Assembly (NCBI GenBank): GCA_031261165.1
Contig: JAISJU010000109.1
Coordinates: 1-51,511 of the forward strand
Direction: 5' to 3'
From: Prevotellaceae bacterium
GTDB lineage: Bacteria > Bacteroidota > Bacteroidia > Bacteroidales > Paludibacteraceae
DNA: 51,511 nucleotides
Shown: positions 1 to 51,511 of the stretch, piece after piece
Layout of the letters: each line of letters opens with the position of its first letter
How positions within the stretch are numbered: the stretch's first letter is position 1
Notes under the pieces: model-generated
Told to the model about the DNA's origin: nothing
Seen by the model: the letters and a program-made list of their open reading frames with translations, nothing else
The model's database searches: none
Position numbers and translations under genes: made by a program

Positions 1-600
1 GATGCAAAAGACAAAAACGGCGATGACATAGACCCGTACAGACAGGGTTACCGCGATGCGTACAACGATTTGGGCGACAAAGCCAACAATCGCCAACCGG
101 CATCGGCGCAAACCGACAACGAGCCTGTGCGCAAAAATGCAAAACCGATAGACTACACCCCTGCCCCCGAACGTAACAATTATTACAGCGGCGACCCGCT
201 GCTTGAGGCAGAAATGAAACGCGCAACAGCGGAATACGGCAAATTGACAGATTTGTTGGTACTGTATGTTGATGGCTACGAAATCAACCAATCAAAACTC
301 TCGCCGATAATGGAAAAAATGATTGATGACAAAATTCGTTTGTTACAGAAATATAATAACGACAAATACATCATCATTTGCGAGGGTCATACCTGCGATT
401 TGGGGCGCGAGGAGTTCAACCTGAACTTGGGGCAGATGCGTGCCGAAGTGGTGAGAGAATACCTCATTACCAAAGGCTTTATGGGTGATAACCTCATAGC
501 CACTTCCAAAGGCGAAAGCACGCCGATAGTGGTAAACGACAGCGAGGCGAACAGGAAAATTAACCGTAGAGTTGTATTTTTGATTAAAGAAAAAAGATAA
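1..600 (+). CDS. OmpA-family protein, C-terminal part (5' end off window)
   Basis: The reading frame is open from base 1, so the gene starts upstream of the window and at least 199 residues are visible. The last 100 or so residues form an OmpA/MotB-type peptidoglycan-associated domain: a beta strand ending in CEGHTCD, then a helix with NLNLGQMRAEVVREYL, then the closing NRRVVFLI strand. Such proteins bind peptidoglycan in the periplasm and often anchor outer-membrane or secretion complexes. The upstream stretch is rich in charged and polar residues and looks like a linker. It lies on the ICE side of the mob genes and is probably cargo of the element. A hairpin terminator follows. Confidence 0.8.
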   Translation, partial: DAKDKNGDDIDPYRQGYRDAYNDLGDKANNRQPASAQTDNEPVRKNAKPIDYTPAPERNNYYSGDPLLEAEMKRATAEYGKLTDLLVLYVDGYEINQSKLSPIMEKMIDDKIRLLQKYNNDKYIIICEGHTCDLGREEFNLNLGQMRAEVVREYLITKGFMGDNLIATSKGESTPIVVNDSEANRKINRRVVFLIKEKR

Positions 601-630
601 AGTTTCACGTTTGAGTTAGTGAAATGAAGG

Positions 631-662
631 GAAGAGTGGGGTTAAAAATAACTTCACTCTTC
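631..662 (+). terminator. Hairpin terminator after the OmpA-family gene
   Basis: Arms GAAGAGTG and CACTCTTC (8 bp) flank a loop of 16 nt shortly after the stop codon at 600, and a T-rich stretch follows. Confidence 0.5.
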
Positions 663-721
663 TTTAGTGTTTGCTCGAAAGAATAAATATTTATTATACA
701 GTTAAAAAAACAATTAGTCTT

Positions 722-1295
722 ATGAAACGATTTGTAAAAACAAAATTCTTTACATTGGCAACCAAATCTTTATCAGGTTGCAGTCTTACCGGTTTAGACA
801 AAAGTTATAATGCTTTTGTGAAGGCAATAACAAAAGTTAATCAACCAAGTGCAAGTGTCTATTACAACGCCTTGTGCTATGTACGTGTGGAACTTGTCAG
901 TTTGAAAAACCAACTGACAGAGTCTTTAAAAAAATGGCGAATTAAGCCCGTATTTGGACAAATCTATTTTGCTGATAGATTTACACTTAAATACTGTTTT
1001 CAGGAAACAGGATAACGCAATCAATCCGGCAAAAAAGGCAATTCGATGGACAGGAAAGCCCATTGAATTGGTAGAATTGGTTTATGCTTTGCACGAAACC
1101 AAAAGTTTCAACGATGGAAATGTTTTTTTGAAAGACCTTTTTGAGATTTTCTGCAAAATGTTTGATGTTGAGATAAAGGACTTTTCCCGCAGTTTCATTG
1201 ATATAAAAAACAGGACTGACGAAAAACGGACAGTCTTTTTAGATAAACTGAAAAAAGCGTTTTTGCAAAAGTTGTTCCGTTCGGATATGAGGTAA
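722..1295 (+). pseudogene. RteC-like regulator, frameshifted remnant
   Basis: The last 80 or so codons, in the frame ending at 1295, resemble the C-terminus of RteC: IRWTGKPIELVELVYAL, then a glycine/asparagine-rich turn, then a DFSRSFIDIKNR segment. RteC is the positive regulator of excision in CTnDOT. The preceding frame (ATG at 722 to stop at 1015) overlaps in another phase, has no convincing RteC N-terminus, and ends where the C-terminal frame begins. An intact RteC would be a single ORF of over 250 codons. I read this as a decayed or deleted copy. It could instead be two short unrelated ORFs, the second being a stand-alone C-terminal domain started by TTG at 954. Confidence 0.5.
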
Positions 1296-1310
1296 CTTGG
1301 AAATAAATAG

Positions 1311-1348
1311 AATAGCAAACCCTCATTGTTTTGAGAGGGTTTGCTATT
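1311..1348. terminator. Bidirectional terminator between the rteC remnant and mobC
   Basis: A perfect 14-bp inverted repeat (AATAGCAAACCCTC / GAGGGTTTGCTATT) with a 10-nt loop lies between the two convergent genes. T-runs are present on both strands. Confidence 0.8.
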
Positions 1349-3355
1349 TTACTCTTTCTTAATCAAATGCTTTAAATTATCGTCTTCAGCAATTCGTTTA
1401 AGTTCGTCTGCAACAATTTGTTTCACATCGGCTTTGATTTGGTTGTAATTGCGTTCAATTTCCGCCTGCATTGTGTCATTCCCGTCTTTATCGCGAAAAT
1501 CCAAAATGTCGGGGATTTTTTGGTAGGCTTTCGTTTCTCGGGCTACGGCTGCATTATCCACGACAATTTCAGCGTGGAAAATCTTTTGTTCAATACGCTC
1601 ATCGAAATTGTCCGACACCGCGCCAACAAACATACCCTGTGTTAAATTGCTGATTTTCGAGGCGGGAATAAGGCTATCCAATTGCGTGGAAATAGACGTT
1701 GATTTATCCTGTCGGTTAATCGTCATTGATTGGCGTTTTTGCAGCACCTTTCCAAAACGCTCGGACAGGTTTTTAGCCGATTCGCCAACTACTTGACCGG
1801 AAAAGATGTTTCCCACCGTATTCATTACCACTGCCGCCTCTTTGTCGCCATAATCGCGTTTTAACTGCGAAAAATCTTGAAATCCCAAGCAAACGGCAAC
1901 TTTGTTACTTCGGGCAGTGGCTATCAGGTTGTCCAATCCCCTAAAATAAATGGTCGGTAACTCGTCAATGATAACTGAACTCTTTAATTGCCCTTTCTTG
2001 TTTATCAGTTTTACAATTCGAGAGTTATATAAGCCCAACGCTGCCGAATAAATGTTTTGACGGTCGGGATTATTGCCCACGCAAAGGATTTTCGGCTCGT
2101 CGGGATTGTTAATATCCAAAGAAAAATCATCGCCGGTCATTACCCAATACAATTGCGGGCTTATCATTCTTGATAAAGGGATTTTAGCCGAAGCAATCTG
2201 CCCCTGTAATTGGTCTTGCGCACCACCTTCCCAAGCGTCCATAAATGGACTTAAATAGTTTTCCAACTGCGGATAAGAAGTTAAAATCGGGAAAATATCC
2301 ACATATTTTTGGTTGAGAAACTCAATGGCGTGCGGGAAACTGCAATATTTGCCGTCTTGATATATTTTCAAATACCAAATAATAGCAGCCAACAATATAA
2401 TCGGACTTTCCACGAAAAAATCGCCCTGTTTTTGTATCCACGTTTTGTTCAAATTGAGCATTATTGTATAGGCGCTTTCGTAGGCGTCGGAAATATCCGT
2501 CATAAAGGCGGGATTTATCGGATTGCAACGGTGCGATTTGCGCGGGTTGTCAAAATTAATTACATAAAATTGAGGTTTGACTTTGTATTTGTCTATGTTT
2601 TTGAGCAAAGTGTTATAGGCGATAACAGAAAGGTCGTCAAATTTGAAGTCATAGATATACATAGAAAAGCCTTTCTGTATCTGTTGTTTGATGTAATTAT
2701 TGACTACTGCATACGACTTGCCGCTGCCCGGCGTTCCCAAAACTATGCTCGCTCGGAACGGATTGACAATGTTTATCCAGCCTTTGTTCCACTTCTTTTT
2801 GTAGAAAAAGCGTGTGGGCAAATTAACAGAATATTCGTTTTCCATCAGCCGTGTTTCCTGCATAAAACTTTCATTTTCGAGATTGAAAACATCGTCCATC
2901 AGGTCGTTTTTGAGTAGGCGGCTTATCCACAATCCAGCCATAAGCAAAAGAATGTACCCCACTGTCAGAGAAAAAACATAAAAGCCTGTGCCTGCAACAA
3001 GTGGCAACGGCAAATGCAGTAGCCACCAATTCAAAAAAAAGAAAATAAAACCAAAGCAAAGGCACAGCCAAATATTGCGCCATTTGATTTTTTCTTCTTT
3101 CACGCCCTTTGTTCCCAAACACGACAAAGCCAAAAACACTATGGCAAATATTTTCGTCCAAAGGATAGACGAAAACAGTCCGGTTGTCCGTTGAAAATTC
3201 ATCAGGATTTTATCGACAACGCCGATATTTATTCCCCACTCGCGTATGGCTTGATAGCAAAACCAATACACGTTAATCACGCAAAAAAGTATGGAAATGG
3301 CTCTCATAAATTCCATCGTTTTTGCTAAGCCTCTTAAATCATCTTCCTGTTGCAT
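1349..3355 (-). CDS. mobC: Type IV coupling protein MobC (VirD4/TraG-like)
   Basis: This 668-aa inner-membrane ATPase should link the relaxosome to the mating channel during conjugation. Several hydrophobic segments lie in the first 145 residues. A Walker A motif (GTPGSGKSY, residues 207-215) follows, then a Walker B-like strand with VIIDELP, typical of the VirD4/TraG/TraD family. In Bacteroides elements this gene is named MobC and always accompanies MobA and MobB. It lies downstream of mobB with only a 26-nt gap and is presumably cotranscribed. The length is normal and no frame damage is visible. Confidence 0.92.
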   Translation of the reverse strand: MQQEDDLRGLAKTMEFMRAISILFCVINVYWFCYQAIREWGINIGVVDKILMNFQRTTGLFSSILWTKIFAIVFLALSCLGTKGVKEEKIKWRNIWLCLCFGFIFFFLNWWLLHLPLPLVAGTGFYVFSLTVGYILLLMAGLWISRLLKNDLMDDVFNLENESFMQETRLMENEYSVNLPTRFFYKKKWNKGWINIVNPFRASIVLGTPGSGKSYAVVNNYIKQQIQKGFSMYIYDFKFDDLSVIAYNTLLKNIDKYKVKPQFYVINFDNPRKSHRCNPINPAFMTDISDAYESAYTIMLNLNKTWIQKQGDFFVESPIILLAAIIWYLKIYQDGKYCSFPHAIEFLNQKYVDIFPILTSYPQLENYLSPFMDAWEGGAQDQLQGQIASAKIPLSRMISPQLYWVMTGDDFSLDINNPDEPKILCVGNNPDRQNIYSAALGLYNSRIVKLINKKGQLKSSVIIDELPTIYFRGLDNLIATARSNKVAVCLGFQDFSQLKRDYGDKEAAVVMNTVGNIFSGQVVGESAKNLSERFGKVLQKRQSMTINRQDKSTSISTQLDSLIPASKISNLTQGMFVGAVSDNFDERIEQKIFHAEIVVDNAAVARETKAYQKIPDILDFRDKDGNDTMQAEIERNYNQIKADVKQIVADELKRIAEDDNLKHLIKKE

Positions 3356-3381
3356 ATTAATTGAAAATTAAAAGTTGAAAA

Positions 3382-4611
3382 TTATATTCTTCTCTGTTGT
3401 TTGCGCTTTTTCTTCATTTGGCGGGTTAAGTTTTGTTCTTCGATTTCGTCCGCTGCCGAAGTTTCGGGAGAAAGCAAATCGAAAATTCTGCCAATGCCTG
3501 AACTCTCGTCCTGTTCCTTACCGGATTTTTCAAATGGCATAAAGGGTTGTTCCTTATCCGGCTTGTTGCCTGTTCCGTTGAACAAATCATTGAAAATATT
3601 TGCCGAAAAATCCTTGCCTAATCGTGAGCCATTGAACACACATTTCTGCTCGTGGTCAATAAAGGTTGCGCCGTAAATTCTGCCTTGTTCGTTCTCGCGG
3701 AATAATACCGAAATGCCCTGTTTAGCCAACGCGTCTTCAAAGTCGGCGCGGTTATTTGTTGTGTATAAAACAGTCGAAATAACTTTTTTGCTGCGCTCTT
3801 TCAAATGTTTGTTTTTGATAATCTCCGCCGATTGTTCCATACGTTTTTCCAACGCATCAATGCCTACGGATTTTCCAAAAAGCGAAGACTTGAACGGATT
3901 GCCGACTTTCTCGCCTTTGTCGTTCAACGCGGAATAAATCAAGCCTTTGTATTCTTTGCCTTTGATTTCACCCCGCACTTCTTCTACTCCTATATTATAT
4001 AAGGTAAGCAGGGCTTTGTATTCTTTGAAACTCAAAAAAAGATAATCCCGCGCAACGCTGCGTATAACGTTGGCGATTTGGTGTTTCACATCGCCTTTTT
4101 CGTATTCCACTTTTTTGAGCGGCAAACCTTCTTTTTGTGTTTTTTTGTCGGCTGGGATTAGTCCGTATTTCTGTTCCAATTCTCGGCAAACGTCCATTGA
4201 GCGGCGATGCTCGAATTTGTCGCTGATTTTCTTGCCTGCGCTATCCACGCGCACAGATACAATATGCAAATGGTGTCGGTCTATATCCTCGTGCTTGAAT
4301 ACAATATACGGTTGTTCCTCATAACCCATTTTTTGCATATATTCCTCTGCAATGCTCGACAGTTGTTCATCGGTCAATTTGTCTTTCGGGTCGGGATTTA
4401 GCGAAATATGTAGAATTGGTTTTTCCGTTCTTTGGTTAGCCGTCAGGCGCGACTCAAAAGAACGCAAACAGACTGCCATATCATAAACTCCATCGTAGGG
4501 GTCAAGCATTTTATTGCTAAAAATGACCTTCGCGTGATTATCTTCAACCTTATTTTGATTGTACGCAAGCGTAGCGTAAATGGCATTTCCCGAACTTATT
4601 TTTGCAACCAT
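3382..4611 (-). CDS. mobB: Relaxase MobB
   Basis: A 409-aa relaxase of the relaxase/mobilization nuclease family. It should nick one strand at oriT and stay covalently attached to it. The metal-binding motif is clear: H107 in KHEDIDRHHLHIV followed by H114 and H116, the three-histidine signature. An N-terminal segment with YNQNKV and a strand with ILHISLNP (residues 66-73) also fit. The C-terminal third is charged and probably contacts partner proteins. Its start codon overlaps the end of mobA by 16 bp, so translation is likely coupled. Confidence 0.92.
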   Translation of the reverse strand: MVAKISSGNAIYATLAYNQNKVEDNHAKVIFSNKMLDPYDGVYDMAVCLRSFESRLTANQRTEKPILHISLNPDPKDKLTDEQLSSIAEEYMQKMGYEEQPYIVFKHEDIDRHHLHIVSVRVDSAGKKISDKFEHRRSMDVCRELEQKYGLIPADKKTQKEGLPLKKVEYEKGDVKHQIANVIRSVARDYLFLSFKEYKALLTLYNIGVEEVRGEIKGKEYKGLIYSALNDKGEKVGNPFKSSLFGKSVGIDALEKRMEQSAEIIKNKHLKERSKKVISTVLYTTNNRADFEDALAKQGISVLFRENEQGRIYGATFIDHEQKCVFNGSRLGKDFSANIFNDLFNGTGNKPDKEQPFMPFEKSGKEQDESSGIGRIFDLLSPETSAADEIEEQNLTRQMKKKRKQQRRI

Positions 4612-5024
4612 TTTACTTCAAATTCTTTGGTTAATTCGATTACTTTTTGGTTTATTTCTACCAATTCCCGCGTTGCATTTTCCAATTTATAGAGAAATGC
4701 TAACGCTTTTTTTTCGGTAAAAGCGGATTTGATTGCTTTTACAACTTGGTTGTAATTTACACCGACAGCACGAAATTGTGCGTGCAAATTGGTCAATCTC
4801 GAATAATATTCCATTGCTGCCATATCGTATTTTACAACCTTTAATGCTTTCTCGAAAATACAAGCAGCGATAAACTGCGACTTGATTTTCACTCCCGACT
4901 GTTCAAAGCGCGATAAAAACTCGGCGTTTTCCTGTGCCGTAAAATTGACTGAATACCGAAAAACGGCGGGGTCGGCTTTGGGTTTTCGTCCACCTTTCAT
5001 TTGTTTTTTTGTTTCTGTTGCCAT
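4596..5024 (-). CDS. mobA: Mobilisation accessory protein MobA
   Basis: A 142-aa basic protein. The N-terminus MATETKKQMKGGRKPK leads into a short ribbon-helix-helix-like region, followed by helices with a conserved LRAVGVNYNQ-type motif (here FRAVGVNYNQVVKA). This is the oriT-binding accessory protein of Bacteroides elements and helps the relaxase recognise its nick region. The ATG at 5024 was chosen because homologues begin at this methionine. The frame is open further upstream, but that part runs through the repeat-rich intergenic region. It is the first gene of mobABC. Confidence 0.88.
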   Translation of the reverse strand: MATETKKQMKGGRKPKADPAVFRYSVNFTAQENAEFLSRFEQSGVKIKSQFIAACIFEKALKVVKYDMAAMEYYSRLTNLHAQFRAVGVNYNQVVKAIKSAFTEKKALAFLYKLENATRELVEINQKVIELTKEFEVKWLQK

Positions 5025-5147
5025 ATTATTGGATTTTAGTGGTAAAAATGTTGCAAGTCCAAATGCTGCAAGCCGATAAAAAACCATTGTATTTTCGGAA
5101 ATGCACGACTTCGGAGTGCGTTTCTTCCCCCCGCCCAATGCGAGGGG

Positions 5148-5308
5148 GCAAGTTGTTTTTTGCTGCAAGAACGATAGTTTGCTGCAAAAAACACAACTTG
5201 CCGTTCCGTTGACGGAACAAAATTCCGCTATCGCGGAATTGGCTGTAAGCCCTATTGACTTTTGAGTTAGCCCTATTGACTTTTAGATTAGCCAAACTGA
5301 CTTTCGCC
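5148..5308. other. Candidate oriT region: nested inverted repeats and iterons
   Basis: It lies directly upstream of mobA, where oriT is found in related elements. Structures seen: an imperfect inverted repeat (5148-5168 with 5179-5201), a hairpin GTTCCG-TTGA-CGGAAC at 5203-5218, and a perfect 8-bp hairpin AATTCCGC-TATC-GCGGAATT at 5221-5240. Three tandem copies of a 21-22 bp unit follow (AGCCCTATTGACTTTT at about 5248 and 5269, a diverged third copy at 5290). Assignment as oriT is inferred from position and structure; no nick site was identified. Confidence 0.55.
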
Positions 5309-5374
5309 GTGCCTGTTTGCTTTGCTTTTTGTCGTGTTTTCCGTATCATAAAATCAGTTTTTAGAAATCCGCTG

Positions 5375-5382
5375 CAAAGTTA
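5375..5382 (-). promoter_or_regulatory. Likely -7 box of the mobABC promoter
   Basis: On the minus strand this reads TAACTTTG, matching the Bacteroidota -7 consensus TAnnTTTG. It points toward mobA about 350 nt away and would put the candidate oriT in the transcript leader. No clear TTG is seen at the -33 position. Confidence 0.45.
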
Positions 5383-5400
5383 GAGGGCTGTTTTCGGAAA

Positions 5401-5475
5401 GTTGACAGGTTGGGGGTGGCAAACCCCTGTCACACTCGGTGCAAACCCCTGCCACTTGTTAAAAGACAGGCAAAT
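5401..5475. repeat. Paired 18-bp repeats with dyad symmetry in the mob-tra intergenic region
   Basis: GGTGGCAAACCCCTGTCAC (5415-5433) and GGTGCAAACCCCTGCCAC (5438-5455) are near-identical direct repeats. Each has partial internal symmetry, and the GACAGG motif recurs on both sides. This looks like a binding site for a regulator or relaxosome component. The rest of the gap up to 5848 is AT-rich and I see no gene in it; the only longer frame there, on the minus strand, has no protein-like composition. Confidence 0.45.
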
Positions 5476-5848
5476 ACACGGACTTTTATATATTCCTTTG
5501 CAGTCGGATTGTTTGTATGTAGGTAAATCGGTATGAAGATTTATCGGTACTGATAATCCGACATTAATTTTTAAGAAAAAACGCATATTCAAATCAATGT
5601 ATAAAGGATTGTAGCAATGGACATACAAAGAATTGAACGGACAAATATAAATCGGAATGAATATTGGATTTTGCAAACCAACATTCTGAAAAACATTGGA
5701 ACATTGGAATGTCAGAATATTGAAACAGCAAATCATTTATTCGTATAATCTATTGAATATCAGAATAAACATAAAGATATAAAAACAAATGAAGGAACAA
5801 TTAACGGTTTAATCAACCCATTGTATAATTAAATAAATAAAAGTTCAA

Positions 5849-6628
5849 ATGAAAAAACAGACATTATTTGTCGCCTTCTCTACCCAAAAGGGTGGAATGG
5901 GCAAAACGGCGGTAACGGTGCTGACGGCAAGTTACCTGCATTATGTAAAGGGCTACCGCGTAGCCGTGCTGGACTGCGATTTTCCGCAGCACAGCATAGT
6001 AAAAGAGCGCAAACGCGATGAGGGTTTGATAATCGGCAACGATTATTTCAAACGAATGGCGTTTGAGAAGTACCGTAGCGGCGGCGTGAAAGCCTACCGC
6101 GTGAAAGACAGCACGGCGGAGAAAGCCATTGAAGACGCTTCGGGCTTGATGGCGGCTTCCGAAAAACCGTATGACGTGATTTTCTTCGACCTGCCCGGAA
6201 CGCTTAACAGCAAAGGCGTTGTAAATACGCTTGCCACAATGGATTATATCTTTACGCCTGTCAGCGCAGACCGCTTTGTCCTCGAAAGCACCCTGCAATT
6301 TGCGCTGATGCTGAACGAAAATATAATCAGCATAGGCAAAGGGCGCATTAAGGGCTTGCACCTGTTTTGGAATATGGTCGATGGCAGGGAAAAAACGCCT
6401 TTGTATGAGGCTTACGAGAATGCTATCGGCGAGTTGGGACTGCAAATAATGAAAACCTCGCTGCCGAACTCTATTCGTTTCCGCAAGGAAATGTCGGGCG
6501 AGAGTCGCAGCATTTTCCGTTCCACGCTTTTTCCCGCCGATAAAAACCTCTTGAAAGGCAGCAACATTGATGTGCTGGCAGATGAAATTTGTGAAATCTT
6601 ACAATTACGCGACGATGGCAAAGAATAA
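5849..6628 (+). CDS. traA: TraA, ParA/MinD-family ATPase
   Basis: A 259-aa ATPase with a deviant Walker A motif, KGGMGKT, at residues 14-20. A second strand reads AVLDCDFPQHS (about residues 39-49), and a Walker B-like strand reads VIFFDLPGTL. ParA-type proteins of this kind open the tra operon in Bacteroides conjugative elements. Their role in transfer is poorly known; partitioning or positioning of the element is plausible. It is divergent from mobA and the first gene of a run of closely spaced plus-strand genes. Confidence 0.85.
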   Translation: MKKQTLFVAFSTQKGGMGKTAVTVLTASYLHYVKGYRVAVLDCDFPQHSIVKERKRDEGLIIGNDYFKRMAFEKYRSGGVKAYRVKDSTAEKAIEDASGLMAASEKPYDVIFFDLPGTLNSKGVVNTLATMDYIFTPVSADRFVLESTLQFALMLNENIISIGKGRIKGLHLFWNMVDGREKTPLYEAYENAIGELGLQIMKTSLPNSIRFRKEMSGESRSIFRSTLFPADKNLLKGSNIDVLADEICEILQLRDDGKE

Positions 6629-7037
6629 CAGGATGATAGAAGAGATAGATGAAGCGGCTATGCTTCAATCTATTTATGAACGGGACAACGGCATTTCTGG
6701 CAGCCCGATAAAGCCGCAAACGCAGACGCTTGCCTTGTCAACAGAACAGCAGGATGAAACACCCGAAAAACCCAAAGAAGAAAACCGCCCGAAAAAGGTG
6801 AAACAGCAGGAATACGAATCGCTGTTTATTCGCGAGTCAGACCTGCCGCCTGCCCGCTTTGGGAAATCGGTATATATCCGCAAAGCGTATCACGACCGTA
6901 TTTCGCAGATTATTTCCGTCATCGGAAATAATGAAGTTTCGCTGTTTGGCTATATTGACAACGTGCTGACGCAGCATTTTGAAACTTTCGGCGATGAAAT
7001 CACACAGTCATTCAAAAAGAATATCATTTTTAAGTAA
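6615..7037 (+). CDS. DUF3408 conjugal transfer protein (TraB position)
   Basis: A 140-aa protein whose first part is acidic and proline/glutamine-rich. The second part has the DUF3408-type pattern: SVYIRKAYHDRISQI, then a helix with VSLFGYIDNVLTQHF. It follows the ParA gene in most Bacteroides elements and may be a DNA-binding partner of it. The ATG at 6615 overlaps the end of traA by 14 bp and was preferred over the upstream TTG-type start, which would lie inside traA. Confidence 0.75.
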   Translation: MAKNNRMIEEIDEAAMLQSIYERDNGISGSPIKPQTQTLALSTEQQDETPEKPKEENRPKKVKQQEYESLFIRESDLPPARFGKSVYIRKAYHDRISQIISVIGNNEVSLFGYIDNVLTQHFETFGDEITQSFKKNIIFK

Positions 7038-7041
7038 CTGT

Positions 7042-7734
7042 ATGAAAGTGCTTGCTATTTTAATTATGCTCTACGCCCTATTTTTGCTGTACCGCATTGC
7101 TTATCCCTCAAAGCAAGCAGACACAAAAAAAGGAGGCGATACCGCAGCATCGGAAAAGCCGAAACCCGCCGATGAGGTAATAGGTAAAAGCCGCTTTGTC
7201 CTGCCCGACCGAAGCCAATCTCTACAAACCCCTGTCAATCTTGCGGAAACGGAAACAACGAGTGAAAAAGCATTTACTTTTGCAGCCGAAACCGAAGAAA
7301 AAACGTCAGTGGTTATCCCCGAAAACGAGTTGGACGAGGTTTTTGCCAATGAGCCTAATCCCGAAATTATGAGTATCCCGCTTGAAAATGAAACGGACGA
7401 TGAGATAGATTTTGCAGATGAAGAAGCGGAGGAAATGGGTCGGACTTTGGGACACGAGGCGATTATGGCAGAAGGGGTTGATTACGACAAACTGCAAACG
7501 GCGGTCAATGTTATAATGGAACAACCCAACGAGATAAGCGAAGAAACAGGCGAAACGCTTATGAAATTGGAAAACGCCGATATGTTTGAACTTCTTGTTT
7601 CAGGCGATGAGGGTAAAATGAATTGGATAAAAGCAGTGATAGAGCGTCATATCCAAAGCACGACACCCGAAACGGAAAACAGAGAAATAAATACGGATTA
7701 CGGCGATATTGATGTTGCCGATTATTTAGATTAA
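7042..7734 (+). CDS. Membrane-anchored acidic protein (TraD-like)
   Basis: A 230-aa protein with one N-terminal transmembrane helix (about residues 2-20). A long, strongly acidic, proline/glutamate-rich tail follows, then a helical C-terminal part with MLQ/ELL-type segments ending in DIDVADYLD. Its position after the DUF3408 gene and before traE corresponds to TraD of CTnDOT-type operons, but the sequence itself is not diagnostic. The start at 7042 was chosen because the frame upstream lies inside the preceding gene. Confidence 0.6.
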   Translation: MKVLAILIMLYALFLLYRIAYPSKQADTKKGGDTAASEKPKPADEVIGKSRFVLPDRSQSLQTPVNLAETETTSEKAFTFAAETEEKTSVVIPENELDEVFANEPNPEIMSIPLENETDDEIDFADEEAEEMGRTLGHEAIMAEGVDYDKLQTAVNVIMEQPNEISEETGETLMKLENADMFELLVSGDEGKMNWIKAVIERHIQSTTPETENREINTDYGDIDVADYLD

Positions 7735-7800
7735 ACGATTAAACACAGAAAAACAATGAAAGAACGAGATTACGGGTAGCGTTCCTGCATAAAACGAAAA

Positions 7801-7818
7801 GGCTCTTTTGGCAGAGCC
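7801..7818 (+). terminator. Small hairpin between the traD-like gene and traE
   Basis: GGCTCT-TTTGGC-AGAGCC forms a 6-bp stem with no long T-run, so it is a weak terminator, an attenuator or an RNA-processing site. The 160-nt gap around it holds no gene. It marks the step from the cytoplasmic tra genes to the channel genes. Confidence 0.3.
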
Positions 7819-7896
7819 GCCACTAAAATTCAGAGTAAAACAGTATTAATCGCTGCCGGAGATTATTCCTCCCCGCAGCATCATTAAAAATTCATT

Positions 7897-8211
7897 ATGA
7901 CAAAAAATAAGAGTAATTTAAGATTTTTCTTTTCGGCAGTCGCACTCCTGACGGCTGCCGTAAGTGCAATGGCACAGGGCAATGGCGCAGCAGGTATCAC
8001 CGAAGCCACGCAGATGGTAACAAGTTACTTCGACCCTGCGACAAAGTTGATTTACGCCATTGGCGCGGTTGTGGGCTTGATAGGCGGCGTTAAGGTATAT
8101 TCCAAATTCAGTAGCGGCGACCCCGACACGGGCAAAACGGCTGCATCGTGGTTTGGGGCTTGTATATTTTTGATTGTAGCAGCCACTATTTTACGTTCAT
8201 TCTTCTTGTAA
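7897..8211 (+). CDS. traE: TraE (DUF4134), VirB2-like pilin candidate
   Basis: A 104-aa protein with a signal-like N-terminus ending near AMAQG (residues 24-28). Two further hydrophobic helices flank a short polar loop with SKFSSGDPDTGK. The DUF4134 family is invariably found at this place in Bacteroides tra operons and is thought to supply the pilus or channel subunit. It is followed closely by traF. Confidence 0.88.
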   Translation: MTKNKSNLRFFFSAVALLTAAVSAMAQGNGAAGITEATQMVTSYFDPATKLIYAIGAVVGLIGGVKVYSKFSSGDPDTGKTAASWFGACIFLIVAATILRSFFL

Positions 8212-8215
8212 GATT

Positions 8216-8539
8216 ATGGAATTTCCAGTAAACAAAGGGATAGGAAAACCGGCGGAGTTTCAGGGTTTGAAAGCGCAGTACCTTTTCATTTTCGCAGGCG
8301 GGTTGCTGGGGCTGTTTGTCGTGTTCGTAGTAATGTATATGGCAGGCGTTAATCAATGGATATGTATTATCTTCGGCGTTACAGCCGCATTGACGTTGGT
8401 TTATGGCGCTTTTCATTTAAACAGTAAATATGGCGAACACGGGCTAATGAAAGCGCAGTCGAGGCGCAACCATCCGCGATATGTAATCAACCGCCGGAAC
8501 TTTTCCCGATTATTCATTCAAAAGAAAAAAGAATTATGA
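8216..8539 (+). CDS. traF: TraF (DUF4133), VirB3-like
   Basis: A 107-aa inner-membrane protein. The N-terminus MEFPVNKGIGKPAEFQGL is characteristic of DUF4133; two adjacent membrane helices (about residues 24-60) and a basic C-terminus follow. It corresponds to VirB3 of type IV secretion systems and works with the VirB4 ATPase encoded next. Its end overlaps the traG start by 4 bp, indicating translational coupling. Confidence 0.88.
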   Translation: MEFPVNKGIGKPAEFQGLKAQYLFIFAGGLLGLFVVFVVMYMAGVNQWICIIFGVTAALTLVYGAFHLNSKYGEHGLMKAQSRRNHPRYVINRRNFSRLFIQKKKEL

Positions 8540-11052
8540 GAAATGTAATGAAAGCGGCAACGCTTGAAAGTAAATTTCCGCTCTTGGCGGTAGAACACGA
8601 CTGTATCATTTCAAAAGACGCCGATATTACAGTAGGGTTTCGGGTAGAACTGCCCGAACTCTTTACTGTAACTTCTTCGGAATACGAGGCGATACATTCG
8701 GCTTGGGTAAAGGCAATCAAAGTATTGCCTAATTACAGTATTGCGCACAAACAGGATTGGTTTATCAAGGAAAATTATCAACCGGATATTCAAAAGGACG
8801 ATTTGAGTTTTTTGTCGCGTTCTTTTGAGCGGCATTTTAATGAACGCCCTTTTTTAAATCACGGCTGTTTCCTGTTTTTGACCAAAACAACCAAAGAGCG
8901 TATGAGAGGGCAAAGTAATTTCAATACTCTGTGTCGCGGGTTTATTGTTCCAAAAGAAGTGCGGGACAAAGAAACGGTAAGCAAATTTTTAGAGGCTGTA
9001 GGGCAGTTTGAAAGGATTGTCAATGACAGCGGTTTTGTGAAACTTATGCGGCTTTCTTCTGATGAGATTACAGGGACAAATGGGACAGCGGGACTGATTG
9101 AAAAATATTTTTCGCTGTCTTTGGAGAATACAACCTGTTTGCAGGATATTTCTTTGAATGCTGATGAGATGCGTATCGGCGACAATACGCTGTGCCTGCA
9201 TACGCTTTCGGATACCGAAGATTTACCGTCAAAAGTAGCAACGGACAACCGCTATGAAAAGTTATCTACCGACCGCTCTGACTGCCGTTTGTCCTTTGCT
9301 GCGCCTGTAGGCGTTTTGCTTTCCTGCAACCACATTTACAATCAATATTTGTTTATTGACGACAGCGCGGAAAACTTGAAACGTTTTGAAAAACAAGCCC
9401 GCAATATGCACTCGCTTTCTCGTTACAGCCGCCAAAACCAAATCAATAAGGAGTGGATAGAACAATACCTGAATGAGGCGCATTCGCTTGGATTAACTTC
9501 TATTCGTTGCCACTGCAACGTAATGGCGTGGTCTGACAACCACGAGGAATTGCAAAAGATTAAAAACGATGTCGGCAGCCAACTTGCATTGATGGAATGT
9601 AAACCGCGACACAATACCGTTGATACGCCAACGCTCTTTTGGGCGGGTATTCCGGGTAATGAAGCGGACTTTCCCGCAGAAGAAAGTTTTTACACTTTCA
9701 TTGAGCAAGCCCTTTGTTTCTTTACCGAAGAAACAAATTACCAATCTTCTCTTTCGCCTTTTGGCATTAAAATGGTGGATAGATTAACAGGCAAACCCCT
9801 GCATTTGGATATATCGGACTTACCGATGAAAAAAGGGATTATCACTAACCGGAACAAGTTTATACTTGGTCCATCGGGTAGTGGTAAATCCTTTTTTACC
9901 AATCATATGGTACGGCAATATTACGAGCAGGGGGCGCATATTGTTTTAGTGGATACAGGAAACAGTTATCAGGGACTTTGCAATTTAATAAACCGCAAAA
10001 CGCAGGGCGAAGACGGTGTTTATTTCACTTACGCCGAAGACAACCCGATTGCCTTCAATCCCTTTTATACCGATGACGGCGTGTTCGATATTGAAAAACG
10101 GGAAAGTATCAAAACGCTTATCCTTACTCTTTGGAAACGCGACAACGAGCCGCCGACACGCGCCGAAGAAGTTGCGCTTTCAAACGCCGTCAGTATGTAT
10201 ATTGAAAGGATAAAAGGTGGCAAAATGGACGGTTGCGACAAATGGGACAATCCTTCGTTTAATGGTTTTTATGAGTTTGTTAAGGGTGAATACCGCAGCA
10301 TTTTGGAAACAAAGCAGGTGCGCGAAAAGGATTTTGACGCAGCGAATTTTCTTAATGTGCTTGAGCCGTATTACAAAGGCGGCGAGTACGATTATTTGCT
10401 GAACTCCGAAAAGCAACTTGATTTGCTATCCAAACGCTTTATCGTTTTCGAGATTGACGCCATCAAAGACCACAAAATTTTGTTTCCGATAACTACCATT
10501 ATCATTATGGAAGTTTTCATTAACAAAATGCGGCGGTTAAAGGGCATTCGCAAACTTATTTTGATAGAAGAGGCTTGGAAAGCAATCGCCAAAGAGGGTA
10601 TGGCAGAATACATTAAGTATCTCTACAAAACCGTCAGAAAATTTTTCGGCGAGGCAATCGTAGTAACGCAGGAGGTCGATGATATTATCGCTTCGCCTAT
10701 TGTGAAAGAGAGTATCATTAACAATGCCGACTGCAAGATACTGTTAGACCAACGCAAATATATGAATAAGTTTGACAGTATTCAGGCATTGTTGGGTTTG
10801 ACCGAAAAAGAAAAATCGCAAGTGTTATCCATCAATATGGCAAACAATCCATCAAGAAAATATAAAGAAGCGTGGATTGGATTGGGCGGCGTTCAAAGTG
10901 CGGTTTATGCAACAGAGGTCAGCCTCGAAGAGTATTACACATATACGACAGAAGAAACCGAGAAAATGGAACTTTTCCACCTCGCTGAAAAGTTAGGCGG
11001 CAATTTGGAATTGGCTATTAAACAATTAGCCGAAAGTAAAAGAAATCAATAA
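8536..11052 (+). CDS. traG: TraG, VirB4-type conjugation ATPase
   Basis: An 838-aa ATPase that powers channel assembly. The Walker A motif GPSGSGKS is at residues 445-452 and a Walker B strand LILIEEAWKAI begins near residue 674. The C-terminal half is the typical VirB4/TraG fold with VTQEVDDI and LLDQRK segments, and the N-terminal half is the membrane-associated VirB4 domain. The length is usual for this family. It is the largest gene of the operon, and no frame damage is seen. Confidence 0.95.
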   Translation: MRNVMKAATLESKFPLLAVEHDCIISKDADITVGFRVELPELFTVTSSEYEAIHSAWVKAIKVLPNYSIAHKQDWFIKENYQPDIQKDDLSFLSRSFERHFNERPFLNHGCFLFLTKTTKERMRGQSNFNTLCRGFIVPKEVRDKETVSKFLEAVGQFERIVNDSGFVKLMRLSSDEITGTNGTAGLIEKYFSLSLENTTCLQDISLNADEMRIGDNTLCLHTLSDTEDLPSKVATDNRYEKLSTDRSDCRLSFAAPVGVLLSCNHIYNQYLFIDDSAENLKRFEKQARNMHSLSRYSRQNQINKEWIEQYLNEAHSLGLTSIRCHCNVMAWSDNHEELQKIKNDVGSQLALMECKPRHNTVDTPTLFWAGIPGNEADFPAEESFYTFIEQALCFFTEETNYQSSLSPFGIKMVDRLTGKPLHLDISDLPMKKGIITNRNKFILGPSGSGKSFFTNHMVRQYYEQGAHIVLVDTGNSYQGLCNLINRKTQGEDGVYFTYAEDNPIAFNPFYTDDGVFDIEKRESIKTLILTLWKRDNEPPTRAEEVALSNAVSMYIERIKGGKMDGCDKWDNPSFNGFYEFVKGEYRSILETKQVREKDFDAANFLNVLEPYYKGGEYDYLLNSEKQLDLLSKRFIVFEIDAIKDHKILFPITTIIIMEVFINKMRRLKGIRKLILIEEAWKAIAKEGMAEYIKYLYKTVRKFFGEAIVVTQEVDDIIASPIVKESIINNADCKILLDQRKYMNKFDSIQALLGLTEKEKSQVLSINMANNPSRKYKEAWIGLGGVQSAVYATEVSLEEYYTYTTEETEKMELFHLAEKLGGNLELAIKQLAESKRNQ

Positions 11053-11083
11053 ATCAATGTTTAACAATTAAAAATTCAAGAAA

Positions 11084-11713
11084 ATGAAAAAAGCAATTTT
11101 AATAACAAGTATTGTGCTGGTAAGTTTTACAGTACAAGTAAAGGCGCAGTTCGCAGTGATAGACCCTGCAAACATTGCGACAAGCATTATAAATGCCGTT
11201 AATCAGATAGCGGAAACTTCTTCGACTGCTACCAATATGATTAATAATTTCAAAGAAGTGCAAAAAGTTTACAATCAGGGCAAAGAGTATTATGATAAAT
11301 TGAAAAACATACACGATTTGGTCAAAGATGCAAAGAAAGTGCGTGATGCGATTTTGATTGTAGGCGAAATCGGCGATATTTATGTAAACAATTATCAAAA
11401 AATGCTTGCTGACCCTAATTTCCGCTATGAGGAATTGATAGCCATTTCTAATGGCTATACGATTTTATTACAAGAAAGTTCAGATATGCTTTTGGAGATG
11501 AAAGATGTAGTGAATATCAATGGACTTTCAATGACTGATGCCGAGCGTATGGATATTATCAATTATGTGTATGACCGCTTGAAACGACATCGTGATTTGG
11601 TTAATTATTACACGCGCAAAAATGTTTCTATTTCGTACTTACGAGCAAAGAAGACAGGGGAAACCAAGCGTGTTGTGGCGTTGTATGGAAGCGCTAACGA
11701 CAGATATTGGTAA
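11084..11713 (+). CDS. traI: TraI (DUF4141), exported transfer protein
   Basis: A 209-aa protein with a clear signal peptide (cleavage probably after KAQ, residue 22). A mature helical region starts FAVIDPANIATSIINAVNQ, a hallmark of DUF4141. It resembles VirB5-type minor pilin or periplasmic components. It follows traG by about 30 nt, without a separate traH. Confidence 0.85.
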   Translation: MKKAILITSIVLVSFTVQVKAQFAVIDPANIATSIINAVNQIAETSSTATNMINNFKEVQKVYNQGKEYYDKLKNIHDLVKDAKKVRDAILIVGEIGDIYVNNYQKMLADPNFRYEELIAISNGYTILLQESSDMLLEMKDVVNINGLSMTDAERMDIINYVYDRLKRHRDLVNYYTRKNVSISYLRAKKTGETKRVVALYGSANDRYW

Positions 11714-11742
11714 TAGTCAATAACGAATTAAAAATTACGAAT

Positions 11743-12750
11743 ATGTTATTGGCAATAGAATTTGACAACCTGCATCAGATACTCCGCAACTTATATACGG
11801 ATATGATGCCGCTTTGCGGAAATATGGCTGGCGTGGCAAAGGGGATTGCCGGATTGGGCGCGTTATTTTACGTGGCTCATCGCGTCTGGCAGTCCCTTGC
11901 ACGCGCCGAGCCGATTGATGTTTATCCGCTTTTGCGCCCTTTTGTGATTGGGCTTTGCATTATGTTCTTTCCGACTTTCGTGTTGGGAACAATGAACACG
12001 GTATTATCTCCTGTGGTAAAAGGTTGCAGTCAGATGTTGGAAACGCAAACCTTTGATATGAACAAGTACCGGCAGCAAAAGGACAAACTCGAATATGAGG
12101 CTATGATGCGCAATCCCGAAACCGCTTACTTGGTATCCAATGAGGAATTTGACCGCGAACTCGAAGAACTCGGCTGGAGTCCGGGCGACCTTGTAACGAT
12201 GTCGGGTATGTATATTGAGCGGGGTATGTATGACCTGAAAAAGACTATTCGTGATTTTTTCAGGGAACTGCTGGAGTTGCTGTTTCAGGCGGCGGCGTTG
12301 GTGATTGATACGGTGCGGACTTTCTTCCTGATTGTTTTAGCCATATTAGGCCCGATTGCTTTTGCAATCAGTGTCTATGACGGCTTTCAATCAACGCTTA
12401 CACAATGGATTAGCCGATATGTGTCGGTTTATTTGTGGCTGCCTGTCAGCGATTTGTTTTCGACCATACTTGCTAAAATTCAGGTGCTTATGTTGCAGAA
12501 TGATATTTCCGAACTGCAAAATAACCCGAATTTTTCCATAGACGCCTCAAATACAATTTACATCATATTTATGATAATCGGCATTGTGGGCTATTTCACT
12601 ATCCCCACCGTTGCAAATTGGGTAATCTCGGCAGGCGGTATGAGCGGTTATAACCGCGCTTTGACATCAACCGCAACCCGCGCGGGTGGAATGGCTGGCG
12701 CAGCCGCAGGCGCGGCAACAGGAAATATCGCAGGGCGATTAATTAAGTAA
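11743..12750 (+). CDS. traJ: TraJ, VirB6-like polytopic membrane protein
   Basis: A 335-aa protein with several hydrophobic helices and a glycine/alanine-rich C-terminus (AGGMAGAAAGAATGNIAGR). The conserved N-terminal half includes LYTDMMPLCGNMAGVAKGIAGL. It is the inner-membrane translocation component matching VirB6. The ATG at 11743 was chosen over an upstream GTG/ATG that gives an untypical leader. Confidence 0.9.
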   Translation: MLLAIEFDNLHQILRNLYTDMMPLCGNMAGVAKGIAGLGALFYVAHRVWQSLARAEPIDVYPLLRPFVIGLCIMFFPTFVLGTMNTVLSPVVKGCSQMLETQTFDMNKYRQQKDKLEYEAMMRNPETAYLVSNEEFDRELEELGWSPGDLVTMSGMYIERGMYDLKKTIRDFFRELLELLFQAAALVIDTVRTFFLIVLAILGPIAFAISVYDGFQSTLTQWISRYVSVYLWLPVSDLFSTILAKIQVLMLQNDISELQNNPNFSIDASNTIYIIFMIIGIVGYFTIPTVANWVISAGGMSGYNRALTSTATRAGGMAGAAAGAATGNIAGRLIK

Positions 12751-12772
12751 TTATCTATAAATAATTAAAAAT

Positions 12773-13396
12773 ATGGAATTTAAGTCATTAAAAAACATTG
12801 AAGCAAGTTTCAAACAAATCCGGTTTTTCGGGATTGTGTTTGTTTGCCTTTGCGCAGGGATTGTCGGCTATTCGCTTTGGAAATCCTATCAGTTCGCCGA
12901 ATTGCAAAGGCAAAAAATCTATGTATTGGACGGCGGTAAATCACTGATGCTTGCCCTGTCGCAAGACCTGTCGCAAAACAGACCTGTCGAGGCGCGGGAA
13001 CACGTCAAGCGTTTTCACGAGTTGTTTTTCACATTGTCGCCCGACAAAAACGCCATTGAAAGCAATATCAAAAGGGCTTTGTTTCTGGTAGATAAATCGG
13101 CATTCGGTTACTATAAAGATTTGACCGAAAAGGGTTATTACAACCGCATTATTTCGGGCAATATCAACCAGAATTTGCAAGTTGATAGTGTTGCCTGCAA
13201 TTTTGATACTTATCCGTACAAAGCAATAACATACGCCCGACAATTAATTATCCGCGAAAGCAATATCACGGAACGCAGCCTGATAACACGCTGCAATCTA
13301 ATCAATTCGGTACGGAGTGATAACAATCCGCACGGTTTTACGATGGAAGGATTTGAAATTGTCGAAAACCGCGATTTAAGAGTGATTGACCGTTAA
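12773..13396 (+). CDS. traK: TraK, VirB8-like
   Basis: A 207-aa protein with a short cytoplasmic N-terminus (MEFKSLKNIEASFKQIRFFG), one membrane helix (about residues 17-37), and a periplasmic domain ending NPHGFTMEGFEIVENRDL. This pattern is diagnostic of Bacteroides TraK, the VirB8-type scaffold of the mating channel. Confidence 0.9.
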   Translation: MEFKSLKNIEASFKQIRFFGIVFVCLCAGIVGYSLWKSYQFAELQRQKIYVLDGGKSLMLALSQDLSQNRPVEAREHVKRFHELFFTLSPDKNAIESNIKRALFLVDKSAFGYYKDLTEKGYYNRIISGNINQNLQVDSVACNFDTYPYKAITYARQLIIRESNITERSLITRCNLINSVRSDNNPHGFTMEGFEIVENRDLRVIDR

Positions 13397-13411
13397 GAAA
13401 GGAGGCTTGAT

Positions 13412-13717
13412 ATGAAAAAGTTAAGAACAAAAATCAGGGATTTTCTGACAAACGCTTGGTACGAAATCAAATACCGCCTGCGGCTTCTTTGCGGGCGACC
13501 TACGCCAATGAAACGCTTTGTTACGGTATTGGTTATCGGCGGGGCGCTTGCGGTTGCCAACATTTATTTCGTGGTCAGTTCCATATACAATATGGGTGTG
13601 AGCGATGCGAAAAAACAGTTTTTGGAAGTGCGGCATATCGAAACGCTAAAACTCCAAAAAGACAATATTAACATTTTAAATCAAACAGAATATGAGTACG
13701 AACAATCAAACAGATGA
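13412..13717 (+). CDS. traL: TraL (DUF3989), small membrane protein
   Basis: A 101-aa basic protein with a single membrane helix (about residues 36-56) and a charged C-terminal helix. It sits between traK and traM as in other Bacteroides elements. Its 3' end overlaps the traM start by 26 bp. The leader contains GAAAGGAGG 8-10 nt before the ATG, an unusually good Shine-Dalgarno site for this phylum. Confidence 0.82.
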   Translation: MKKLRTKIRDFLTNAWYEIKYRLRLLCGRPTPMKRFVTVLVIGGALAVANIYFVVSSIYNMGVSDAKKQFLEVRHIETLKLQKDNINILNQTEYEYEQSNR

Positions 13718-15029
13718 CAAGCCCCGCCTGTCTAATAAGCAAAAGCAGAAAATGAAGAAATACGCTGTTTTTGCGCTGATGGGCATTATTTGCGCAGGCT
13801 GTAGGTGGTTTATCTTCGCGCCCTCTGCCGAAGAGAAAGCAAAGCAGGAAGCGCAATCGGGTTTTAACGCCGATATTCCGATGCCGAAAAACGAGGGTAT
13901 TGTCGGCGACAAAGCAACTGCCTACGAGCAGGAACAAATGAAACAAAAGCAGGCGGAACGAATGCGCTCGTTAGAGGATTTTTCCTCGCTCTTGGGTAGC
14001 GACAATCCGAAACAGCCGGACGATTTGTCATTGCTATTGGGTGACGAGCCGCAAACCGCAAGAAATGGCGGTGGAGTTACACAGCCTCAAAAGCCAACGC
14101 CTGTACAAAATTCGGTTAATGCTTACCGCGACATTAACCGCACGCTGGGCAGTTTCTACGAAACGCCGAAAACCGATACCGAAAAAGAGGAACTGAAACG
14201 GCAGGTCGGGGAATTGCAGTCGCGAATGAATGAAACGGAAAACCGCAAAAAAACGGTCGATGACCAAATGGCATTGATGGAAAAATCCTTTCAGATGGCA
14301 TCAAAGTACATTCCGATGAATGCAGGGACGAATGGGACAACAGGAACAGGCGGGATAAATGCAACCGAACAAGCAAGGGCAAATACTGCCTCCAATGTTT
14401 CCGGCAAAACGCTTGTCGTTCCTGTCAGTCAGGTGCTTGAACAAACCGTATCGGCACTTCCGCAGGAACTGTCGGGCAAAGATGTAATGCAGGCATTTGC
14501 CAAACCGCGCAATATGGATTTTCTCACGGCAACCGCCGAAATCTCAAAAGAGCGGAAAAATACCATTTCCGCTTGCATACACGCTGACCAAACCATTTTG
14601 GACGGCGAAAGCGTCCGTTTGCGATTACTTGAGCCGATGCAGGCGGGCAAAATGCTTATCCGCGAAAACACGATTTTGTCGGGTTTTGCCAAAATTCAGG
14701 GCGAGCGGCTGCAAATTATTATCAATTCGCTGGAGTATAACGGCAATATTTTTCCGGTAGAAATGTCTGTATATGACACCGATGGGCAACGCGGTATTTT
14801 TATCCCCGATACAAAGGAAGTGAACGCCGCCAAAGAAATTGCCGCCAATATGGGAACAAACGCAGGTACAAGTATTTCGCTGTCTTCCGATGCAGGCGAA
14901 CAGTTTGCCGCTGATATGGGGCGCAACGTTATTCAGGGTGTTTCGCAGTTTCTTTCAAAGAAAATCCGCGAAGTAAAAGTCAATTTAAAAGCAGGATACC
15001 GCGTGTTTCTGTTGCCCAATGACAAATAA
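13692..15029 (+). CDS. traM: TraM, VirB10-like
   Basis: A 445-aa protein with a cytoplasmic N-terminus, a membrane helix (about residues 23-43), and a long low-complexity, coiled-coil-prone periplasmic linker. The C-terminal beta-rich domain contains SACIHADQTILDGESVRLRL, typical of Bacteroides TraM. It should span the periplasm and couple the inner-membrane ATPases to the outer-membrane TraN complex, as VirB10 does. Confidence 0.9.
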   Translation: MSTNNQTDDKPRLSNKQKQKMKKYAVFALMGIICAGCRWFIFAPSAEEKAKQEAQSGFNADIPMPKNEGIVGDKATAYEQEQMKQKQAERMRSLEDFSSLLGSDNPKQPDDLSLLLGDEPQTARNGGGVTQPQKPTPVQNSVNAYRDINRTLGSFYETPKTDTEKEELKRQVGELQSRMNETENRKKTVDDQMALMEKSFQMASKYIPMNAGTNGTTGTGGINATEQARANTASNVSGKTLVVPVSQVLEQTVSALPQELSGKDVMQAFAKPRNMDFLTATAEISKERKNTISACIHADQTILDGESVRLRLLEPMQAGKMLIRENTILSGFAKIQGERLQIIINSLEYNGNIFPVEMSVYDTDGQRGIFIPDTKEVNAAKEIAANMGTNAGTSISLSSDAGEQFAADMGRNVIQGVSQFLSKKIREVKVNLKAGYRVFLLPNDK

Positions 15030-15057
15030 TTAATAACCACTAAAAATCCAAAGTAAA

Positions 15058-15978
15058 ATGAAACAAAGAATTTTAATGATTGCTTTCGTAGCAATCGCAA
15101 TGAGCGCAACGGCTCAACAGCAGCCCTCAACAGGCGACCTCTACAATGGTCTTACCCGCAAAATAGAGTATGACCGTATGATACCGCCTTATGGTGTGGA
15201 GGTGAGTTTTAACAAAACGGTGCATATCATTTTTCCGTCATCGGTAAGTTACGTTGATTTGGGCAGCGCCAACATTATTGCCGGCAAAGCCGATGGCTCG
15301 GAAAATGTTATTCGTGTGAAAGCCGCTGTGCAGGGTTTTGAGCGAGAAACAAATTTTTCCGTGATTACCGAAGACGGCAGTTTTTACAGTTTCAATGTGA
15401 AATATGCCGATGAGCCTGAAAAACTCAATATCGAAATGAAAGATTTTATACACGATGGCGAGATGGTTAACCGCCCGAATAATTCGCTTGAAATTTATAT
15501 GAAAGAACTCGGAAACGAGTCGCCAAATGTGGTCAATCTGATTATGCAATCCATTTACCAAAGCGACAAAAAGGAAATAAAGCATATTGGCAGCAAACGT
15601 TTTGGTATTCAGTTGCTACTTAAAGGCATATACACTTACAGCGATTTTCTGTACTTCCATATCCAAATGAAAAATACTTCACAAGTACCTTTTGACATTG
15701 ATTTTATCCGTATGAAAATTGTAGATAAAAAGGCGGCGAAGCGCACTGCCATACAAGAACAAGTGATTTATCCTGTTCGCGCTTACCGTTACAACATTCG
15801 GATACTTGGAAAGAAAACGGAACGGACTGTTTTTGCATTGCCGAAATTCACTATCCCTGACGGCAAACACCTGATTGTTGAGTTATACGAGAAAAATGGC
15901 GGGCGGCATCAGCGTTTTGTTGTCGAAAACGAGGACATTACCCGCGCAAAAGTGATTGACGATTTAAAAGTGAAATGA
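15058..15978 (+). CDS. traN: TraN (DUF4138), VirB9-like
   Basis: A 306-aa exported protein with a signal peptide ending near SATAQQ (residue 20) and a beta-rich DUF4138 domain. Conserved features include NKTVHIIFPSSVSYVDLGS and GKHLIVELYEKNGGR. It is the VirB9-type outer-membrane/periplasmic component. The stop overlaps the traO start by 4 bp (ATGA). Confidence 0.9.
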   Translation: MKQRILMIAFVAIAMSATAQQQPSTGDLYNGLTRKIEYDRMIPPYGVEVSFNKTVHIIFPSSVSYVDLGSANIIAGKADGSENVIRVKAAVQGFERETNFSVITEDGSFYSFNVKYADEPEKLNIEMKDFIHDGEMVNRPNNSLEIYMKELGNESPNVVNLIMQSIYQSDKKEIKHIGSKRFGIQLLLKGIYTYSDFLYFHIQMKNTSQVPFDIDFIRMKIVDKKAAKRTAIQEQVIYPVRAYRYNIRILGKKTERTVFALPKFTIPDGKHLIVELYEKNGGRHQRFVVENEDITRAKVIDDLKVK

Positions 15979-16544
15979 GTATGAAAAAGTCAAAAATCAT
16001 TCTTTTGATTGCCCTGTGTTTGGCTGTTTGCAGTCAGGCGCAGGCGCAACGTTGCCTGCCCGGACAAAAAGGAATACTATTTACCGCAGGCGCGGTAAAT
16101 TCTTTGAAAAGCGATTTTCACGGCGGCATAGCCTATTCGGTTTATACGAAAAATGCCAACTATTGGGTATTTGGCAGCGAATATTTGGAAAAACGTTTTT
16201 CATACAAGAATTTAAGCCTTCCGCAAACGCAATTTACTGTGGAGGCGGGTTATTACCTGAACTTCCTTTCCAATGGCAGTAAAACGTTGTTTTTTTCGTT
16301 GGGTCTGTCCGCAATGGCTGGTTACGAAACCGTAAATTGGGACAAAAAGCGGTTGTTTGACGGTGCAACTATTCAGAACAAAGACGGCTTTCTCTATGGC
16401 GGGGCATTAGCCCTCGAAACGGAAATTTACCTGACAGATTGGCTTGTGCTTTTGGTTAATGTTCGGGAAAGGTTGTTGGGCGGCTCGTCTGTCGGGCTTT
16501 TCAACACGCAACCCGGAGTAGGTCTGAAATTTATTATCAACTAA
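15975..16544 (+). CDS. traO: TraO, outer-membrane-associated transfer protein
   Basis: A 189-aa protein with a signal peptide (cleavage near AQAQ, residues 22-25) and alternating beta strands resembling a small outer-membrane barrel. Conserved landmarks are LPGQKGI and the terminal QPGVGLKFIIN. Its place after traN identifies it as TraO. Confidence 0.85.
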   Translation: MSMKKSKIILLIALCLAVCSQAQAQRCLPGQKGILFTAGAVNSLKSDFHGGIAYSVYTKNANYWVFGSEYLEKRFSYKNLSLPQTQFTVEAGYYLNFLSNGSKTLFFSLGLSAMAGYETVNWDKKRLFDGATIQNKDGFLYGGALALETEIYLTDWLVLLVNVRERLLGGSSVGLFNTQPGVGLKFIIN

Positions 16545-16559
16545 AAAACAAATACGAAA

Positions 16560-17000
16560 ATGAAACGATTTGCAAGTTATTTTTTATATGCGATGCTGAT
16601 TGCAAGTATCGTTTGCGCCTGTAATGACGGGCTTGATATTACTCAAAAGTACGCTTTTGATTTGTTGGCGATGCCATACCCTAAAAAGGTGGTGCAGGGC
16701 GAAACTGTTGAAATTCGCTGTACGATAACAAAATCGGGCGATTATACCGGAACTGATTTTTATATCCGTTACTTTCAAACAGACGGAAAAGGGGAACTAA
16801 AATTAGATGACGGCAGAATGCTGACACCTAACGACTTGTTTCCGCTGACAAAAGAGGTTTTTCGATTGTACTATACCTCACAATGTACAGACCAACAAAA
16901 TTTGGATATTTATATTGAGGATAATTTTGGGCAGGTGGTACAAAAAACGTTTTCGTTCTCAAATGAAAGCGTGGACAAGCCAAAGGAACAAACGGAATAA
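16560..17000 (+). CDS. traQ: TraQ (DUF3872) lipoprotein-like
   Basis: A 146-aa protein with an N-terminal lipobox-like stretch (SIVCAC, Cys near residue 19 or 21). A beta-sandwich-like domain follows with PYPKKVVQGETVEIRC and GTDFYIRYFQTDGKG, both typical of DUF3872. In many elements the primase gene traP lies between traO and traQ; here traQ follows traO after only 15 nt. It is the last gene of the operon. Confidence 0.85.
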   Translation: MKRFASYFLYAMLIASIVCACNDGLDITQKYAFDLLAMPYPKKVVQGETVEIRCTITKSGDYTGTDFYIRYFQTDGKGELKLDDGRMLTPNDLFPLTKEVFRLYYTSQCTDQQNLDIYIEDNFGQVVQKTFSFSNESVDKPKEQTE

Positions 17001-17027
17001 AAATAAGGTTTATCCCTGCAATAAAAA

Positions 17028-17058
17028 CAATGGACAGCAAAAAAAAGGCTGTCCATTG
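17028..17058 (+). terminator. Terminator of the tra operon
   Basis: A perfect 11-bp inverted repeat (CAATGGACAGC / GCTGTCCATTG) with an A-rich 9-nt loop lies 28 nt after the traQ stop. The following 150 nt to the next gene contain short inverted repeats but no gene. Confidence 0.75.
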
Positions 17059-17212
17059 CTTTATATGTAAGGAGTTTAAAAATGGTTTTTTGCTACTTTT
17101 TTTCCCGCCTAATGCTCACGAAAAAAGTAGCGGGCAGGTATTCCCGCCCCTATCTGTTTATTGGAAATATTCATACAGTTTGCACTTATAACTTAGCGCA
17201 CATTGCTTGTCA

Positions 17213-17581
17213 TTATGGATTGCAATTGTTCATATTATTTTCAATAAATGAGAAACGAGAGCCAAAGGAATATTGTACGGCGACAACCTCTATACCGTCA
17301 ATGAGAATAATATTTGACAACAGATTTTTGCACAAATGATTATAATCTTCGTCAAATATAGGGTATCCCTTATAATTCCTGCTTTCAATCAGTTTGTCGA
17401 CAATGTAACGTTGCCTTTCGGTTAATGTGTCGCCGTCATCACTCGAAATGATGTGTTCTGTATGGTTAATAACATTCTGTATATTATCCGTATGGCTTGC
17501 AATGTTGCTGTTAAAATGCCTGTTCCTGCGCTGTAATTTCTCCATTTTTACCGCTTTTCTTATTTCTCTTGTGTTATTCAT
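17213..17581 (-). CDS. Hypothetical protein of the ICE accessory block
   Basis: A 122-aa protein I do not recognise. It is rich in asparagine and charged residues, with a helical middle (LTERQRYIVDKLIESRNYKG) and a C-terminal beta-like part. No signal peptide or membrane segment is visible. It lies downstream of the PcfJ-like gene on the same strand and is probably part of the same transcript. Confidence 0.5.
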   Translation of the reverse strand: MNNTREIRKAVKMEKLQRRNRHFNSNIASHTDNIQNVINHTEHIISSDDGDTLTERQRYIVDKLIESRNYKGYPIFDEDYNHLCKNLLSNIILIDGIEVVAVQYSFGSRFSFIENNMNNCNP

Positions 17582-17644
17582 ATTTTTAGAAATTATGAGG
17601 CAGGCGTTACTCCACCTCTGTTAATACTATGGTTGATTATTATT

Positions 17645-18910
17645 TTATGCTGCCATTCGTTTTTGTATCAGTCGCCTGTTTTTCTTAACAAGTTTGATAA
17701 TCCTGTCGTGGTACTTGGTGTTTTTGTTACATACGCCCCTGCTTTGGACAACTTGCATTTTGGACAGCGAAAATTCGATGGTTTCTATCCGTTTATTTTC
17801 TATCCGTGCAGAAAGTATAAGGCTGTCGGGTTTCAAATGGTATTCGTTTGCAAATACGCAATGGTGCATTGTGTCGCCCTCTATCATTATGTCTTCCACG
17901 CTGTCAAGTGTCCGCACTTCAATCACGCCATCGGTAAATTGAATACCCAAAAACCGTGATTTCATTTTCTTAAAACGCGCCTCTTGTTCCAATGCTTTTT
18001 TTCTGTTCTTTTCTCTATGTTCTCTTTCCTGCTGTTCCCTTTTTTTCTTCACATATTTGTCGTGTTCGGCTTGCAGGTTAGATGGACACACATATTTGGC
18101 ATTATGCAAGTCTTTATTGAAAAGGTGCAACAAATCAATGTAATCAAGCCATATTGAGGCATCTTCGATTATATAACCGTTGCGTATGCAAATTTTGACT
18201 GAACTCCAATATTTGTCTATTTCCTTAAAATCACTGCCTGCAAAAAACGCTAACGCCTTTGTTTGTCCTGCTTTCAAAAGTGTTTCGGCTCGGCTGTGCA
18301 ACAGCAAAGTGCGGAACAAATCGAAATGCGTAATGTTGTCAATCGGTTTTTTATACCCGCTGCGCTTTAATTCGGGGATTAACCGCTGTCGGGGACAGGT
18401 GCAGGTTGGAATAATATTGTATAACTGTTTTTCGGGGCGCAATTCAAGTGCGGTATCAAATCGCCAAGTATCAGCAAAGCAGGTCATCGGGCGTAATTTG
18501 GCAATGGTCGCCGATTTACCGTTTGGCGCAATCCATTTCTGTACTACTTCCGAATGAAAGTAATGCGCTTTTTTCCCTGCTTTTAGATACGATTGTATAT
18601 AAAAGAAACGCAATACCTGAAAACCACCGCAAGTGCTAACAATACAGAAATATTCATATTCTTTAAAAACTCGTTTCAGTGTATCGTCTGTTTGCAGTTT
18701 GGTGTGGCAGTGGGGACAAACACATTCTTTGGAAATGTGTTTGTCTTCCCACGAATACCCGCACTCTAAACAAGTCAAGCCCTTTTTCGTCTTTTTCGCA
18801 ATATGCAGGATACAGTTTTGATACGCCCATTTTACCTGCGTTTCGGAAAGTGTCGGAAGTTTTTTACTTAATTCAAAAACCTGCTGTTGTAATTTGTTTT
18901 TCGGTTTCAT
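17645..18910 (-). CDS. PcfJ-like protein
   Basis: A 421-aa protein. An N-terminal zinc-ribbon-like motif (C47-x2-C50 ... C65-x2-C68) and a long charged coiled-coil stretch (about residues 280-315) are seen. The C-terminal domain contains MIEGDTMHHCVF and FSLSKMQVVQSRGVCNKNT, the pattern of the PcfJ family first named on the enterococcal plasmid pCF10. The biochemical role is unknown; its constant company with conjugation genes suggests a part in transfer or DNA processing. Its ATG overlaps the pcfK-like stop by 4 bp. Confidence 0.75.
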   Translation of the reverse strand: MKPKNKLQQQVFELSKKLPTLSETQVKWAYQNCILHIAKKTKKGLTCLECGYSWEDKHISKECVCPHCHTKLQTDDTLKRVFKEYEYFCIVSTCGGFQVLRFFYIQSYLKAGKKAHYFHSEVVQKWIAPNGKSATIAKLRPMTCFADTWRFDTALELRPEKQLYNIIPTCTCPRQRLIPELKRSGYKKPIDNITHFDLFRTLLLHSRAETLLKAGQTKALAFFAGSDFKEIDKYWSSVKICIRNGYIIEDASIWLDYIDLLHLFNKDLHNAKYVCPSNLQAEHDKYVKKKREQQEREHREKNRKKALEQEARFKKMKSRFLGIQFTDGVIEVRTLDSVEDIMIEGDTMHHCVFANEYHLKPDSLILSARIENKRIETIEFSLSKMQVVQSRGVCNKNTKYHDRIIKLVKKNRRLIQKRMAA

Positions 18911-19323
18911 ACGGCAAATAAATTTAGTTGGTTGGTAACTTGGGGTTGTTTCGTTTTGGATTTATGCAATGGCTGTTTTAATCGGCTATAAGCCTCGTCT
19001 TGCGCTTGTTGCATTGCCTCTTTTCGTGCCTCTTCCTTTTCTTCGGCGGTCAATTCTACGGTGTGATTGACTACCACCCGACAATCAAAGTTTTTCCCCA
19101 CTTCGACAGTGTCTTCATCGTAATAATGTACTGCCATTGAGTAAATTTCCCCGTCTGCAAAACCGTTGCAACCGCTTTTTTGTACGGTGTTGAGAATATA
19201 GGTAATGCAGTCATCAATGTTCTTGCCCGCCTTTGCGTATGATACGGCAAACAGTACATCGCTTTTTGCCCGCTGTTCCAAATACGTTTGGATTGTCCGT
19301 TTAAAAATTTCTGTTGATTTCAT
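18907..19323 (-). CDS. PcfK-like protein
   Basis: A 138-aa protein. The N-terminus KSTEIFKRTIQTYLEQRA, the central CITYILNTVQKSGCNGFAD and an acidic coiled-coil tail fit the PcfK family, the usual partner of PcfJ. The start at 19323 begins with MKSTE; the open frame upstream gives a leader without family support. Function unknown. Confidence 0.75.
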   Translation of the reverse strand: MKSTEIFKRTIQTYLEQRAKSDVLFAVSYAKAGKNIDDCITYILNTVQKSGCNGFADGEIYSMAVHYYDEDTVEVGKNFDCRVVVNHTVELTAEEKEEARKEAMQQAQDEAYSRLKQPLHKSKTKQPQVTNQLNLFAV

Positions 19324-19351
19324 ATCTTTTTTTGTTTTAATGATTTTTTGA

Positions 19352-19588
19352 TTAATATAAGTCCGCCATATTCCACCTGCCTGCAACAATTTGATTTTGC
19401 GGTGTTATGGCACATAACTCGCCCTCTACATAATTATTTATCAGTGAATTGCAAATGTATTCCTTATCCATATCCGATAAAGCAAGCCCTTTGCCGTCTA
19501 ACCACCACTCAATAAGGTGGCTGCAAATTTTTACTGTGCCTTTTGAAATGGCATTTCTTCTTCTTTGAGTTTTTACTGCTGTTTCCAT
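19352..19588 (-). CDS. Small hypothetical protein upstream of pcfK
   Basis: A 78-aa protein with a basic N-terminus (KTQRRRNAISKGTVKI) and a helical body. No family is recognised. It lies 28 nt ahead of the pcfK-like gene in the same direction, so it is probably the second gene of the accessory transcript. Confidence 0.5.
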   Translation of the reverse strand: METAVKTQRRRNAISKGTVKICSHLIEWWLDGKGLALSDMDKEYICNSLINNYVEGELCAITPQNQIVAGRWNMADLY

Positions 19589-19648
19589 ATAATTTAACGA
19601 TTAACCGTGTTTCGTGAGGGCTGAATAAATTTGTTATTTGTTGTTTCT

Positions 19649-19927
19649 TTAAAATATTAGTAATGAAATAATTGCTATAAGAATGATAATCGAAACGAGG
19701 GAAACGAAAAGGGATATAACCAATCCTAAAACCCTTAAAACAAGCCTCAAAAGTTTGTAACCGAGCCATATCCCAACTACTGCCGAGAAAGTCACCCCAC
19801 AAGCCCAAATTAGCCCTGCAACCACTGCCAAAACCACCAAAAGAAACCAAACTTTTATACGGTATCCGGTTTGAAGGCTGTTTAATTGTTTCAATATTTT
19901 TATTTCGTTTTGCATAATCAATGACAT
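19649..19927 (-). CDS. Small hydrophobic membrane protein
   Basis: A 92-aa protein with two or three hydrophobic helices (from about residue 20 to the C-terminus). Possible starts are ATG 19927 or 19915. The frame stays open to 19975, but that extension lies in the left arm of a large dyad. No family is recognised. It is the first gene of the minus-strand accessory block. Confidence 0.45.
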   Translation of the reverse strand: MSLIMQNEIKILKQLNSLQTGYRIKVWFLLVVLAVVAGLIWACGVTFSAVVGIWLGYKLLRLVLRVLGLVISLFVSLVSIIILIAIISLLIF

Positions 19928-19930
19928 TTT

Positions 19931-20160
19931 TTTTATACGTTTATCCAAGCAAGTTAGGCGTTTGAATTGTTTCAAGGCAATAATGGTGTAGGGTTTAGGG
20001 CTGTCAAGGTTTTTGCAAAAAATACGCTCGCCCGACAGGGAAAGAGGAAGATTTTTTGCAAAACCCGCAGGGCTTGACCTTGACAGCCCGTAAAAAACCC
20101 GTAAACACCTTTGCCGCAGAAAAATTCAAACGCATAACAGGCTTGGATATATGCTTAAAA
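19931..20160. repeat. About 230-bp imperfect inverted repeat
   Basis: The two halves are diverged inverted copies. TATCCAAGC (19942-19950) pairs with GCTTGGATA (20141-20149), and GCGTTTGAATT-type sequences match on both sides. The 13-bp perfect arms GGGCTGTCAAGGT / ACCTTGACAGCCC are at 19998-20010 and 20077-20089. A second perfect 13-bp pair, TTTTGCAAAAAAT / ATTTTTTGCAAAA, is at 20011-20023 and 20051-20063. No gene is visible in the 350-nt stretch it occupies. It may be a transcribed structure, a replication or transfer site, or a divergent control region. Confidence 0.65.
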
Positions 20161-20280
20161 TTATCGGGAATGATTATCGGCAAAATGAAAGGAAAATATC
20201 AATAAAATGAAAGATTAAAATGCGTGTACAAGTAAAAAGCAGAATGAATTTTTCGCTGTCATTCAATATGATATAATAAA

Positions 20281-20304
20281 AAAGCCCGACAAAATCGGGC
20301 TTTT
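20281..20304. terminator. Terminator after the RhuM-like gene
   Basis: Stem AAAGCCCGA / TCGGGCTTT with a 5-nt loop and flanking A/T runs on both sides. It sits just past the stop of the minus-strand gene at 20,327. Confidence 0.8.
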
Positions 20305-20326
20305 GTAAATTGAGTTAAAATACGAT

Positions 20327-20740
20327 TTAATTCAGACAAAAATTGGGATTGAAGTAAAACAACCCTGCAAAATTTGTTTCCGACATATTGTCCCTTCGCA
20401 ACTTTTCCCGCAAAGAGGAATTAACGAACTGACGGAAAACTTTTGCTTCCAATGTATTGATACGGTAACTCATAAAAATAAGGACTTCCATATTATAATA
20501 CATCATTTGGTGTTCTTTACCGTTATTATCGGTATAGCGGTTATTGTGGCAAACTTCGTTTTCCCAAAGGAGTTTTTCCTTAAAAATACTACGCAAATTT
20601 GCATCTACTTTTTGCACAAAGCAGTTTAACAAATGTGCCATTTCAAATTTTGTCAACCACAAGTTGTTGTTAGCCAACTCCACTTCTAACAAAGGTGTTT
20701 TGCCGTCTTCGTAAATGAATTTGATATTTCCTTTTCTCAT
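20327..20740 (-). CDS. Short RhuM-like protein
   Basis: A 137-aa protein matching the N-terminal domain of the RhuM/virulence-protein family. The pattern is LEVELANNNLWLTKFEMAHLL, then ENEVCHNNRYTDNNGKEHQ, then MYYNMEVLIFMSYRINT and a FRQFVNSSL helix. It stops where longer RhuM proteins continue. Such proteins are often carried by islands and their activity is unknown. It starts 26 nt after the integrase stop and is probably cotranscribed. Confidence 0.65.
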   Translation of the reverse strand: MRKGNIKFIYEDGKTPLLEVELANNNLWLTKFEMAHLLNCFVQKVDANLRSIFKEKLLWENEVCHNNRYTDNNGKEHQMMYYNMEVLIFMSYRINTLEAKVFRQFVNSSLREKLRRDNMSETNFAGLFYFNPNFCLN

Positions 20741-20766
20741 AACTTGATTGTTTTTTATGGTTTATA

Positions 20767-21996
20767 CTATGAACGGATTGTTAATTTCGTTTCCATACCT
20801 TTTACCTTATCGGCAAAAAGAGCCATATCGTTACTGATTTTTTCATTGGTAATTTTGGCATAAATCTGTGTTGTCTGAATGTTCGTGTGTCCGAGCATTT
20901 TTGAAACACTTTCTATTGAAACGCCTTTTGATAAAGTCAGCGTTGCAAAAGTGTGGCGCGACAAATGAAATGTAAGTTTCTTTTTCAGCCCACATATTTC
21001 ACCTATTTCTTTCAAATAAACATTCGACTTTTGATTGGTGGTTACAGGCAAAGAACGCTCATCAGGTAACGCGCTATTATATTTTTCCAAAATCGCTTTC
21101 GGAATGTCAAGTAGAGGAACATTGTAGCCGACATCTGTTTTGCGGCGTTTGCCCATAATCCAAAGTCCGCCGTCAAAAGAAGTTTTAATGTTGTCCGCTG
21201 TAAGGCGTTTTACATCTATATAAGACAGTCCTGTAAAACAGCAAAATACAAAAACATCTCTTGCGCGTTCCAATTTTGTGGCTGTAAATTTCTGTTTCAT
21301 TAGGATTTCAATCTCATCTTGCGTCAAATAGCCCCTGTCGGACTTTTTAAGGTGTATTTTGTAGCCGGAAAACGGATTATCGCAAATCCATCTATATTTA
21401 ATGGCTATGCCGACAATATGCTTGAACATTTGCATATATTTGGCAATTGTATTTTCTTCGCTGTGCCGTTCGGTCAGCAGGTAAGTTTCAAAATCGCATA
21501 CGAATTTGTGATTGATTTCTTTGAGCGGAATGTCCGAAAGGCGATGCCAATCCTTAATGTAGGCGGCAAGATGGTCGCGGGTAATGCGATACTTGTTGTA
21601 GGTAGATTTGGCAATGCTGATGCCGACTAACAATTTCTTTTCGCGGTTATGCTCGTCAAACAGTTCCAGCAGGTTTTGGCGTTTGCTGTCAATGCCGAGA
21701 AAAACGTTTTTAATTTTTTCGGCTGATACGCTGTTGTCTTTTTCCTGCAAATCGCGATAAACTTTGATTATCGCCGATTTTGTATTGTCAAGCAAGGCGT
21801 TGATTTCCGTTGCCTCGCTTGTTCTGCCGATTGCTTTTCCGACTTTCACGTCCCAAAACTTGGGATTGATGTCTTTTTTCATTCCAAAACGCGCCTCTTT
21901 ACCATCAACCGTAATACGGCAGAAAAGCGGAACGTTACCATTTGCTTTTTCTTTGTCCCTTTTCAGAAAGAAAAGGACTTTAAATGTACTTCTCAT
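20767..21996 (-). CDS. int: Tyrosine integrase, IntDOT-like
   Basis: A 409-aa recombinase that should catalyse integration and excision of the ICE. An arm-binding domain (residues 1-90), a SAM-like core-binding domain (about 110-205) and a catalytic domain are seen. Catalytic residues visible: K286 region, H344, R347 (HLSRHTF), H370 (LGH) and Y379 (QIYAK). The position of the first catalytic Arg (usually GLR) holds Ser258 in GLSYID, as is known for IntDOT of CTnDOT. The length matches IntDOT closely. It lies at the right end of the element with its promoter facing inward. Confidence 0.93.
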   Translation of the reverse strand: MRSTFKVLFFLKRDKEKANGNVPLFCRITVDGKEARFGMKKDINPKFWDVKVGKAIGRTSEATEINALLDNTKSAIIKVYRDLQEKDNSVSAEKIKNVFLGIDSKRQNLLELFDEHNREKKLLVGISIAKSTYNKYRITRDHLAAYIKDWHRLSDIPLKEINHKFVCDFETYLLTERHSEENTIAKYMQMFKHIVGIAIKYRWICDNPFSGYKIHLKKSDRGYLTQDEIEILMKQKFTATKLERARDVFVFCCFTGLSYIDVKRLTADNIKTSFDGGLWIMGKRRKTDVGYNVPLLDIPKAILEKYNSALPDERSLPVTTNQKSNVYLKEIGEICGLKKKLTFHLSRHTFATLTLSKGVSIESVSKMLGHTNIQTTQIYAKITNEKISNDMALFADKVKGMETKLTIRS

Positions 21997-22356
21997 AAAA
22001 ACTCAATTTTAAAGTTACAAAATTACGTTATTTGTTTTAATTGAGTTTTATGCAACATAGACAATATCAGATAATTAGCAGCCAATTTTGGACTATCTTC
22101 GCCCCTTTTTATCTGCATATTTCAGGGGGTATGATTTAGGGCGCAAACTTTGTCTTTTTCTGCCTTTTTTTTGTCTTTCCTCTGTTACGAAAACGAATTG
22201 AGAATATGTATTATCTGCTGATTATTAGTGTTTTGACTTATTCTTGTCTGCCTCTGCCTGCATATCCTTTTTTAGGGGGTAAGACACACACACACAGTAC
22301 CTTACCTGACGTCACACGCGCGTAATATATTCAAAAATAATTTATTAGCAAATATT
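21997..22356. other. Integrase upstream region and probable ICE right end
   Basis: Contains an inverted repeat (AAAACTCAATT 21998-22008 / AATTGAGTTTT 22039-22049) around a minus-strand -7 box TAATTTTG that should drive int. Two partial direct repeats follow: CTGCATATTTCAGGGGGTA near 22112 and CTGCATATCCTTTTTTAGGGGGTA near 22258. These could be arm-type integrase sites. No gene is seen in this 460-nt gap, which also holds a short (AC)n run near 22,288. The att core cannot be placed. Confidence 0.45.
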
Positions 22357-22395
22357 GTTCTGCTCTTTTTTATGCAAAAAAGAGTAGAACTTTTT
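22357..22395 (+). terminator. Strong hairpin terminator outside the ICE
   Basis: Arms GTTCTGCTCTTTTTT and AAAAAAGAGTAGAAC pair with one mismatch across a 4-nt loop and are followed by TTTTT. It points rightward although no plus-strand gene lies just before it. It may belong to a chromosomal gene now separated by the ICE. Confidence 0.6.
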
Positions 22396-22457
22396 ATTTA
22401 TAGCCCGAATAAAACCAAATAATCATATTACTAATTTTTTAAATTCAAAAAAAAACT

Positions 22458-23444
22458 ATGAAAAAGATTTTTTTAAGCATTGGATTGCTGCTCACAGTGA
22501 GTATGGCAACCGTAGTATTTAACTCTTGCGGCGATGACAAGAAAGACGAGCCGAAGAAAGAAACGCCCACAGACCCGTCTGACCCGAGCGACCCCACTGA
22601 CCCAACAGACACTGTGCCTGTTATTCCTATTGACACCGTGCCGCAAACCATTGCCGTAACAGGCATTTCGCTTGACAGCACTTCGCTAACGCTTGTCATC
22701 GGCGAAGACTACACCCTTACCGCAACTGTATTGCCGGACAATGCAACAGACAAAACCGTAGATTGGCAAACAAGCGATGCCACCAAAGCCACCATATCTA
22801 ACGGCAAAGTAATAGCCATAGCCGCAGGCATTGCCATTATTACTGCCAAAGCAGGCGACAAAACCGCTACCTGTACAATAACGGTAAAAGAACAGCCGGT
22901 TGTTATTCCTGCAGACGGCGTGTTAATCAATGGCGTAGTTTGGGCAAAATATAATGTAGATGCCCCCGGTACTTTTGCCGCCATTCCCGAAAACGCAGGC
23001 AAATTCTATCAATGGAACAGCACCACCGCTTGGGCTGCTACCGGCACTGTAAGTGGTTGGAATAGCAGTTGGAACGGCGGTTTTGCCACTCCAAGCAGCA
23101 GCGACACTTGGCAAGCAACGAACAATGTATGCCCCACAGGCTACCGTTTGCCCACAGGCGCAGAACTGCAAAGCCTGTTAGGTGCCGGTAGCGTTTGGAC
23201 TACCGTGAATGGCATAGAGGGTCGTGTTTTTGGTAGCGGTAGCAACAGCCTTTTCCTGCCTGCCGCAGGCTACCGCTACTACACCGGTGGTACACTCCGC
23301 GACGCAGGCTCGGCCGGCTTCTATTGGAATAGCGAGGCGTACAATGCAGGCAACGCGTACTACTTGGGCTTCGGCAGTGGTGACGCGCGCAGGTACAGCG
23401 ACTACCGCGCGACCGGCTTTAGCGTGCGTTGTGTCGCAGAATAA
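22458..23444 (+). CDS. Lipoprotein with Ig-like (BIG2) and FISUMP/C-type-lectin-like domain
   Basis: A 328-aa surface lipoprotein. The lipobox is near FNSCGDD (Cys at about residue 24), then a Pro/Asp/Thr-rich spacer. A BIG2-type domain (about 66-143) has AVTGISLDSTSLTLVIGE and TCTITVKE. The C-terminal domain from about residue 150 contains CPTGYRLPTGAELQSLL, LPAAGYRYYTGG and a terminal GFSVRCVAE, the FISUMP pattern related to formylglycine-enzyme/lectin folds. The function is probably ligand binding at the cell surface. The last 45 codons look like a variable region (separate entry). Confidence 0.8.
   Translation: MKKIFLSIGLLLTVSMATVVFNSCGDDKKDEPKKETPTDPSDPSDPTDPTDTVPVIPIDTVPQTIAVTGISLDSTSLTLVIGEDYTLTATVLPDNATDKTVDWQTSDATKATISNGKVIAIAAGIAIITAKAGDKTATCTITVKEQPVVIPADGVLINGVVWAKYNVDAPGTFAAIPENAGKFYQWNSTTAWAATGTVSGWNSSWNGGFATPSSSDTWQATNNVCPTGYRLPTGAELQSLLGAGSVWTTVNGIEGRVFGSGSNSLFLPAAGYRYYTGGTLRDAGSAGFYWNSEAYNAGNAYYLGFGSGDARRYSDYRATGFSVRCVAE
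23311..23444 (+). other. Possible DGR-type variable region at the gene 3' end
   Basis: The end of the lipoprotein gene reads GFYWNSEAYN ... DARRYSDYRATGFSVRC. Targets of diversity-generating retroelements in Bacteroidota end in a very similar way, with runs of AAC-derived codons before a constant GFSVRC. Several codons here (TAC, AGC, GAC, TAC, ACC, GGC) are what adenine mutagenesis of AAC would give. No reverse transcriptase or template repeat was found in the window, so this is an inference. Confidence 0.4.
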
Positions 23445-23466
23445 TTCGATTTATTCTGTATTTTTA

Positions 23467-23497
23467 TTCGACTATTAGCCCCTCGCAAGGGGTCGAA
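23467..23497 (+). terminator. Hairpin after the lipoprotein gene
   Basis: CCCCT-CGCA-AGGGG (23479-23492) is flanked by TTCGA and TCGAA, then AATTTTTAT. It may be a terminator. A hairpin at this place is also usual just after DGR variable regions. Confidence 0.5.
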
Positions 23498-23534
23498 ATT
23501 TTTATCAAATACTAACCTTAAATTCTAAATTATT

Positions 23535-24230
23535 ATGGCAACAAAAGAAAACAAACAAACCGTTCCCGCCACAAGTTCTGACAAAGAACTGCGGGCAATG
23601 CAAAACACGCAGGCGGAAGAGATGCAGCAAATTATCGCCGAAGTGGAAGATGCGCTGAAAAAATTCGGCGTGTACGAAAATACTTATTCGCCTGACGAGC
23701 GTATGCGCCTGGTGAGCGTGGGTATAAAGAATTTCGGTTTTTTGCAGACGGCTTATGACAGCGCACAGATGAATCCCGCGCTTGTGCCTTCGTTTCTGGA
23801 TATGGGTATGTATGCCTGGACTATTGACGACTACCGGCGCAAAAGGGCGTTGTTTGACCTCTTGCAGAATTTTATGCGCATAGCGCAGGATTCGATGATA
23901 GCGAGCGGAGATGAGGCGTATCATTATTCGCTGATGTATTACAACTATGTGCGCGAGGCTGCCCGTCAGAAAGTGGCGGTAGCGGAGGGGGTATATAATC
24001 AATTGTCCCCTTATTTCAAGAAAAGCAAAAGCAAAAAAGGCAATGAAGAGCCTACGCAGGCACAGGTGGAACGCGATGTACGCGCACTGCTGCACGGCAC
24101 AAAAGACGGTAAGATTGTGATAGAAAACGAAACGCCTGCCGCACTCGCGGGCAAGCATAAGGTGCTCGACGAGATACAAACGGGACACGTTGAAGGGAAA
24201 ATTACTTCCGAATTTGCGGAAAAAGAATGA
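23535..24230 (+). CDS. Hypothetical helical protein
   Basis: A 231-aa protein without a signal peptide. It is almost wholly alpha-helical by composition, with a basic stretch near residue 160 (KKSKSKKG) and an acidic tail. I do not recognise the family. It follows the lipoprotein gene by 90 nt on the same strand and ends directly before a tandem repeat array. Confidence 0.65.
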   Translation: MATKENKQTVPATSSDKELRAMQNTQAEEMQQIIAEVEDALKKFGVYENTYSPDERMRLVSVGIKNFGFLQTAYDSAQMNPALVPSFLDMGMYAWTIDDYRRKRALFDLLQNFMRIAQDSMIASGDEAYHYSLMYYNYVREAARQKVAVAEGVYNQLSPYFKKSKSKKGNEEPTQAQVERDVRALLHGTKDGKIVIENETPAALAGKHKVLDEIQTGHVEGKITSEFAEKE

Positions 24231-24388
24231 AAATGATGGCTTCGTAAGCGAAAATTTTGGCTTGCGAAGCCATAATTATGACTTCGCGAGTCATAATTAT
24301 GACCTGAGGGGGTCATAATTTTGGCTTGCGAAGTCATAATTTTGGCTCGCGAAGTCATAATTATGACCTGAGGGGGTCATAATTTTGA
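24231..24388. repeat. Tandem array of 21-22 bp palindromic repeats
   Basis: About seven diverged copies of a unit built from TCATAATTATGAC (itself nearly palindromic) and a second inverted core such as CTTCGCGAAG or CCTGAGGGGG. The units alternate between TAATTATGAC and TAATTTTGGC forms. They are contiguous with no spacers, so this is not a CRISPR array. It starts at the stop codon of the preceding gene and ends 70 nt before the CYTH gene. Confidence 0.8.
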
Positions 24389-24454
24389 TGCAAAATGCCT
24401 TTGTTTGCATTGATAGATTGCTTACTTTTGTTTTTTCATTTATTTTTTTTGGCA

Positions 24455-24916
24455 ATGATAGAAATAGAACGGAAATTTTTAGTCAATCCGAGCATTATCG
24501 GCAGGTTAAAAGAGGGCAAACTTTACACGCAAGCCTATTTGTGCAAAGAAAAAGAGCGCACGGTACGCATCAGAATTGCCGAAAATCGTGCATTCCTGAC
24601 CATCAAAGGCAAAACTTCGGGCTTTTCGCGGACGGAGTTTGAGTACGAAATCCCGCCGGAAGATGCGGAAACGCTGCTTTCGATGTGCGCCGGTGTGCCG
24701 ATACGGAAAACGCGCTACAAGGTTTTTTTCGGCAATCACACTTGGGAAGTTGATGTTTTCGGCGGCGAAAATGAGGGCTTGCTTTTGGCGGAAATAGAGT
24801 TAAAAAGCGAAGATGAGGCGTTTGAAATACCCGACTGGGCAACGCGCGAAGTTACCGGCGATGGGCGATATTATAATTCTTATTTGGCGGGGTGTCCGTT
24901 CTGCGCTTGGGCATAA
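24455..24916 (+). CDS. CYTH-domain protein (triphosphate tunnel metalloenzyme)
   Basis: A 153-aa protein starting MIEIERKFLV, whose ExExK motif is the metal-binding signature of the CYTH superfamily. Further family strands are RTVRIRIAEN, AFLTIKGKT and LLLAEIELKSEDE, with GDGRYYNSYLA near the end. Members hydrolyse triphosphates such as thiamine triphosphate or inorganic tripolyphosphate. The ATG at 24455 was chosen because the motif must sit at the N-terminus. The 3' end overlaps the convergent glycosyltransferase gene by 37 bp. Confidence 0.85.
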   Translation: MIEIERKFLVNPSIIGRLKEGKLYTQAYLCKEKERTVRIRIAENRAFLTIKGKTSGFSRTEFEYEIPPEDAETLLSMCAGVPIRKTRYKVFFGNHTWEVDVFGGENEGLLLAEIELKSEDEAFEIPDWATREVTGDGRYYNSYLAGCPFCAWA

Positions 24917-25956
24917 ACTTCTGCCGTCTGGCGGGCTATTTTGTCCCAATCGTAGGCGGTCAAATCGTAGTTTTGCGGTGCAAAGGGCTGCGAGAGTTTC
25001 TCCGCAAGCAGCCGCGTCAAATCATCTGCATTTCCGCAGCGGAAGTAATCATTATCAGACAAACAAAGGGCTTTATTGGCAGGAATATCGCTTGCGAGAA
25101 TGGGCAAACCGTAACTCATTGCCTCAAGCAGGGCGATGGGCAAGCCCTCGTGGAAAGACGGCAAAGCGAACAGCCGCGCGTGCGTGAGCAACTCATTGAG
25201 TTTCGCCCCTCGTACAAAACCGGTCAGCACTACGTTTTCGGCACTTTTCAGGCTTTGCGAGTACGGCGTTTCGTGGTCGGCATCGCCCGCGATAACTAAT
25301 TTGAAACCCGCATTCTTCGGAAATGCTTTTATCAGCAAATCAAAACCTTTTTCTTCCACAAAACGCCCCATTGCAAAGACGTATTTCCCTTTTTGCAAAC
25401 CGAGACTTTCGATATAAGCGCTTTCCGTTGCCAAAACAGGCTGATTAACGCCGTTGAAAATCAGAACGCTGTCCTTTCTTTTGGAAATGGACTGTTTGAT
25501 GCTTTCGGAAATCACAATTACCTTGTCGGCAAAGCGCACGCCGTATCTTTCGCCGCGCCGCAGCATAAATTTTGCCGCGCGTCCCCATTTTTGCCGCGCG
25601 TAATCCGCGCCGTGATGCGTCATTACCGTTTTCAGTCCCAGCAGTTTAGCCAGCGGCATCAGCAGAGAAGGACCCACGGCGTGAATATGCAGCACGTCTG
25701 CCTTTGCCATTTTGGCGTATATCACAGCGAGAAAAGTATGCAGAAACGCCTCCAGACTTTTGCTGCGGGGGGCAAAAATATTTTTTAGCCGAACGCCCTT
25801 ATATTCCTTTTGATTATCCGCCGCATAGCAAGCGCGGCGCACAACGGTTACGTCGAAACCCAACGCCGCCAAACGCGGGTAGAGTTCTTCGCAATGCGTT
25901 TCTACGCCACCCAAAATATTAGGAATGCCGCGCGTGCCGGTTACTACGATTTTCAT
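24880..25956 (-). CDS. GT4-family glycosyltransferase with DUF1972-type N-terminus
   Basis: A 358-aa protein beginning MKIVVTGTRGIPNILGGVE, the signature of a subgroup of GT4 enzymes with a DUF1972-type N-terminal domain. The C-terminal nucleotide-sugar-binding half has MGRFVEEKGFDLLIKAF and the ESLxxALLEAMSYGLPI-type motif (SFHEGLPIALLEAMSYGLPI). It should add a sugar to a surface glycan from a nucleotide-sugar donor. The start overlaps the stop of the upstream radical SAM gene by 2-4 bp, so the two are coupled. Confidence 0.85.
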   Translation of the reverse strand: MKIVVTGTRGIPNILGGVETHCEELYPRLAALGFDVTVVRRACYAADNQKEYKGVRLKNIFAPRSKSLEAFLHTFLAVIYAKMAKADVLHIHAVGPSLLMPLAKLLGLKTVMTHHGADYARQKWGRAAKFMLRRGERYGVRFADKVIVISESIKQSISKRKDSVLIFNGVNQPVLATESAYIESLGLQKGKYVFAMGRFVEEKGFDLLIKAFPKNAGFKLVIAGDADHETPYSQSLKSAENVVLTGFVRGAKLNELLTHARLFALPSFHEGLPIALLEAMSYGLPILASDIPANKALCLSDNDYFRCGNADDLTRLLAEKLSQPFAPQNYDLTAYDWDKIARQTAEVYAQAQNGHPAK

Positions 25957-26972
25957 ATCAAATTTTGTTTGTATAAGCAGGCAGGTTTGCCCTGCAATGA
26001 GCGGATTTTGTTCCTCATCGCCCATTTCAGCGGGTGTTTGAGGTATTTTTTCATTACCGGCGCGGCAGTGCCTACCATCCAGCAGTTTTTGGGGCATCGG
26101 CGCACCATTTCGCGCACCCGCTCAGCCTGTTCGCTTTCCCAAATTGCCGAGAAATCGGGCGTTTCGCGGATATTGCCCATCGACTCTTTCCAATATTTTT
26201 CTTCCAGACCGTTGCAGGGATACACATCGCCGTAAGGCTCAACAAAAAAGTTCAGCATTCCCGCCTCGCAGGGCAGCAGCCGGCGATTGCCCTCAATATA
26301 ATTTATCAAGCCCATATTGAAAAAAGCGCGAAACCACGATTTCGGGTGATTTTCCTGCAACTGCCAATTGATTAATTGCTCAAAATCAGCGCAAACAGCC
26401 TCTTTGTTCGTAATCACATTGTCGCTTTTGTGGAAATAATACGAATTATGAAAAGCCGCCGTGGCAAATTCCAAACCAAGCGATTTGGAAAGTTGATAAA
26501 GCGACAGCATATCGGCAGAATTATTGTTGGAAACCGTGCAGCCAAAGCCAATGTCCCGCACACCCATCTCTTTGAGCGTCAATAAAGTGCGCAGCCCTTT
26601 ATCAAAACCGCCCGCCTGTCCGCGCAGTTCATCGTTCTTTTGGCTCAATCCCTCAATGGAAATGCGGATACCGATGTTCGGAAACTTTTTTGCCAAAGCA
26701 ATAACGCGGTCTTCAAACCAGCCCGAAGTGGAAATAACCACGCGGGGCGATTTTTGGAAACAGATTTCCGCGATTTCATCTAAATCTTCGCGCACAAAAG
26801 GCTCGCCGCCGGTGATGTTGATAAATTTCACGTTCGGCAAACGTTTTATCTCTTCCGGCGTGATTTCTTTTTCCTTCGATGTCGGATTTTCCCAAATATT
26901 GCACATCTTGCAACGCATCGGACAGCGATAAGTTACAATAATACACATATCGGTAGGGCTTGGTATTGGCAT
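25953..26972 (-). CDS. Radical SAM protein with SPASM-like C-terminus
   Basis: A 339-aa protein. The [4Fe-4S] motif CPMRCKMC gives C17, C21 and C24. The S-adenosylmethionine-binding NITGGEPFVREDL follows. C-terminal cysteines in LPCEAGM, VYPCNGL and CPKNC suggest a SPASM-type auxiliary cluster. The substrate is unknown; the coupled glycosyltransferase points to modification of a glycan, lipid head group or small molecule. The ATG at 26972 is preferred; a TTG at 26990 is possible. Confidence 0.85.
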   Translation of the reverse strand: MPIPSPTDMCIIVTYRCPMRCKMCNIWENPTSKEKEITPEEIKRLPNVKFINITGGEPFVREDLDEIAEICFQKSPRVVISTSGWFEDRVIALAKKFPNIGIRISIEGLSQKNDELRGQAGGFDKGLRTLLTLKEMGVRDIGFGCTVSNNNSADMLSLYQLSKSLGLEFATAAFHNSYYFHKSDNVITNKEAVCADFEQLINWQLQENHPKSWFRAFFNMGLINYIEGNRRLLPCEAGMLNFFVEPYGDVYPCNGLEEKYWKESMGNIRETPDFSAIWESEQAERVREMVRRCPKNCWMVGTAAPVMKKYLKHPLKWAMRNKIRSLQGKPACLYKQNLI

Positions 26973-27000
26973 TTTTATTGGTCTTTTCAAAAAAACGGTA

Positions 27001-27008
27001 CAAAATTA
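27001..27008 (-). promoter_or_regulatory. -7 box for the radical SAM/glycosyltransferase pair
   Basis: Reads TAATTTTG on the minus strand, 29 nt before the ATG at 26972. No TTG is found at the usual -33 spacing. Confidence 0.4.
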
Positions 27009-27075
27009 CGCATTTTTTTGTTCATATTAAAAATAATCTCTACATTCGCCATCAAATTTTTAAAACAAATCATTT

Positions 27076-27195
27076 ATGCCAAACACTTGCATCACCCCCA
27101 AAAACCAACGGCAAACGCCCGTTACGGACATCGAAATTGCAGAAGAAAACTGCACCATCAACCCCGACAGGGAAAGTATGAACAGCCGCGGTTAG
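27076..27195 (+). CDS. 39-aa ORF, possibly a short or truncated protein
   Basis: ATG at 27076 opens a 39-codon frame (MPNTCITPKN ... DRESMNSRG) of ordinary amino-acid composition, ending at TAG 27193-27195. The MITE-like element begins 6 nt after the stop. It may be a real small protein or the start of a gene cut short by that insertion. No family is recognised. Confidence 0.3.
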   Translation: MPNTCITPKNQRQTPVTDIEIAEENCTINPDRESMNSRG

Positions 27196-27200
27196 ATATG

Positions 27201-27310
27201 TATGTCATTGCGGGCTTGGTTACTGAGCGAAGTCGAAGTATGACCCGCAACCCCCTGAAAAAGGGAAACGAAATTAACAAGAGATTGCGGGTCAAGCCCG
27301 CAATGACATA
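27201..27310. mobile_element. MITE/REP-like element
   Basis: A 110-bp unit with perfect 18-bp terminal inverted repeats (TATGTCATTGCGGGCTTG at 27201-27218 and its complement at 27293-27310). An inner inverted pair, GACCCGCAA / TTGCGGGTC, also occurs. The sequence class (GTCATTGCGGGCTTGACCCGC) is a common dispersed repeat in Bacteroidota and other bacteria. It codes for nothing itself. Confidence 0.75.
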
Positions 27311-27320
27311 AAAAATCATT

Positions 27321-28289
27321 ATGGAAACAGTCAACTGGGGCATTATCGGCTGCGGAGATGTGTGCGAAGTGAAGAGCGGACCCGCTTTTTACAAAACGCC
27401 GCACTCCGCGCTCGTAGCAGTGATGCGCCGCGATGCCGCAAAGGCGCAGGACTTTGCCCGGCGGCACGGCGTAGCCAAATATTACACTTCGGCAGACGAT
27501 TTAATCCTCGACCCCGAAGTAACGGCAGTCTATGTCGCCACGCCGCCCGACACGCACCGCGAATACGCCCTTAAAGCAATGCGGGCGGGCAAGCCCGTAT
27601 ATGTGGAAAAACCGCTCGCGCTAAATTTTGCCGAGTGCGCCGAGATGCTGCGCGTATCCGAAGAAACAGGCGTGCGGCTTTTCGCCGCATTTTACCGCCG
27701 CGCCCTACCCTATTTCCTGAAAGTAAAAGAACTCTTGCCCCAAATCGGCAAACCGCTGATGGTAGAAACGCGCTATTTCCGTGCGCCGGCAGAAACAGAC
27801 ATTAATCCAGCACTCCACACTTGGCGCGTGGATAAAAACATCGCGGGCGGCGGCTATTTCTTCGACCTCGCACCGCATACGCTTGACATTTTGGACGGCC
27901 TGCTCGGCGAAATCACAGAGGCGCAGGGCATAGCGGGCAATATCGGCGGCTTTTACACGGTCGAAGATACCGTTTCGGCGATGTGGCAACACGCCGGCGG
28001 TGCGCAGGGCGCGGGGCAGTGGTGCTTTGTGTCCGCGCCGCCGGACGAGTGCGACACGATTGATATTTTCGGTACGCAGGGCAGTTTGCACTTCAATACT
28101 TTTGCCTTTCAGCCCATCGTGCTGAAAACTGAAAACCGCACGGAAAACTTCACCGCGCCGCAACCGCAGCACATTCAGCAGCCGCTCATTCAAACGATTG
28201 TAGATGAATTGCGCGGCGCAGGGAAAGCCCTTTCTGACGGATATAACGGCGCGAGAACGGCGCAGGTGATGGATAAAATAATGAGTTAA
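27321..28289 (+). CDS. Gfo/Idh/MocA-family oxidoreductase
   Basis: A 322-aa NAD(P)-dependent dehydrogenase. The Rossmann motif GIIGCGDV is near the start (residues 7-14), and the family signature EKPLA falls near residue 100. A C-terminal substrate domain contains [16 protein letters not shown] with the conserved histidine. Such enzymes oxidise sugars or inositols or reduce related ketones; the substrate cannot be told here. It starts 10 nt after the MITE-like element, so its promoter may lie in or before that repeat. Confidence 0.9.
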
Positions 28290-28352
28290 TTTGTCATTCT
28301 ATCTTAAAAGCGGCAAATCATCACGAAAGTCGTGGGGTAAAATTGGCAGAGA

Positions 28353-28384
28353 TTTGTTTTTATGTGGAGAAAAGTGTATCTTTG
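28353..28384 (+). promoter_or_regulatory. Bacteroidota-type promoter of the AAA ATPase gene
   Basis: TTTG at 28353-28356, a 20-nt spacer and TATCTTTG at 28377-28384 match the -33/-7 consensus exactly. A repeated motif TCGTGGATAAAA occurs twice between it and the gene (near 28,427 and 28,459). Confidence 0.7.
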
Positions 28385-28469
28385 CAGCGATTTTATCCCG
28401 ATAAAAATGTGTTATCATACAAAAAATCGTGGATAAAAATGTAACTATTAGCAGAAAGTCGTGGATAAA

Positions 28470-29774
28470 ATGTATAGGATAAAAATTAAAAGCTTGATTG
28501 ATTGGAAATTAAGCAAAAGCCGCAAGCCGCTTATTGTTCAAGGTGCAAGGCAGGTGGGAAAAACTTGGCTGATTAAGGAATTTGGCAAAACCGAATTTCG
28601 GCAAACGGTGTATATCAATTTTGAAAATGAAACGCAATTGCAAAATATTTTTTTGCAGGATTTGAACCCCCAACGAATTATTAGTACTCTTGAGGCGTTT
28701 TTTCAGGTTAAAATTGATGCGTCAAACACCTTGATTGTATTTGACGAGATACAGTCAGCCACCAAAGGACTTACTGCGCTGAAATATTTTTGTGAAGATG
28801 CGCCGGAATATTTTGTTATCGCTTCCGATTCGCTGCTTGGAATGAATTTGCACAACAAAGTTTCGTTTCCTGTTGGGAAAGTGAGTTTTTTGTATTTGTA
28901 CCCAATGAATTTTTATGAATTTCTGTTGGCAATGGGTGAAAAAGGGCTTGCTCAGATTTTAGAAAAAAAGCAGTGGGATATGCTGCCTGTTTTTAAGGAA
29001 TATTTTAAAGAAAAATTGAAATACTATTTTTTCATTGGCGGAATGCCCGAAGTGGTGGTAAATTTCGTTGAAAATCGTGATTGGCAACAGGTGCGTATCA
29101 TTCAAAATCAAATTCTTAATACTTACGAAAACGATTTTTCAAAACACGCGCCTTATGAAATTATACCGCGTTTGAATATGGTTTGGGACAGTATTCCTGC
29201 ACAGTTGGCAAAAGAAAATAAAAAATTTGTTTACGGTGTGGCAAAAGAGGGTGCGAGGGCAAAAGATTTTGAGTTGGCAATTCAATGGTTAGTCAGTTCA
29301 GGAATTTTGCTTAAAACTTTCCGCATTTCCAAGCCGTCGATGCCGTTGATTGCCTATCAGGATATGTCGGCTTTCAAACTGTTTTTCAACGATGTAGGTT
29401 TGCTTGCCGCAAAATCGCGTTTAGATGCTAAAACGCTTGTTGACGGCAATGCTCTTTTTGAAGAATACAAAGGCGCACTTACCGAACAGTTTGTAATGCA
29501 GCAACTCAAAGCCGCCGAAATTGACTATATCGGCTATTGGACAAACGAAAAAAGCACCAATGAAGTAGATTTTGTAATTCAGCACGAAGGCGAAATCACG
29601 CCGATAGAAGTAAAAGCGGCGGAAAATTTGCAGGCAAAAAGTTTCAAATTTTTTTACGAAAAATACAAACCGCAAACCGCAATTCGCGCCTCGCTTTCGG
29701 ATTACCGTAAGGAAACTTGGCTGACAAACGTGCCACTGTATATTATTGGAAATTATTTTAATAACCATTTATGA
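28470..29774 (+). CDS. AAA_14/DUF4143 ATPase
   Basis: A 434-aa protein. The Walker A motif GARQVGKT is at residues 25-32 and a Walker B strand LIVFDEIQ is near residue 95. A C-terminal DUF4143 domain ends in a nuclease-like strand NEVDFVIQHEGEITPIEVKA. This is a large family of stand-alone AAA+ proteins, common in Bacteroidota, with no firmly known function. The ATG at 28470 is used; a GTG nine bases upstream (28461) is in frame. Typical length and intact motifs. Confidence 0.9.
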   Translation: MYRIKIKSLIDWKLSKSRKPLIVQGARQVGKTWLIKEFGKTEFRQTVYINFENETQLQNIFLQDLNPQRIISTLEAFFQVKIDASNTLIVFDEIQSATKGLTALKYFCEDAPEYFVIASDSLLGMNLHNKVSFPVGKVSFLYLYPMNFYEFLLAMGEKGLAQILEKKQWDMLPVFKEYFKEKLKYYFFIGGMPEVVVNFVENRDWQQVRIIQNQILNTYENDFSKHAPYEIIPRLNMVWDSIPAQLAKENKKFVYGVAKEGARAKDFELAIQWLVSSGILLKTFRISKPSMPLIAYQDMSAFKLFFNDVGLLAAKSRLDAKTLVDGNALFEEYKGALTEQFVMQQLKAAEIDYIGYWTNEKSTNEVDFVIQHEGEITPIEVKAAENLQAKSFKFFYEKYKPQTAIRASLSDYRKETWLTNVPLYIIGNYFNNHL

Positions 29775-30306
29775 ACAACATCTACATTATCAAGCAGAAA
29801 AAACGGCGCGGCTATCAAAGTCGGTGAAACGAGCCGCGCCAAATACGACAACCACACTACTATAAAAAAAACCAAATAAATTTGCACAATCCAAAATTAG
29901 TTGCAATCTTTGCAGTCGAAAAATATCAAACATTTTAAAACACATTTGCCTATGATATAAAACAGCGTAAAATAAATACGCACAATTTAAGTTTAGAAAA
30001 AACATTTTAGATTTAATTCTTCCTCGTAAGAAATTTGGCGATTTTAAGCAAAGGAAAGATTAAGTTAATATGTTCACGTATGGCGTGGGCTTTTTACTTA
30101 ATTCTGCCTTTGCAGGTTACGCCAAATACCTTTACGAGCGGATACTTCTAAAAAAAGTACCACGCTTTTTTCTTTTGTGCGTATGTAATTTCATTTTGTT
30201 GGTACAAAATAGGAAAATCTCTTGCAAACCTATTGAAAAGAAAAGAGCAAGCGCGGTATCGAAAAGCGAAACGAGTAGAAAATCAAACAAACTAAATTTT
30301 AATTAT
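29775..30306. other. Non-coding stretch with a GC-rich hairpin
   Basis: 530 nt without a convincing gene. A hairpin GGCGCGGCT (29805-29813) / AGCCGCGCC (29832-29840) follows the ATPase gene and could end its transcript. The rest is AT-rich. A frame open across 30,070-30,306 is in phase with the following small gene, but its composition is unlike a protein. Confidence 0.5.
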
Positions 30307-30567
30307 ATGAAGAAAATGATTTTAATCGCAGCCTTGTTTGCTGCAAGCGCAAGTGTAGCAACTTTTACAGGTTGCAAAAAAGATGATATTGTCAAGAAAT
30401 GCTGGGCAATAAAAACAAATGTAAGCGGCTATTCATTTACCTATTATTTTTGGGTTACAGAAGCAGAAGCAGACAAAATCGTCAAAGAATACAACGCGCA
30501 AGGTTGGAGTGCATCAAAAAGCAGTTCAAGCAAAGGAGTATCGGAATGTAATACCGTTAACTATTAA
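30307..30567 (+). CDS. Small lipoprotein-like exported protein
   Basis: An 86-aa protein with a signal peptide ending at a lipobox-like FTGCKKDD (Cys near residue 23). A short domain rich in aromatic residues and serine follows (SYTFTYYF-like strand, then TEAEADKIVKEYNAQGW). No family is recognised. First of three small exported proteins in a row. Confidence 0.6.
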   Translation: MKKMILIAALFAASASVATFTGCKKDDIVKKCWAIKTNVSGYSFTYYFWVTEAEADKIVKEYNAQGWSASKSSSSKGVSECNTVNY

Positions 30568-30578
30568 ATTTTAATACT

Positions 30579-31265
30579 ATGAGAAAATTAATATTTATTG
30601 TTTCTCTGTTTGCATTCGCATCAAACGCCGTTTTCGCACAGGATTTGATTGTAACCAAAGATGCAAAGAAAATCGAAGCCAAAGTAACGGAAATCAATGC
30701 AACGGACATTAAGTATAAGTTGTTCAACAATTTGGAAGGACCTACTTATACAATGCAAAAATCAGAGATTTCTTCTGTGATTTACAAGAACGGAACGATT
30801 GATGTCTTTGAGAACAACACATCAACCGCACAGAAACTTGTTGAAAAAAACGATAACTCACTTGTGAGGCGTGATTTTCTGAAATTAGATGACAAAGAAC
30901 AGGAAGAATACCTGGAAAGATTTAACACAGAACTTTATGAGAAGTTTCATAAAGGACAGAGATTGTCGCGAACGGGTCAAGCCCTGATTGGTGCAGGTGG
31001 GGGTGCTGCGTTGGCTGGTGTTATATTCTTGGGGCTGGGCTCTTATACGCTTGATGATACATTCTATCTTGCATATGGCACGGCTTGTGTTATTGTAGGG
31101 AATATCATTATCATTCCGGGCATTCCGCTTGCTGCCGCCGGCGGCGCAATGAAAAGAAGCGTTCAAAACGAGTATGAAAAAAAGTATTTGACACACACAA
31201 ATCCCAAAGGGCAATTTCAGTTGCAAATGTCGGGCAATGGGCTTGGATTGGCGTATGTATTTTAA
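30579..31265 (+). CDS. Exported hypothetical protein with two membrane helices
   Basis: A 228-aa protein with a signal peptide (cleavage near VFAQD, residue 21). A beta-rich part contains DLIVTKDAKKIEAKVTEI and EISSVIYKNG, a pattern common in Bacteroidota surface or periplasmic proteins. Two glycine-rich hydrophobic helices lie at about residues 135-190. It follows the preceding gene by 11 nt, suggesting an operon. Function unknown. Confidence 0.7.
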   Translation: MRKLIFIVSLFAFASNAVFAQDLIVTKDAKKIEAKVTEINATDIKYKLFNNLEGPTYTMQKSEISSVIYKNGTIDVFENNTSTAQKLVEKNDNSLVRRDFLKLDDKEQEEYLERFNTELYEKFHKGQRLSRTGQALIGAGGGAALAGVIFLGLGSYTLDDTFYLAYGTACVIVGNIIIIPGIPLAAAGGAMKRSVQNEYEKKYLTHTNPKGQFQLQMSGNGLGLAYVF

Positions 31266-31317
31266 AAAACAAACAAATAATTGTCTATAAAAGGAATAGA
31301 CGTTAAACAAAATTTTT

Positions 31318-31545
31318 ATGAAAAATATTTTTTTGATAATTGCCGTATTCGGTATGAGCGTATTTTTTATGTCTTGCACAAGCATTCTCAAATGTTACTG
31401 CACTACAAACGACAATGTAAGCCAGAGCAGGTTTGAAAGCGATTTGAACAAAGCCATAAAAGATGTAGGCATCAGTGGCGATTGCTACGATGTGGAAGTG
31501 AAATTAAGAAATAATTACGGGTATCGCAGCGTTTCCTGTGATTAA
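31318..31545 (+). CDS. Small putative lipoprotein
   Basis: A 75-aa protein with a signal peptide and lipobox (FFMSCTS, Cys near residue 20) and a short mature part with three more cysteines. Function unknown. A strong terminator follows. Confidence 0.6.
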   Translation: MKNIFLIIAVFGMSVFFMSCTSILKCYCTTNDNVSQSRFESDLNKAIKDVGISGDCYDVEVKLRNNYGYRSVSCD

Positions 31546-31562
31546 TTTTTACTGTTTCAGTC

Positions 31563-31587
31563 AAAGCGGATTTCAATAATCCGCTTT
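31563..31587. terminator. Bidirectional terminator between convergent genes
   Basis: Stem AAAGCGGATT / AATCCGCTTT with a 5-nt loop and T-runs, between the small lipoprotein gene (plus) and the HD gene (minus). Confidence 0.8.
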
Positions 31588-31610
31588 TTCTGTTTTTTGC
31601 AGATAGAAAA

Positions 31611-32831
31611 CTACCTCAAATAGCAATAATAATGCTTTTCCACCGTCTTTGAGAGTGCGGACATATCAAGCAAATCCGATGCCTCGCAGATGTCGCGAAT
31701 GCAGCCGTCATTGTAGAGAATGTTGATATTTTCGTCTTCCGCGCGGTAAAAATCGGAACTTACAATATCCTCCGAAATGAAATACCGCGCCTCGTCTTTG
31801 CTGATGTTGTATTTTTGCGAATACCGTTGCAAATCACTTTCTATTTGTTCTTCGCTAATGGGTGTTTCCGTGATTTTTATTTTGAACAGTTGCCTGTCCG
31901 TAAAGCATTTGCTTAATACGGAAAGCACCGTGTCGGGGTGCGAAATCCACACTTTAATCGCCGAAATCAAATCCGAGTCGTCAAGCATTGCATAATTCCG
32001 CAACACCTCCGGGGCGTTTTCAATCCTGTTTTTCGTTACATTATTATATAGAAAAAATCGCAAAGCGGGCGAGGCAAAAAGTTCCACGCCGTTTGCCGCC
32101 AATTCTTTGGCGCGGGCAACGATTTTGTTCAGCATTTTCTCGGCAGCAAACGCCGTTTTGTGCAGATACACCTGCCAATACATCAGCCGCCGCGCAATGA
32201 GAAACTGCTCGATGGAATAAATCCCCTTCGCCTCCACCACCAAATTGTCGTTGCGCACATCAAGCATTTTGATAATCCGCGCCGAGCCGATATTACCCTC
32301 AATCACGCCCGAAAAGAAACTGTCGCGGCTCAGATAATCCAATCTGTCCATATCCAACTGCCCCGAGAGCAACTGATGCAGAAATTTTTTGTGGTATTGG
32401 TTTTGGAAAATTTGAAGAGCCAAATCCAACCGCCCGCCCATTTCGCGGTTGATTTGCCGCATCATCATAATAGAAATTTCTTCGTGCCGAATGCCTGTTG
32501 TCAGCGCGTTTTCGAGCGTGTGCGAAAAAGGTGCGTGTCCGATGTCGTGCAGCAAAATAGCGGCAAGCACGGCATCAGCCTCCTCTTCCGTAATTTCGTG
32601 TCCCTGCGAGCGAATTTGTTTCACCGCCTCGTTGGTGAGGAACATTGCGCCGAGCGAATGTTGCAACCGCGTGTGTTGCGCACCCGGATAAACGAGGTAT
32701 GCCAGCCCCATTTGTTTGATACGGTTGAGCCGCTGAAAATAAGGGTGTTGCATCAGGTCGTAATGAAACGCCGTAGGAATATTGATAAAACCCCAGACAG
32801 GGTCATTTACTATTTTTCGTTTGTTTTGCAC
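31611..32831 (-). CDS. HD-domain phosphohydrolase (dNTPase/SAMHD1-like)
   Basis: A 406-aa metal-dependent phosphohydrolase. The metal-binding residues are visible: H in QHSLGAMFL, the HD pair in LLHDIGHAPFSH, and a later Asp in LDMDRLDYLSRD. The N-terminal pattern KRKIVNDPVWGF and the PYFQRLNRIKQMG motif fit the family related to dNTP triphosphohydrolases. The GTG at 32831 is preferred because the TTG at 32858 overlaps a -7 box, and homologues start near NKRKI. The substrate is not determined. Confidence 0.85.
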   Translation of the reverse strand: MQNKRKIVNDPVWGFINIPTAFHYDLMQHPYFQRLNRIKQMGLAYLVYPGAQHTRLQHSLGAMFLTNEAVKQIRSQGHEITEEEADAVLAAILLHDIGHAPFSHTLENALTTGIRHEEISIMMMRQINREMGGRLDLALQIFQNQYHKKFLHQLLSGQLDMDRLDYLSRDSFFSGVIEGNIGSARIIKMLDVRNDNLVVEAKGIYSIEQFLIARRLMYWQVYLHKTAFAAEKMLNKIVARAKELAANGVELFASPALRFFLYNNVTKNRIENAPEVLRNYAMLDDSDLISAIKVWISHPDTVLSVLSKCFTDRQLFKIKITETPISEEQIESDLQRYSQKYNISKDEARYFISEDIVSSDFYRAEDENINILYNDGCIRDICEASDLLDMSALSKTVEKHYYCYLR

Positions 32832-32855
32832 TGCCGCATTTTTTATTTGAGCCTG

Positions 32856-32863
32856 CAAAGGTA
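32856..32863 (-). promoter_or_regulatory. -7 box for the HD-domain gene
   Basis: Reads TACCTTTG on the minus strand. It overlaps the upstream TTG alternative start, so that start would not be transcribed from this promoter. Confidence 0.5.
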
Positions 32864-32893
32864 AGTTTTTTCTGATATTTTTTTGCAGAAATG

Positions 32894-32924
32894 TTGCGGA
32901 ATTAAATTTTTAGCACTACTTTTG
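32894..32924 (+). promoter_or_regulatory. Upstream promoter toward tRNA-Asn
   Basis: TTG at 32894-32896, a 20-nt spacer and TACTTTTG at 32917-32924 match the Bacteroidota consensus. It lies about 130 nt before the tRNA gene. Confidence 0.5.
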
Positions 32925-32976
32925 CCGCCGGAAATCGAAAAAAACACGAATTTTCTGATATTTTTTAAGAAAATGC

Positions 32977-33007
32977 TTGTGCAATTTATTTTTTAGCATT
33001 ACCTTTG
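32977..33007 (+). promoter_or_regulatory. Proximal promoter of tRNA-Asn
   Basis: TTG at 32977-32979, a 20-nt spacer and TACCTTTG at 33000-33007, 46 nt before the mature tRNA. This is one of the clearest promoters in the window. Confidence 0.7.
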
Positions 33008-33053
33008 CACCCGCAAATTGAAAGAAAAACCTTTTTTTGATTTCAAAAAACAT

Positions 33054-33127
33054 TCTTCCTTAGCTCAGTCGGTTAGAGCATCTGACTGTTAATCAGAGGG
33101 TCCTTGGTTCAAGTCCAAGAGGGAGAG
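33054..33127 (+). tRNA. tRNA-Asn (GTT)
   Basis: Acceptor stem TCTTCCT pairs with AGGGAGA (one G-U), with D-arm GCTCAG...GAGC and anticodon arm TCTGA-CTGTTAA-TCAGA giving anticodon GTT. The T-arm is CTTGG-TTCAAGT-CCAAG and the discriminator is G. The 3' CCA is not encoded. No integrated element is visible at its 3' end. Confidence 0.95.
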
Positions 33128-33129
33128 CA

Positions 33130-33166
33130 AAAAACCTTTTGTGGATTTTTTCTGCAAAAGGTTTTT
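33130..33166 (+). terminator. Terminator of tRNA-Asn
   Basis: A perfect 12-bp inverted repeat AAAAACCTTTTG / CAAAAGGTTTTT right after the tRNA, with a T-run on the 3' arm. Confidence 0.8.
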
Positions 33167-33226
33167 GGTTTTATTTTTCGGATTATTGCTGTATTTTATT
33201 GGTATTTTTCCAATACTGCAAATTTG

Positions 33227-33496
33227 TTATTCCGCAAAATATATATTTTCTACATAAATTTCATTGCCATTATCACGTTTAACAAATTCGACAATGCAAA
33301 CTCCATTTATTTTGATAAATTTTTTGCCGTCAATTTCATATGTATCTTCGGCATCAAAAGACAACAGATATTCTTTTATTCTGCGATAATTCAAAACTCT
33401 GATTTTTAAATCATTATCATAGAGAAAATCCTGATAATTTTCATAATAGTTTCCCAAAGTTTCCTCTGCCAACCAACTGAAATATATTTTCCTCAT
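33227..33496 (-). CDS. RelE/ParE-like toxin candidate
   Basis: An 89-aa protein with an alternating helix-strand pattern. WLAEETLGNYYENYQDFL forms a helix, then IRVLNYRRIKEYLL, then strands KFIKINGVCIVEFV and EIYVENIYF, like the small ParE/RelE fold. The match is by shape rather than by clear motifs. It overlaps the upstream 67-aa gene by 4 bp, the usual antitoxin-toxin order. If real, it would inhibit growth unless neutralised by its partner. Confidence 0.45.
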   Translation of the reverse strand: MRKIYFSWLAEETLGNYYENYQDFLYDNDLKIRVLNYRRIKEYLLSFDAEDTYEIDGKKFIKINGVCIVEFVKRDNGNEIYVENIYFAE

Positions 33497-33696
33497 CTCA
33501 AAATAAATCTGTTGAATATATCATCAATAGTAATACCACGCCTAAACCCCTCCTCTTGTTCGGGAGTAAATATATCATCGCTATATTTCGGGCGTTCCAT
33601 TCTGCCTGCGGCAATTAAGCGGTCTTGCTGCCGCATCATTGCTGCTATCTGGCTGTATGTAAGCACATCAGGCTTTTCTAACGTTAATGTTCCCAT
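33493..33696 (-). CDS. Antitoxin-like small protein
   Basis: A 67-aa protein with a short N-terminal strand (MGTLTLEKPDVLTYSQIAAM), an Arg/Gln-rich helix, and an acidic C-terminal part (EQEEGFRRGITIDDIFNRF). The size, charge pattern and 4-bp overlap with the downstream gene suggest an antitoxin. The ATG at 33696 was chosen over an upstream start that adds a hydrophobic leader. Confidence 0.45.
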   Translation of the reverse strand: MGTLTLEKPDVLTYSQIAAMMRQQDRLIAAGRMERPKYSDDIFTPEQEEGFRRGITIDDIFNRFILR

Positions 33697-33750
33697 AATT
33701 ATATATTTTTTCTGCTTGCAAAAATACAATATTATTCCCAAATAAAAAAA

Positions 33751-33776
33751 TAGCCGATAAATAAATTTATCGGCTA
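33751..33776. terminator. Hairpin between the toxin-antitoxin pair and rsmA
   Basis: A perfect 12-bp inverted repeat TAGCCGATAAAT / ATTTATCGGCTA with a 2-nt loop, preceded by an A-run. Confidence 0.55.
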
Positions 33777-33901
33777 CGAAGGTAATGGGCTATATTCTAT
33801 ACTACTAAGGTTACCGGAAAAAAATGCAGGCTTTTTTTACAAGAGGTTTTTTGTTTTCGGAAATTTGTGTTACTTTTGTGGGATTTTTCAGTATAAACAA
33901 A

Positions 33902-34693
33902 ATGCGCAGCAATCAAACATACGTCAAGCCGAAAAAGTTTTTGGGGCAACATTTCCTCAAAGACTTGTCTGTGGCGCAACGCATTGCCGAAACACTGCCG
34001 CTTACAGAAAAAACGGCGGTGTTGGAAATCGGACCCGGAACAGGGGTGCTGACGCAGTTTTTGTTGCAAAATCCGAACATTGATTTGACGGTGGTGGAGT
34101 TGGACAGGGAGTCCGTACCCTACCTGCGGACACATTTCCCTGCATTGGAAAACCGCATTATCGAAGGCGATTTCCTGAAACTTGATTTATCCGCCGTTTT
34201 CAAAGAAAAATTCTTTATTATCGGCAATTATCCCTACAATATTTCGAGCCAGATTTTCTTTAAACTGCTGGACTACCGCGAGCAGGTACCTTGTTTGACG
34301 GGAATGATACAAAAAGAAGTTGCCGAGCGCATCGCCGCGCCGCACGGCAGCAAAACATACGGCATTTTGAGCGTGCTTTTGCAGGCATATTATAATGTGG
34401 AATATCTTTTTACGGTTGACGAAAGGGTTTTTGACCCTCCGCCGAAGGTCAAATCGGCAGTTGTCCGCCTGACGCGAAACGAAGTTGAAAAAATTGATTG
34501 TGACGAAGTTTTGTTTAAAACGGTTGTGAAAACTGCCTTCAACCAGCGGCGAAAAACGCTCCGCAACTCACTTAAATCTTTGATTGACAAAGATAACGAG
34601 ATTTCTCGAAAGGCGATTTTTGATAAACGCCCCGAACAACTGAGCGTTGCCCAATTTATCGAATTAACCAACATAATCCGTTCAAATGTTTAA
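33902..34693 (+). CDS. rsmA: 16S rRNA dimethyladenosine transferase RsmA/KsgA
   Basis: A 263-aa SAM-dependent enzyme that dimethylates two adjacent adenines near the 3' end of 16S rRNA. Motifs: KKFLGQHFLKD at the start, the SAM-binding LEIGPGTGVLTQ, the ribose-contacting VVELDRE, and the catalytic NYPYNISSQIFFKLL. The start at 33902 gives the expected N-terminus; upstream codons encode an untypical leader. Complete and of normal length. Confidence 0.96.
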   Translation: MRSNQTYVKPKKFLGQHFLKDLSVAQRIAETLPLTEKTAVLEIGPGTGVLTQFLLQNPNIDLTVVELDRESVPYLRTHFPALENRIIEGDFLKLDLSAVFKEKFFIIGNYPYNISSQIFFKLLDYREQVPCLTGMIQKEVAERIAAPHGSKTYGILSVLLQAYYNVEYLFTVDERVFDPPPKVKSAVVRLTRNEVEKIDCDEVLFKTVVKTAFNQRRKTLRNSLKSLIDKDNEISRKAIFDKRPEQLSVAQFIELTNIIRSNV

Positions 34694-34761
34694 CTGTTTA
34701 AAAAGTTCAAATTAAACTTTTAAACTTTTTGAACTTTACAAACTTTTTAAACTGAAAAATT

Positions 34762-35709
34762 ATGTCTGAAATAAGAATTTTTTATTCCGATGATAACCGC
34801 CTGAAAATGTCGCGCAGCATTGATATTCTGGAAAAAATTTCAATGAAAAATATCCTGTGGATTGACCTCAACGATGTTACGCTTGACGTAGAAAGCAAAC
34901 TGGAACAATTCCTCAAAATCTACATTCAGGAAGAAGAAGAAATTGAAGAAATCGAAATCAGTTCGCGCTACATTGAAACAGAAGATACGATTGTGGCAAA
35001 TTCCAACTTCCTGATTGCCGAAACGGCAGAACAAGAGCCGATTTCGTTTATCCTGAAAAACAACATTCTCGTGTCCGTGCGCAGTGCCGAACTGAAATCG
35101 TTTAATGAAACCACGCGCAAGATTTTTGCCAACACAAAGAACTATATCAATGGTTTTCAGGTATTTTGCGCCATCATAGAAACCCGCGTAGAACTTGATG
35201 CGGATATGATTGAAGACCTCGCGCTGGAAGTTACAGCATTGAGCAAAAAATTAGTTACCAGCAACTTAGATGAGAATATTTTGTTGGAAATCAAAAACTT
35301 GCAGGAAAAATCAATGCTTATCCGCGAAAACATTGTGGATAAGCAGCGAGTGGTGTCGTCAATCTTGCGTAGCGAACTTTTCCCTGCCGAACTGAAACCA
35401 AAACTAACGATTGTCGTTAAAGACATCAATTCGCTTTACGAACACACGCGTTTCGGTTTCGAGCGGTTGGAGTATTTGCAGGACACTTTTTTAGGTTTGT
35501 TGAATATAGAACAGAATAAAATCATCAAAATATTTACCATCGTAACGGTCATTTTTATGCCGCCCACGCTTATTGCGACCATCTACGGTATGAACTTTGA
35601 TATAATGCCCGAATTGCATTGGCGGTGGGGTTACCTGCTTTCCGTTTTGGCAATGGTGCTGTCGTCGGGATTTACTTTGTGGTATTTTCGCAAGAAGAAA
35701 TGGCTGTAA
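34762..35709 (+). CDS. corA: CorA-type divalent cation transporter
   Basis: A 315-aa protein: a cytoplasmic N-terminal domain, a long coiled-coil helix, then two C-terminal membrane helices. The signature YGMNFD falls between them, and a basic C-terminus (FRKKKWL) follows. It imports Mg2+ or a related divalent ion. Short AAGTT/TTTAAAC repeats fill the gap after rsmA. Confidence 0.92.
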   Translation: MSEIRIFYSDDNRLKMSRSIDILEKISMKNILWIDLNDVTLDVESKLEQFLKIYIQEEEEIEEIEISSRYIETEDTIVANSNFLIAETAEQEPISFILKNNILVSVRSAELKSFNETTRKIFANTKNYINGFQVFCAIIETRVELDADMIEDLALEVTALSKKLVTSNLDENILLEIKNLQEKSMLIRENIVDKQRVVSSILRSELFPAELKPKLTIVVKDINSLYEHTRFGFERLEYLQDTFLGLLNIEQNKIIKIFTIVTVIFMPPTLIATIYGMNFDIMPELHWRWGYLLSVLAMVLSSGFTLWYFRKKKWL

Positions 35710-35718
35710 AAAAGGAAA

Positions 35719-35738
35719 GGTTTCCACGCTTGGAAACC
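35719..35738 (+). terminator. Hairpin after corA
   Basis: GGTTTCCA-CGCT-TGGAAACC (8-bp perfect stem, 4-nt loop) 9 nt after the corA stop. The T-run is weak. The following 140 nt hold no gene. Confidence 0.5.
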
Positions 35739-35877
35739 AATCTTTGTTAACCTTAAATCTAATACTATGAAAAAATCACAGTGCAAAGATACGAGGTTTT
35801 ATGTTATACAGCATAATTTTTCGCGTTAAAAAATGTCAAAAGTATGTTTTTTAACACATTTACTTCACTTTTCTGCC

Positions 35878-36342
35878 TTATAAAAAATGATATAAGAACA
35901 CGATTTCGCCCTCGTAGGCGGGTTTTCGATTGTCTTCTATCTCAAGCGTTACGCCGATGTTTGCCCGTACCACGCCGCGCAGATTGACCGCATTAATGAG
36001 TTTTGCCACTAAGCGCACGCGGCTATTGACCAACACCGGTTGGTTGAATTTCAGCCTTTCGATGCCGTAATTAACCTGCAATTTCAGGTTTTGCACATCT
36101 ACAATCTGATTCCACAAGTGCGGCAAAATGGACAGCGTGAGGTATCCGTGCGCAATTGTGCCTTTAAACGGCGACTCGGTTTTGGCACGTTCTGGCTCGG
36201 TATGTATCCACTGATGGTCGAGCGTGGCATCAGCAAAAAGGTTGATTTGCTCTTGCGTAAATTGGTGGTACTCGGACACACCCAATTCTTGCCCGATAAG
36301 GGCTTGCAGTTCATCGAAACTGTTGATAATTCGTTTTGCCAT
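35878..36342 (-). CDS. MaoC-like dehydratase/hydratase
   Basis: A 154-aa hot-dog-fold protein with the MaoC signature: FADATLDHQWIHTEPERA carries the catalytic Asp and His, followed by GTIAHGYLTLSI. Members hydrate enoyl-CoA thioesters, for example (R)-specific enoyl-CoA hydratases. It lies 14 nt after the detached MetG C-terminal ORF and is probably cotranscribed with it. An intact family member. Confidence 0.88.
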   Translation of the reverse strand: MAKRIINSFDELQALIGQELGVSEYHQFTQEQINLFADATLDHQWIHTEPERAKTESPFKGTIAHGYLTLSILPHLWNQIVDVQNLKLQVNYGIERLKFNQPVLVNSRVRLVAKLINAVNLRGVVRANIGVTLEIEDNRKPAYEGEIVFLYHFL

Positions 36343-36356
36343 ATTATTATTGATTT

Positions 36357-36911
36357 TTATTTTACTTCACTACCCGCCGAAACTGCCTTTTCGGGCTGAA
36401 CGGCAACAAGTTGTCCGTCAGCATTTTCGGCAAACAGAATCATTCCCTGCGACTCAATACCTTTCAACTTTCGCGGTGCAAGGTTGGCAATAAAACACAG
36501 CTGTTTGCCAACCAAATCTTCCGGCTGATAATACTTTGCAATGCCCGAAACAATCGTGCGCTCCCCTACCCCATCGTCTATTTTCAGTTCGAGCAGTTTG
36601 TCGGCTTTCGGCACTTTTGCACAGGCTTTTACTGTGCCTACGCGGATGTCCAATTTCTCAAAATCTGGAAATTCGATGGTTGGTTTTATCGGTACGGGCT
36701 GATGGTTTTTTACCTCGTTTGCTTTTTTGGTGTCGAGGAGTTTTTGAATTTGCGCCTCAACCGCACCGTTTTCTATTTTTTCAAAAAGAAGTCCGACTTC
36801 ACCGAGTTGATGTCCTGCGGGGAGTAAATCGGTTTTACCGAAATCGTTCCATTTCAAACCGTCATTCCTGCGAAAGCAGGAATCCCCCGAAATATTAGAG
36901 TTATTATTCAT
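36357..36911 (-). CDS. Detached C-terminal (tRNA-binding) part of methionyl-tRNA synthetase
   Basis: A 184-aa protein. Residues 1-18 come from a repeat-derived leader ([18 protein letters not shown]). From [18 protein letters not shown] onward it matches the part of a Bacteroidota MetG that follows the catalytic core. From about residue 85 it forms a Trbp111/EMAP-type OB-fold with [20 protein letters not shown] and [13 protein letters not shown]. It should dimerise and bind tRNA. Separated from the core gene by two unrelated genes, it has its own ATG. It may still act in trans, like free Trbp111 proteins. Confidence 0.85.
36861..36888. repeat. REP-type hairpin at the junction of the split metG
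   Basis: ATTCCTGC-GAAA-GCAGGAAT (36864-36883), an 8-bp stem with a GAAA tetraloop inside GTCATTCCTGCGAAAGCAGG, is a widespread dispersed repeat. On the minus strand it codes the CFRRNDG peptide of the detached MetG part. It sits within about 10 nt of where the MetG similarity resumes. Confidence 0.75.
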
Positions 36912-36921
36912 GTTTTTATTA

Positions 36922-38088
36922 TTACTGTTTATTTTTGGCTGTCAAAAAACTGCAAAATTCATTCAACGAGCGTTGCAAAACGTCTTTGGGTATCAGTTGG
37001 CGTTCGTATTCGGCAATCATTGTCGGGCTGAGGCTGCGGCTCATCGCATATTCCACCACGCTGTGGTCGGCTTCCTGACAAAGCAAAATGCCGATGCTCG
37101 GATTTTCGTTACTGCGGCGCACATCGCGGTCGAGGGCTTCGAGGTAAAATTCGAGTTGCCCCATATATTCGGGTTTGAATTTGCTGGTTTTCAGTTCAAT
37201 GGCAACCAAACACTGCAAACCTCGGTGAAAAAACAGTAAATCGACTTTGAAAGTAGAATTGCCCACTTGCAATGGATATTCTTTGTCGTAAAAAAGAAAA
37301 TCCTTGACGAGTTCCAGCACAAACTCTTTCATATTGTCCAAAATACCGATTTGTAAGCGTCTTTCGGAGTGTTTTTGCGGCAGTCCGAGAAAATCCACAA
37401 AAATCGTATCTTTCAACATCGGTGCTGCCTGCGGATAAATTTCCTTCAAACCTTTGGAAAGATTGTGCTTGTCGCCCATCAGCGAAGCAAAAGTGTGGTT
37501 TTTGAGGCAACGGCGCAGTTCCTTTATATTTAACCGCTCTTTGAAACAATACAACACATAAAAGATTCTTTCTTCGATTGTTTTACAAGTGTTTATTATC
37601 TCGAAATGATTAGATAAAGTGGTTAAATTCAAAAAGTTAGGAATTTGTGCAGATTCAATCTGCACAAATTGTCCGGATTCAATTTGGACAATTTCAGAAC
37701 TTTCAATTTGTGCAGTCACTGCCTGCACAATTTCGGCATCTTCAATTTGTGCAGTTTCTGATTGCACAATTTGCTTGAGTTTCAATTTTTCTGATAACTC
37801 TAAAAATTCCATCGAAGAATAAGTTTCATAAAGTGAAACCATATTGTAAATATTCCTTCGACTGTACCCGCGCAAAGTCGGGTCTTGCGAGCGCAGGTAT
37901 TCCGAAAGTTGCATAACGGTTTTGCTACCCCACGCAGCATTTTTGAGCCGCGCCGAAACATACGCGCCCACTTCCCACGCCGACTGCAAATTCTCGTTAT
38001 TCACCGCCTGCAAAGCACGCGAGCGACGCAACGAAATCAATTCGTGTACCTGCTGAAATTCTTGTATGGCTAATTTATTGGTATCCAT
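36922..38088 (-). CDS. DUF1016 (YhcG-type) PDDEXK nuclease-like protein
   Basis: A 388-aa protein. The N-terminal DUF1016 domain has [28 protein letters not shown] and [18 protein letters not shown] middle repeat region (about residues 105-150) is built of EIVQ...AQIE units. The C-terminal nuclease-like domain has [33 protein letters not shown], a D...ExK pattern. Such proteins are common in mobile and defence regions, with unproven function. The ATG at 38088 is used; a longer frame upstream is unlikely. It lies inside the split metG locus. Confidence 0.85.
37642..37775. repeat. Chain of palindromic coding repeats in the DUF1016 gene
   Basis: Four consecutive palindromes of 29-31 bp. The first is perfect (AATTTGTGCAGAT-TCA-ATCTGCACAAATT, 37642-37670). 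The second (37666-37694) overlaps it; two more follow, centred near 37,719 and 37,757. They encode about 13-residue repeats (EIVQ...TAQIE). Each unit can form a hairpin in DNA or RNA. Confidence 0.85.
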
Positions 38089-38149
38089 TATTTTGTCTCG
38101 TTTAGCACGCAGATAACGCGGATTTAACGGATTTGCGCGGATTTTTTGA

Positions 38150-39124
38150 TTATTTCCCGTATTCTGAAATTTGTTCAATAAACGTGTATTCTTTCAATTT
38201 GTTTTTAATATCATCAATATTTGGCGAAATGTCAAGCAGTTGTATATTGTATGTTTTTGGAATACGAAAATGAACTTTTGCACCTGCTTGTTCTAAAATA
38301 TTTTTTACTTTTAATGTATCCACTCCAAAATCAAATGTTACATTAAGACTTCCCCAATGATAAGTGCTGTCATTTAGAGTACCAATAGTTGAAAAATAAA
38401 TATCTTCTTTTTCAATGACAGTTGCAATTTTACTCACATTATTTATCATTTCATCTATTTCTTTTCTAAATTTTTCTGCATCTTTTTCTTCCGCCTCTCT
38501 GCTATATTGTTTGCTTTTTTCTACAAATGAATGAGTTTTGTACTTAATATATACGTTTGGGTAACAATTCAATTTTCCATCTAAAAAAAATATTAGCAAG
38601 CCACTATTTTTCAATTTTTCTTTTACTTCATTAGGAATTATTGTTACAGGAATTGACAGATTGTAGATGTAATGTGTCGGACTTGTTTCAAGTTGTTTTG
38701 CATAGAAATCTAACTGTTTTTGCGTTTTATATGGCTCATAATCAAATATTTCACATTTTTTATTCAAAGAATGAGAATAATATAAACTGTCAATATCATA
38801 AAAAAATGATATTTCATAACTATAACCACATAAATGCAATGAATGTTGTTCTGCCAGAAACAATTTTTGGTCAATCATTATTTCGTTTTTGTCGGTAATC
38901 AATAATGCCACATTTCGTTTTAACGTACTATCTTTTAAAAAATCGAAGTTAGCATAATCAGAACGAGTAAATAAGACATATTTAATATCTTTGACTTCGC
39001 CTGCCTTTGCAATTATCGTTTTTTTTGATTGAGAATAAAGCGAAGAAACTGAAAATACAATACCACCTGCAAGTAGTAGCAGAATGTATATAACAAAAAT
39101 ACTAATCTTATTTAATTTTTTCAT
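38150..39124 (-). CDS. AT-rich membrane-anchored protein of unknown function
   Basis: A 324-aa protein with one N-terminal hydrophobic helix (about residues 6-28, signal anchor). A long periplasmic or exported part has many Lys, Tyr and Ser residues and a charged coiled-coil stretch (EKDAEKFRKEIDEMINN). I do not recognise the family. Its base composition is clearly richer in A and T than that of metG on either side, which suggests transfer. The ATG at 39124 is chosen; 39139 is also possible. It begins only 22 nt after the core metG stop. Confidence 0.6.
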   Translation of the reverse strand: MKKLNKISIFVIYILLLLAGGIVFSVSSLYSQSKKTIIAKAGEVKDIKYVLFTRSDYANFDFLKDSTLKRNVALLITDKNEIMIDQKLFLAEQHSLHLCGYSYEISFFYDIDSLYYSHSLNKKCEIFDYEPYKTQKQLDFYAKQLETSPTHYIYNLSIPVTIIPNEVKEKLKNSGLLIFFLDGKLNCYPNVYIKYKTHSFVEKSKQYSREAEEKDAEKFRKEIDEMINNVSKIATVIEKEDIYFSTIGTLNDSTYHWGSLNVTFDFGVDTLKVKNILEQAGAKVHFRIPKTYNIQLLDISPNIDDIKNKLKEYTFIEQISEYGK

Positions 39125-39146
39125 ATTCAATTTAATCATATTAAAA

Positions 39147-40688
39147 TCAAAGTTCAGACATATTCAACATTCCCCTCAACTTCCTCGAACTGAACGGCAA
39201 AAACGGCTCAAAGGCAATGCTCAAATTAGCGCAAAGTTGCAATGAGATATTCAAAATCGTAGCCACGCGCGACATATCGGTTTTAGCCAATTTCCAAGGC
39301 TCGGTGTCGGCGAGGTATTTATTGCCCACACGCGCCAAGTTCATTGCCTCTCTTTGCGCATCGCGGAAATGAAAATTATCTAATTGATTAGAGATTAGAG
39401 ATTTAAGATTAGAGATTTCTGCTAATGTTTCTTTATCAAAATCCGTAAGTTCCGAAATTTCAGGCACTTTTCCACCAAAATATTTTTGTGTCAAAACCAA
39501 AGTTCTATTCACAAAATTACCATAAATGGCAACCAACTCGTTATTATTTCGTGCCTGAAAATCTTTCCAGGTAAAGTCATTATCCTTTGTTTCGGGCGCA
39601 TTGGCGGTGAGAACGTAGCGCAAAACGTCTTGTTTGTCGGAAAAATCCGTCAAATATTCGTGTAGCCACACCGCCCAATTGCGTGAAGTGCTGATTTTGT
39701 CGCCTTCGAGATTTAAAAACTCATTTGCAGGCACATTTTCTGGCAAAATATACGAGCCTTCGGCTTTGAGCATCGCCGGAAAAACAATGCAATGAAACAC
39801 AATATTATCTTTTCCGATGAAATGCACAAGTTTCGTTTCGGGGTCTTTCCACCACGTTTCCCACGTGTCGGGCAGCAGTTCTTTGGTGTTTGAAATATAA
39901 CCAATCGGCGCGTCAAACCACACGTAAAGCACTTTCCCTTCGCCTTCGGGTATCGGCAACGGAATGCCCCAATCAAGGTCGCGGCTCACGGCGCGGGGCT
40001 GCAAACCCATATCAAGCCAACTTTTGCACTGCCCATAGACATTGGTTTTCCACTCTTTGTGGTCTTCCAAAATCCACTTGCGCAGCCACGCCTCGTGCTT
40101 GTCAAGCGGCAAATACCAATGCTTGGTTTCGCGCAAAACAGGCACAGAGCCGCTGATTGCCGATTTGGGATTTACCAAATCAAGCGGACTGAGCGATGTG
40201 CCGCATTTTTCGCACTGGTCGCCATACGCGCCATCGCTTTGACAATGCGGACAAGTGCCGGTGATGTAGCGGTCGGCGAGGAATTGCTTTGCCTCCTCAT
40301 CGTAATATTGCTCGCTGGTTTTTTCGATAAATTCGCCTTTTTCATAGAGTTTCAAAAAGAAATCAGAGGCAATTTCGCGCTGAATTTTTGACGTGGTGCG
40401 CGAATAAATATCAAAAGAAATGCCGAAATCCTCGAACGATTTTTTGATAATGGCGTGGTATCTATCCACAATATCCTGCGGCGAAACACCCTCTGTTCGG
40501 GCAAGCAAAGTAATCGGCACGCCGTGTTCGTCCGAGCCGCCTACCAAAATAACTTCTTCGCCTTTCAAGCGCAGGTAGCGGGCATAAATATCGGCAGGCA
40601 CATACACGCCCGCCAAATGCCCGATATGCACGGGACCATTTGCATACGGCAAGGCAGCGGTTATGGTTGTACGTTTAAAATTCTTCAT
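39147..40688 (-). CDS. metG: Methionyl-tRNA synthetase catalytic core (C-terminal part detached)
   Basis: A 513-aa enzyme that charges tRNA-Met. HIGH is at residues 21-24. The zinc-binding knob has C146, C149, C159 and C162. The KMSKS-type loop is KISTS at 331-335, and the anticodon-binding helices follow. The protein stops at [10 protein letters not shown], exactly before the segment that continues into the tRNA-binding appendix in normal homologues of about 670-690 aa. That appendix is encoded at 36,357-36,911. The ATG at 40688 was chosen because [17 protein letters not shown] is the usual start. Confidence 0.93.
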
Positions 40689-40827
40689 TTGAAATCTTTT
40701 GAGGTGCAAAAGTACGCAAAATTTGGCATTTAACATACAGATTTGAGAGATTTTGCATTATACAAATATTTCACGGATTTATTTTTTCTGAAAAACTTTA
40801 ATGCGTTGAAGATTTTCAGGCTCTACC

Positions 40828-41841
40828 CTACCCTTTTTTATCCAAATATTCTTGCTTAAAAATATCCACACAAAGGAAAAATAGTGAGAGGAACAGCGGT
40901 CCGAAAATGATGCCCCAGAAACCAAACAGCGACAACCCGATAATCACGCCAAAAACAGTGATAAGCGGGTGTGTGTCAGCCATTTTCTTTTGCAAAAGGA
41001 AACGCACGGCATTGTCGGCGTTGGTGAGCAGCAGCACGCAATAAGCACCCAAGCCCAACGCCACCCACCAATTTTGCGTAAAGCCTATAAACAGGCACAA
41101 TGGCAGCCACACAATCGCCGTACCCACCACCGGAATGATGCTTGCAAAACAAGTGAGCAACGCCAGCAACAGCGCATCAGGCACACCAAAAATAAGATAG
41201 CCAATGAAAGCGATAATACCCTGAACAACAGCCAATAATGGTATTCCCACCGCATTGGAAATTACCATCGAATGTACTTTTTTCAACACACTTTTCTTGT
41301 TTTTTTCATTGAAAGGCAACAACTCTGCCAGATAAGTTTCCATTTTGCGACCGTTGAGCAGCATAAAATAAAGGATAAACAGCAACACCAACGCATTGAC
41401 GAGAAACGAACTGATTTCGCCGACAACAATCTGCAAACCCTGCGTAACAAACGATGTCAGCGATTTCAGATTGTCCGCGTTGAAAAGGTCGTAATTGTCA
41501 ATACTAAGGTTGAAACGGCTGATTTCCGCCTGCACAGCGGCAATCAATGCCGAAAAATCGATGTTGATGTTTGCCAGTTTCGACACCAACAGCCACACCG
41601 TCAGAAAAGTCGGAACAAGTATGCAAAGCACCACTTCCAACAACAGCAAAACGGCTGCCAGCGGTCTGTTCCATTTTTTCTTTTCCGTGAGAAAAAACAT
41701 CTGCCGGCGCACCAAAATATAAATGGTAAATGCGCCCAAAAGTCCCGTGAGCATCGGCGAAAACTCGCGAAACAGCAAACTTCCCGACAAAAGGATAAAT
41801 GTTATCAGGAAATATTTCCAATAGCGTTCTTGGATAGTCAT
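40828..41841 (-). CDS. AI-2E family transporter (PF01594-type)
   Basis: A 337-aa protein with about eight membrane helices. The family motif region includes FGVPDALLLALLTCFASIIPVVGTAIVW and PLITVFGVIIGLSLFGFWGIIFGPL. The family was named for autoinducer-2 export but includes ion antiporters; the substrate here is unknown. A stand-alone gene between metG and the polysaccharide cluster. Confidence 0.88.
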   Translation of the reverse strand: MTIQERYWKYFLITFILLSGSLLFREFSPMLTGLLGAFTIYILVRRQMFFLTEKKKWNRPLAAVLLLLEVVLCILVPTFLTVWLLVSKLANINIDFSALIAAVQAEISRFNLSIDNYDLFNADNLKSLTSFVTQGLQIVVGEISSFLVNALVLLFILYFMLLNGRKMETYLAELLPFNEKNKKSVLKKVHSMVISNAVGIPLLAVVQGIIAFIGYLIFGVPDALLLALLTCFASIIPVVGTAIVWLPLCLFIGFTQNWWVALGLGAYCVLLLTNADNAVRFLLQKKMADTHPLITVFGVIIGLSLFGFWGIIFGPLFLSLFFLCVDIFKQEYLDKKG

Positions 41842-41853
41842 AATATTTTAAAT

Positions 41854-42906
41854 TTAGATAGTTTTAACATATTCATAAATACTTTTCCCCATTTTCTCTT
41901 CCGAAAAATTTTCGAGAATATAACTGTGGGCTTTGCGGTTGCTTACGCTTAACAAATCGTTGTCCGACAAAAGCATTTCCATTTTGTTTTTCAAATCCTC
42001 AACATCATAAGGCTCAACGAAAAACGCGCCCTTGCCGTTTTCTATGTAATCAATCGAACTCGGCGTGCGGGTTACAATAACCGTTTTGCCCAGACACATT
42101 GATTGCAAGAAACTCATTTGTCCATACGAATAATTGAACACCGGCAACGGAATGACAACAAATTTTGATGCCTGAATTTCTTTTTTCAGTTCATTAATCG
42201 AAATTCTGCCGAGAAATTCAATATTTTTGTTTTCTTTCGCTGTTTTCAACAGCGAAATACCCGCTATTCGCAACGACAATGAAGTGTTATTCAGCAATTT
42301 AAAAGCATTTATAAGCGTTTCATAATCTCTTTTTCCACTGCCGAATGAAAAAATATAATTTTTTTCTTCCACATTGGGCTGTGGCATAAAATCTTCTATA
42401 TCAATCCCAAAAGGAATAAATCGTGTTCGGGAAACAAGTTCGGGAAACATTTTTTTGTAATTATCAATGATGGCTTTAGAGTGACAAATGATGTATGGCT
42501 TGCTTTTTAATGCAAATTTAATCAACGCGTTTTCTATTTTATTGTCCCGCGCACCATTCATTCCGCCGATGTCGAAAATAATATGCTTTGTTTTTTTTCT
42601 GAAAAATATTGTACATAAAAGCGAGTAAACCAATCCACTTTGCGCTCCGTGTGAAATAACAACATCATATTTTCCCGCGTTTTTGAAAGCCAGAATCGCC
42701 TGCCAAATATAAAACTTTATTTTGACTTCCAACTTATGTAAAATGTTTTTTGCGTGAATATCTATGACATCAATTTGCGCATTCTCGGGAAAATAACGGA
42801 AAAACCAATATTTCTCGCCTTTGATGTATTTGTCGGGCGATTGCAAAGTTATTATATCTTTATCCGTTTTTGTTACTGTCCAATTGGGTAGGAAGAGGAT
42901 TTTCAT
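41854..42906 (-). CDS. Glycosyltransferase (GT4-like)
   Basis: A 350-aa protein with a Rossmann-type N-terminal half (VVISHGAQSG, IIFDIGGMNG). The C-terminal half has the donor-binding pattern IFSFGSGKRDYETLINAF, EFLGRISINELKKEI and SFLQSMCLGKTVIVTRTPS. It probably adds a sugar in the surface polysaccharide pathway. It starts within the last 4 bp of the upstream glycosyltransferase gene. Confidence 0.8.
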   Translation of the reverse strand: MKILFLPNWTVTKTDKDIITLQSPDKYIKGEKYWFFRYFPENAQIDVIDIHAKNILHKLEVKIKFYIWQAILAFKNAGKYDVVISHGAQSGLVYSLLCTIFFRKKTKHIIFDIGGMNGARDNKIENALIKFALKSKPYIICHSKAIIDNYKKMFPELVSRTRFIPFGIDIEDFMPQPNVEEKNYIFSFGSGKRDYETLINAFKLLNNTSLSLRIAGISLLKTAKENKNIEFLGRISINELKKEIQASKFVVIPLPVFNYSYGQMSFLQSMCLGKTVIVTRTPSSIDYIENGKGAFFVEPYDVEDLKNKMEMLLSDNDLLSVSNRKAHSYILENFSEEKMGKSIYEYVKTI

Positions 42907-44027
42907 TTCTGATATATTATCTTTAATTCTTTCAACATAGAACTCGCAGAATAATTCTTCTCGTAATATTCTTTTTGACTATTTTTCATTTCTTCTAAGT
43001 CTGTATTAAACAACAATTGCTCTATTTTATTGGTTAAATCACTTTTATCCTGATTTTTAAATACAAGGGCTGTTTCGCCATTTTTCACATTATCTAAAAA
43101 GTAGGAAATATCGGAAACAATAAGCGGAACGCCAAATTTATAAGCCAATGTTAATACGCCCGATTGTGTTGCCGACAAATAAGGATAAATAACACAACTC
43201 GCATTACAATACAATAATTTTACTTCACTATCTTTTATAAAACGATTTATGTGCAACAGTTTTTTTTCGTTGTTTTTTCTCTTAAAAGGCAAATCGCCTT
43301 TACCTGCTATCACTAAAGAATAATTATCAAACAATATTTTATTTTCCAAAAACGCATTATACAGCAATTCTATACCTTTATACAGATGCACTGTTCCAAA
43401 AAACAAGATGTATTTTCCTATGTCTTTCATTTCCTTACAAATGTCATTTCCGAAAACAATATTGGCAGTAATTAATGACGGAAATTGATGAAAATAAACC
43501 GGTTTTTCGGGATATTTTTCTTTTAATTGCCGAAATTGGCTTTTACTGCAAGTTACTAAAATATTTGCATTGCAAATATTTTTTTTTACACCCCACAAAA
43601 TATATTTCTCAAACAATATTTCCTTTAATTTTTTATGTATTGTTTCGTGGGCTTCCAAATCGTGTACGGTATATACAATTTTGGTTGTTTTTTTTAACTT
43701 AGGAATAATTCGATTTAAGGTATAATCGCCTGTTAGAAAATGAATATAATTTATTTGATGCTCTTTGACAATGGTTTTTATTCTGCATAATAATTTATAA
43801 TTATAAAATTTGTTTATTACTTTTCTTATTAAATTATCAGACGAATTAAGATATTTGATACGATAATTATTATTTTCCATATAGTCTGCATAATTTATTT
43901 CTTTACTTGAAACAACTATTGCATAAACTGATAAATCAGCAGACTGAAAAGCCGTATTTATAATATTAGCACCAAACGGTGTCATACCGGAAGATGATTC
44001 GGAACAAATGTATAAGATATTTTTCAT
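42903..44027 (-). CDS. Glycosyltransferase (GT4-like)
   Basis: A 374-aa protein. The N-terminal half contains IVYTVHDLEAHETIHKKL. The C-terminal half has ILFFGTVHLYKGIELLYNAF, LVIAGKGDLPF and the TQSGVLTLAYKFGVPLIVSD motif of GT4 enzymes. Lysine, asparagine and tyrosine are frequent because the region is AT-rich. Part of the minus-strand polysaccharide block after the FkbM gene. Confidence 0.82.
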   Translation of the reverse strand: MKNILYICSESSSGMTPFGANIINTAFQSADLSVYAIVVSSKEINYADYMENNNYRIKYLNSSDNLIRKVINKFYNYKLLCRIKTIVKEHQINYIHFLTGDYTLNRIIPKLKKTTKIVYTVHDLEAHETIHKKLKEILFEKYILWGVKKNICNANILVTCSKSQFRQLKEKYPEKPVYFHQFPSLITANIVFGNDICKEMKDIGKYILFFGTVHLYKGIELLYNAFLENKILFDNYSLVIAGKGDLPFKRKNNEKKLLHINRFIKDSEVKLLYCNASCVIYPYLSATQSGVLTLAYKFGVPLIVSDISYFLDNVKNGETALVFKNQDKSDLTNKIEQLLFNTDLEEMKNSQKEYYEKNYSASSMLKELKIIYQK

Positions 44028-44064
44028 ATCAATTAATCGATTTTGATTTGCTTTGTTAAAGTTC

Positions 44065-45024
44065 TTACTTGTCTTTATTTACATATCCATACATTTTTTT
44101 GCCAAAATGTATAATAACATAATTAGGATTTGCATTTTTCACTATTTTTTCCAAAACTTGTGGGTCATCAGACAAGTGATAGGTGCAAATAGCCAATTTG
44201 GGTTGCATTTCTCTTAACACTTCCGTTGCACCCTGTAATAAAAATCTTTCCGCACCTTCAATATCTGCTTTTATGAAATCTATTCGAGGAATTTTATTCT
44301 TTTTTACCCAATTATCCAAAGATACACAAGTAATGGTCATTTCGTCTTTTTTTTCAACAAAAGTTTTTGAAGGAAGGATTGTCGCGCCACCAATATTATT
44401 GTTATTCACAAAAAAGTTTGTTGAATAGTCCGAATGACTTAATCCGAAAGGAACAGGAGTAATTAATTCATTTAAATTATTGATTGATATATTTTTATTT
44501 AATACCGGTAATATTTCCGAATTTGGTTCAAAAGCATAAACTTTACATTTTTTGTGTTTTGCAGCAAATAAGGCAAATATTCCCAAATTACTTCCTGCAT
44601 CTACAACCACTTCATTTTCTTCTAAAAAAACGGAATCAATTTGATATGGACCTTCATCTTTAAATGCAGACAATACCTTATGAAACTCTTTGTTAAAACT
44701 ATAATTGTTTTGAATATCAGTATCGGAGGAAAATATATCTATATATTCACCGCAAAATATAAAATTCTCAAGTGTTTTAAATTTTAATCCGTCTATAGTT
44801 ACAATACCGTCTTCATCTACATTACTAAGTAATAACTTTTGTAAATATTGAGAAATAAGAGCCGCAGAATAAGGGGTATACATTGCCTTTCTTACAATAG
44901 ATATAGTTTCTTCCAATAATGGAGAAGATGGATATTCCTTTCTGATTTCCTTAAGTTGTTTTAAGGCTCTGCGCAAAGAGCCATTAGGTAGAAATCGTGC
45001 TTTTAAACCTGTAATTACTCCCAT
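44065..45024 (-). CDS. FkbM-family methyltransferase
   Basis: A 319-aa SAM-dependent enzyme. Motif I reads VVDAGSNLGIFALFAA (about residue 140), and the typical IDFIKADIEGAERFLLQGA falls near residue 250. FkbM-type enzymes in such clusters methylate sugars of O-antigens or capsules. It follows the flippase gene by 3 nt, so the two are likely cotranscribed. Confidence 0.85.
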   Translation of the reverse strand: MGVITGLKARFLPNGSLRRALKQLKEIRKEYPSSPLLEETISIVRKAMYTPYSAALISQYLQKLLLSNVDEDGIVTIDGLKFKTLENFIFCGEYIDIFSSDTDIQNNYSFNKEFHKVLSAFKDEGPYQIDSVFLEENEVVVDAGSNLGIFALFAAKHKKCKVYAFEPNSEILPVLNKNISINNLNELITPVPFGLSHSDYSTNFFVNNNNIGGATILPSKTFVEKKDEMTITCVSLDNWVKKNKIPRIDFIKADIEGAERFLLQGATEVLREMQPKLAICTYHLSDDPQVLEKIVKNANPNYVIIHFGKKMYGYVNKDK

Positions 45025-45027
45025 TTT

Positions 45028-46584
45028 TTATTTAATTTTAATGATTAGTTTGTGAATATTTTTTATTGATTTCTCATAAAAACTCAATAATACTTTTTTA
45101 ATTTGCTGACATTCATATTTGTCCCATACAATGAATCTGAACACTATCAGCAAAAAAGAACTGCTCAACATAGTAATTATTACAATCCTTAAAAAACTTT
45201 CCTGAATAAAATGCAACGGGAATTGCAATAGTACATAAACAATGATAAACGAAAAAATCAGTTTGAATAACATTGTAAGGATATGGTTTTTTTTGTTTAT
45301 ATCCAATAATTTAAACGAAAACATCAATCTAATCACTGTGTTTATGACCTCAATAGCAACCAAAGAAACAACAACAACATACATCGGATAACCGTTTTTT
45401 AAAAAGAGAAATACAAAAAATACAGATAATACTTTAACCACACCCAACACAATATGATAATTTTTAATTTTGCCGACCGCTTGAATGCCGCTCTGCAAAC
45501 CGTAAGTCAATTGTGAGATTAATGTACTTACTAAAATCAAACGACAAAACAAAACCGTATTTTCCGGTACATTTTCTAACCACAGATTTAGGACATAAGG
45601 CATTTCAATGATAAGAGGTATTGAAAAAAACGATAATAAAGAAAATGATATTTTACACGCAAACTGACTTAATTTTATTGTTCTTTCTCTATTCCCACTG
45701 CCTTCGCTTTTTATTATTTGCGGTTCAATTGCAGTCAATAATGTTGCCGAAAAATAAGCCAATTGTCCATTTACTTGATTAGCAATACCATAAGCCGCAT
45801 TTACAACCGTTCCTCCAAACATATTAAGAATAACAGCAAAGCCTTGAATACAAAAAATTCCGGTTAAAGGATATACCGAAGTCCAACCCGAAAATTTAGC
45901 AATTTCAAAAAAGAGTTGTTTATCTAAATTCTTTTTTGTTTTTATCTTACTTTCATCGTACTTATATCTGCAAAATAGCCTTTTTATTATAGTAGAACTA
46001 ATGCAGATAAGCGCAATTAATATGCCATAAACAATAAGTTTATCAAATGGCGAATAAACTAAATAAATAGCCACACCTAATTTAAGAAATGTATCTAAAA
46101 TATAAGAAAGCGACAGCAGAAACATATCCTCGTGAGCGATAATAGCAGCTTCGTAAACAATAGAAATAACCGAAAAAAAAGTACTTAAAGCAATGAAGTG
46201 AAATACTATTTTGGAGGCAAACATTCTGTCGGTGGCAATGTTTAACTTGTCAAAAAAGAAGTAACCAAGAATTTCTATTCCAATAAACATCAATATTCCC
46301 AACAAAAGGCTTAATTTAATGGCTATCTTATAAACATCAACAAGCCTTTCATTGTCATTCATTCCTATAGATTGAGACATATACCGCTGTATTGACACGC
46401 ACACTGCTGCATTAAAAAACGCCAACATACCCACAATGCCCGCAATCAAATTAAACACTCCAAAATCGCTTTCGCCTAACTGACTTAAAATCAAACGAGT
46501 AGAATAAAGCGTAATACCAATCGTTACTACAACTTTGACATACATCATAGATGTATTAAAAGCGACTTTTGTTCCTGCTTGCAT
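45028..46584 (-). CDS. Polysaccharide flippase (Wzx-type, MOP superfamily)
   Basis: A 518-aa protein with about 12-14 membrane helices. The start AGTKVAFNTSMMYVKVVVTIGITLYSTRLIL followed by GESDFGVFNLIAGIVGML is usual for the Bacteroidota oligosaccharide flippases of the MATE/MOP superfamily. It should move lipid-linked glycan units across the inner membrane. It is the first gene of the minus-strand block, divergent from the glycosyltransferase at 46665. Confidence 0.88.
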   Translation of the reverse strand: MQAGTKVAFNTSMMYVKVVVTIGITLYSTRLILSQLGESDFGVFNLIAGIVGMLAFFNAAVCVSIQRYMSQSIGMNDNERLVDVYKIAIKLSLLLGILMFIGIEILGYFFFDKLNIATDRMFASKIVFHFIALSTFFSVISIVYEAAIIAHEDMFLLSLSYILDTFLKLGVAIYLVYSPFDKLIVYGILIALICISSTIIKRLFCRYKYDESKIKTKKNLDKQLFFEIAKFSGWTSVYPLTGIFCIQGFAVILNMFGGTVVNAAYGIANQVNGQLAYFSATLLTAIEPQIIKSEGSGNRERTIKLSQFACKISFSLLSFFSIPLIIEMPYVLNLWLENVPENTVLFCRLILVSTLISQLTYGLQSGIQAVGKIKNYHIVLGVVKVLSVFFVFLFLKNGYPMYVVVVSLVAIEVINTVIRLMFSFKLLDINKKNHILTMLFKLIFSFIIVYVLLQFPLHFIQESFLRIVIITMLSSSFLLIVFRFIVWDKYECQQIKKVLLSFYEKSIKNIHKLIIKIK

Positions 46585-46600
46585 TTTCCCTTTCTTAAAG

Positions 46601-46636
46601 CCGCAAAATTACCAAATTTTTTTCGTAATTTTGCGG
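46601..46636. promoter_or_regulatory. Palindromic divergent promoter of the polysaccharide cluster
   Basis: A perfect 12-bp inverted repeat, CCGCAAAATTAC (46601-46612) / GTAATTTTGCGG (46625-46636). Each arm contains a TAATTTTG -7 box in opposite directions. It would drive the flippase operon leftward and the glycosyltransferase pair rightward. A regulator or the dyad itself could switch both sides together. Confidence 0.6.
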
Positions 46637-46664
46637 TCTATTTTTAATTATCGCTGTTTTTCAA

Positions 46665-47894
46665 ATGAAAATACTGCAAATCAATAAATATCACTATATA
46701 AAAGGTGGCGTTGACAGCGTTTTTTTTAATACGATACAACTGCTAAAAGAACACAATCACAGTGTTATACCGTTTTCCATACAACACGTAAAAAATTTTG
46801 ATTCGGAATTTTCAAACTATTTCGTCAATGCGCCTGAAATTCGAGATTTGTCTGCACATAAAAAAATAAAAAATATTCCTAATTTCTTTTACAATAAAGA
46901 TGCCGCAAAAAAGATAGAAAAACTGATTCTTGCAGAAAAACCGGATATTGCCCATTTACATAATATTTTCAACGGCATTTCGCTTTCAATACTCCCTGTA
47001 CTGAAAAAATATAACATACCGGTTGTAATAACCATACACGACACACGCTTTGTATGTCCGTCTTCATACTACAGTTTGAGAGGAGAACGTTGTGAAAAGT
47101 GTAAAAACTGCTTTTACTTAAACTGTGCATTATACAGATGCTACCAAGATGACGTTTTCAACAGTATTATGACTGCAATGGAAATGATTCATAAAGATTT
47201 CTTTTTTGATTATGATAAATACATTGATAAATATATTTTTGTCAGCAACGATTATTTGTCATTCCATCAAAAAGCACATTCATATTTTAAAGATAAGGGA
47301 ATTGTACTGTATAATTTTTTACCGCAATTAAAAAGTATTGTTCCTTGCAATGAAAAAGGAAACTACTTATTGTATTACGGTCGTCTGGCTGCTGAAAAAG
47401 GAATAGAACGATTGGTGCGTGTAATGGATAAATTTCCAAATATTAAATTAAAAATAGCAGGTACAGGCTCGCTGTCGAAACATCTTAAACAAATAGCAGG
47501 CAAAAATGTTGAATTTCTCGATTTTTTATCCGGGGAAACACTTTTCGATACCATAAAAAAATCATCTTTCGTTATTGTTCCGTCTGAATGGAAAGAAAAC
47601 AATCCGCTAACCGTCATAGAAGCCTATTCGCTCGGCAAACCGGTGATAGGCTCGCGAATAGGCGGCATTCCCGAAATAATACGCGAGAATGAAACCGGAT
47701 TTATTTTTGAAACTTTCGATACAAATTCATTGATTTCGGTTATTGAAAAAGCCTGTCAAACAGATGTGAATACTTACAAAAATATGTCCAATTGCGCACG
47801 GACTTTTGCCGAAAAGTATTTTGATTCCGAAACGCATTACCAACAACTGATGAATATTTATACTCAAATTATACAGCAATATGAAAATTCTTGA
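46665..47894 (+). CDS. GT4-family glycosyltransferase with a cysteine-rich insert
   Basis: A 409-aa protein. The N-terminal half has INKYHYIKGGVDSVFFNT and IPVVITIHDTRFVCPS. A Cys-rich segment (ERCEKCKNCFYLNCALYRC, about residues 143-162) follows and may bind zinc. The donor-binding half has YYGRLAAEKGIERLVRVM and ENNPLTVIEAYSLGKPVIGSRIGG. Part of the surface-glycan cluster. The next gene starts 14 nt before its stop. Confidence 0.87.
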   Translation: MKILQINKYHYIKGGVDSVFFNTIQLLKEHNHSVIPFSIQHVKNFDSEFSNYFVNAPEIRDLSAHKKIKNIPNFFYNKDAAKKIEKLILAEKPDIAHLHNIFNGISLSILPVLKKYNIPVVITIHDTRFVCPSSYYSLRGERCEKCKNCFYLNCALYRCYQDDVFNSIMTAMEMIHKDFFFDYDKYIDKYIFVSNDYLSFHQKAHSYFKDKGIVLYNFLPQLKSIVPCNEKGNYLLYYGRLAAEKGIERLVRVMDKFPNIKLKIAGTGSLSKHLKQIAGKNVEFLDFLSGETLFDTIKKSSFVIVPSEWKENNPLTVIEAYSLGKPVIGSRIGGIPEIIRENETGFIFETFDTNSLISVIEKACQTDVNTYKNMSNCARTFAEKYFDSETHYQQLMNIYTQIIQQYENS

Positions 47895-49089
47895 AATTGG
47901 AACAGGCTACACTTCCATTCCCGCTCAAATGGGAGCGGCAACAGAAATTGTCGTTGAGGAATTAACGCGCTCAATGCTGAATTTGAAACAAAATGTAAGT
48001 ATTTTTGATATAAAAGATAAAAACAGAATTGCATCAAACTTGCCCATACAAGAGGTTTATATACCGCAATTTTTTAGTTCTACAGATACTAAACTTGGCA
48101 TCGTTCACAAACTGAAAAGGGTGTTGTATTCCATTTCATTGACTTTTAAATTGAAAAAATTTATACGAAAAGAAAAAGAAAAAATTGTTTTACATTTTCA
48201 TAACCAATATAACCTGTACTTTTTTTTGAAATTTACTTCCAAAAAATTCAGAGAAAAAACCCAAATTGTATATACCGTACATAGTTATATTTGGCAAGAC
48301 GAATGGGAAAATATTCATAAAACTGTTCATAAAAAATATTTTCAGGAAATTTTTTGTGTTCAAAAAGCAGATAAAGTTTTTGTTTTGAATTATAAAACAC
48401 GAGAACATTTTACAAAACATTTGAAAATAAACGCCGAAAATATTTTTCTGTTGCCCAATGGCGTAAATACAAATACATATTATCCGAAAACATCGGAAAA
48501 AAGGTTGGAGTTAAAGAAAAAAATAGGATTGGAAAACAAAATTGTTTTTTTTCAAGCAGGCTCTGTCTGCGAACGGAAAAATCAACTGACAGCATTGCAG
48601 TTATTGCTGCCTTTTTTAAAGAAACATTCATCATTTGTATATTTGTATGCAGGCGGTATTATTTCTTCCGAATATCACAAACAAATAGACAAATTTGCAA
48701 TAGAAAATCAAATAACGAAACAAATTATTTACGCAGGTGAATTAAAACCGGGTGAAAAACTGAACAATTATTATAATGTGGCTTCGGCATTTATTTTTCC
48801 ATCTGTTTTGGAAGGTTTCAGTTTGGTAATATTGGAAGCCTTATCGGCTGGTTTGCCTGTTATGGTAGATGCAAACAATGGATTAAAGTTACCCGATGGC
48901 TGTCTTTGTTACAACAATTCCGAACATTTTCTTTCCATTGTAAATGAAAATATTTTAAATGAAACCAACCGAGAAACACAAATAAAAAAAGGATTAAATG
49001 TAATCTGCGAACAATATAGTTGGGACACAATAGCGCAACAATATATAAATATATTTTTTAATAACATCTATGCAACGACAAAACTTTGA
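47881..49089 (+). CDS. GT4-family glycosyltransferase
   Basis: A 402-aa protein beginning MKILEIGTGYTSIPAQMGAA. VYTVHSYIWQDEW lies in the N-terminal half and the GT4 donor motif ASAFIFPSVLEGFSLVILEAL near residue 305. AT-rich, like the other cluster genes. Its ATG overlaps the preceding gene by 14 bp, and its end overlaps the U32 gene by 20 bp. Confidence 0.85.
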   Translation: MKILEIGTGYTSIPAQMGAATEIVVEELTRSMLNLKQNVSIFDIKDKNRIASNLPIQEVYIPQFFSSTDTKLGIVHKLKRVLYSISLTFKLKKFIRKEKEKIVLHFHNQYNLYFFLKFTSKKFREKTQIVYTVHSYIWQDEWENIHKTVHKKYFQEIFCVQKADKVFVLNYKTREHFTKHLKINAENIFLLPNGVNTNTYYPKTSEKRLELKKKIGLENKIVFFQAGSVCERKNQLTALQLLLPFLKKHSSFVYLYAGGIISSEYHKQIDKFAIENQITKQIIYAGELKPGEKLNNYYNVASAFIFPSVLEGFSLVILEALSAGLPVMVDANNGLKLPDGCLCYNNSEHFLSIVNENILNETNRETQIKKGLNVICEQYSWDTIAQQYINIFFNNIYATTKL

Positions 49090-50329
49090 AATAATGGCAC
49101 CCGCCGGCTCATACGAGTCGCTCACGGCAGCCATACAGGGCGGTGCAAATTCAGTATATTTCGGCATCGACAGGCTGAATATGCGCAGCCGCTCGTCAAA
49201 TAATTTTACTACCGAAGACCTCCGAAATATCGTTGCAATATGCAACAAACACCGCATAAAAAGTTACCTCACGCTCAACGTTATCATCTATGACGAAGAT
49301 ATGCCGCTGATGCGCGAAATCATTGATACCGCCAAAGATGCGAGCGTTTCGGCAATTATTGCTTCCGATGTGGCTGCGATGACTTACGCAAACAGCGTAG
49401 GCGTGGAAGTACATCTTTCTACTCAACTGAATATCACCAATATAGAGGCTTTAAAATTTTACGCGCAATTTGCCGATGTGGTGGTTTTGGCAAGAGAACT
49501 TAATCTCGAACAAGTTAAATATATTTACCAACAAATAATAGAAAATGATATTTGCGGACCGCGAGGCGAGCAAATTCGCATAGAAATGTTTGCGCACGGC
49601 GCACTTTGTATGGCTGTTTCGGGCAAGTGCTATTTAAGTCTGCACGAGATGAACGCCTCTGCCAATCGCGGCGCGTGTATGCAAATTTGCCGGCACGGCT
49701 ACACGATTACAGACAATGAGCGTGATGTGGAACTAAATATTGAGAATCAATATATTATGTCCCCAAAAGATTTGAAAACCATTCATTTTCTCAATAAAAT
49801 GATTGATGCCGGTGTACGGGTTTTCAAAATCGAAGGACGCGCCCGCAGTGCGGAATATGTGCGGACTACTTGCGAATGTTACAACGAGGCAATAAACGCT
49901 TGTTTGAAAAATACTTTTACCGAAGAAAAAATCGAAAATTGGAACGCACGGCTCGCAAAAGTTTTCAATCGTGGTTTTTGGAACGGTTATTATCTCGGAC
50001 AACGCCTCGGCGAATGGTCGGCAAACTACGGCTCAAATGCAACGCACAAAAAAGTATATATCGGCAAAGGAATGAAATATTTTGCCAACATTGGTGTTGC
50101 CGAGTTTTTGATTGAAACGCAATCTGTCAAAATTGGCGATAATATTTTGATTATGGGACCAACAACAGGTGTTATAGAAACCACTATTACCGAAATGCAG
50201 GTAGATTACAAGCCCGCACAAGAGGCAATTCGCGGACAACTTTTTTCCATTCCGCTGAAAGAAAAAATCCGCCCTTCGGATAAAGTTTACAAGTGGGTTT
50301 TGGCAAGTGAAATAAATGATAATCAATAA
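49070..50329 (+). CDS. U32 peptidase-family protein (TrhP/YegQ-like)
   Basis: A 419-aa protein with the U32 signature: EMFAHGALCMAVSGKCYLS, then the second cysteine cluster RGACMQICRHGY, both matching the iron-sulfur-type cysteines of this family. The N-terminus IMAPAGSYESLTAAIQGGANSVYFG is typical. Relatives (TrhP in E. coli) hydroxylate uridine 34 of tRNA; others were described as collagenase-like peptidases. The base composition returns to the chromosomal norm here, so it is probably a housekeeping neighbour and not part of the glycan cluster. Confidence 0.85.
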   Translation: MQRQNFEIMAPAGSYESLTAAIQGGANSVYFGIDRLNMRSRSSNNFTTEDLRNIVAICNKHRIKSYLTLNVIIYDEDMPLMREIIDTAKDASVSAIIASDVAAMTYANSVGVEVHLSTQLNITNIEALKFYAQFADVVVLARELNLEQVKYIYQQIIENDICGPRGEQIRIEMFAHGALCMAVSGKCYLSLHEMNASANRGACMQICRHGYTITDNERDVELNIENQYIMSPKDLKTIHFLNKMIDAGVRVFKIEGRARSAEYVRTTCECYNEAINACLKNTFTEEKIENWNARLAKVFNRGFWNGYYLGQRLGEWSANYGSNATHKKVYIGKGMKYFANIGVAEFLIETQSVKIGDNILIMGPTTGVIETTITEMQVDYKPAQEAIRGQLFSIPLKEKIRPSDKVYKWVLASEINDNQ

Positions 50330-50330
50330 A

Positions 50331-51272
50331 CTATAACCCTAATTTTTCCGAAATTTCCAGCATTCGCAAAATCGGTTTCACCGCCTTTTCGCGCAATTTT
50401 TCATCAATCAAAATTTCCGGACTTTCATTTAAAAGACAATTATAGAGTTTTTCCATCGTGTTGAGGCGCATAAAACTGCACTCATTGCAAGCGCAAGTGC
50501 TGTCGTTCGGCGGTGCGGGAATAAATGTTTTATTCGGGTTGCGTTTTTGCATTTCGTGCAAAATGCCGCTTTCTGTTGCCACAATAAACATTTTTGCATC
50601 GTTTTTGGTAGAAAAATTCAGCAAAGCCGCCGTAGAGCCAATAAAATCGGCAATAGTCAAAATCACTTTCTTACATTCGGGGTGCGCCAAAACAAGCGCA
50701 TCGGGATATTGCTTTTTCAACGCCAAAATTTTTTCCAGCGAAAATTGCTCGTGAACGTGGCACGCACCGTCCCAAAGCAACATTTCCCTGCCGGTAACGC
50801 TGTTTATGTAATTTCCCAAATTTCTGTCGGGCGCAAAAATCAATTTTGCATCTTTAGGAAAACTTTCCACTATTTGCTTGGCATTTGTAGAAGTAACCAC
50901 AACATCTGTCAAAGCCTTTACGGCAGCCGTAGTATTAACATAAGAAACAACTTGATAATCCGGGTGCGCCTCAACAAATTCTTTGAATTTATCGGCAGGA
51001 CAACTGTCTGCCAACGAACAACCCGCTGCCAAATCGGGTACAAGCACTTTTTTATGCGGCGAAAGAATTTTAGCCGTTTCGCCCATAAAATGCACGCCGC
51101 AAAGCACAATTATATCTGCCTCCGTTTTTGCCGCCCATTGCGCCAAAGCAAGGCTGTCGCCCACATAATCGGCAACGTCTTGAATGTCGCCTGTTTGATA
51201 ATAATGAGCCATTATCACGGCATTTTTCTCTTTTCGCAGGCGATTTATTTTTTCAACCAAGTTGTTTGTCAT
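50331..51272 (-). CDS. nadA: Quinolinate synthase NadA
   Basis: A 313-aa [4Fe-4S] enzyme that condenses iminoaspartate with dihydroxyacetone phosphate to quinolinate in NAD synthesis. Substrate motifs MAHYYQTGDIQDVADYVGDSL and HFMGETAKIL are present. Cluster cysteines are probably C85 (AAGCSLADSC), C171 and one of C260, C262 or C265. It is convergent with the U32 gene, 1 nt from its end. Complete. Confidence 0.94.
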   Translation of the reverse strand: MTNNLVEKINRLRKEKNAVIMAHYYQTGDIQDVADYVGDSLALAQWAAKTEADIIVLCGVHFMGETAKILSPHKKVLVPDLAAGCSLADSCPADKFKEFVEAHPDYQVVSYVNTTAAVKALTDVVVTSTNAKQIVESFPKDAKLIFAPDRNLGNYINSVTGREMLLWDGACHVHEQFSLEKILALKKQYPDALVLAHPECKKVILTIADFIGSTAALLNFSTKNDAKMFIVATESGILHEMQKRNPNKTFIPAPPNDSTCACNECSFMRLNTMEKLYNCLLNESPEILIDEKLREKAVKPILRMLEISEKLGL

Positions 51273-51412
51273 CTTCTTATTATATATTGAATTTTTAAAA
51301 TTAAAAAAAGAAATGAATACAATAATATGCTGTTGAAACGTATGAAAACTTTTTCGGTTTTTTCTTGCGAAATAGATTTTCGATATATATGAATGTCGTT
51401 TTCAACATACAT
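51269..51412 (-). CDS. Possible small leader ORF upstream of nadA
   Basis: A 47-codon frame (ATG at 51412, start MYVENDIHIYRKS) ends in a TGA that overlaps the nadA ATG. Its tail is hydrophobic (LLYSFLFLILKIQYII). It could be a translated leader, but AT-rich sequence often gives such frames by chance. Confidence 0.2.
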   Translation of the reverse strand: MYVENDIHIYRKSISQEKTEKVFIRFNSILLYSFLFLILKIQYIIRR

Positions 51413-51475
51413 TCTTTTGATATATTTTTGAATAATAATAACTTGCGTTTTTATCAACAACTAATAATTAAAATG

Positions 51476-51483
51476 CAAAGTTA
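51476..51483 (-). promoter_or_regulatory. Likely -7 box of nadA transcript
   Basis: Reads TAACTTTG on the minus strand, giving a leader of about 200 nt before nadA. The leader is AT-rich, and no known riboswitch pattern is recognised. Confidence 0.4.
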
Positions 51484-51511
51484 GTTTCTTTTTTGCTCTT
51501 ATTTTTCTTTT

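Follow-up and report, generated by a model that had tools for sequence, protein, structure and literature searches.

A lipoprotein gene ending in a very probable variable region of a remote diversity-generating retroelement in a Bacteroidales genome

Diversity-generating retroelements (DGRs) with targets remote from their cassette are already known. The TvpA-type DGR of Treponema denticola has remote lipoprotein targets (PMC4891356), in cyanobacteria remote variable region (VR) genes have been assigned to one cassette on the basis of a similarity to its template above 50% (PMC7517822), and the authors of a large metagenomic survey of DGRs stated that remote targets would escape their approach (PMC8144416). 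What is notable in the present case is the combination of an orphan cassette with many scattered lipoproteins. No description of an orphan cassette with so many scattered targets that share a hairpin at the stop codon was found in the open-access literature, a body of work outside which most subscription journals and preprints fall. The genome analyzed here (G000) and that of a relative (G399) show how much such surveys can miss, as the dispersed signature proteins of a single orphan cassette range in number from about 17 to more than 19.

The gene under consideration lies in the window, i.e., the whole analyzed stretch of 51,511 nucleotides, and comprises or adjoins the following features:

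22458–23444, forward strand: target gene, a lipoprotein of 328 residues with signal peptide, Big_2 domain and C-terminal FISUMP domain
22653–22877, forward strand: bacterial Ig-like domain Big_2, residues 66–140 (domain match, E 8.9e-12)
22926–23444, forward strand: FISUMP (Fib_succ_major) domain, from domain matches, found in about 27 other places of the genome too
23247–23444, forward strand: VR, homologous to the template on contig C16, with adenine-biased differences
23437–23458, forward strand: inverted repeat CAGAATAA/TTATTCTG with a 6-nt loop, over the stop codon, proposed as recognition hairpin or cruciform
about 23467–23495, forward strand: second stem-loop (TTCGA..CCCC/GGGG..TCGAA) followed by a T-rich run, similar in paralogues on C194 and C93

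The FISUMP (PF09603, TIGR02145) and Lcl_C profiles matched about residues 175–326 with E values from 6e-9 to 5e-5 and scores slightly under the curated cut-offs. An export signal with a lipobox is predicted from the sequence FNSC at residues 21–24 of the signal peptide (VVFNSC, then GDDKKDE, an acidic stretch after the cysteine), and the lipoprotein is presumably displayed on the surface. The sole part of the protein matched in a PDB sequence search was the Ig-like domain. The VR occupies the 3′ end of a FISUMP/Lcl_C-family gene; the AlphaFold prediction of the FISUMP domain with five relatives, in which a C-type-lectin-like fold was sought, reached a pLDDT of only 37 and was set aside. A tyrosine recombinase gene (window 20767–21996, reverse strand) is divergent from the lipoprotein gene, and no convincing promoter-inversion repeats were found in the 460-bp intergenic region between them. 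Short repeats of the TCATAATTATGAC / GGCTTGCGAAG type occur at window positions 24230–24390, downstream of a 231-residue ORF.

The first-pass annotation had noted that no reverse transcriptase (RT) lies in the window and had proposed looking for a DGR RT elsewhere in the genome, and was borne out on both counts. The RVT_1 profile had no match in the window and marked three RT places in G000, the genome to which the window belongs (225 contigs, 3.65% estimated contamination); an intact DGR RT, together with a template, was found on contig C16:

C16:3486–3953: Avd-like gene (DivGenRetAVD E 3e-9, bAvd E 2e-9)
C16:4339–4539: template repeat, non-coding and Asn-rich, between the Avd-like gene and the RT, about 100 bp upstream of the latter
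C16:4648–5877: DGR reverse transcriptase, 409 residues, RVT_1 match in an intact open frame with motifs LPIGNLTSQ and YVDD

The best solved relative of this RT is 8ub7 (E 2e-28), which we take to be the DGR RT of the Bordetella phage. Among phages, its nearest relatives are an unannotated faecal phage record and the Bacteroides phages F2, F4 and Bacuni_F1 (38–40% identical to the last three), and Bacteroides uniformis phages of such kind have been published as DGR carriers (PMC8143477). More than half of the 24 relatives of the RT in named genomes adjoin a local pair of template and VR whose mismatches fall almost only at adenines (24 at adenines and none elsewhere in L111, 32 and one at a T in L104, 30 and one at a T in L121). 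The C16 RT belongs, by its sequence, to the DGR clade. The Avd-like gene scored below the curated cut-offs (38.5 vs. 40 for bAvd, 37 vs. 80 for DivGenRetAVD) and was counted as an Avd component; its homologue in a second relative, G101, passes the bAvd cut-off (49.6 vs. 40). The template reads TLFLPAAGNRNYNTSALNNAGSNGNYWSSTVNSTNSYNLNFNSSNVNPGNNNNRANGFSVRCVAE and ends in NNNNRANGFSVRCVAE, and neither DNA nor protein searches of the genome revealed a VR or target gene beside the cassette. Given an assembly of 225 contigs with the contamination stated above, a foreign origin of C16 is conceivable. A 155-residue ORF (L024 3017–3484, on C16) with no Pfam or NCBIfam match, possibly a new accessory protein, lies upstream of the Avd-like gene, and a similar-looking ORF occupies the same place in G101 (L101 93–674). 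Contig C120 (L003) carries what is left of an RT gene, truncated and interrupted by two in-frame stops.

The first-pass annotation had placed the feature at 23311–23497, at the end of a lipoprotein ORF finishing in DARRYSDYRATGFSVRCVAE. The ending is as it described and a VR does lie there, but the VR is longer, starting near 23247 (SLFLPAAG) and ending at the stop codon at 23444. An alignment of 193 bases, with gaps, gives 66% identity between the window VR and the C16 template, of which the VR is by sequence a diverged homologue. Changes affected 30 of 55 template adenines and 35 of 137 other bases (OR 3.5, p = 1.5e-4), and the bias was stronger when codon positions 1–2 only were considered (OR 4.9, p 4e-5), these site-wise p-values taking sites as independent and being uncorrected across paralogues. 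The earlier suggestion that several codons fit adenine-only changes of AAC holds beyond chance, as C is the third base of 17 of the 18 codons that align with template Asn, vs. 87 of the 157 NNY codons in the remainder of the gene (p = 4e-4). A near-identical template of 100–130 bp, which had also been anticipated, did not emerge: the sole template in the assembly is the C16 one, with 35 non-adenine differences. Of the substitutions, 30 of 65 (46%) fall at template adenines, a share reckoned against the only template found, when the cognate one may be missing from the assembly; it lies below the 75–80% or more, with near-identity elsewhere, that is required of a DGR target.

Contig C186 (L039) carries a second, phage-type DGR, in which a 79-bp template (5564–5642) and two neighbouring ORFs with VRs (4984–5062 and 5379–5457) directly precede an intact RT (phrog_1423); the template differs from the two VRs at 14 and 16 positions, all adenines. 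The window gene might be thought to belong to this system, yet the C186 template (TGCTCCTTCGGGTTTCGT...) has no match to the window VR and its targets belong to a different protein family (phrog_11581), so that the probability of the window gene being a target of this system is negligible.

Beyond the window, a protein search located the FISUMP domain at 27 other places of the genome, all in open frames, in addition to the template and a contig-edge fragment. Twenty VRs, the window one among them, were aligned by codon on the C16 template, and in 17 of them the adenines of the template at codon positions 1–2 were changed in excess, with individual, uncorrected p-values from 4e-9 to 0.023. Three others, on C21, C137 and C6, showed little or no adenine excess (p 0.05–0.19). 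Pooled, the 17 signature VRs were changed at 469 of 938 adenine sites vs. 687 of 2314 other sites (p 2e-27), and the three controls at 87 of 164 vs. 201 of 406 (OR 1.2, p 0.25); as the split was made after the individual results had been seen, the pooled figures describe the groups and constitute no independent test. The tails on C21 and C137 also end in SVRCVAE, and the GFSVRC ending, which the first-pass annotation had read as a DGR cue, is, when taken alone, a general property of the domain: because control genes share it, it is the nucleotide pattern, rather than the motif, that is diagnostic.

The strongest evidence is independent of any template and comes from eight paralogues ending in SVRAVAE (one in SIRAVAK). 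Their 17 hypervariable codons have mean entropies of 1.46 bits at position 1, 1.21 at position 2 and 0.18 at position 3, and the third base is C in 126 cases, T in six and G in one (n = 133). Codon identity at identical residues is 0.88 inside the VR vs. 0.67 upstream, and residue identity is 0.67 inside vs. 0.74 upstream. The fixed third base and the codon agreement point to a VR backbone copied repeatedly from a common template with AAC codons, and not to selection on the protein sequence; a template for these eight paralogues is missing from the assembly. Diversifying selection of the ordinary kind, acting on a lectin-like surface domain with no retroelement involved, would agree with the FISUMP domains on C21, C137 and C6, which have the same kind of ending and no clear adenine bias. 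It is nevertheless highly improbable, given that in the signature set third bases are nearly invariant exactly where residues vary most, that synonymous sites are better conserved inside the VR than outside, the opposite of what protein-level selection would produce, and that the genome holds a template and a DGR RT. The third bases of the window VR agree with those of the SVRAVAE set at 16 of the 17 hypervariable codons and at 31 of 48 other codons. Adenine bias, C-ending codons and third-base agreement together indicate that the window VR was marked by adenine mutagenesis from a template other than that on C16, and we regard it as very probable that the lipoprotein tail is a DGR-type VR remote from its cassette.

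The hairpin that had been reported after the stop codon is real, and two were found. The first, CAGAATAA-TTCGAT-TTATTCTG, spans the stop codon with perfect 8-bp arms (DNA fold z −3.8), and the second is probably a transcription terminator. Allowing at most one mismatch, the core of the inverted repeat, GAATAATTCGATTTATT, occurs at 13 places in 3 Mb, every one of them a VR end, and the reversed control pattern occurs at none. Perfect 8-bp arms were found in five VRs (on C166, C92, C13, C194 and C2), most others having G-U-type or shorter stems. The C16 template shares the 3′ end GTCGCAGAA with the VR and carries no inverted repeat, reading GCAGAACTTAA there instead, so that the hairpin at the VR 3′ end is a difference between the two. 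We infer that the inverted repeat is a recognition element of the DGR. An inverted-repeat-like stretch with two mismatches at window positions 43703–43719 was dismissed as a chance occurrence, being within a glycosyltransferase-like gene of the opposite strand.

Cleaner cases were found in two relatives, presumably of termite-gut origin judging from their isolate names. In G399 (Culturomica sp. MAG, Hm464_bin165), whose RT is 51% identical to that of C16, the cassette (L102 1748–3101) has no neighbouring VR, and its template has 34 further matches over the genome. Nineteen remote FISUMP-type VRs were examined (L202–L220), which gives at least 19 remote targets of one orphan cassette. Two of them differ from the template at 21 and 28 of 49 adenines and at none of the 132 other bases; the others carry 4 to 23 non-adenine changes, with adenine bias in every one. 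Gene conversion or recombination among FISUMP paralogues, shuffling tails with no mutagenic copying, would account for a VR backbone that in some paralogues is better conserved than the upstream domain, but it cannot yield new bases limited to positions 1–2 of NNC codons over 17 columns, nor adenine-only differences from a non-coding template such as those of the two cleanest G399 targets, and we consider it very unlikely. In G101 (Cus372_bin26), with an RT 64% identical to that of C16, the template locus (L101 1301–2050) consists of three tandem 250-bp units, the second and third of which differ from the first at 24 of 59 and 25 of 61 adenines and at 11 of 137 and 9 of 138 other bases, as if they were mutagenized copies inserted into the template locus itself.

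The non-adenine divergence of the 19 G399 targets from their template ranges from 0 to 17%, indicating that the targets of one template extend from fresh to drifted, and the window VR, at 25% from the C16 template, lies beyond the drifted end. The first-pass annotation had reasoned that the tail must be either diversified from a distance or a relic, a framing that holds with the RT and template on C16 and a VR that differs preferentially at adenines. Whole-genome DNA searches detected no template in the assembly matching the window VR at non-adenine sites, and no cognate template was found in 100 relatives or 358 family genomes. A pattern for template-type 3′ ends matched exactly on C16 only, other matches being chance-like (control: 3). 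The two best matches in relative genomes were rejected as templates, L099 being an ordinary coding VR and L100 lying inside a FISUMP gene. The viral contigs searched contained no relative, and the plasmids searched gave no match. Contigs C89, C2, C131 and C43 break at FISUMP paralogues or within 150 bp of them, which makes unassembled template copies plausible, and we lean towards the existence of a cognate template that went unseen.

That the window VR was written earlier by this DGR lineage, whose template has since been lost or changed so that diversification ended, is a real, if somewhat doubtful, possibility; it is a refinement of the same DGR origin, and its probability overlaps with that of the main explanation. 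It would fit the divergence above that of any G399 target, an assembly with no matching template, and the leftover targets without cassettes described in T. denticola (PMC4891356). The gene has, however, kept C-ending codons opposite template Asn in 17 of 18 cases, where its own NNY codons would lead one to expect 55%; its inverted repeat is perfect and its 3′ end conserved; and the template of the eight sister VRs with a common backbone is missing as well, in an assembly with contig breaks near the paralogues.

In the mechanism we propose for a remotely diversified target, RNA would be made from the template repeat C16:4339–4539, and the RT and the Avd-like protein would copy it, placing random bases opposite template adenines. 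The mutagenized cDNA would then replace the VRs of dispersed FISUMP genes, the 3′ end of the window gene among these, in what would be retrohoming in trans, with recognition through the common 3′ end together with the inverted repeat that spans the stop codon; the template locus would be spared because it has no inverted repeat. The products would be surface lipoproteins with lectin-like ends and about 21 randomized positions, presumably varying what the cell binds. More broadly, and only tentatively, in Bacteroidales of the termite-gut type a single orphan cassette (Avd, template and RT, with no resident target) and several evolving template families may rewrite more than a dozen scattered lipoprotein genes in trans, all with a common AT-rich inverted repeat at the stop codon, the templates being renewed by mutagenized copies in the template locus as in G101. 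Since one template has both clean and drifted targets within a single genome, the choice of targets, their ageing and the turnover of templates would become directly measurable.

Among described systems, that of T. denticola is similar in being a chromosomal DGR whose lipoprotein targets bear lectin-like VRs at the C-terminus; several of these targets lie far from the cassette, templates of more than one type occur, and there are leftover targets. Its core cassette has a resident target, whereas that on C16 has none and its targets are Bacteroidales FISUMP proteins. Cyanobacteria share the dispersed paralogous VR genes, and the window gene, at 66%, falls within the definition of a remote variable protein proposed for them (a CLec-type gene off the cassette whose VR shares 50% identity or more with the template or with the VR of the cassette; PMC7517822). 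Their targets are, however, mostly cytosolic regulatory CLec proteins, 76 remote ones over 21 genomes (PMC7517822), in contrast to a lipoprotein-type target here, with about 17 signature genes in one genome and no fewer than 19 in that of a relative. Thiohalocapsa PB-PSB1 also has incomplete loci and candidate remote targets for which diversification in trans was inferred, but its nine DGR loci and 15 targets are tied to defence NTPases, unlike one orphan cassette with dispersed lipoproteins (PMC10907252). The DGR of Legionella pneumophila, according to a work cited in PMC8144416, has a surface-displayed lipoprotein as target, which in that species lies in cis, adjoining the cassette (PMC10907252). 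Finally, the Bordetella phage BPP-1 shares the RT and Avd homologues and has, at the 3′ end of its VR, a hairpin or cruciform whose stem is likewise 8 bp long (PMC3240598); hairpins of the BPP-1 type are GC-rich, with a 4-nt GRNA loop, and lie 4–34 bp after the VR (PMC3240598), whereas those described here have an AT-rich stem and a 6-nt loop (TTCGAT) and contain the stop codon.

Follow-up and report, generated by a model that had tools for sequence, protein, structure and literature searches.

A DUF1016/YhcG gene with four in-frame palindromes

The window analysed here, a 51,511-nt stretch of DNA from a Prevotellaceae bacterium, carries on its minus strand a gene that is read from an ATG at 38088 and encodes a 388-aa protein; the list of open reading frames holds a longer frame, with a TTG start upstream of this ATG. 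The protein matches the Pfam domains DUF1016_N (E 6.8e-20; 72 bits, cut-off 32.8; residues 14-201) and YhcG_C (E 4.1e-48; 163.6 bits, cut-off 32.5), both over the Pfam cut-offs, as well as the PADLOC model PDC-S02 (E 1.3e-106). Judged by these matches, it is a DUF1016/YhcG protein according to Pfam and a candidate defence protein, PDC-S02, according to PADLOC, and the gene is a member of the DUF1016/YhcG family (PF17761, PF06250, COG4804, PADLOC PDC-S02). The features of the gene are as follows.

36922..38088, minus strand: DUF1016/YhcG gene, 388 aa (Pfam, PADLOC), ATG at 38088
37819..37869, minus strand: putative recognition helix 1, residues 74-90, with predicted base readers R77, R78, Y81 and N82
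37745..37771, unstranded: dyad unit 1, 27 bp, 9/13 pairs, encodes IVQSETAQI
37706..37732, unstranded: dyad unit 2, 27 bp, 11/13 pairs, encodes IVQAVTAQI
37667..37693, unstranded: dyad unit 3, 27 bp, 11/13 pairs, GTC/GGA variant, encodes IVQIESGQF
37643..37669, unstranded: dyad unit 4, 27 bp, 13/13 pairs, encodes FVQIESAQI
37654..37764, minus strand: palindrome-bearing loop, residues 109-145, pLDDT below 50, predicted disordered (AlphaFold2)
37501..37527, minus strand: putative recognition helix 2, residues 188-196, with predicted base readers I188 and K189
36976..37419, minus strand: PD-(D/E)XK nuclease domain, residues 224-371 (Pfam)

An initial annotation of this DNA had described four coding palindromes in phase with the reading frame, a description that was borne out. 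In the 27-bp register defined by the gene family, the four units hold a mean of 10.0 of 12 pairs, as opposed to 6.2 after synonymous recoding with the gene's own codons, and the highest mean among 2000 recoded samples was 8.25. The palindromes are real and lie far beyond codon chance. Their location, given in the annotation as between the DUF1016 and the nuclease-like domains, has to be corrected: the units fall inside the Pfam match to DUF1016_N.

Looking for the same palindromes elsewhere in the genome, as the annotation had advised, returned none within three mismatches outside the window gene. At this threshold, the window site occurs at three places in the 3.04-Mb genome, all within its own gene—the variant unit at 37667-37693 departs further from the search pattern than the other three—and each of the three genes of this genome that were searched has site copies in itself only. 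A 14-base short form of the site was found at 129 places per strand with up to three mismatches (42 for a reversed control), and with at most one mismatch at three places in the window gene and one elsewhere (C76:566).

The window harbors further repeats. Near the start of the tRNA_bind ORF at 36357-36911 lies the palindrome ATTCCTGCGAAAGCAGGAAT (36864-36883), a dispersed repeat with six places in the genome within two mismatches, translated SCFRRND. A tandem array of short AT-rich palindromes of the TTATGACTTCGCGAGTCATAA type, with a 64-bp period, spans 24229-24387, and an 83-bp tandem duplication (1.9 copies, 79% alike) occupies 32868-33028.

A 27-bp dyad across the DUF1016/YhcG family

In nearly every DUF1016/YhcG gene examined, from Bacteroidota, E. 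coli, phage contigs and plasmids of other phyla, one to seven in-frame 27-bp dyads lie in the same DUF1016_N loop. The window palindromes are part of this family-spanning pattern and not a local oddity, in correction of the earlier view. The expected variation in linker length was found, relatives at 70-82% identity having between two and about seven units in this loop, and homologues have palindromic DNA with both arms changed, rather than the same peptide on DNA that lacks the symmetry. For 68 units from Bacteroidales relatives, aligned without gaps, we counted 10.1 of 12 pairs compared with 6.2 (sd 0.16) in synonymous samples, and the same units still exceeded a per-position codon-make-up shuffle (9.43, sd 0.075); this set leaves out four off-register Pedobacter matches, with which the 72 units give 9.65 versus 6.10.

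Palindromes also occupy this position in the DUF1016 genes of the genome and in E. coli K-12 yhcG, each with a sequence of its own. For 122 genes drawn from every source, we compared the best palindrome of the linker with 100 in-gene codon shuffles: in 82 genes no more than 5 shuffles reached it, as compared to 3 of 122 when the same measure was applied to a control stretch in the nuclease domain. Coding-phase dyads in the 122 genes numbered 197 in the linker versus 7 in the control stretch; 197 of 227 linker dyads are centred on codon position 1. An enlarged set comprised 282 genes, 273 of which could be aligned at the helix. A unit of at least 9/12 pairs in coding phase is present in 242 of these 273, and the first unit is centred 22, 25 or 26 codons past the helix start in 174 genes. 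The remaining 31 aligned genes have no unit at this level; the site may have been lost there, or a different one may be in use. Unit-less DUF1016 genes often have a helix of the type GFSxxSLKNMRxFYEEW. Selecting units by a protein motif before [PS]W gave a weak signal (5.3 versus 4.0 of 12) and was not used: linkers are not alike across subfamilies, and for many of 49 genes the motif led to the wrong window.

Scanning the rest of each fetched locus (141 genes) for near-copies of the unit gave a mean best match of 16.0 of 27, as against 15.3 for shuffled arms, so most genes are without a second site nearby. Within 250-bp gene flanks, 25 dyads had at least 11/13 pairs (4 in shuffled flanks), eight of them supplied by E. 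coli. A few flank dyads lie near the start codon and resemble the gene's own unit (L065, L240 and, less so, L134), and most genes have no flank dyad. In genome G389, the two sites found are one in the gene and one about 49 bp before its start. As to gene neighborhoods, a DUF1016 gene on a Methylomonas plasmid (L345:2935-4092) lies between the BREX genes pglX and pglZ, and the copies in L343, L346, L347 and L348 adjoin methyltransferases or integrases.

The consensus dyad reads 5'-AATT-N9-N-N9'-AATT-3', that is, 27 bp with N9 varying between genes and the arms being self-complementary. In 117 units from 74 genes, selected by their pairing at offsets 4-9 alone, the offsets held back from the choice (1, 2, 3 and 10-13) were paired beyond synonymous expectation, with z from 4.9 to 10.7. 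The outer pairing had z of 6.5-8.3 at offsets 10-13, 0.7 at offset 14 and 0.3 at offset 15. Pairing through offset 13 and none beyond marks the element as a 27-bp dyad with one central base and AATT flanks. Offset 1, next to the single central base, is paired as well (z 8.4 and 6.7). This symmetry up to the very centre, together with the sharp end at 13 bp on either side, means that a double-stranded dimer site fits better than a hairpin. Wobble in the mRNA is not favoured either: among 197 units there were 44 G-U versus 116 A-C mismatches.

Where the left base at offset 9 is A, symmetry would force a TAA stop, and 40 of 43 such units leave the position unpaired (left G, 6/129; left C, 9/103; left T, 20/55), implying that DNA symmetry yields to the reading frame where required. 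Of the dual selection proposed initially, the part stands that has DNA symmetry and peptide both constrained; the hairpins do not, given the paired offset 1 and the absence of a preference for G-U.

Covariation of two helices with the palindrome bases

To relate protein and site, we computed, for 290 protein columns, the mutual information with the bases of the half-site, giving relatives less weight (195 genes, effective number 112) and excluding columns coded by or next to the palindromes. A helix residue was the top column of all 290 for offsets 9, 8, 7, 5, 3 and 1; at offset 2, column 56 came first and column 71 second. In helix 1 (motif G[FY]SxRNLxxM), columns 3, 4, 7 and 8 covary with offsets 9, 7, 8 and 5, respectively, and in helix 2 (motif GWSVRELERQ), columns 70 and 71 covary with offsets 3 and 2/1. 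As a guard against shared ancestry, we compared 97 disjoint pairs of relatives, paired by the nuclease half only. Here, six of the nine offsets (9, 8, 7, 3, 2 and 1) had a helix residue in first place among 289 columns: column 7 led at offsets 9 and 8, column 4 at offset 7, column 70 at offset 3 and column 71 at offsets 2 and 1. Helix column 8 ranked second at offset 5, and offsets 6 and 4 had no clear helix partner in either the 290-column scan or the 97 pairs.

G7 occurs in 83 of 90 genes with Arg at column 4 and in 8 of 105 without it; in 77 disjoint pairs differing in Arg versus non-Arg at this column, G7 was found in 72 Arg members and 7 of the others. At column 7, Lys or Arg goes mostly with G8, Trp or Tyr with T8 and Glu with C8, and Arg or Lys at column 3 goes with G9. 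Lys or Arg at columns 8 and 70 accompanies C at offsets 5 and 3, with G on the other strand. To judge from the aligned sequences, the covariation is chemically sensible, pairing Arg and Lys with G on either strand. As these flanking-helix residues covary with the palindrome bases, the encoded protein is the likeliest reader of the symmetry.

We then turned to 14 records of plasmids and phages, retrieved once this residue-to-base rule had been noted, which span Pseudomonadota, Actinomycetota, Cyanobacteriota, Deinococcota, Bacteroidota, a deltaproteobacterium and the Wolbachia phage WO (2 of the 14 were read from the annotated start, and the best window was taken where several scored). All 14 have a dyad with 8-12 of 12 pairs, 23-26 codons past the helix start. 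Arg at column 4 went with G7 in 8/8 and non-Arg with another base in 6/6; Tyr, Gln or Asn at column 8 went with A5 in 10/10, and Arg at column 8 with C5 in only 1/4. Leave-one-cluster-out prediction had only seven clusters to work with, three of which consist of a single gene, too few to be informative; the largest gain came from column 4, for offset 7, whereas for columns 7 and 8 a constant guess of the most frequent base would have done better. In the window protein, R77, R78, Y81 and N82 predict G9, G7, T8 and A5, and 15 of 16 bases in the four left arms match, the sole mismatch being C7 in the unit at 37667-37693; since the window's relatives were in the covariation tables, this agreement is consistency and not a test. 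Units within one gene differ at offsets 7-9 (CGC, CCG and TGG in E. coli; GTG and GTC in the window).

Two E. coli alleles offer a natural comparison. The yhcG genes of K-12 and L145 differ at 0-3 bases per 60 over most of their length and at 24, 17, 20, 8 and 6 bases per 60 across nt 240-540, the region of helix 1 and the palindromes. Allele 1, present in most strains fetched (K-12 itself has two further changes), combines GFSAKNLRQM with AATTCGCCAGACAGTGTCTGGCGAATT; allele 2 (L145) combines GFSTRNLWQF with AATTGTGCAGACACTGTCTGCACAATT. The helix/site pairs are AKNLR with CGC versus TRNLW with GTG, a change predicted by the residue-to-base code (Lys to Arg with C7 to G7; Arg to Trp with G8 to T8). 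On sequence comparison, the two alleles have swapped helix and palindrome together. An O157 strain is without units 2 and 3 owing to an in-frame 78-bp deletion.

All eight E. coli genes of the set carry a further dyad 27 bp after the yhcG stop, with half-sites CTGCAGACA or CTCCAGACA, whose alleles differ on both arms together (CTGCAG versus CTCCAG). The dyad lies between the convergent genes yhcG and nanQ, for example at the following positions.

L111:6970-6996: post-stop dyad
L145:1628-1654: post-stop dyad
L146:1628-1654: post-stop dyad
L149:1443-1469: post-stop dyad

In L142, L143, L144, L147, L151 and L152, yhcG is broken by insertion sequences, truncation or a frameshifting deletion over palindromes 2 and 3, so the gene is dispensable in those strains. 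Partial matches ending near nt 385-406 had raised domain exchange at the E. coli palindromes as a candidate, which was dropped, the cases fetched being IS insertions or truncations. A search for E. coli yhcG in viral contigs gave no match.

Structure prediction places the palindromes between the two helices. In the AlphaFold2 model of the window protein, helices span residues 77-90 and 188-196, and the disordered loop 109-145 sits between them. For a short-linker relative, L205, the model is better (pLDDT 83.5) and has helices 51-63/72-84 and 113-126/130-138, with the covarying residues at the starts of helices 72-84 and 130-138. Its residues 24-147 align with DNA-binding domains of Noc and ParB, at Z values that are modest for helical domains: 7nfu_B (Z 9.4, rmsd 3.9, 100 residues), 6y93_A, which is Noc with its site (Z 9.1, rmsd 3.5, 103 residues), 7bnr_B (Z 9.0, rmsd 2.8, 100 residues) and 6s6h_A (Z 7.6, rmsd 2.8, 94 residues). 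ParB structures were matched with the L205 model only; none is among the 50 matches listed for the window-protein model. Residues 188-307 of L205 match the EndoMS/NucS-type repair endonuclease 2vld_A (Z 11.4, rmsd 2.5, 108 residues), and window residues 238-359 match EndoMS 5gke_A (Z 9.3, rmsd 3.4, 98 residues aligned). Of the predicted nuclease residues, D283 and K300 are invariant and E298 nearly so in 31 aligned sequences. A sequence search of solved structures gave nothing useful. The models hence predict a ParB/Noc-like DNA-binding domain, with modest ParB-like Z scores, joined to an EndoMS/NucS-like nuclease. Because there is no ParB Pfam match—only YhcG_C and DUF1016_N matched at E ≤ 0.001—and a nuclease is present instead, we do not file the protein as a ParB.

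A proposed self-addressed site and its possible purpose

Taking the shape of the dyad and the covariation together, we consider it probable (roughly 0.8) that each 27-bp palindrome is a double-stranded site for the protein of its own gene, bound as a dimer. DUF1016_N would act as a ParB/Noc-like DNA-binding domain with two DNA-reading helices, helix 1 reading the outer bases (offsets 9, 8, 7 and 5) and helix 2 the inner ones (3, 2 and 1). We infer both binding and dimerisation; a dimer would put one DUF1016_N domain on each half-site.

parS can lie inside the parB/spo0J gene. The arrangement proposed here would resemble ParB-parS and Noc-NBS in its predicted DNA-binding fold and two-fold symmetric palindrome. 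In the ParB-parS crystals described (PMC7383237), R173 of ParB bonds guanine 1, the outer base, whilst guanine -6 of the half-site is contacted in Noc by the Arg that corresponds to ParB position 201; the DUF1016 protein would likewise have two reading regions per monomer, with Arg on an outer guanine and a second helix on an inner base. Unlike the 16-bp ParB/Noc site, the DUF1016 site is a 27-bp, odd-centred and AATT-flanked one; its sequence is gene-specific, it sits in the loop between the two reading helices, and the protein is fused to a nuclease. The passages on DUF1016/YhcG in the 2005 description of the family (PMC1189080) place the predicted PD-(D/E)XK domain near YraN-like resolvases, describe the N domain as alpha-helical with no fold known, and are silent on a binding site. 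A search of open-licence PMC text for palindromes or binding sites of the family found nothing in print. Co-diverging repressor-operator pairs, as described for plasmid RepA autorepression (PMC4492784), similarly prefer their own palindrome and keep separate specificities within a cell; their operator lies upstream, however, whereas the DUF1016 site lies within the gene and is itself translated into a piece of the protein.

Several other origins of the symmetry were weighed. The helix residues might touch the loop residues encoded by the palindromes, making the DNA pattern secondary to protein-protein coevolution; palindrome bases are codons, and such contacts would also yield covariation. We regard this as very improbable, for the loop is predicted to be disordered in the window protein, the left-arm base at offset 7 is a third codon position (GTG/GTC), the pattern tracks base chemistry over several positions, and the DNA symmetry goes beyond what the peptide needs. 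Hairpins in mRNA or single-stranded DNA, acting in translation pausing, message stability or as a cruciform with the protein not reading the palindromes, could form from 13-bp inverted-repeat arms located between structured protein parts. We reject this explanation as very improbable in view of the pairing at offset 1, impossible in a hairpin, and the lack of favoured G-U; it also leaves the covariation with two helices unexplained. That both arms change together between alleles would also be expected of a mutational process, one in which template switching corrects near-palindromes and so maintains their symmetry without any selection; such a process predicts no covariation with distant codons, however, and, with one place kept in very distant genes and a sharp 27-bp edge, its probability is slight in the extreme. 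Rickettsia palindromic elements, as described in PMC4316617, are palindromes in frame inside genes, and in-frame insertion of a mobile element of this kind would suit units that are short, coding and variable in copy number. Those elements are dispersed, unlike the DUF1016 dyads, which are confined to one family and one place and differ in sequence between genes at that constant place; with no near-identical copies in unrelated genes of this genome (up to three mismatches), an insertion of this type is rejected, with practically nil probability.

The remaining alternative keeps the same binding and changes its purpose: the protein would cut at its site, as a self-limiting, homing-like or kin-excluding nuclease directed against incoming DNA of the same allele. 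We hold such cutting to be unlikely on the whole, with some weight left to kin-DNA or self-limiting cleavage because the catalytic residues are kept. The EndoMS-like predicted fold, the location of the genes on phages and plasmids (in some cases next to integrases, methyltransferases or BREX genes), the PADLOC listing as candidate defence and the diverse specificity of paralogues all speak for cleavage. Against it, a resident gene would be cut unless protected, and no methylase adjoins E. coli yhcG; moreover, the sites just before the start or after the stop in some genes suit regulation equally or better.

Returning to the palindromes as binding sites of their own protein, their likeliest purpose is autoregulation of a potentially harmful nuclease via an operator inside its gene, a suggestion we make tentatively and at slightly less than even odds. 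Binding within the gene would limit the expression of a nuclease that mobile DNA often carries, the operator would thereby travel with the specificity, and in some genes a further site just upstream or downstream may assist. Since one gene encodes both helices and, in the loop between them, bears the site, specificity and target would be inherited or exchanged as one cassette, and paralogues in one genome could therefore keep separate targets; several paralogues per genome with separate sites suggest an avoidance of cross-talk.

On a broader view, it seems somewhat likely that DUF1016 is a large family of self-addressed nucleases with the own gene as main genomic target: many orthogonal nucleases, several per genome, which would gain their specificity through exchange of the helix-site cassette and each regulate or attack only DNA of its own allele. 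No target was known for this family, which is widespread, is represented in E. coli K-12 and figures among listed candidate phage defences. From the covariation come a predicted target for each gene and a residue-to-base code for an uncharacterised family, directly testable with the existing E. coli alleles. It would be a rare natural case in which binding specificity and site are physically one cassette, so that changes of specificity over evolution could be followed in genome sequences, and the family may offer many separate DNA-binding domains with predictable sites.
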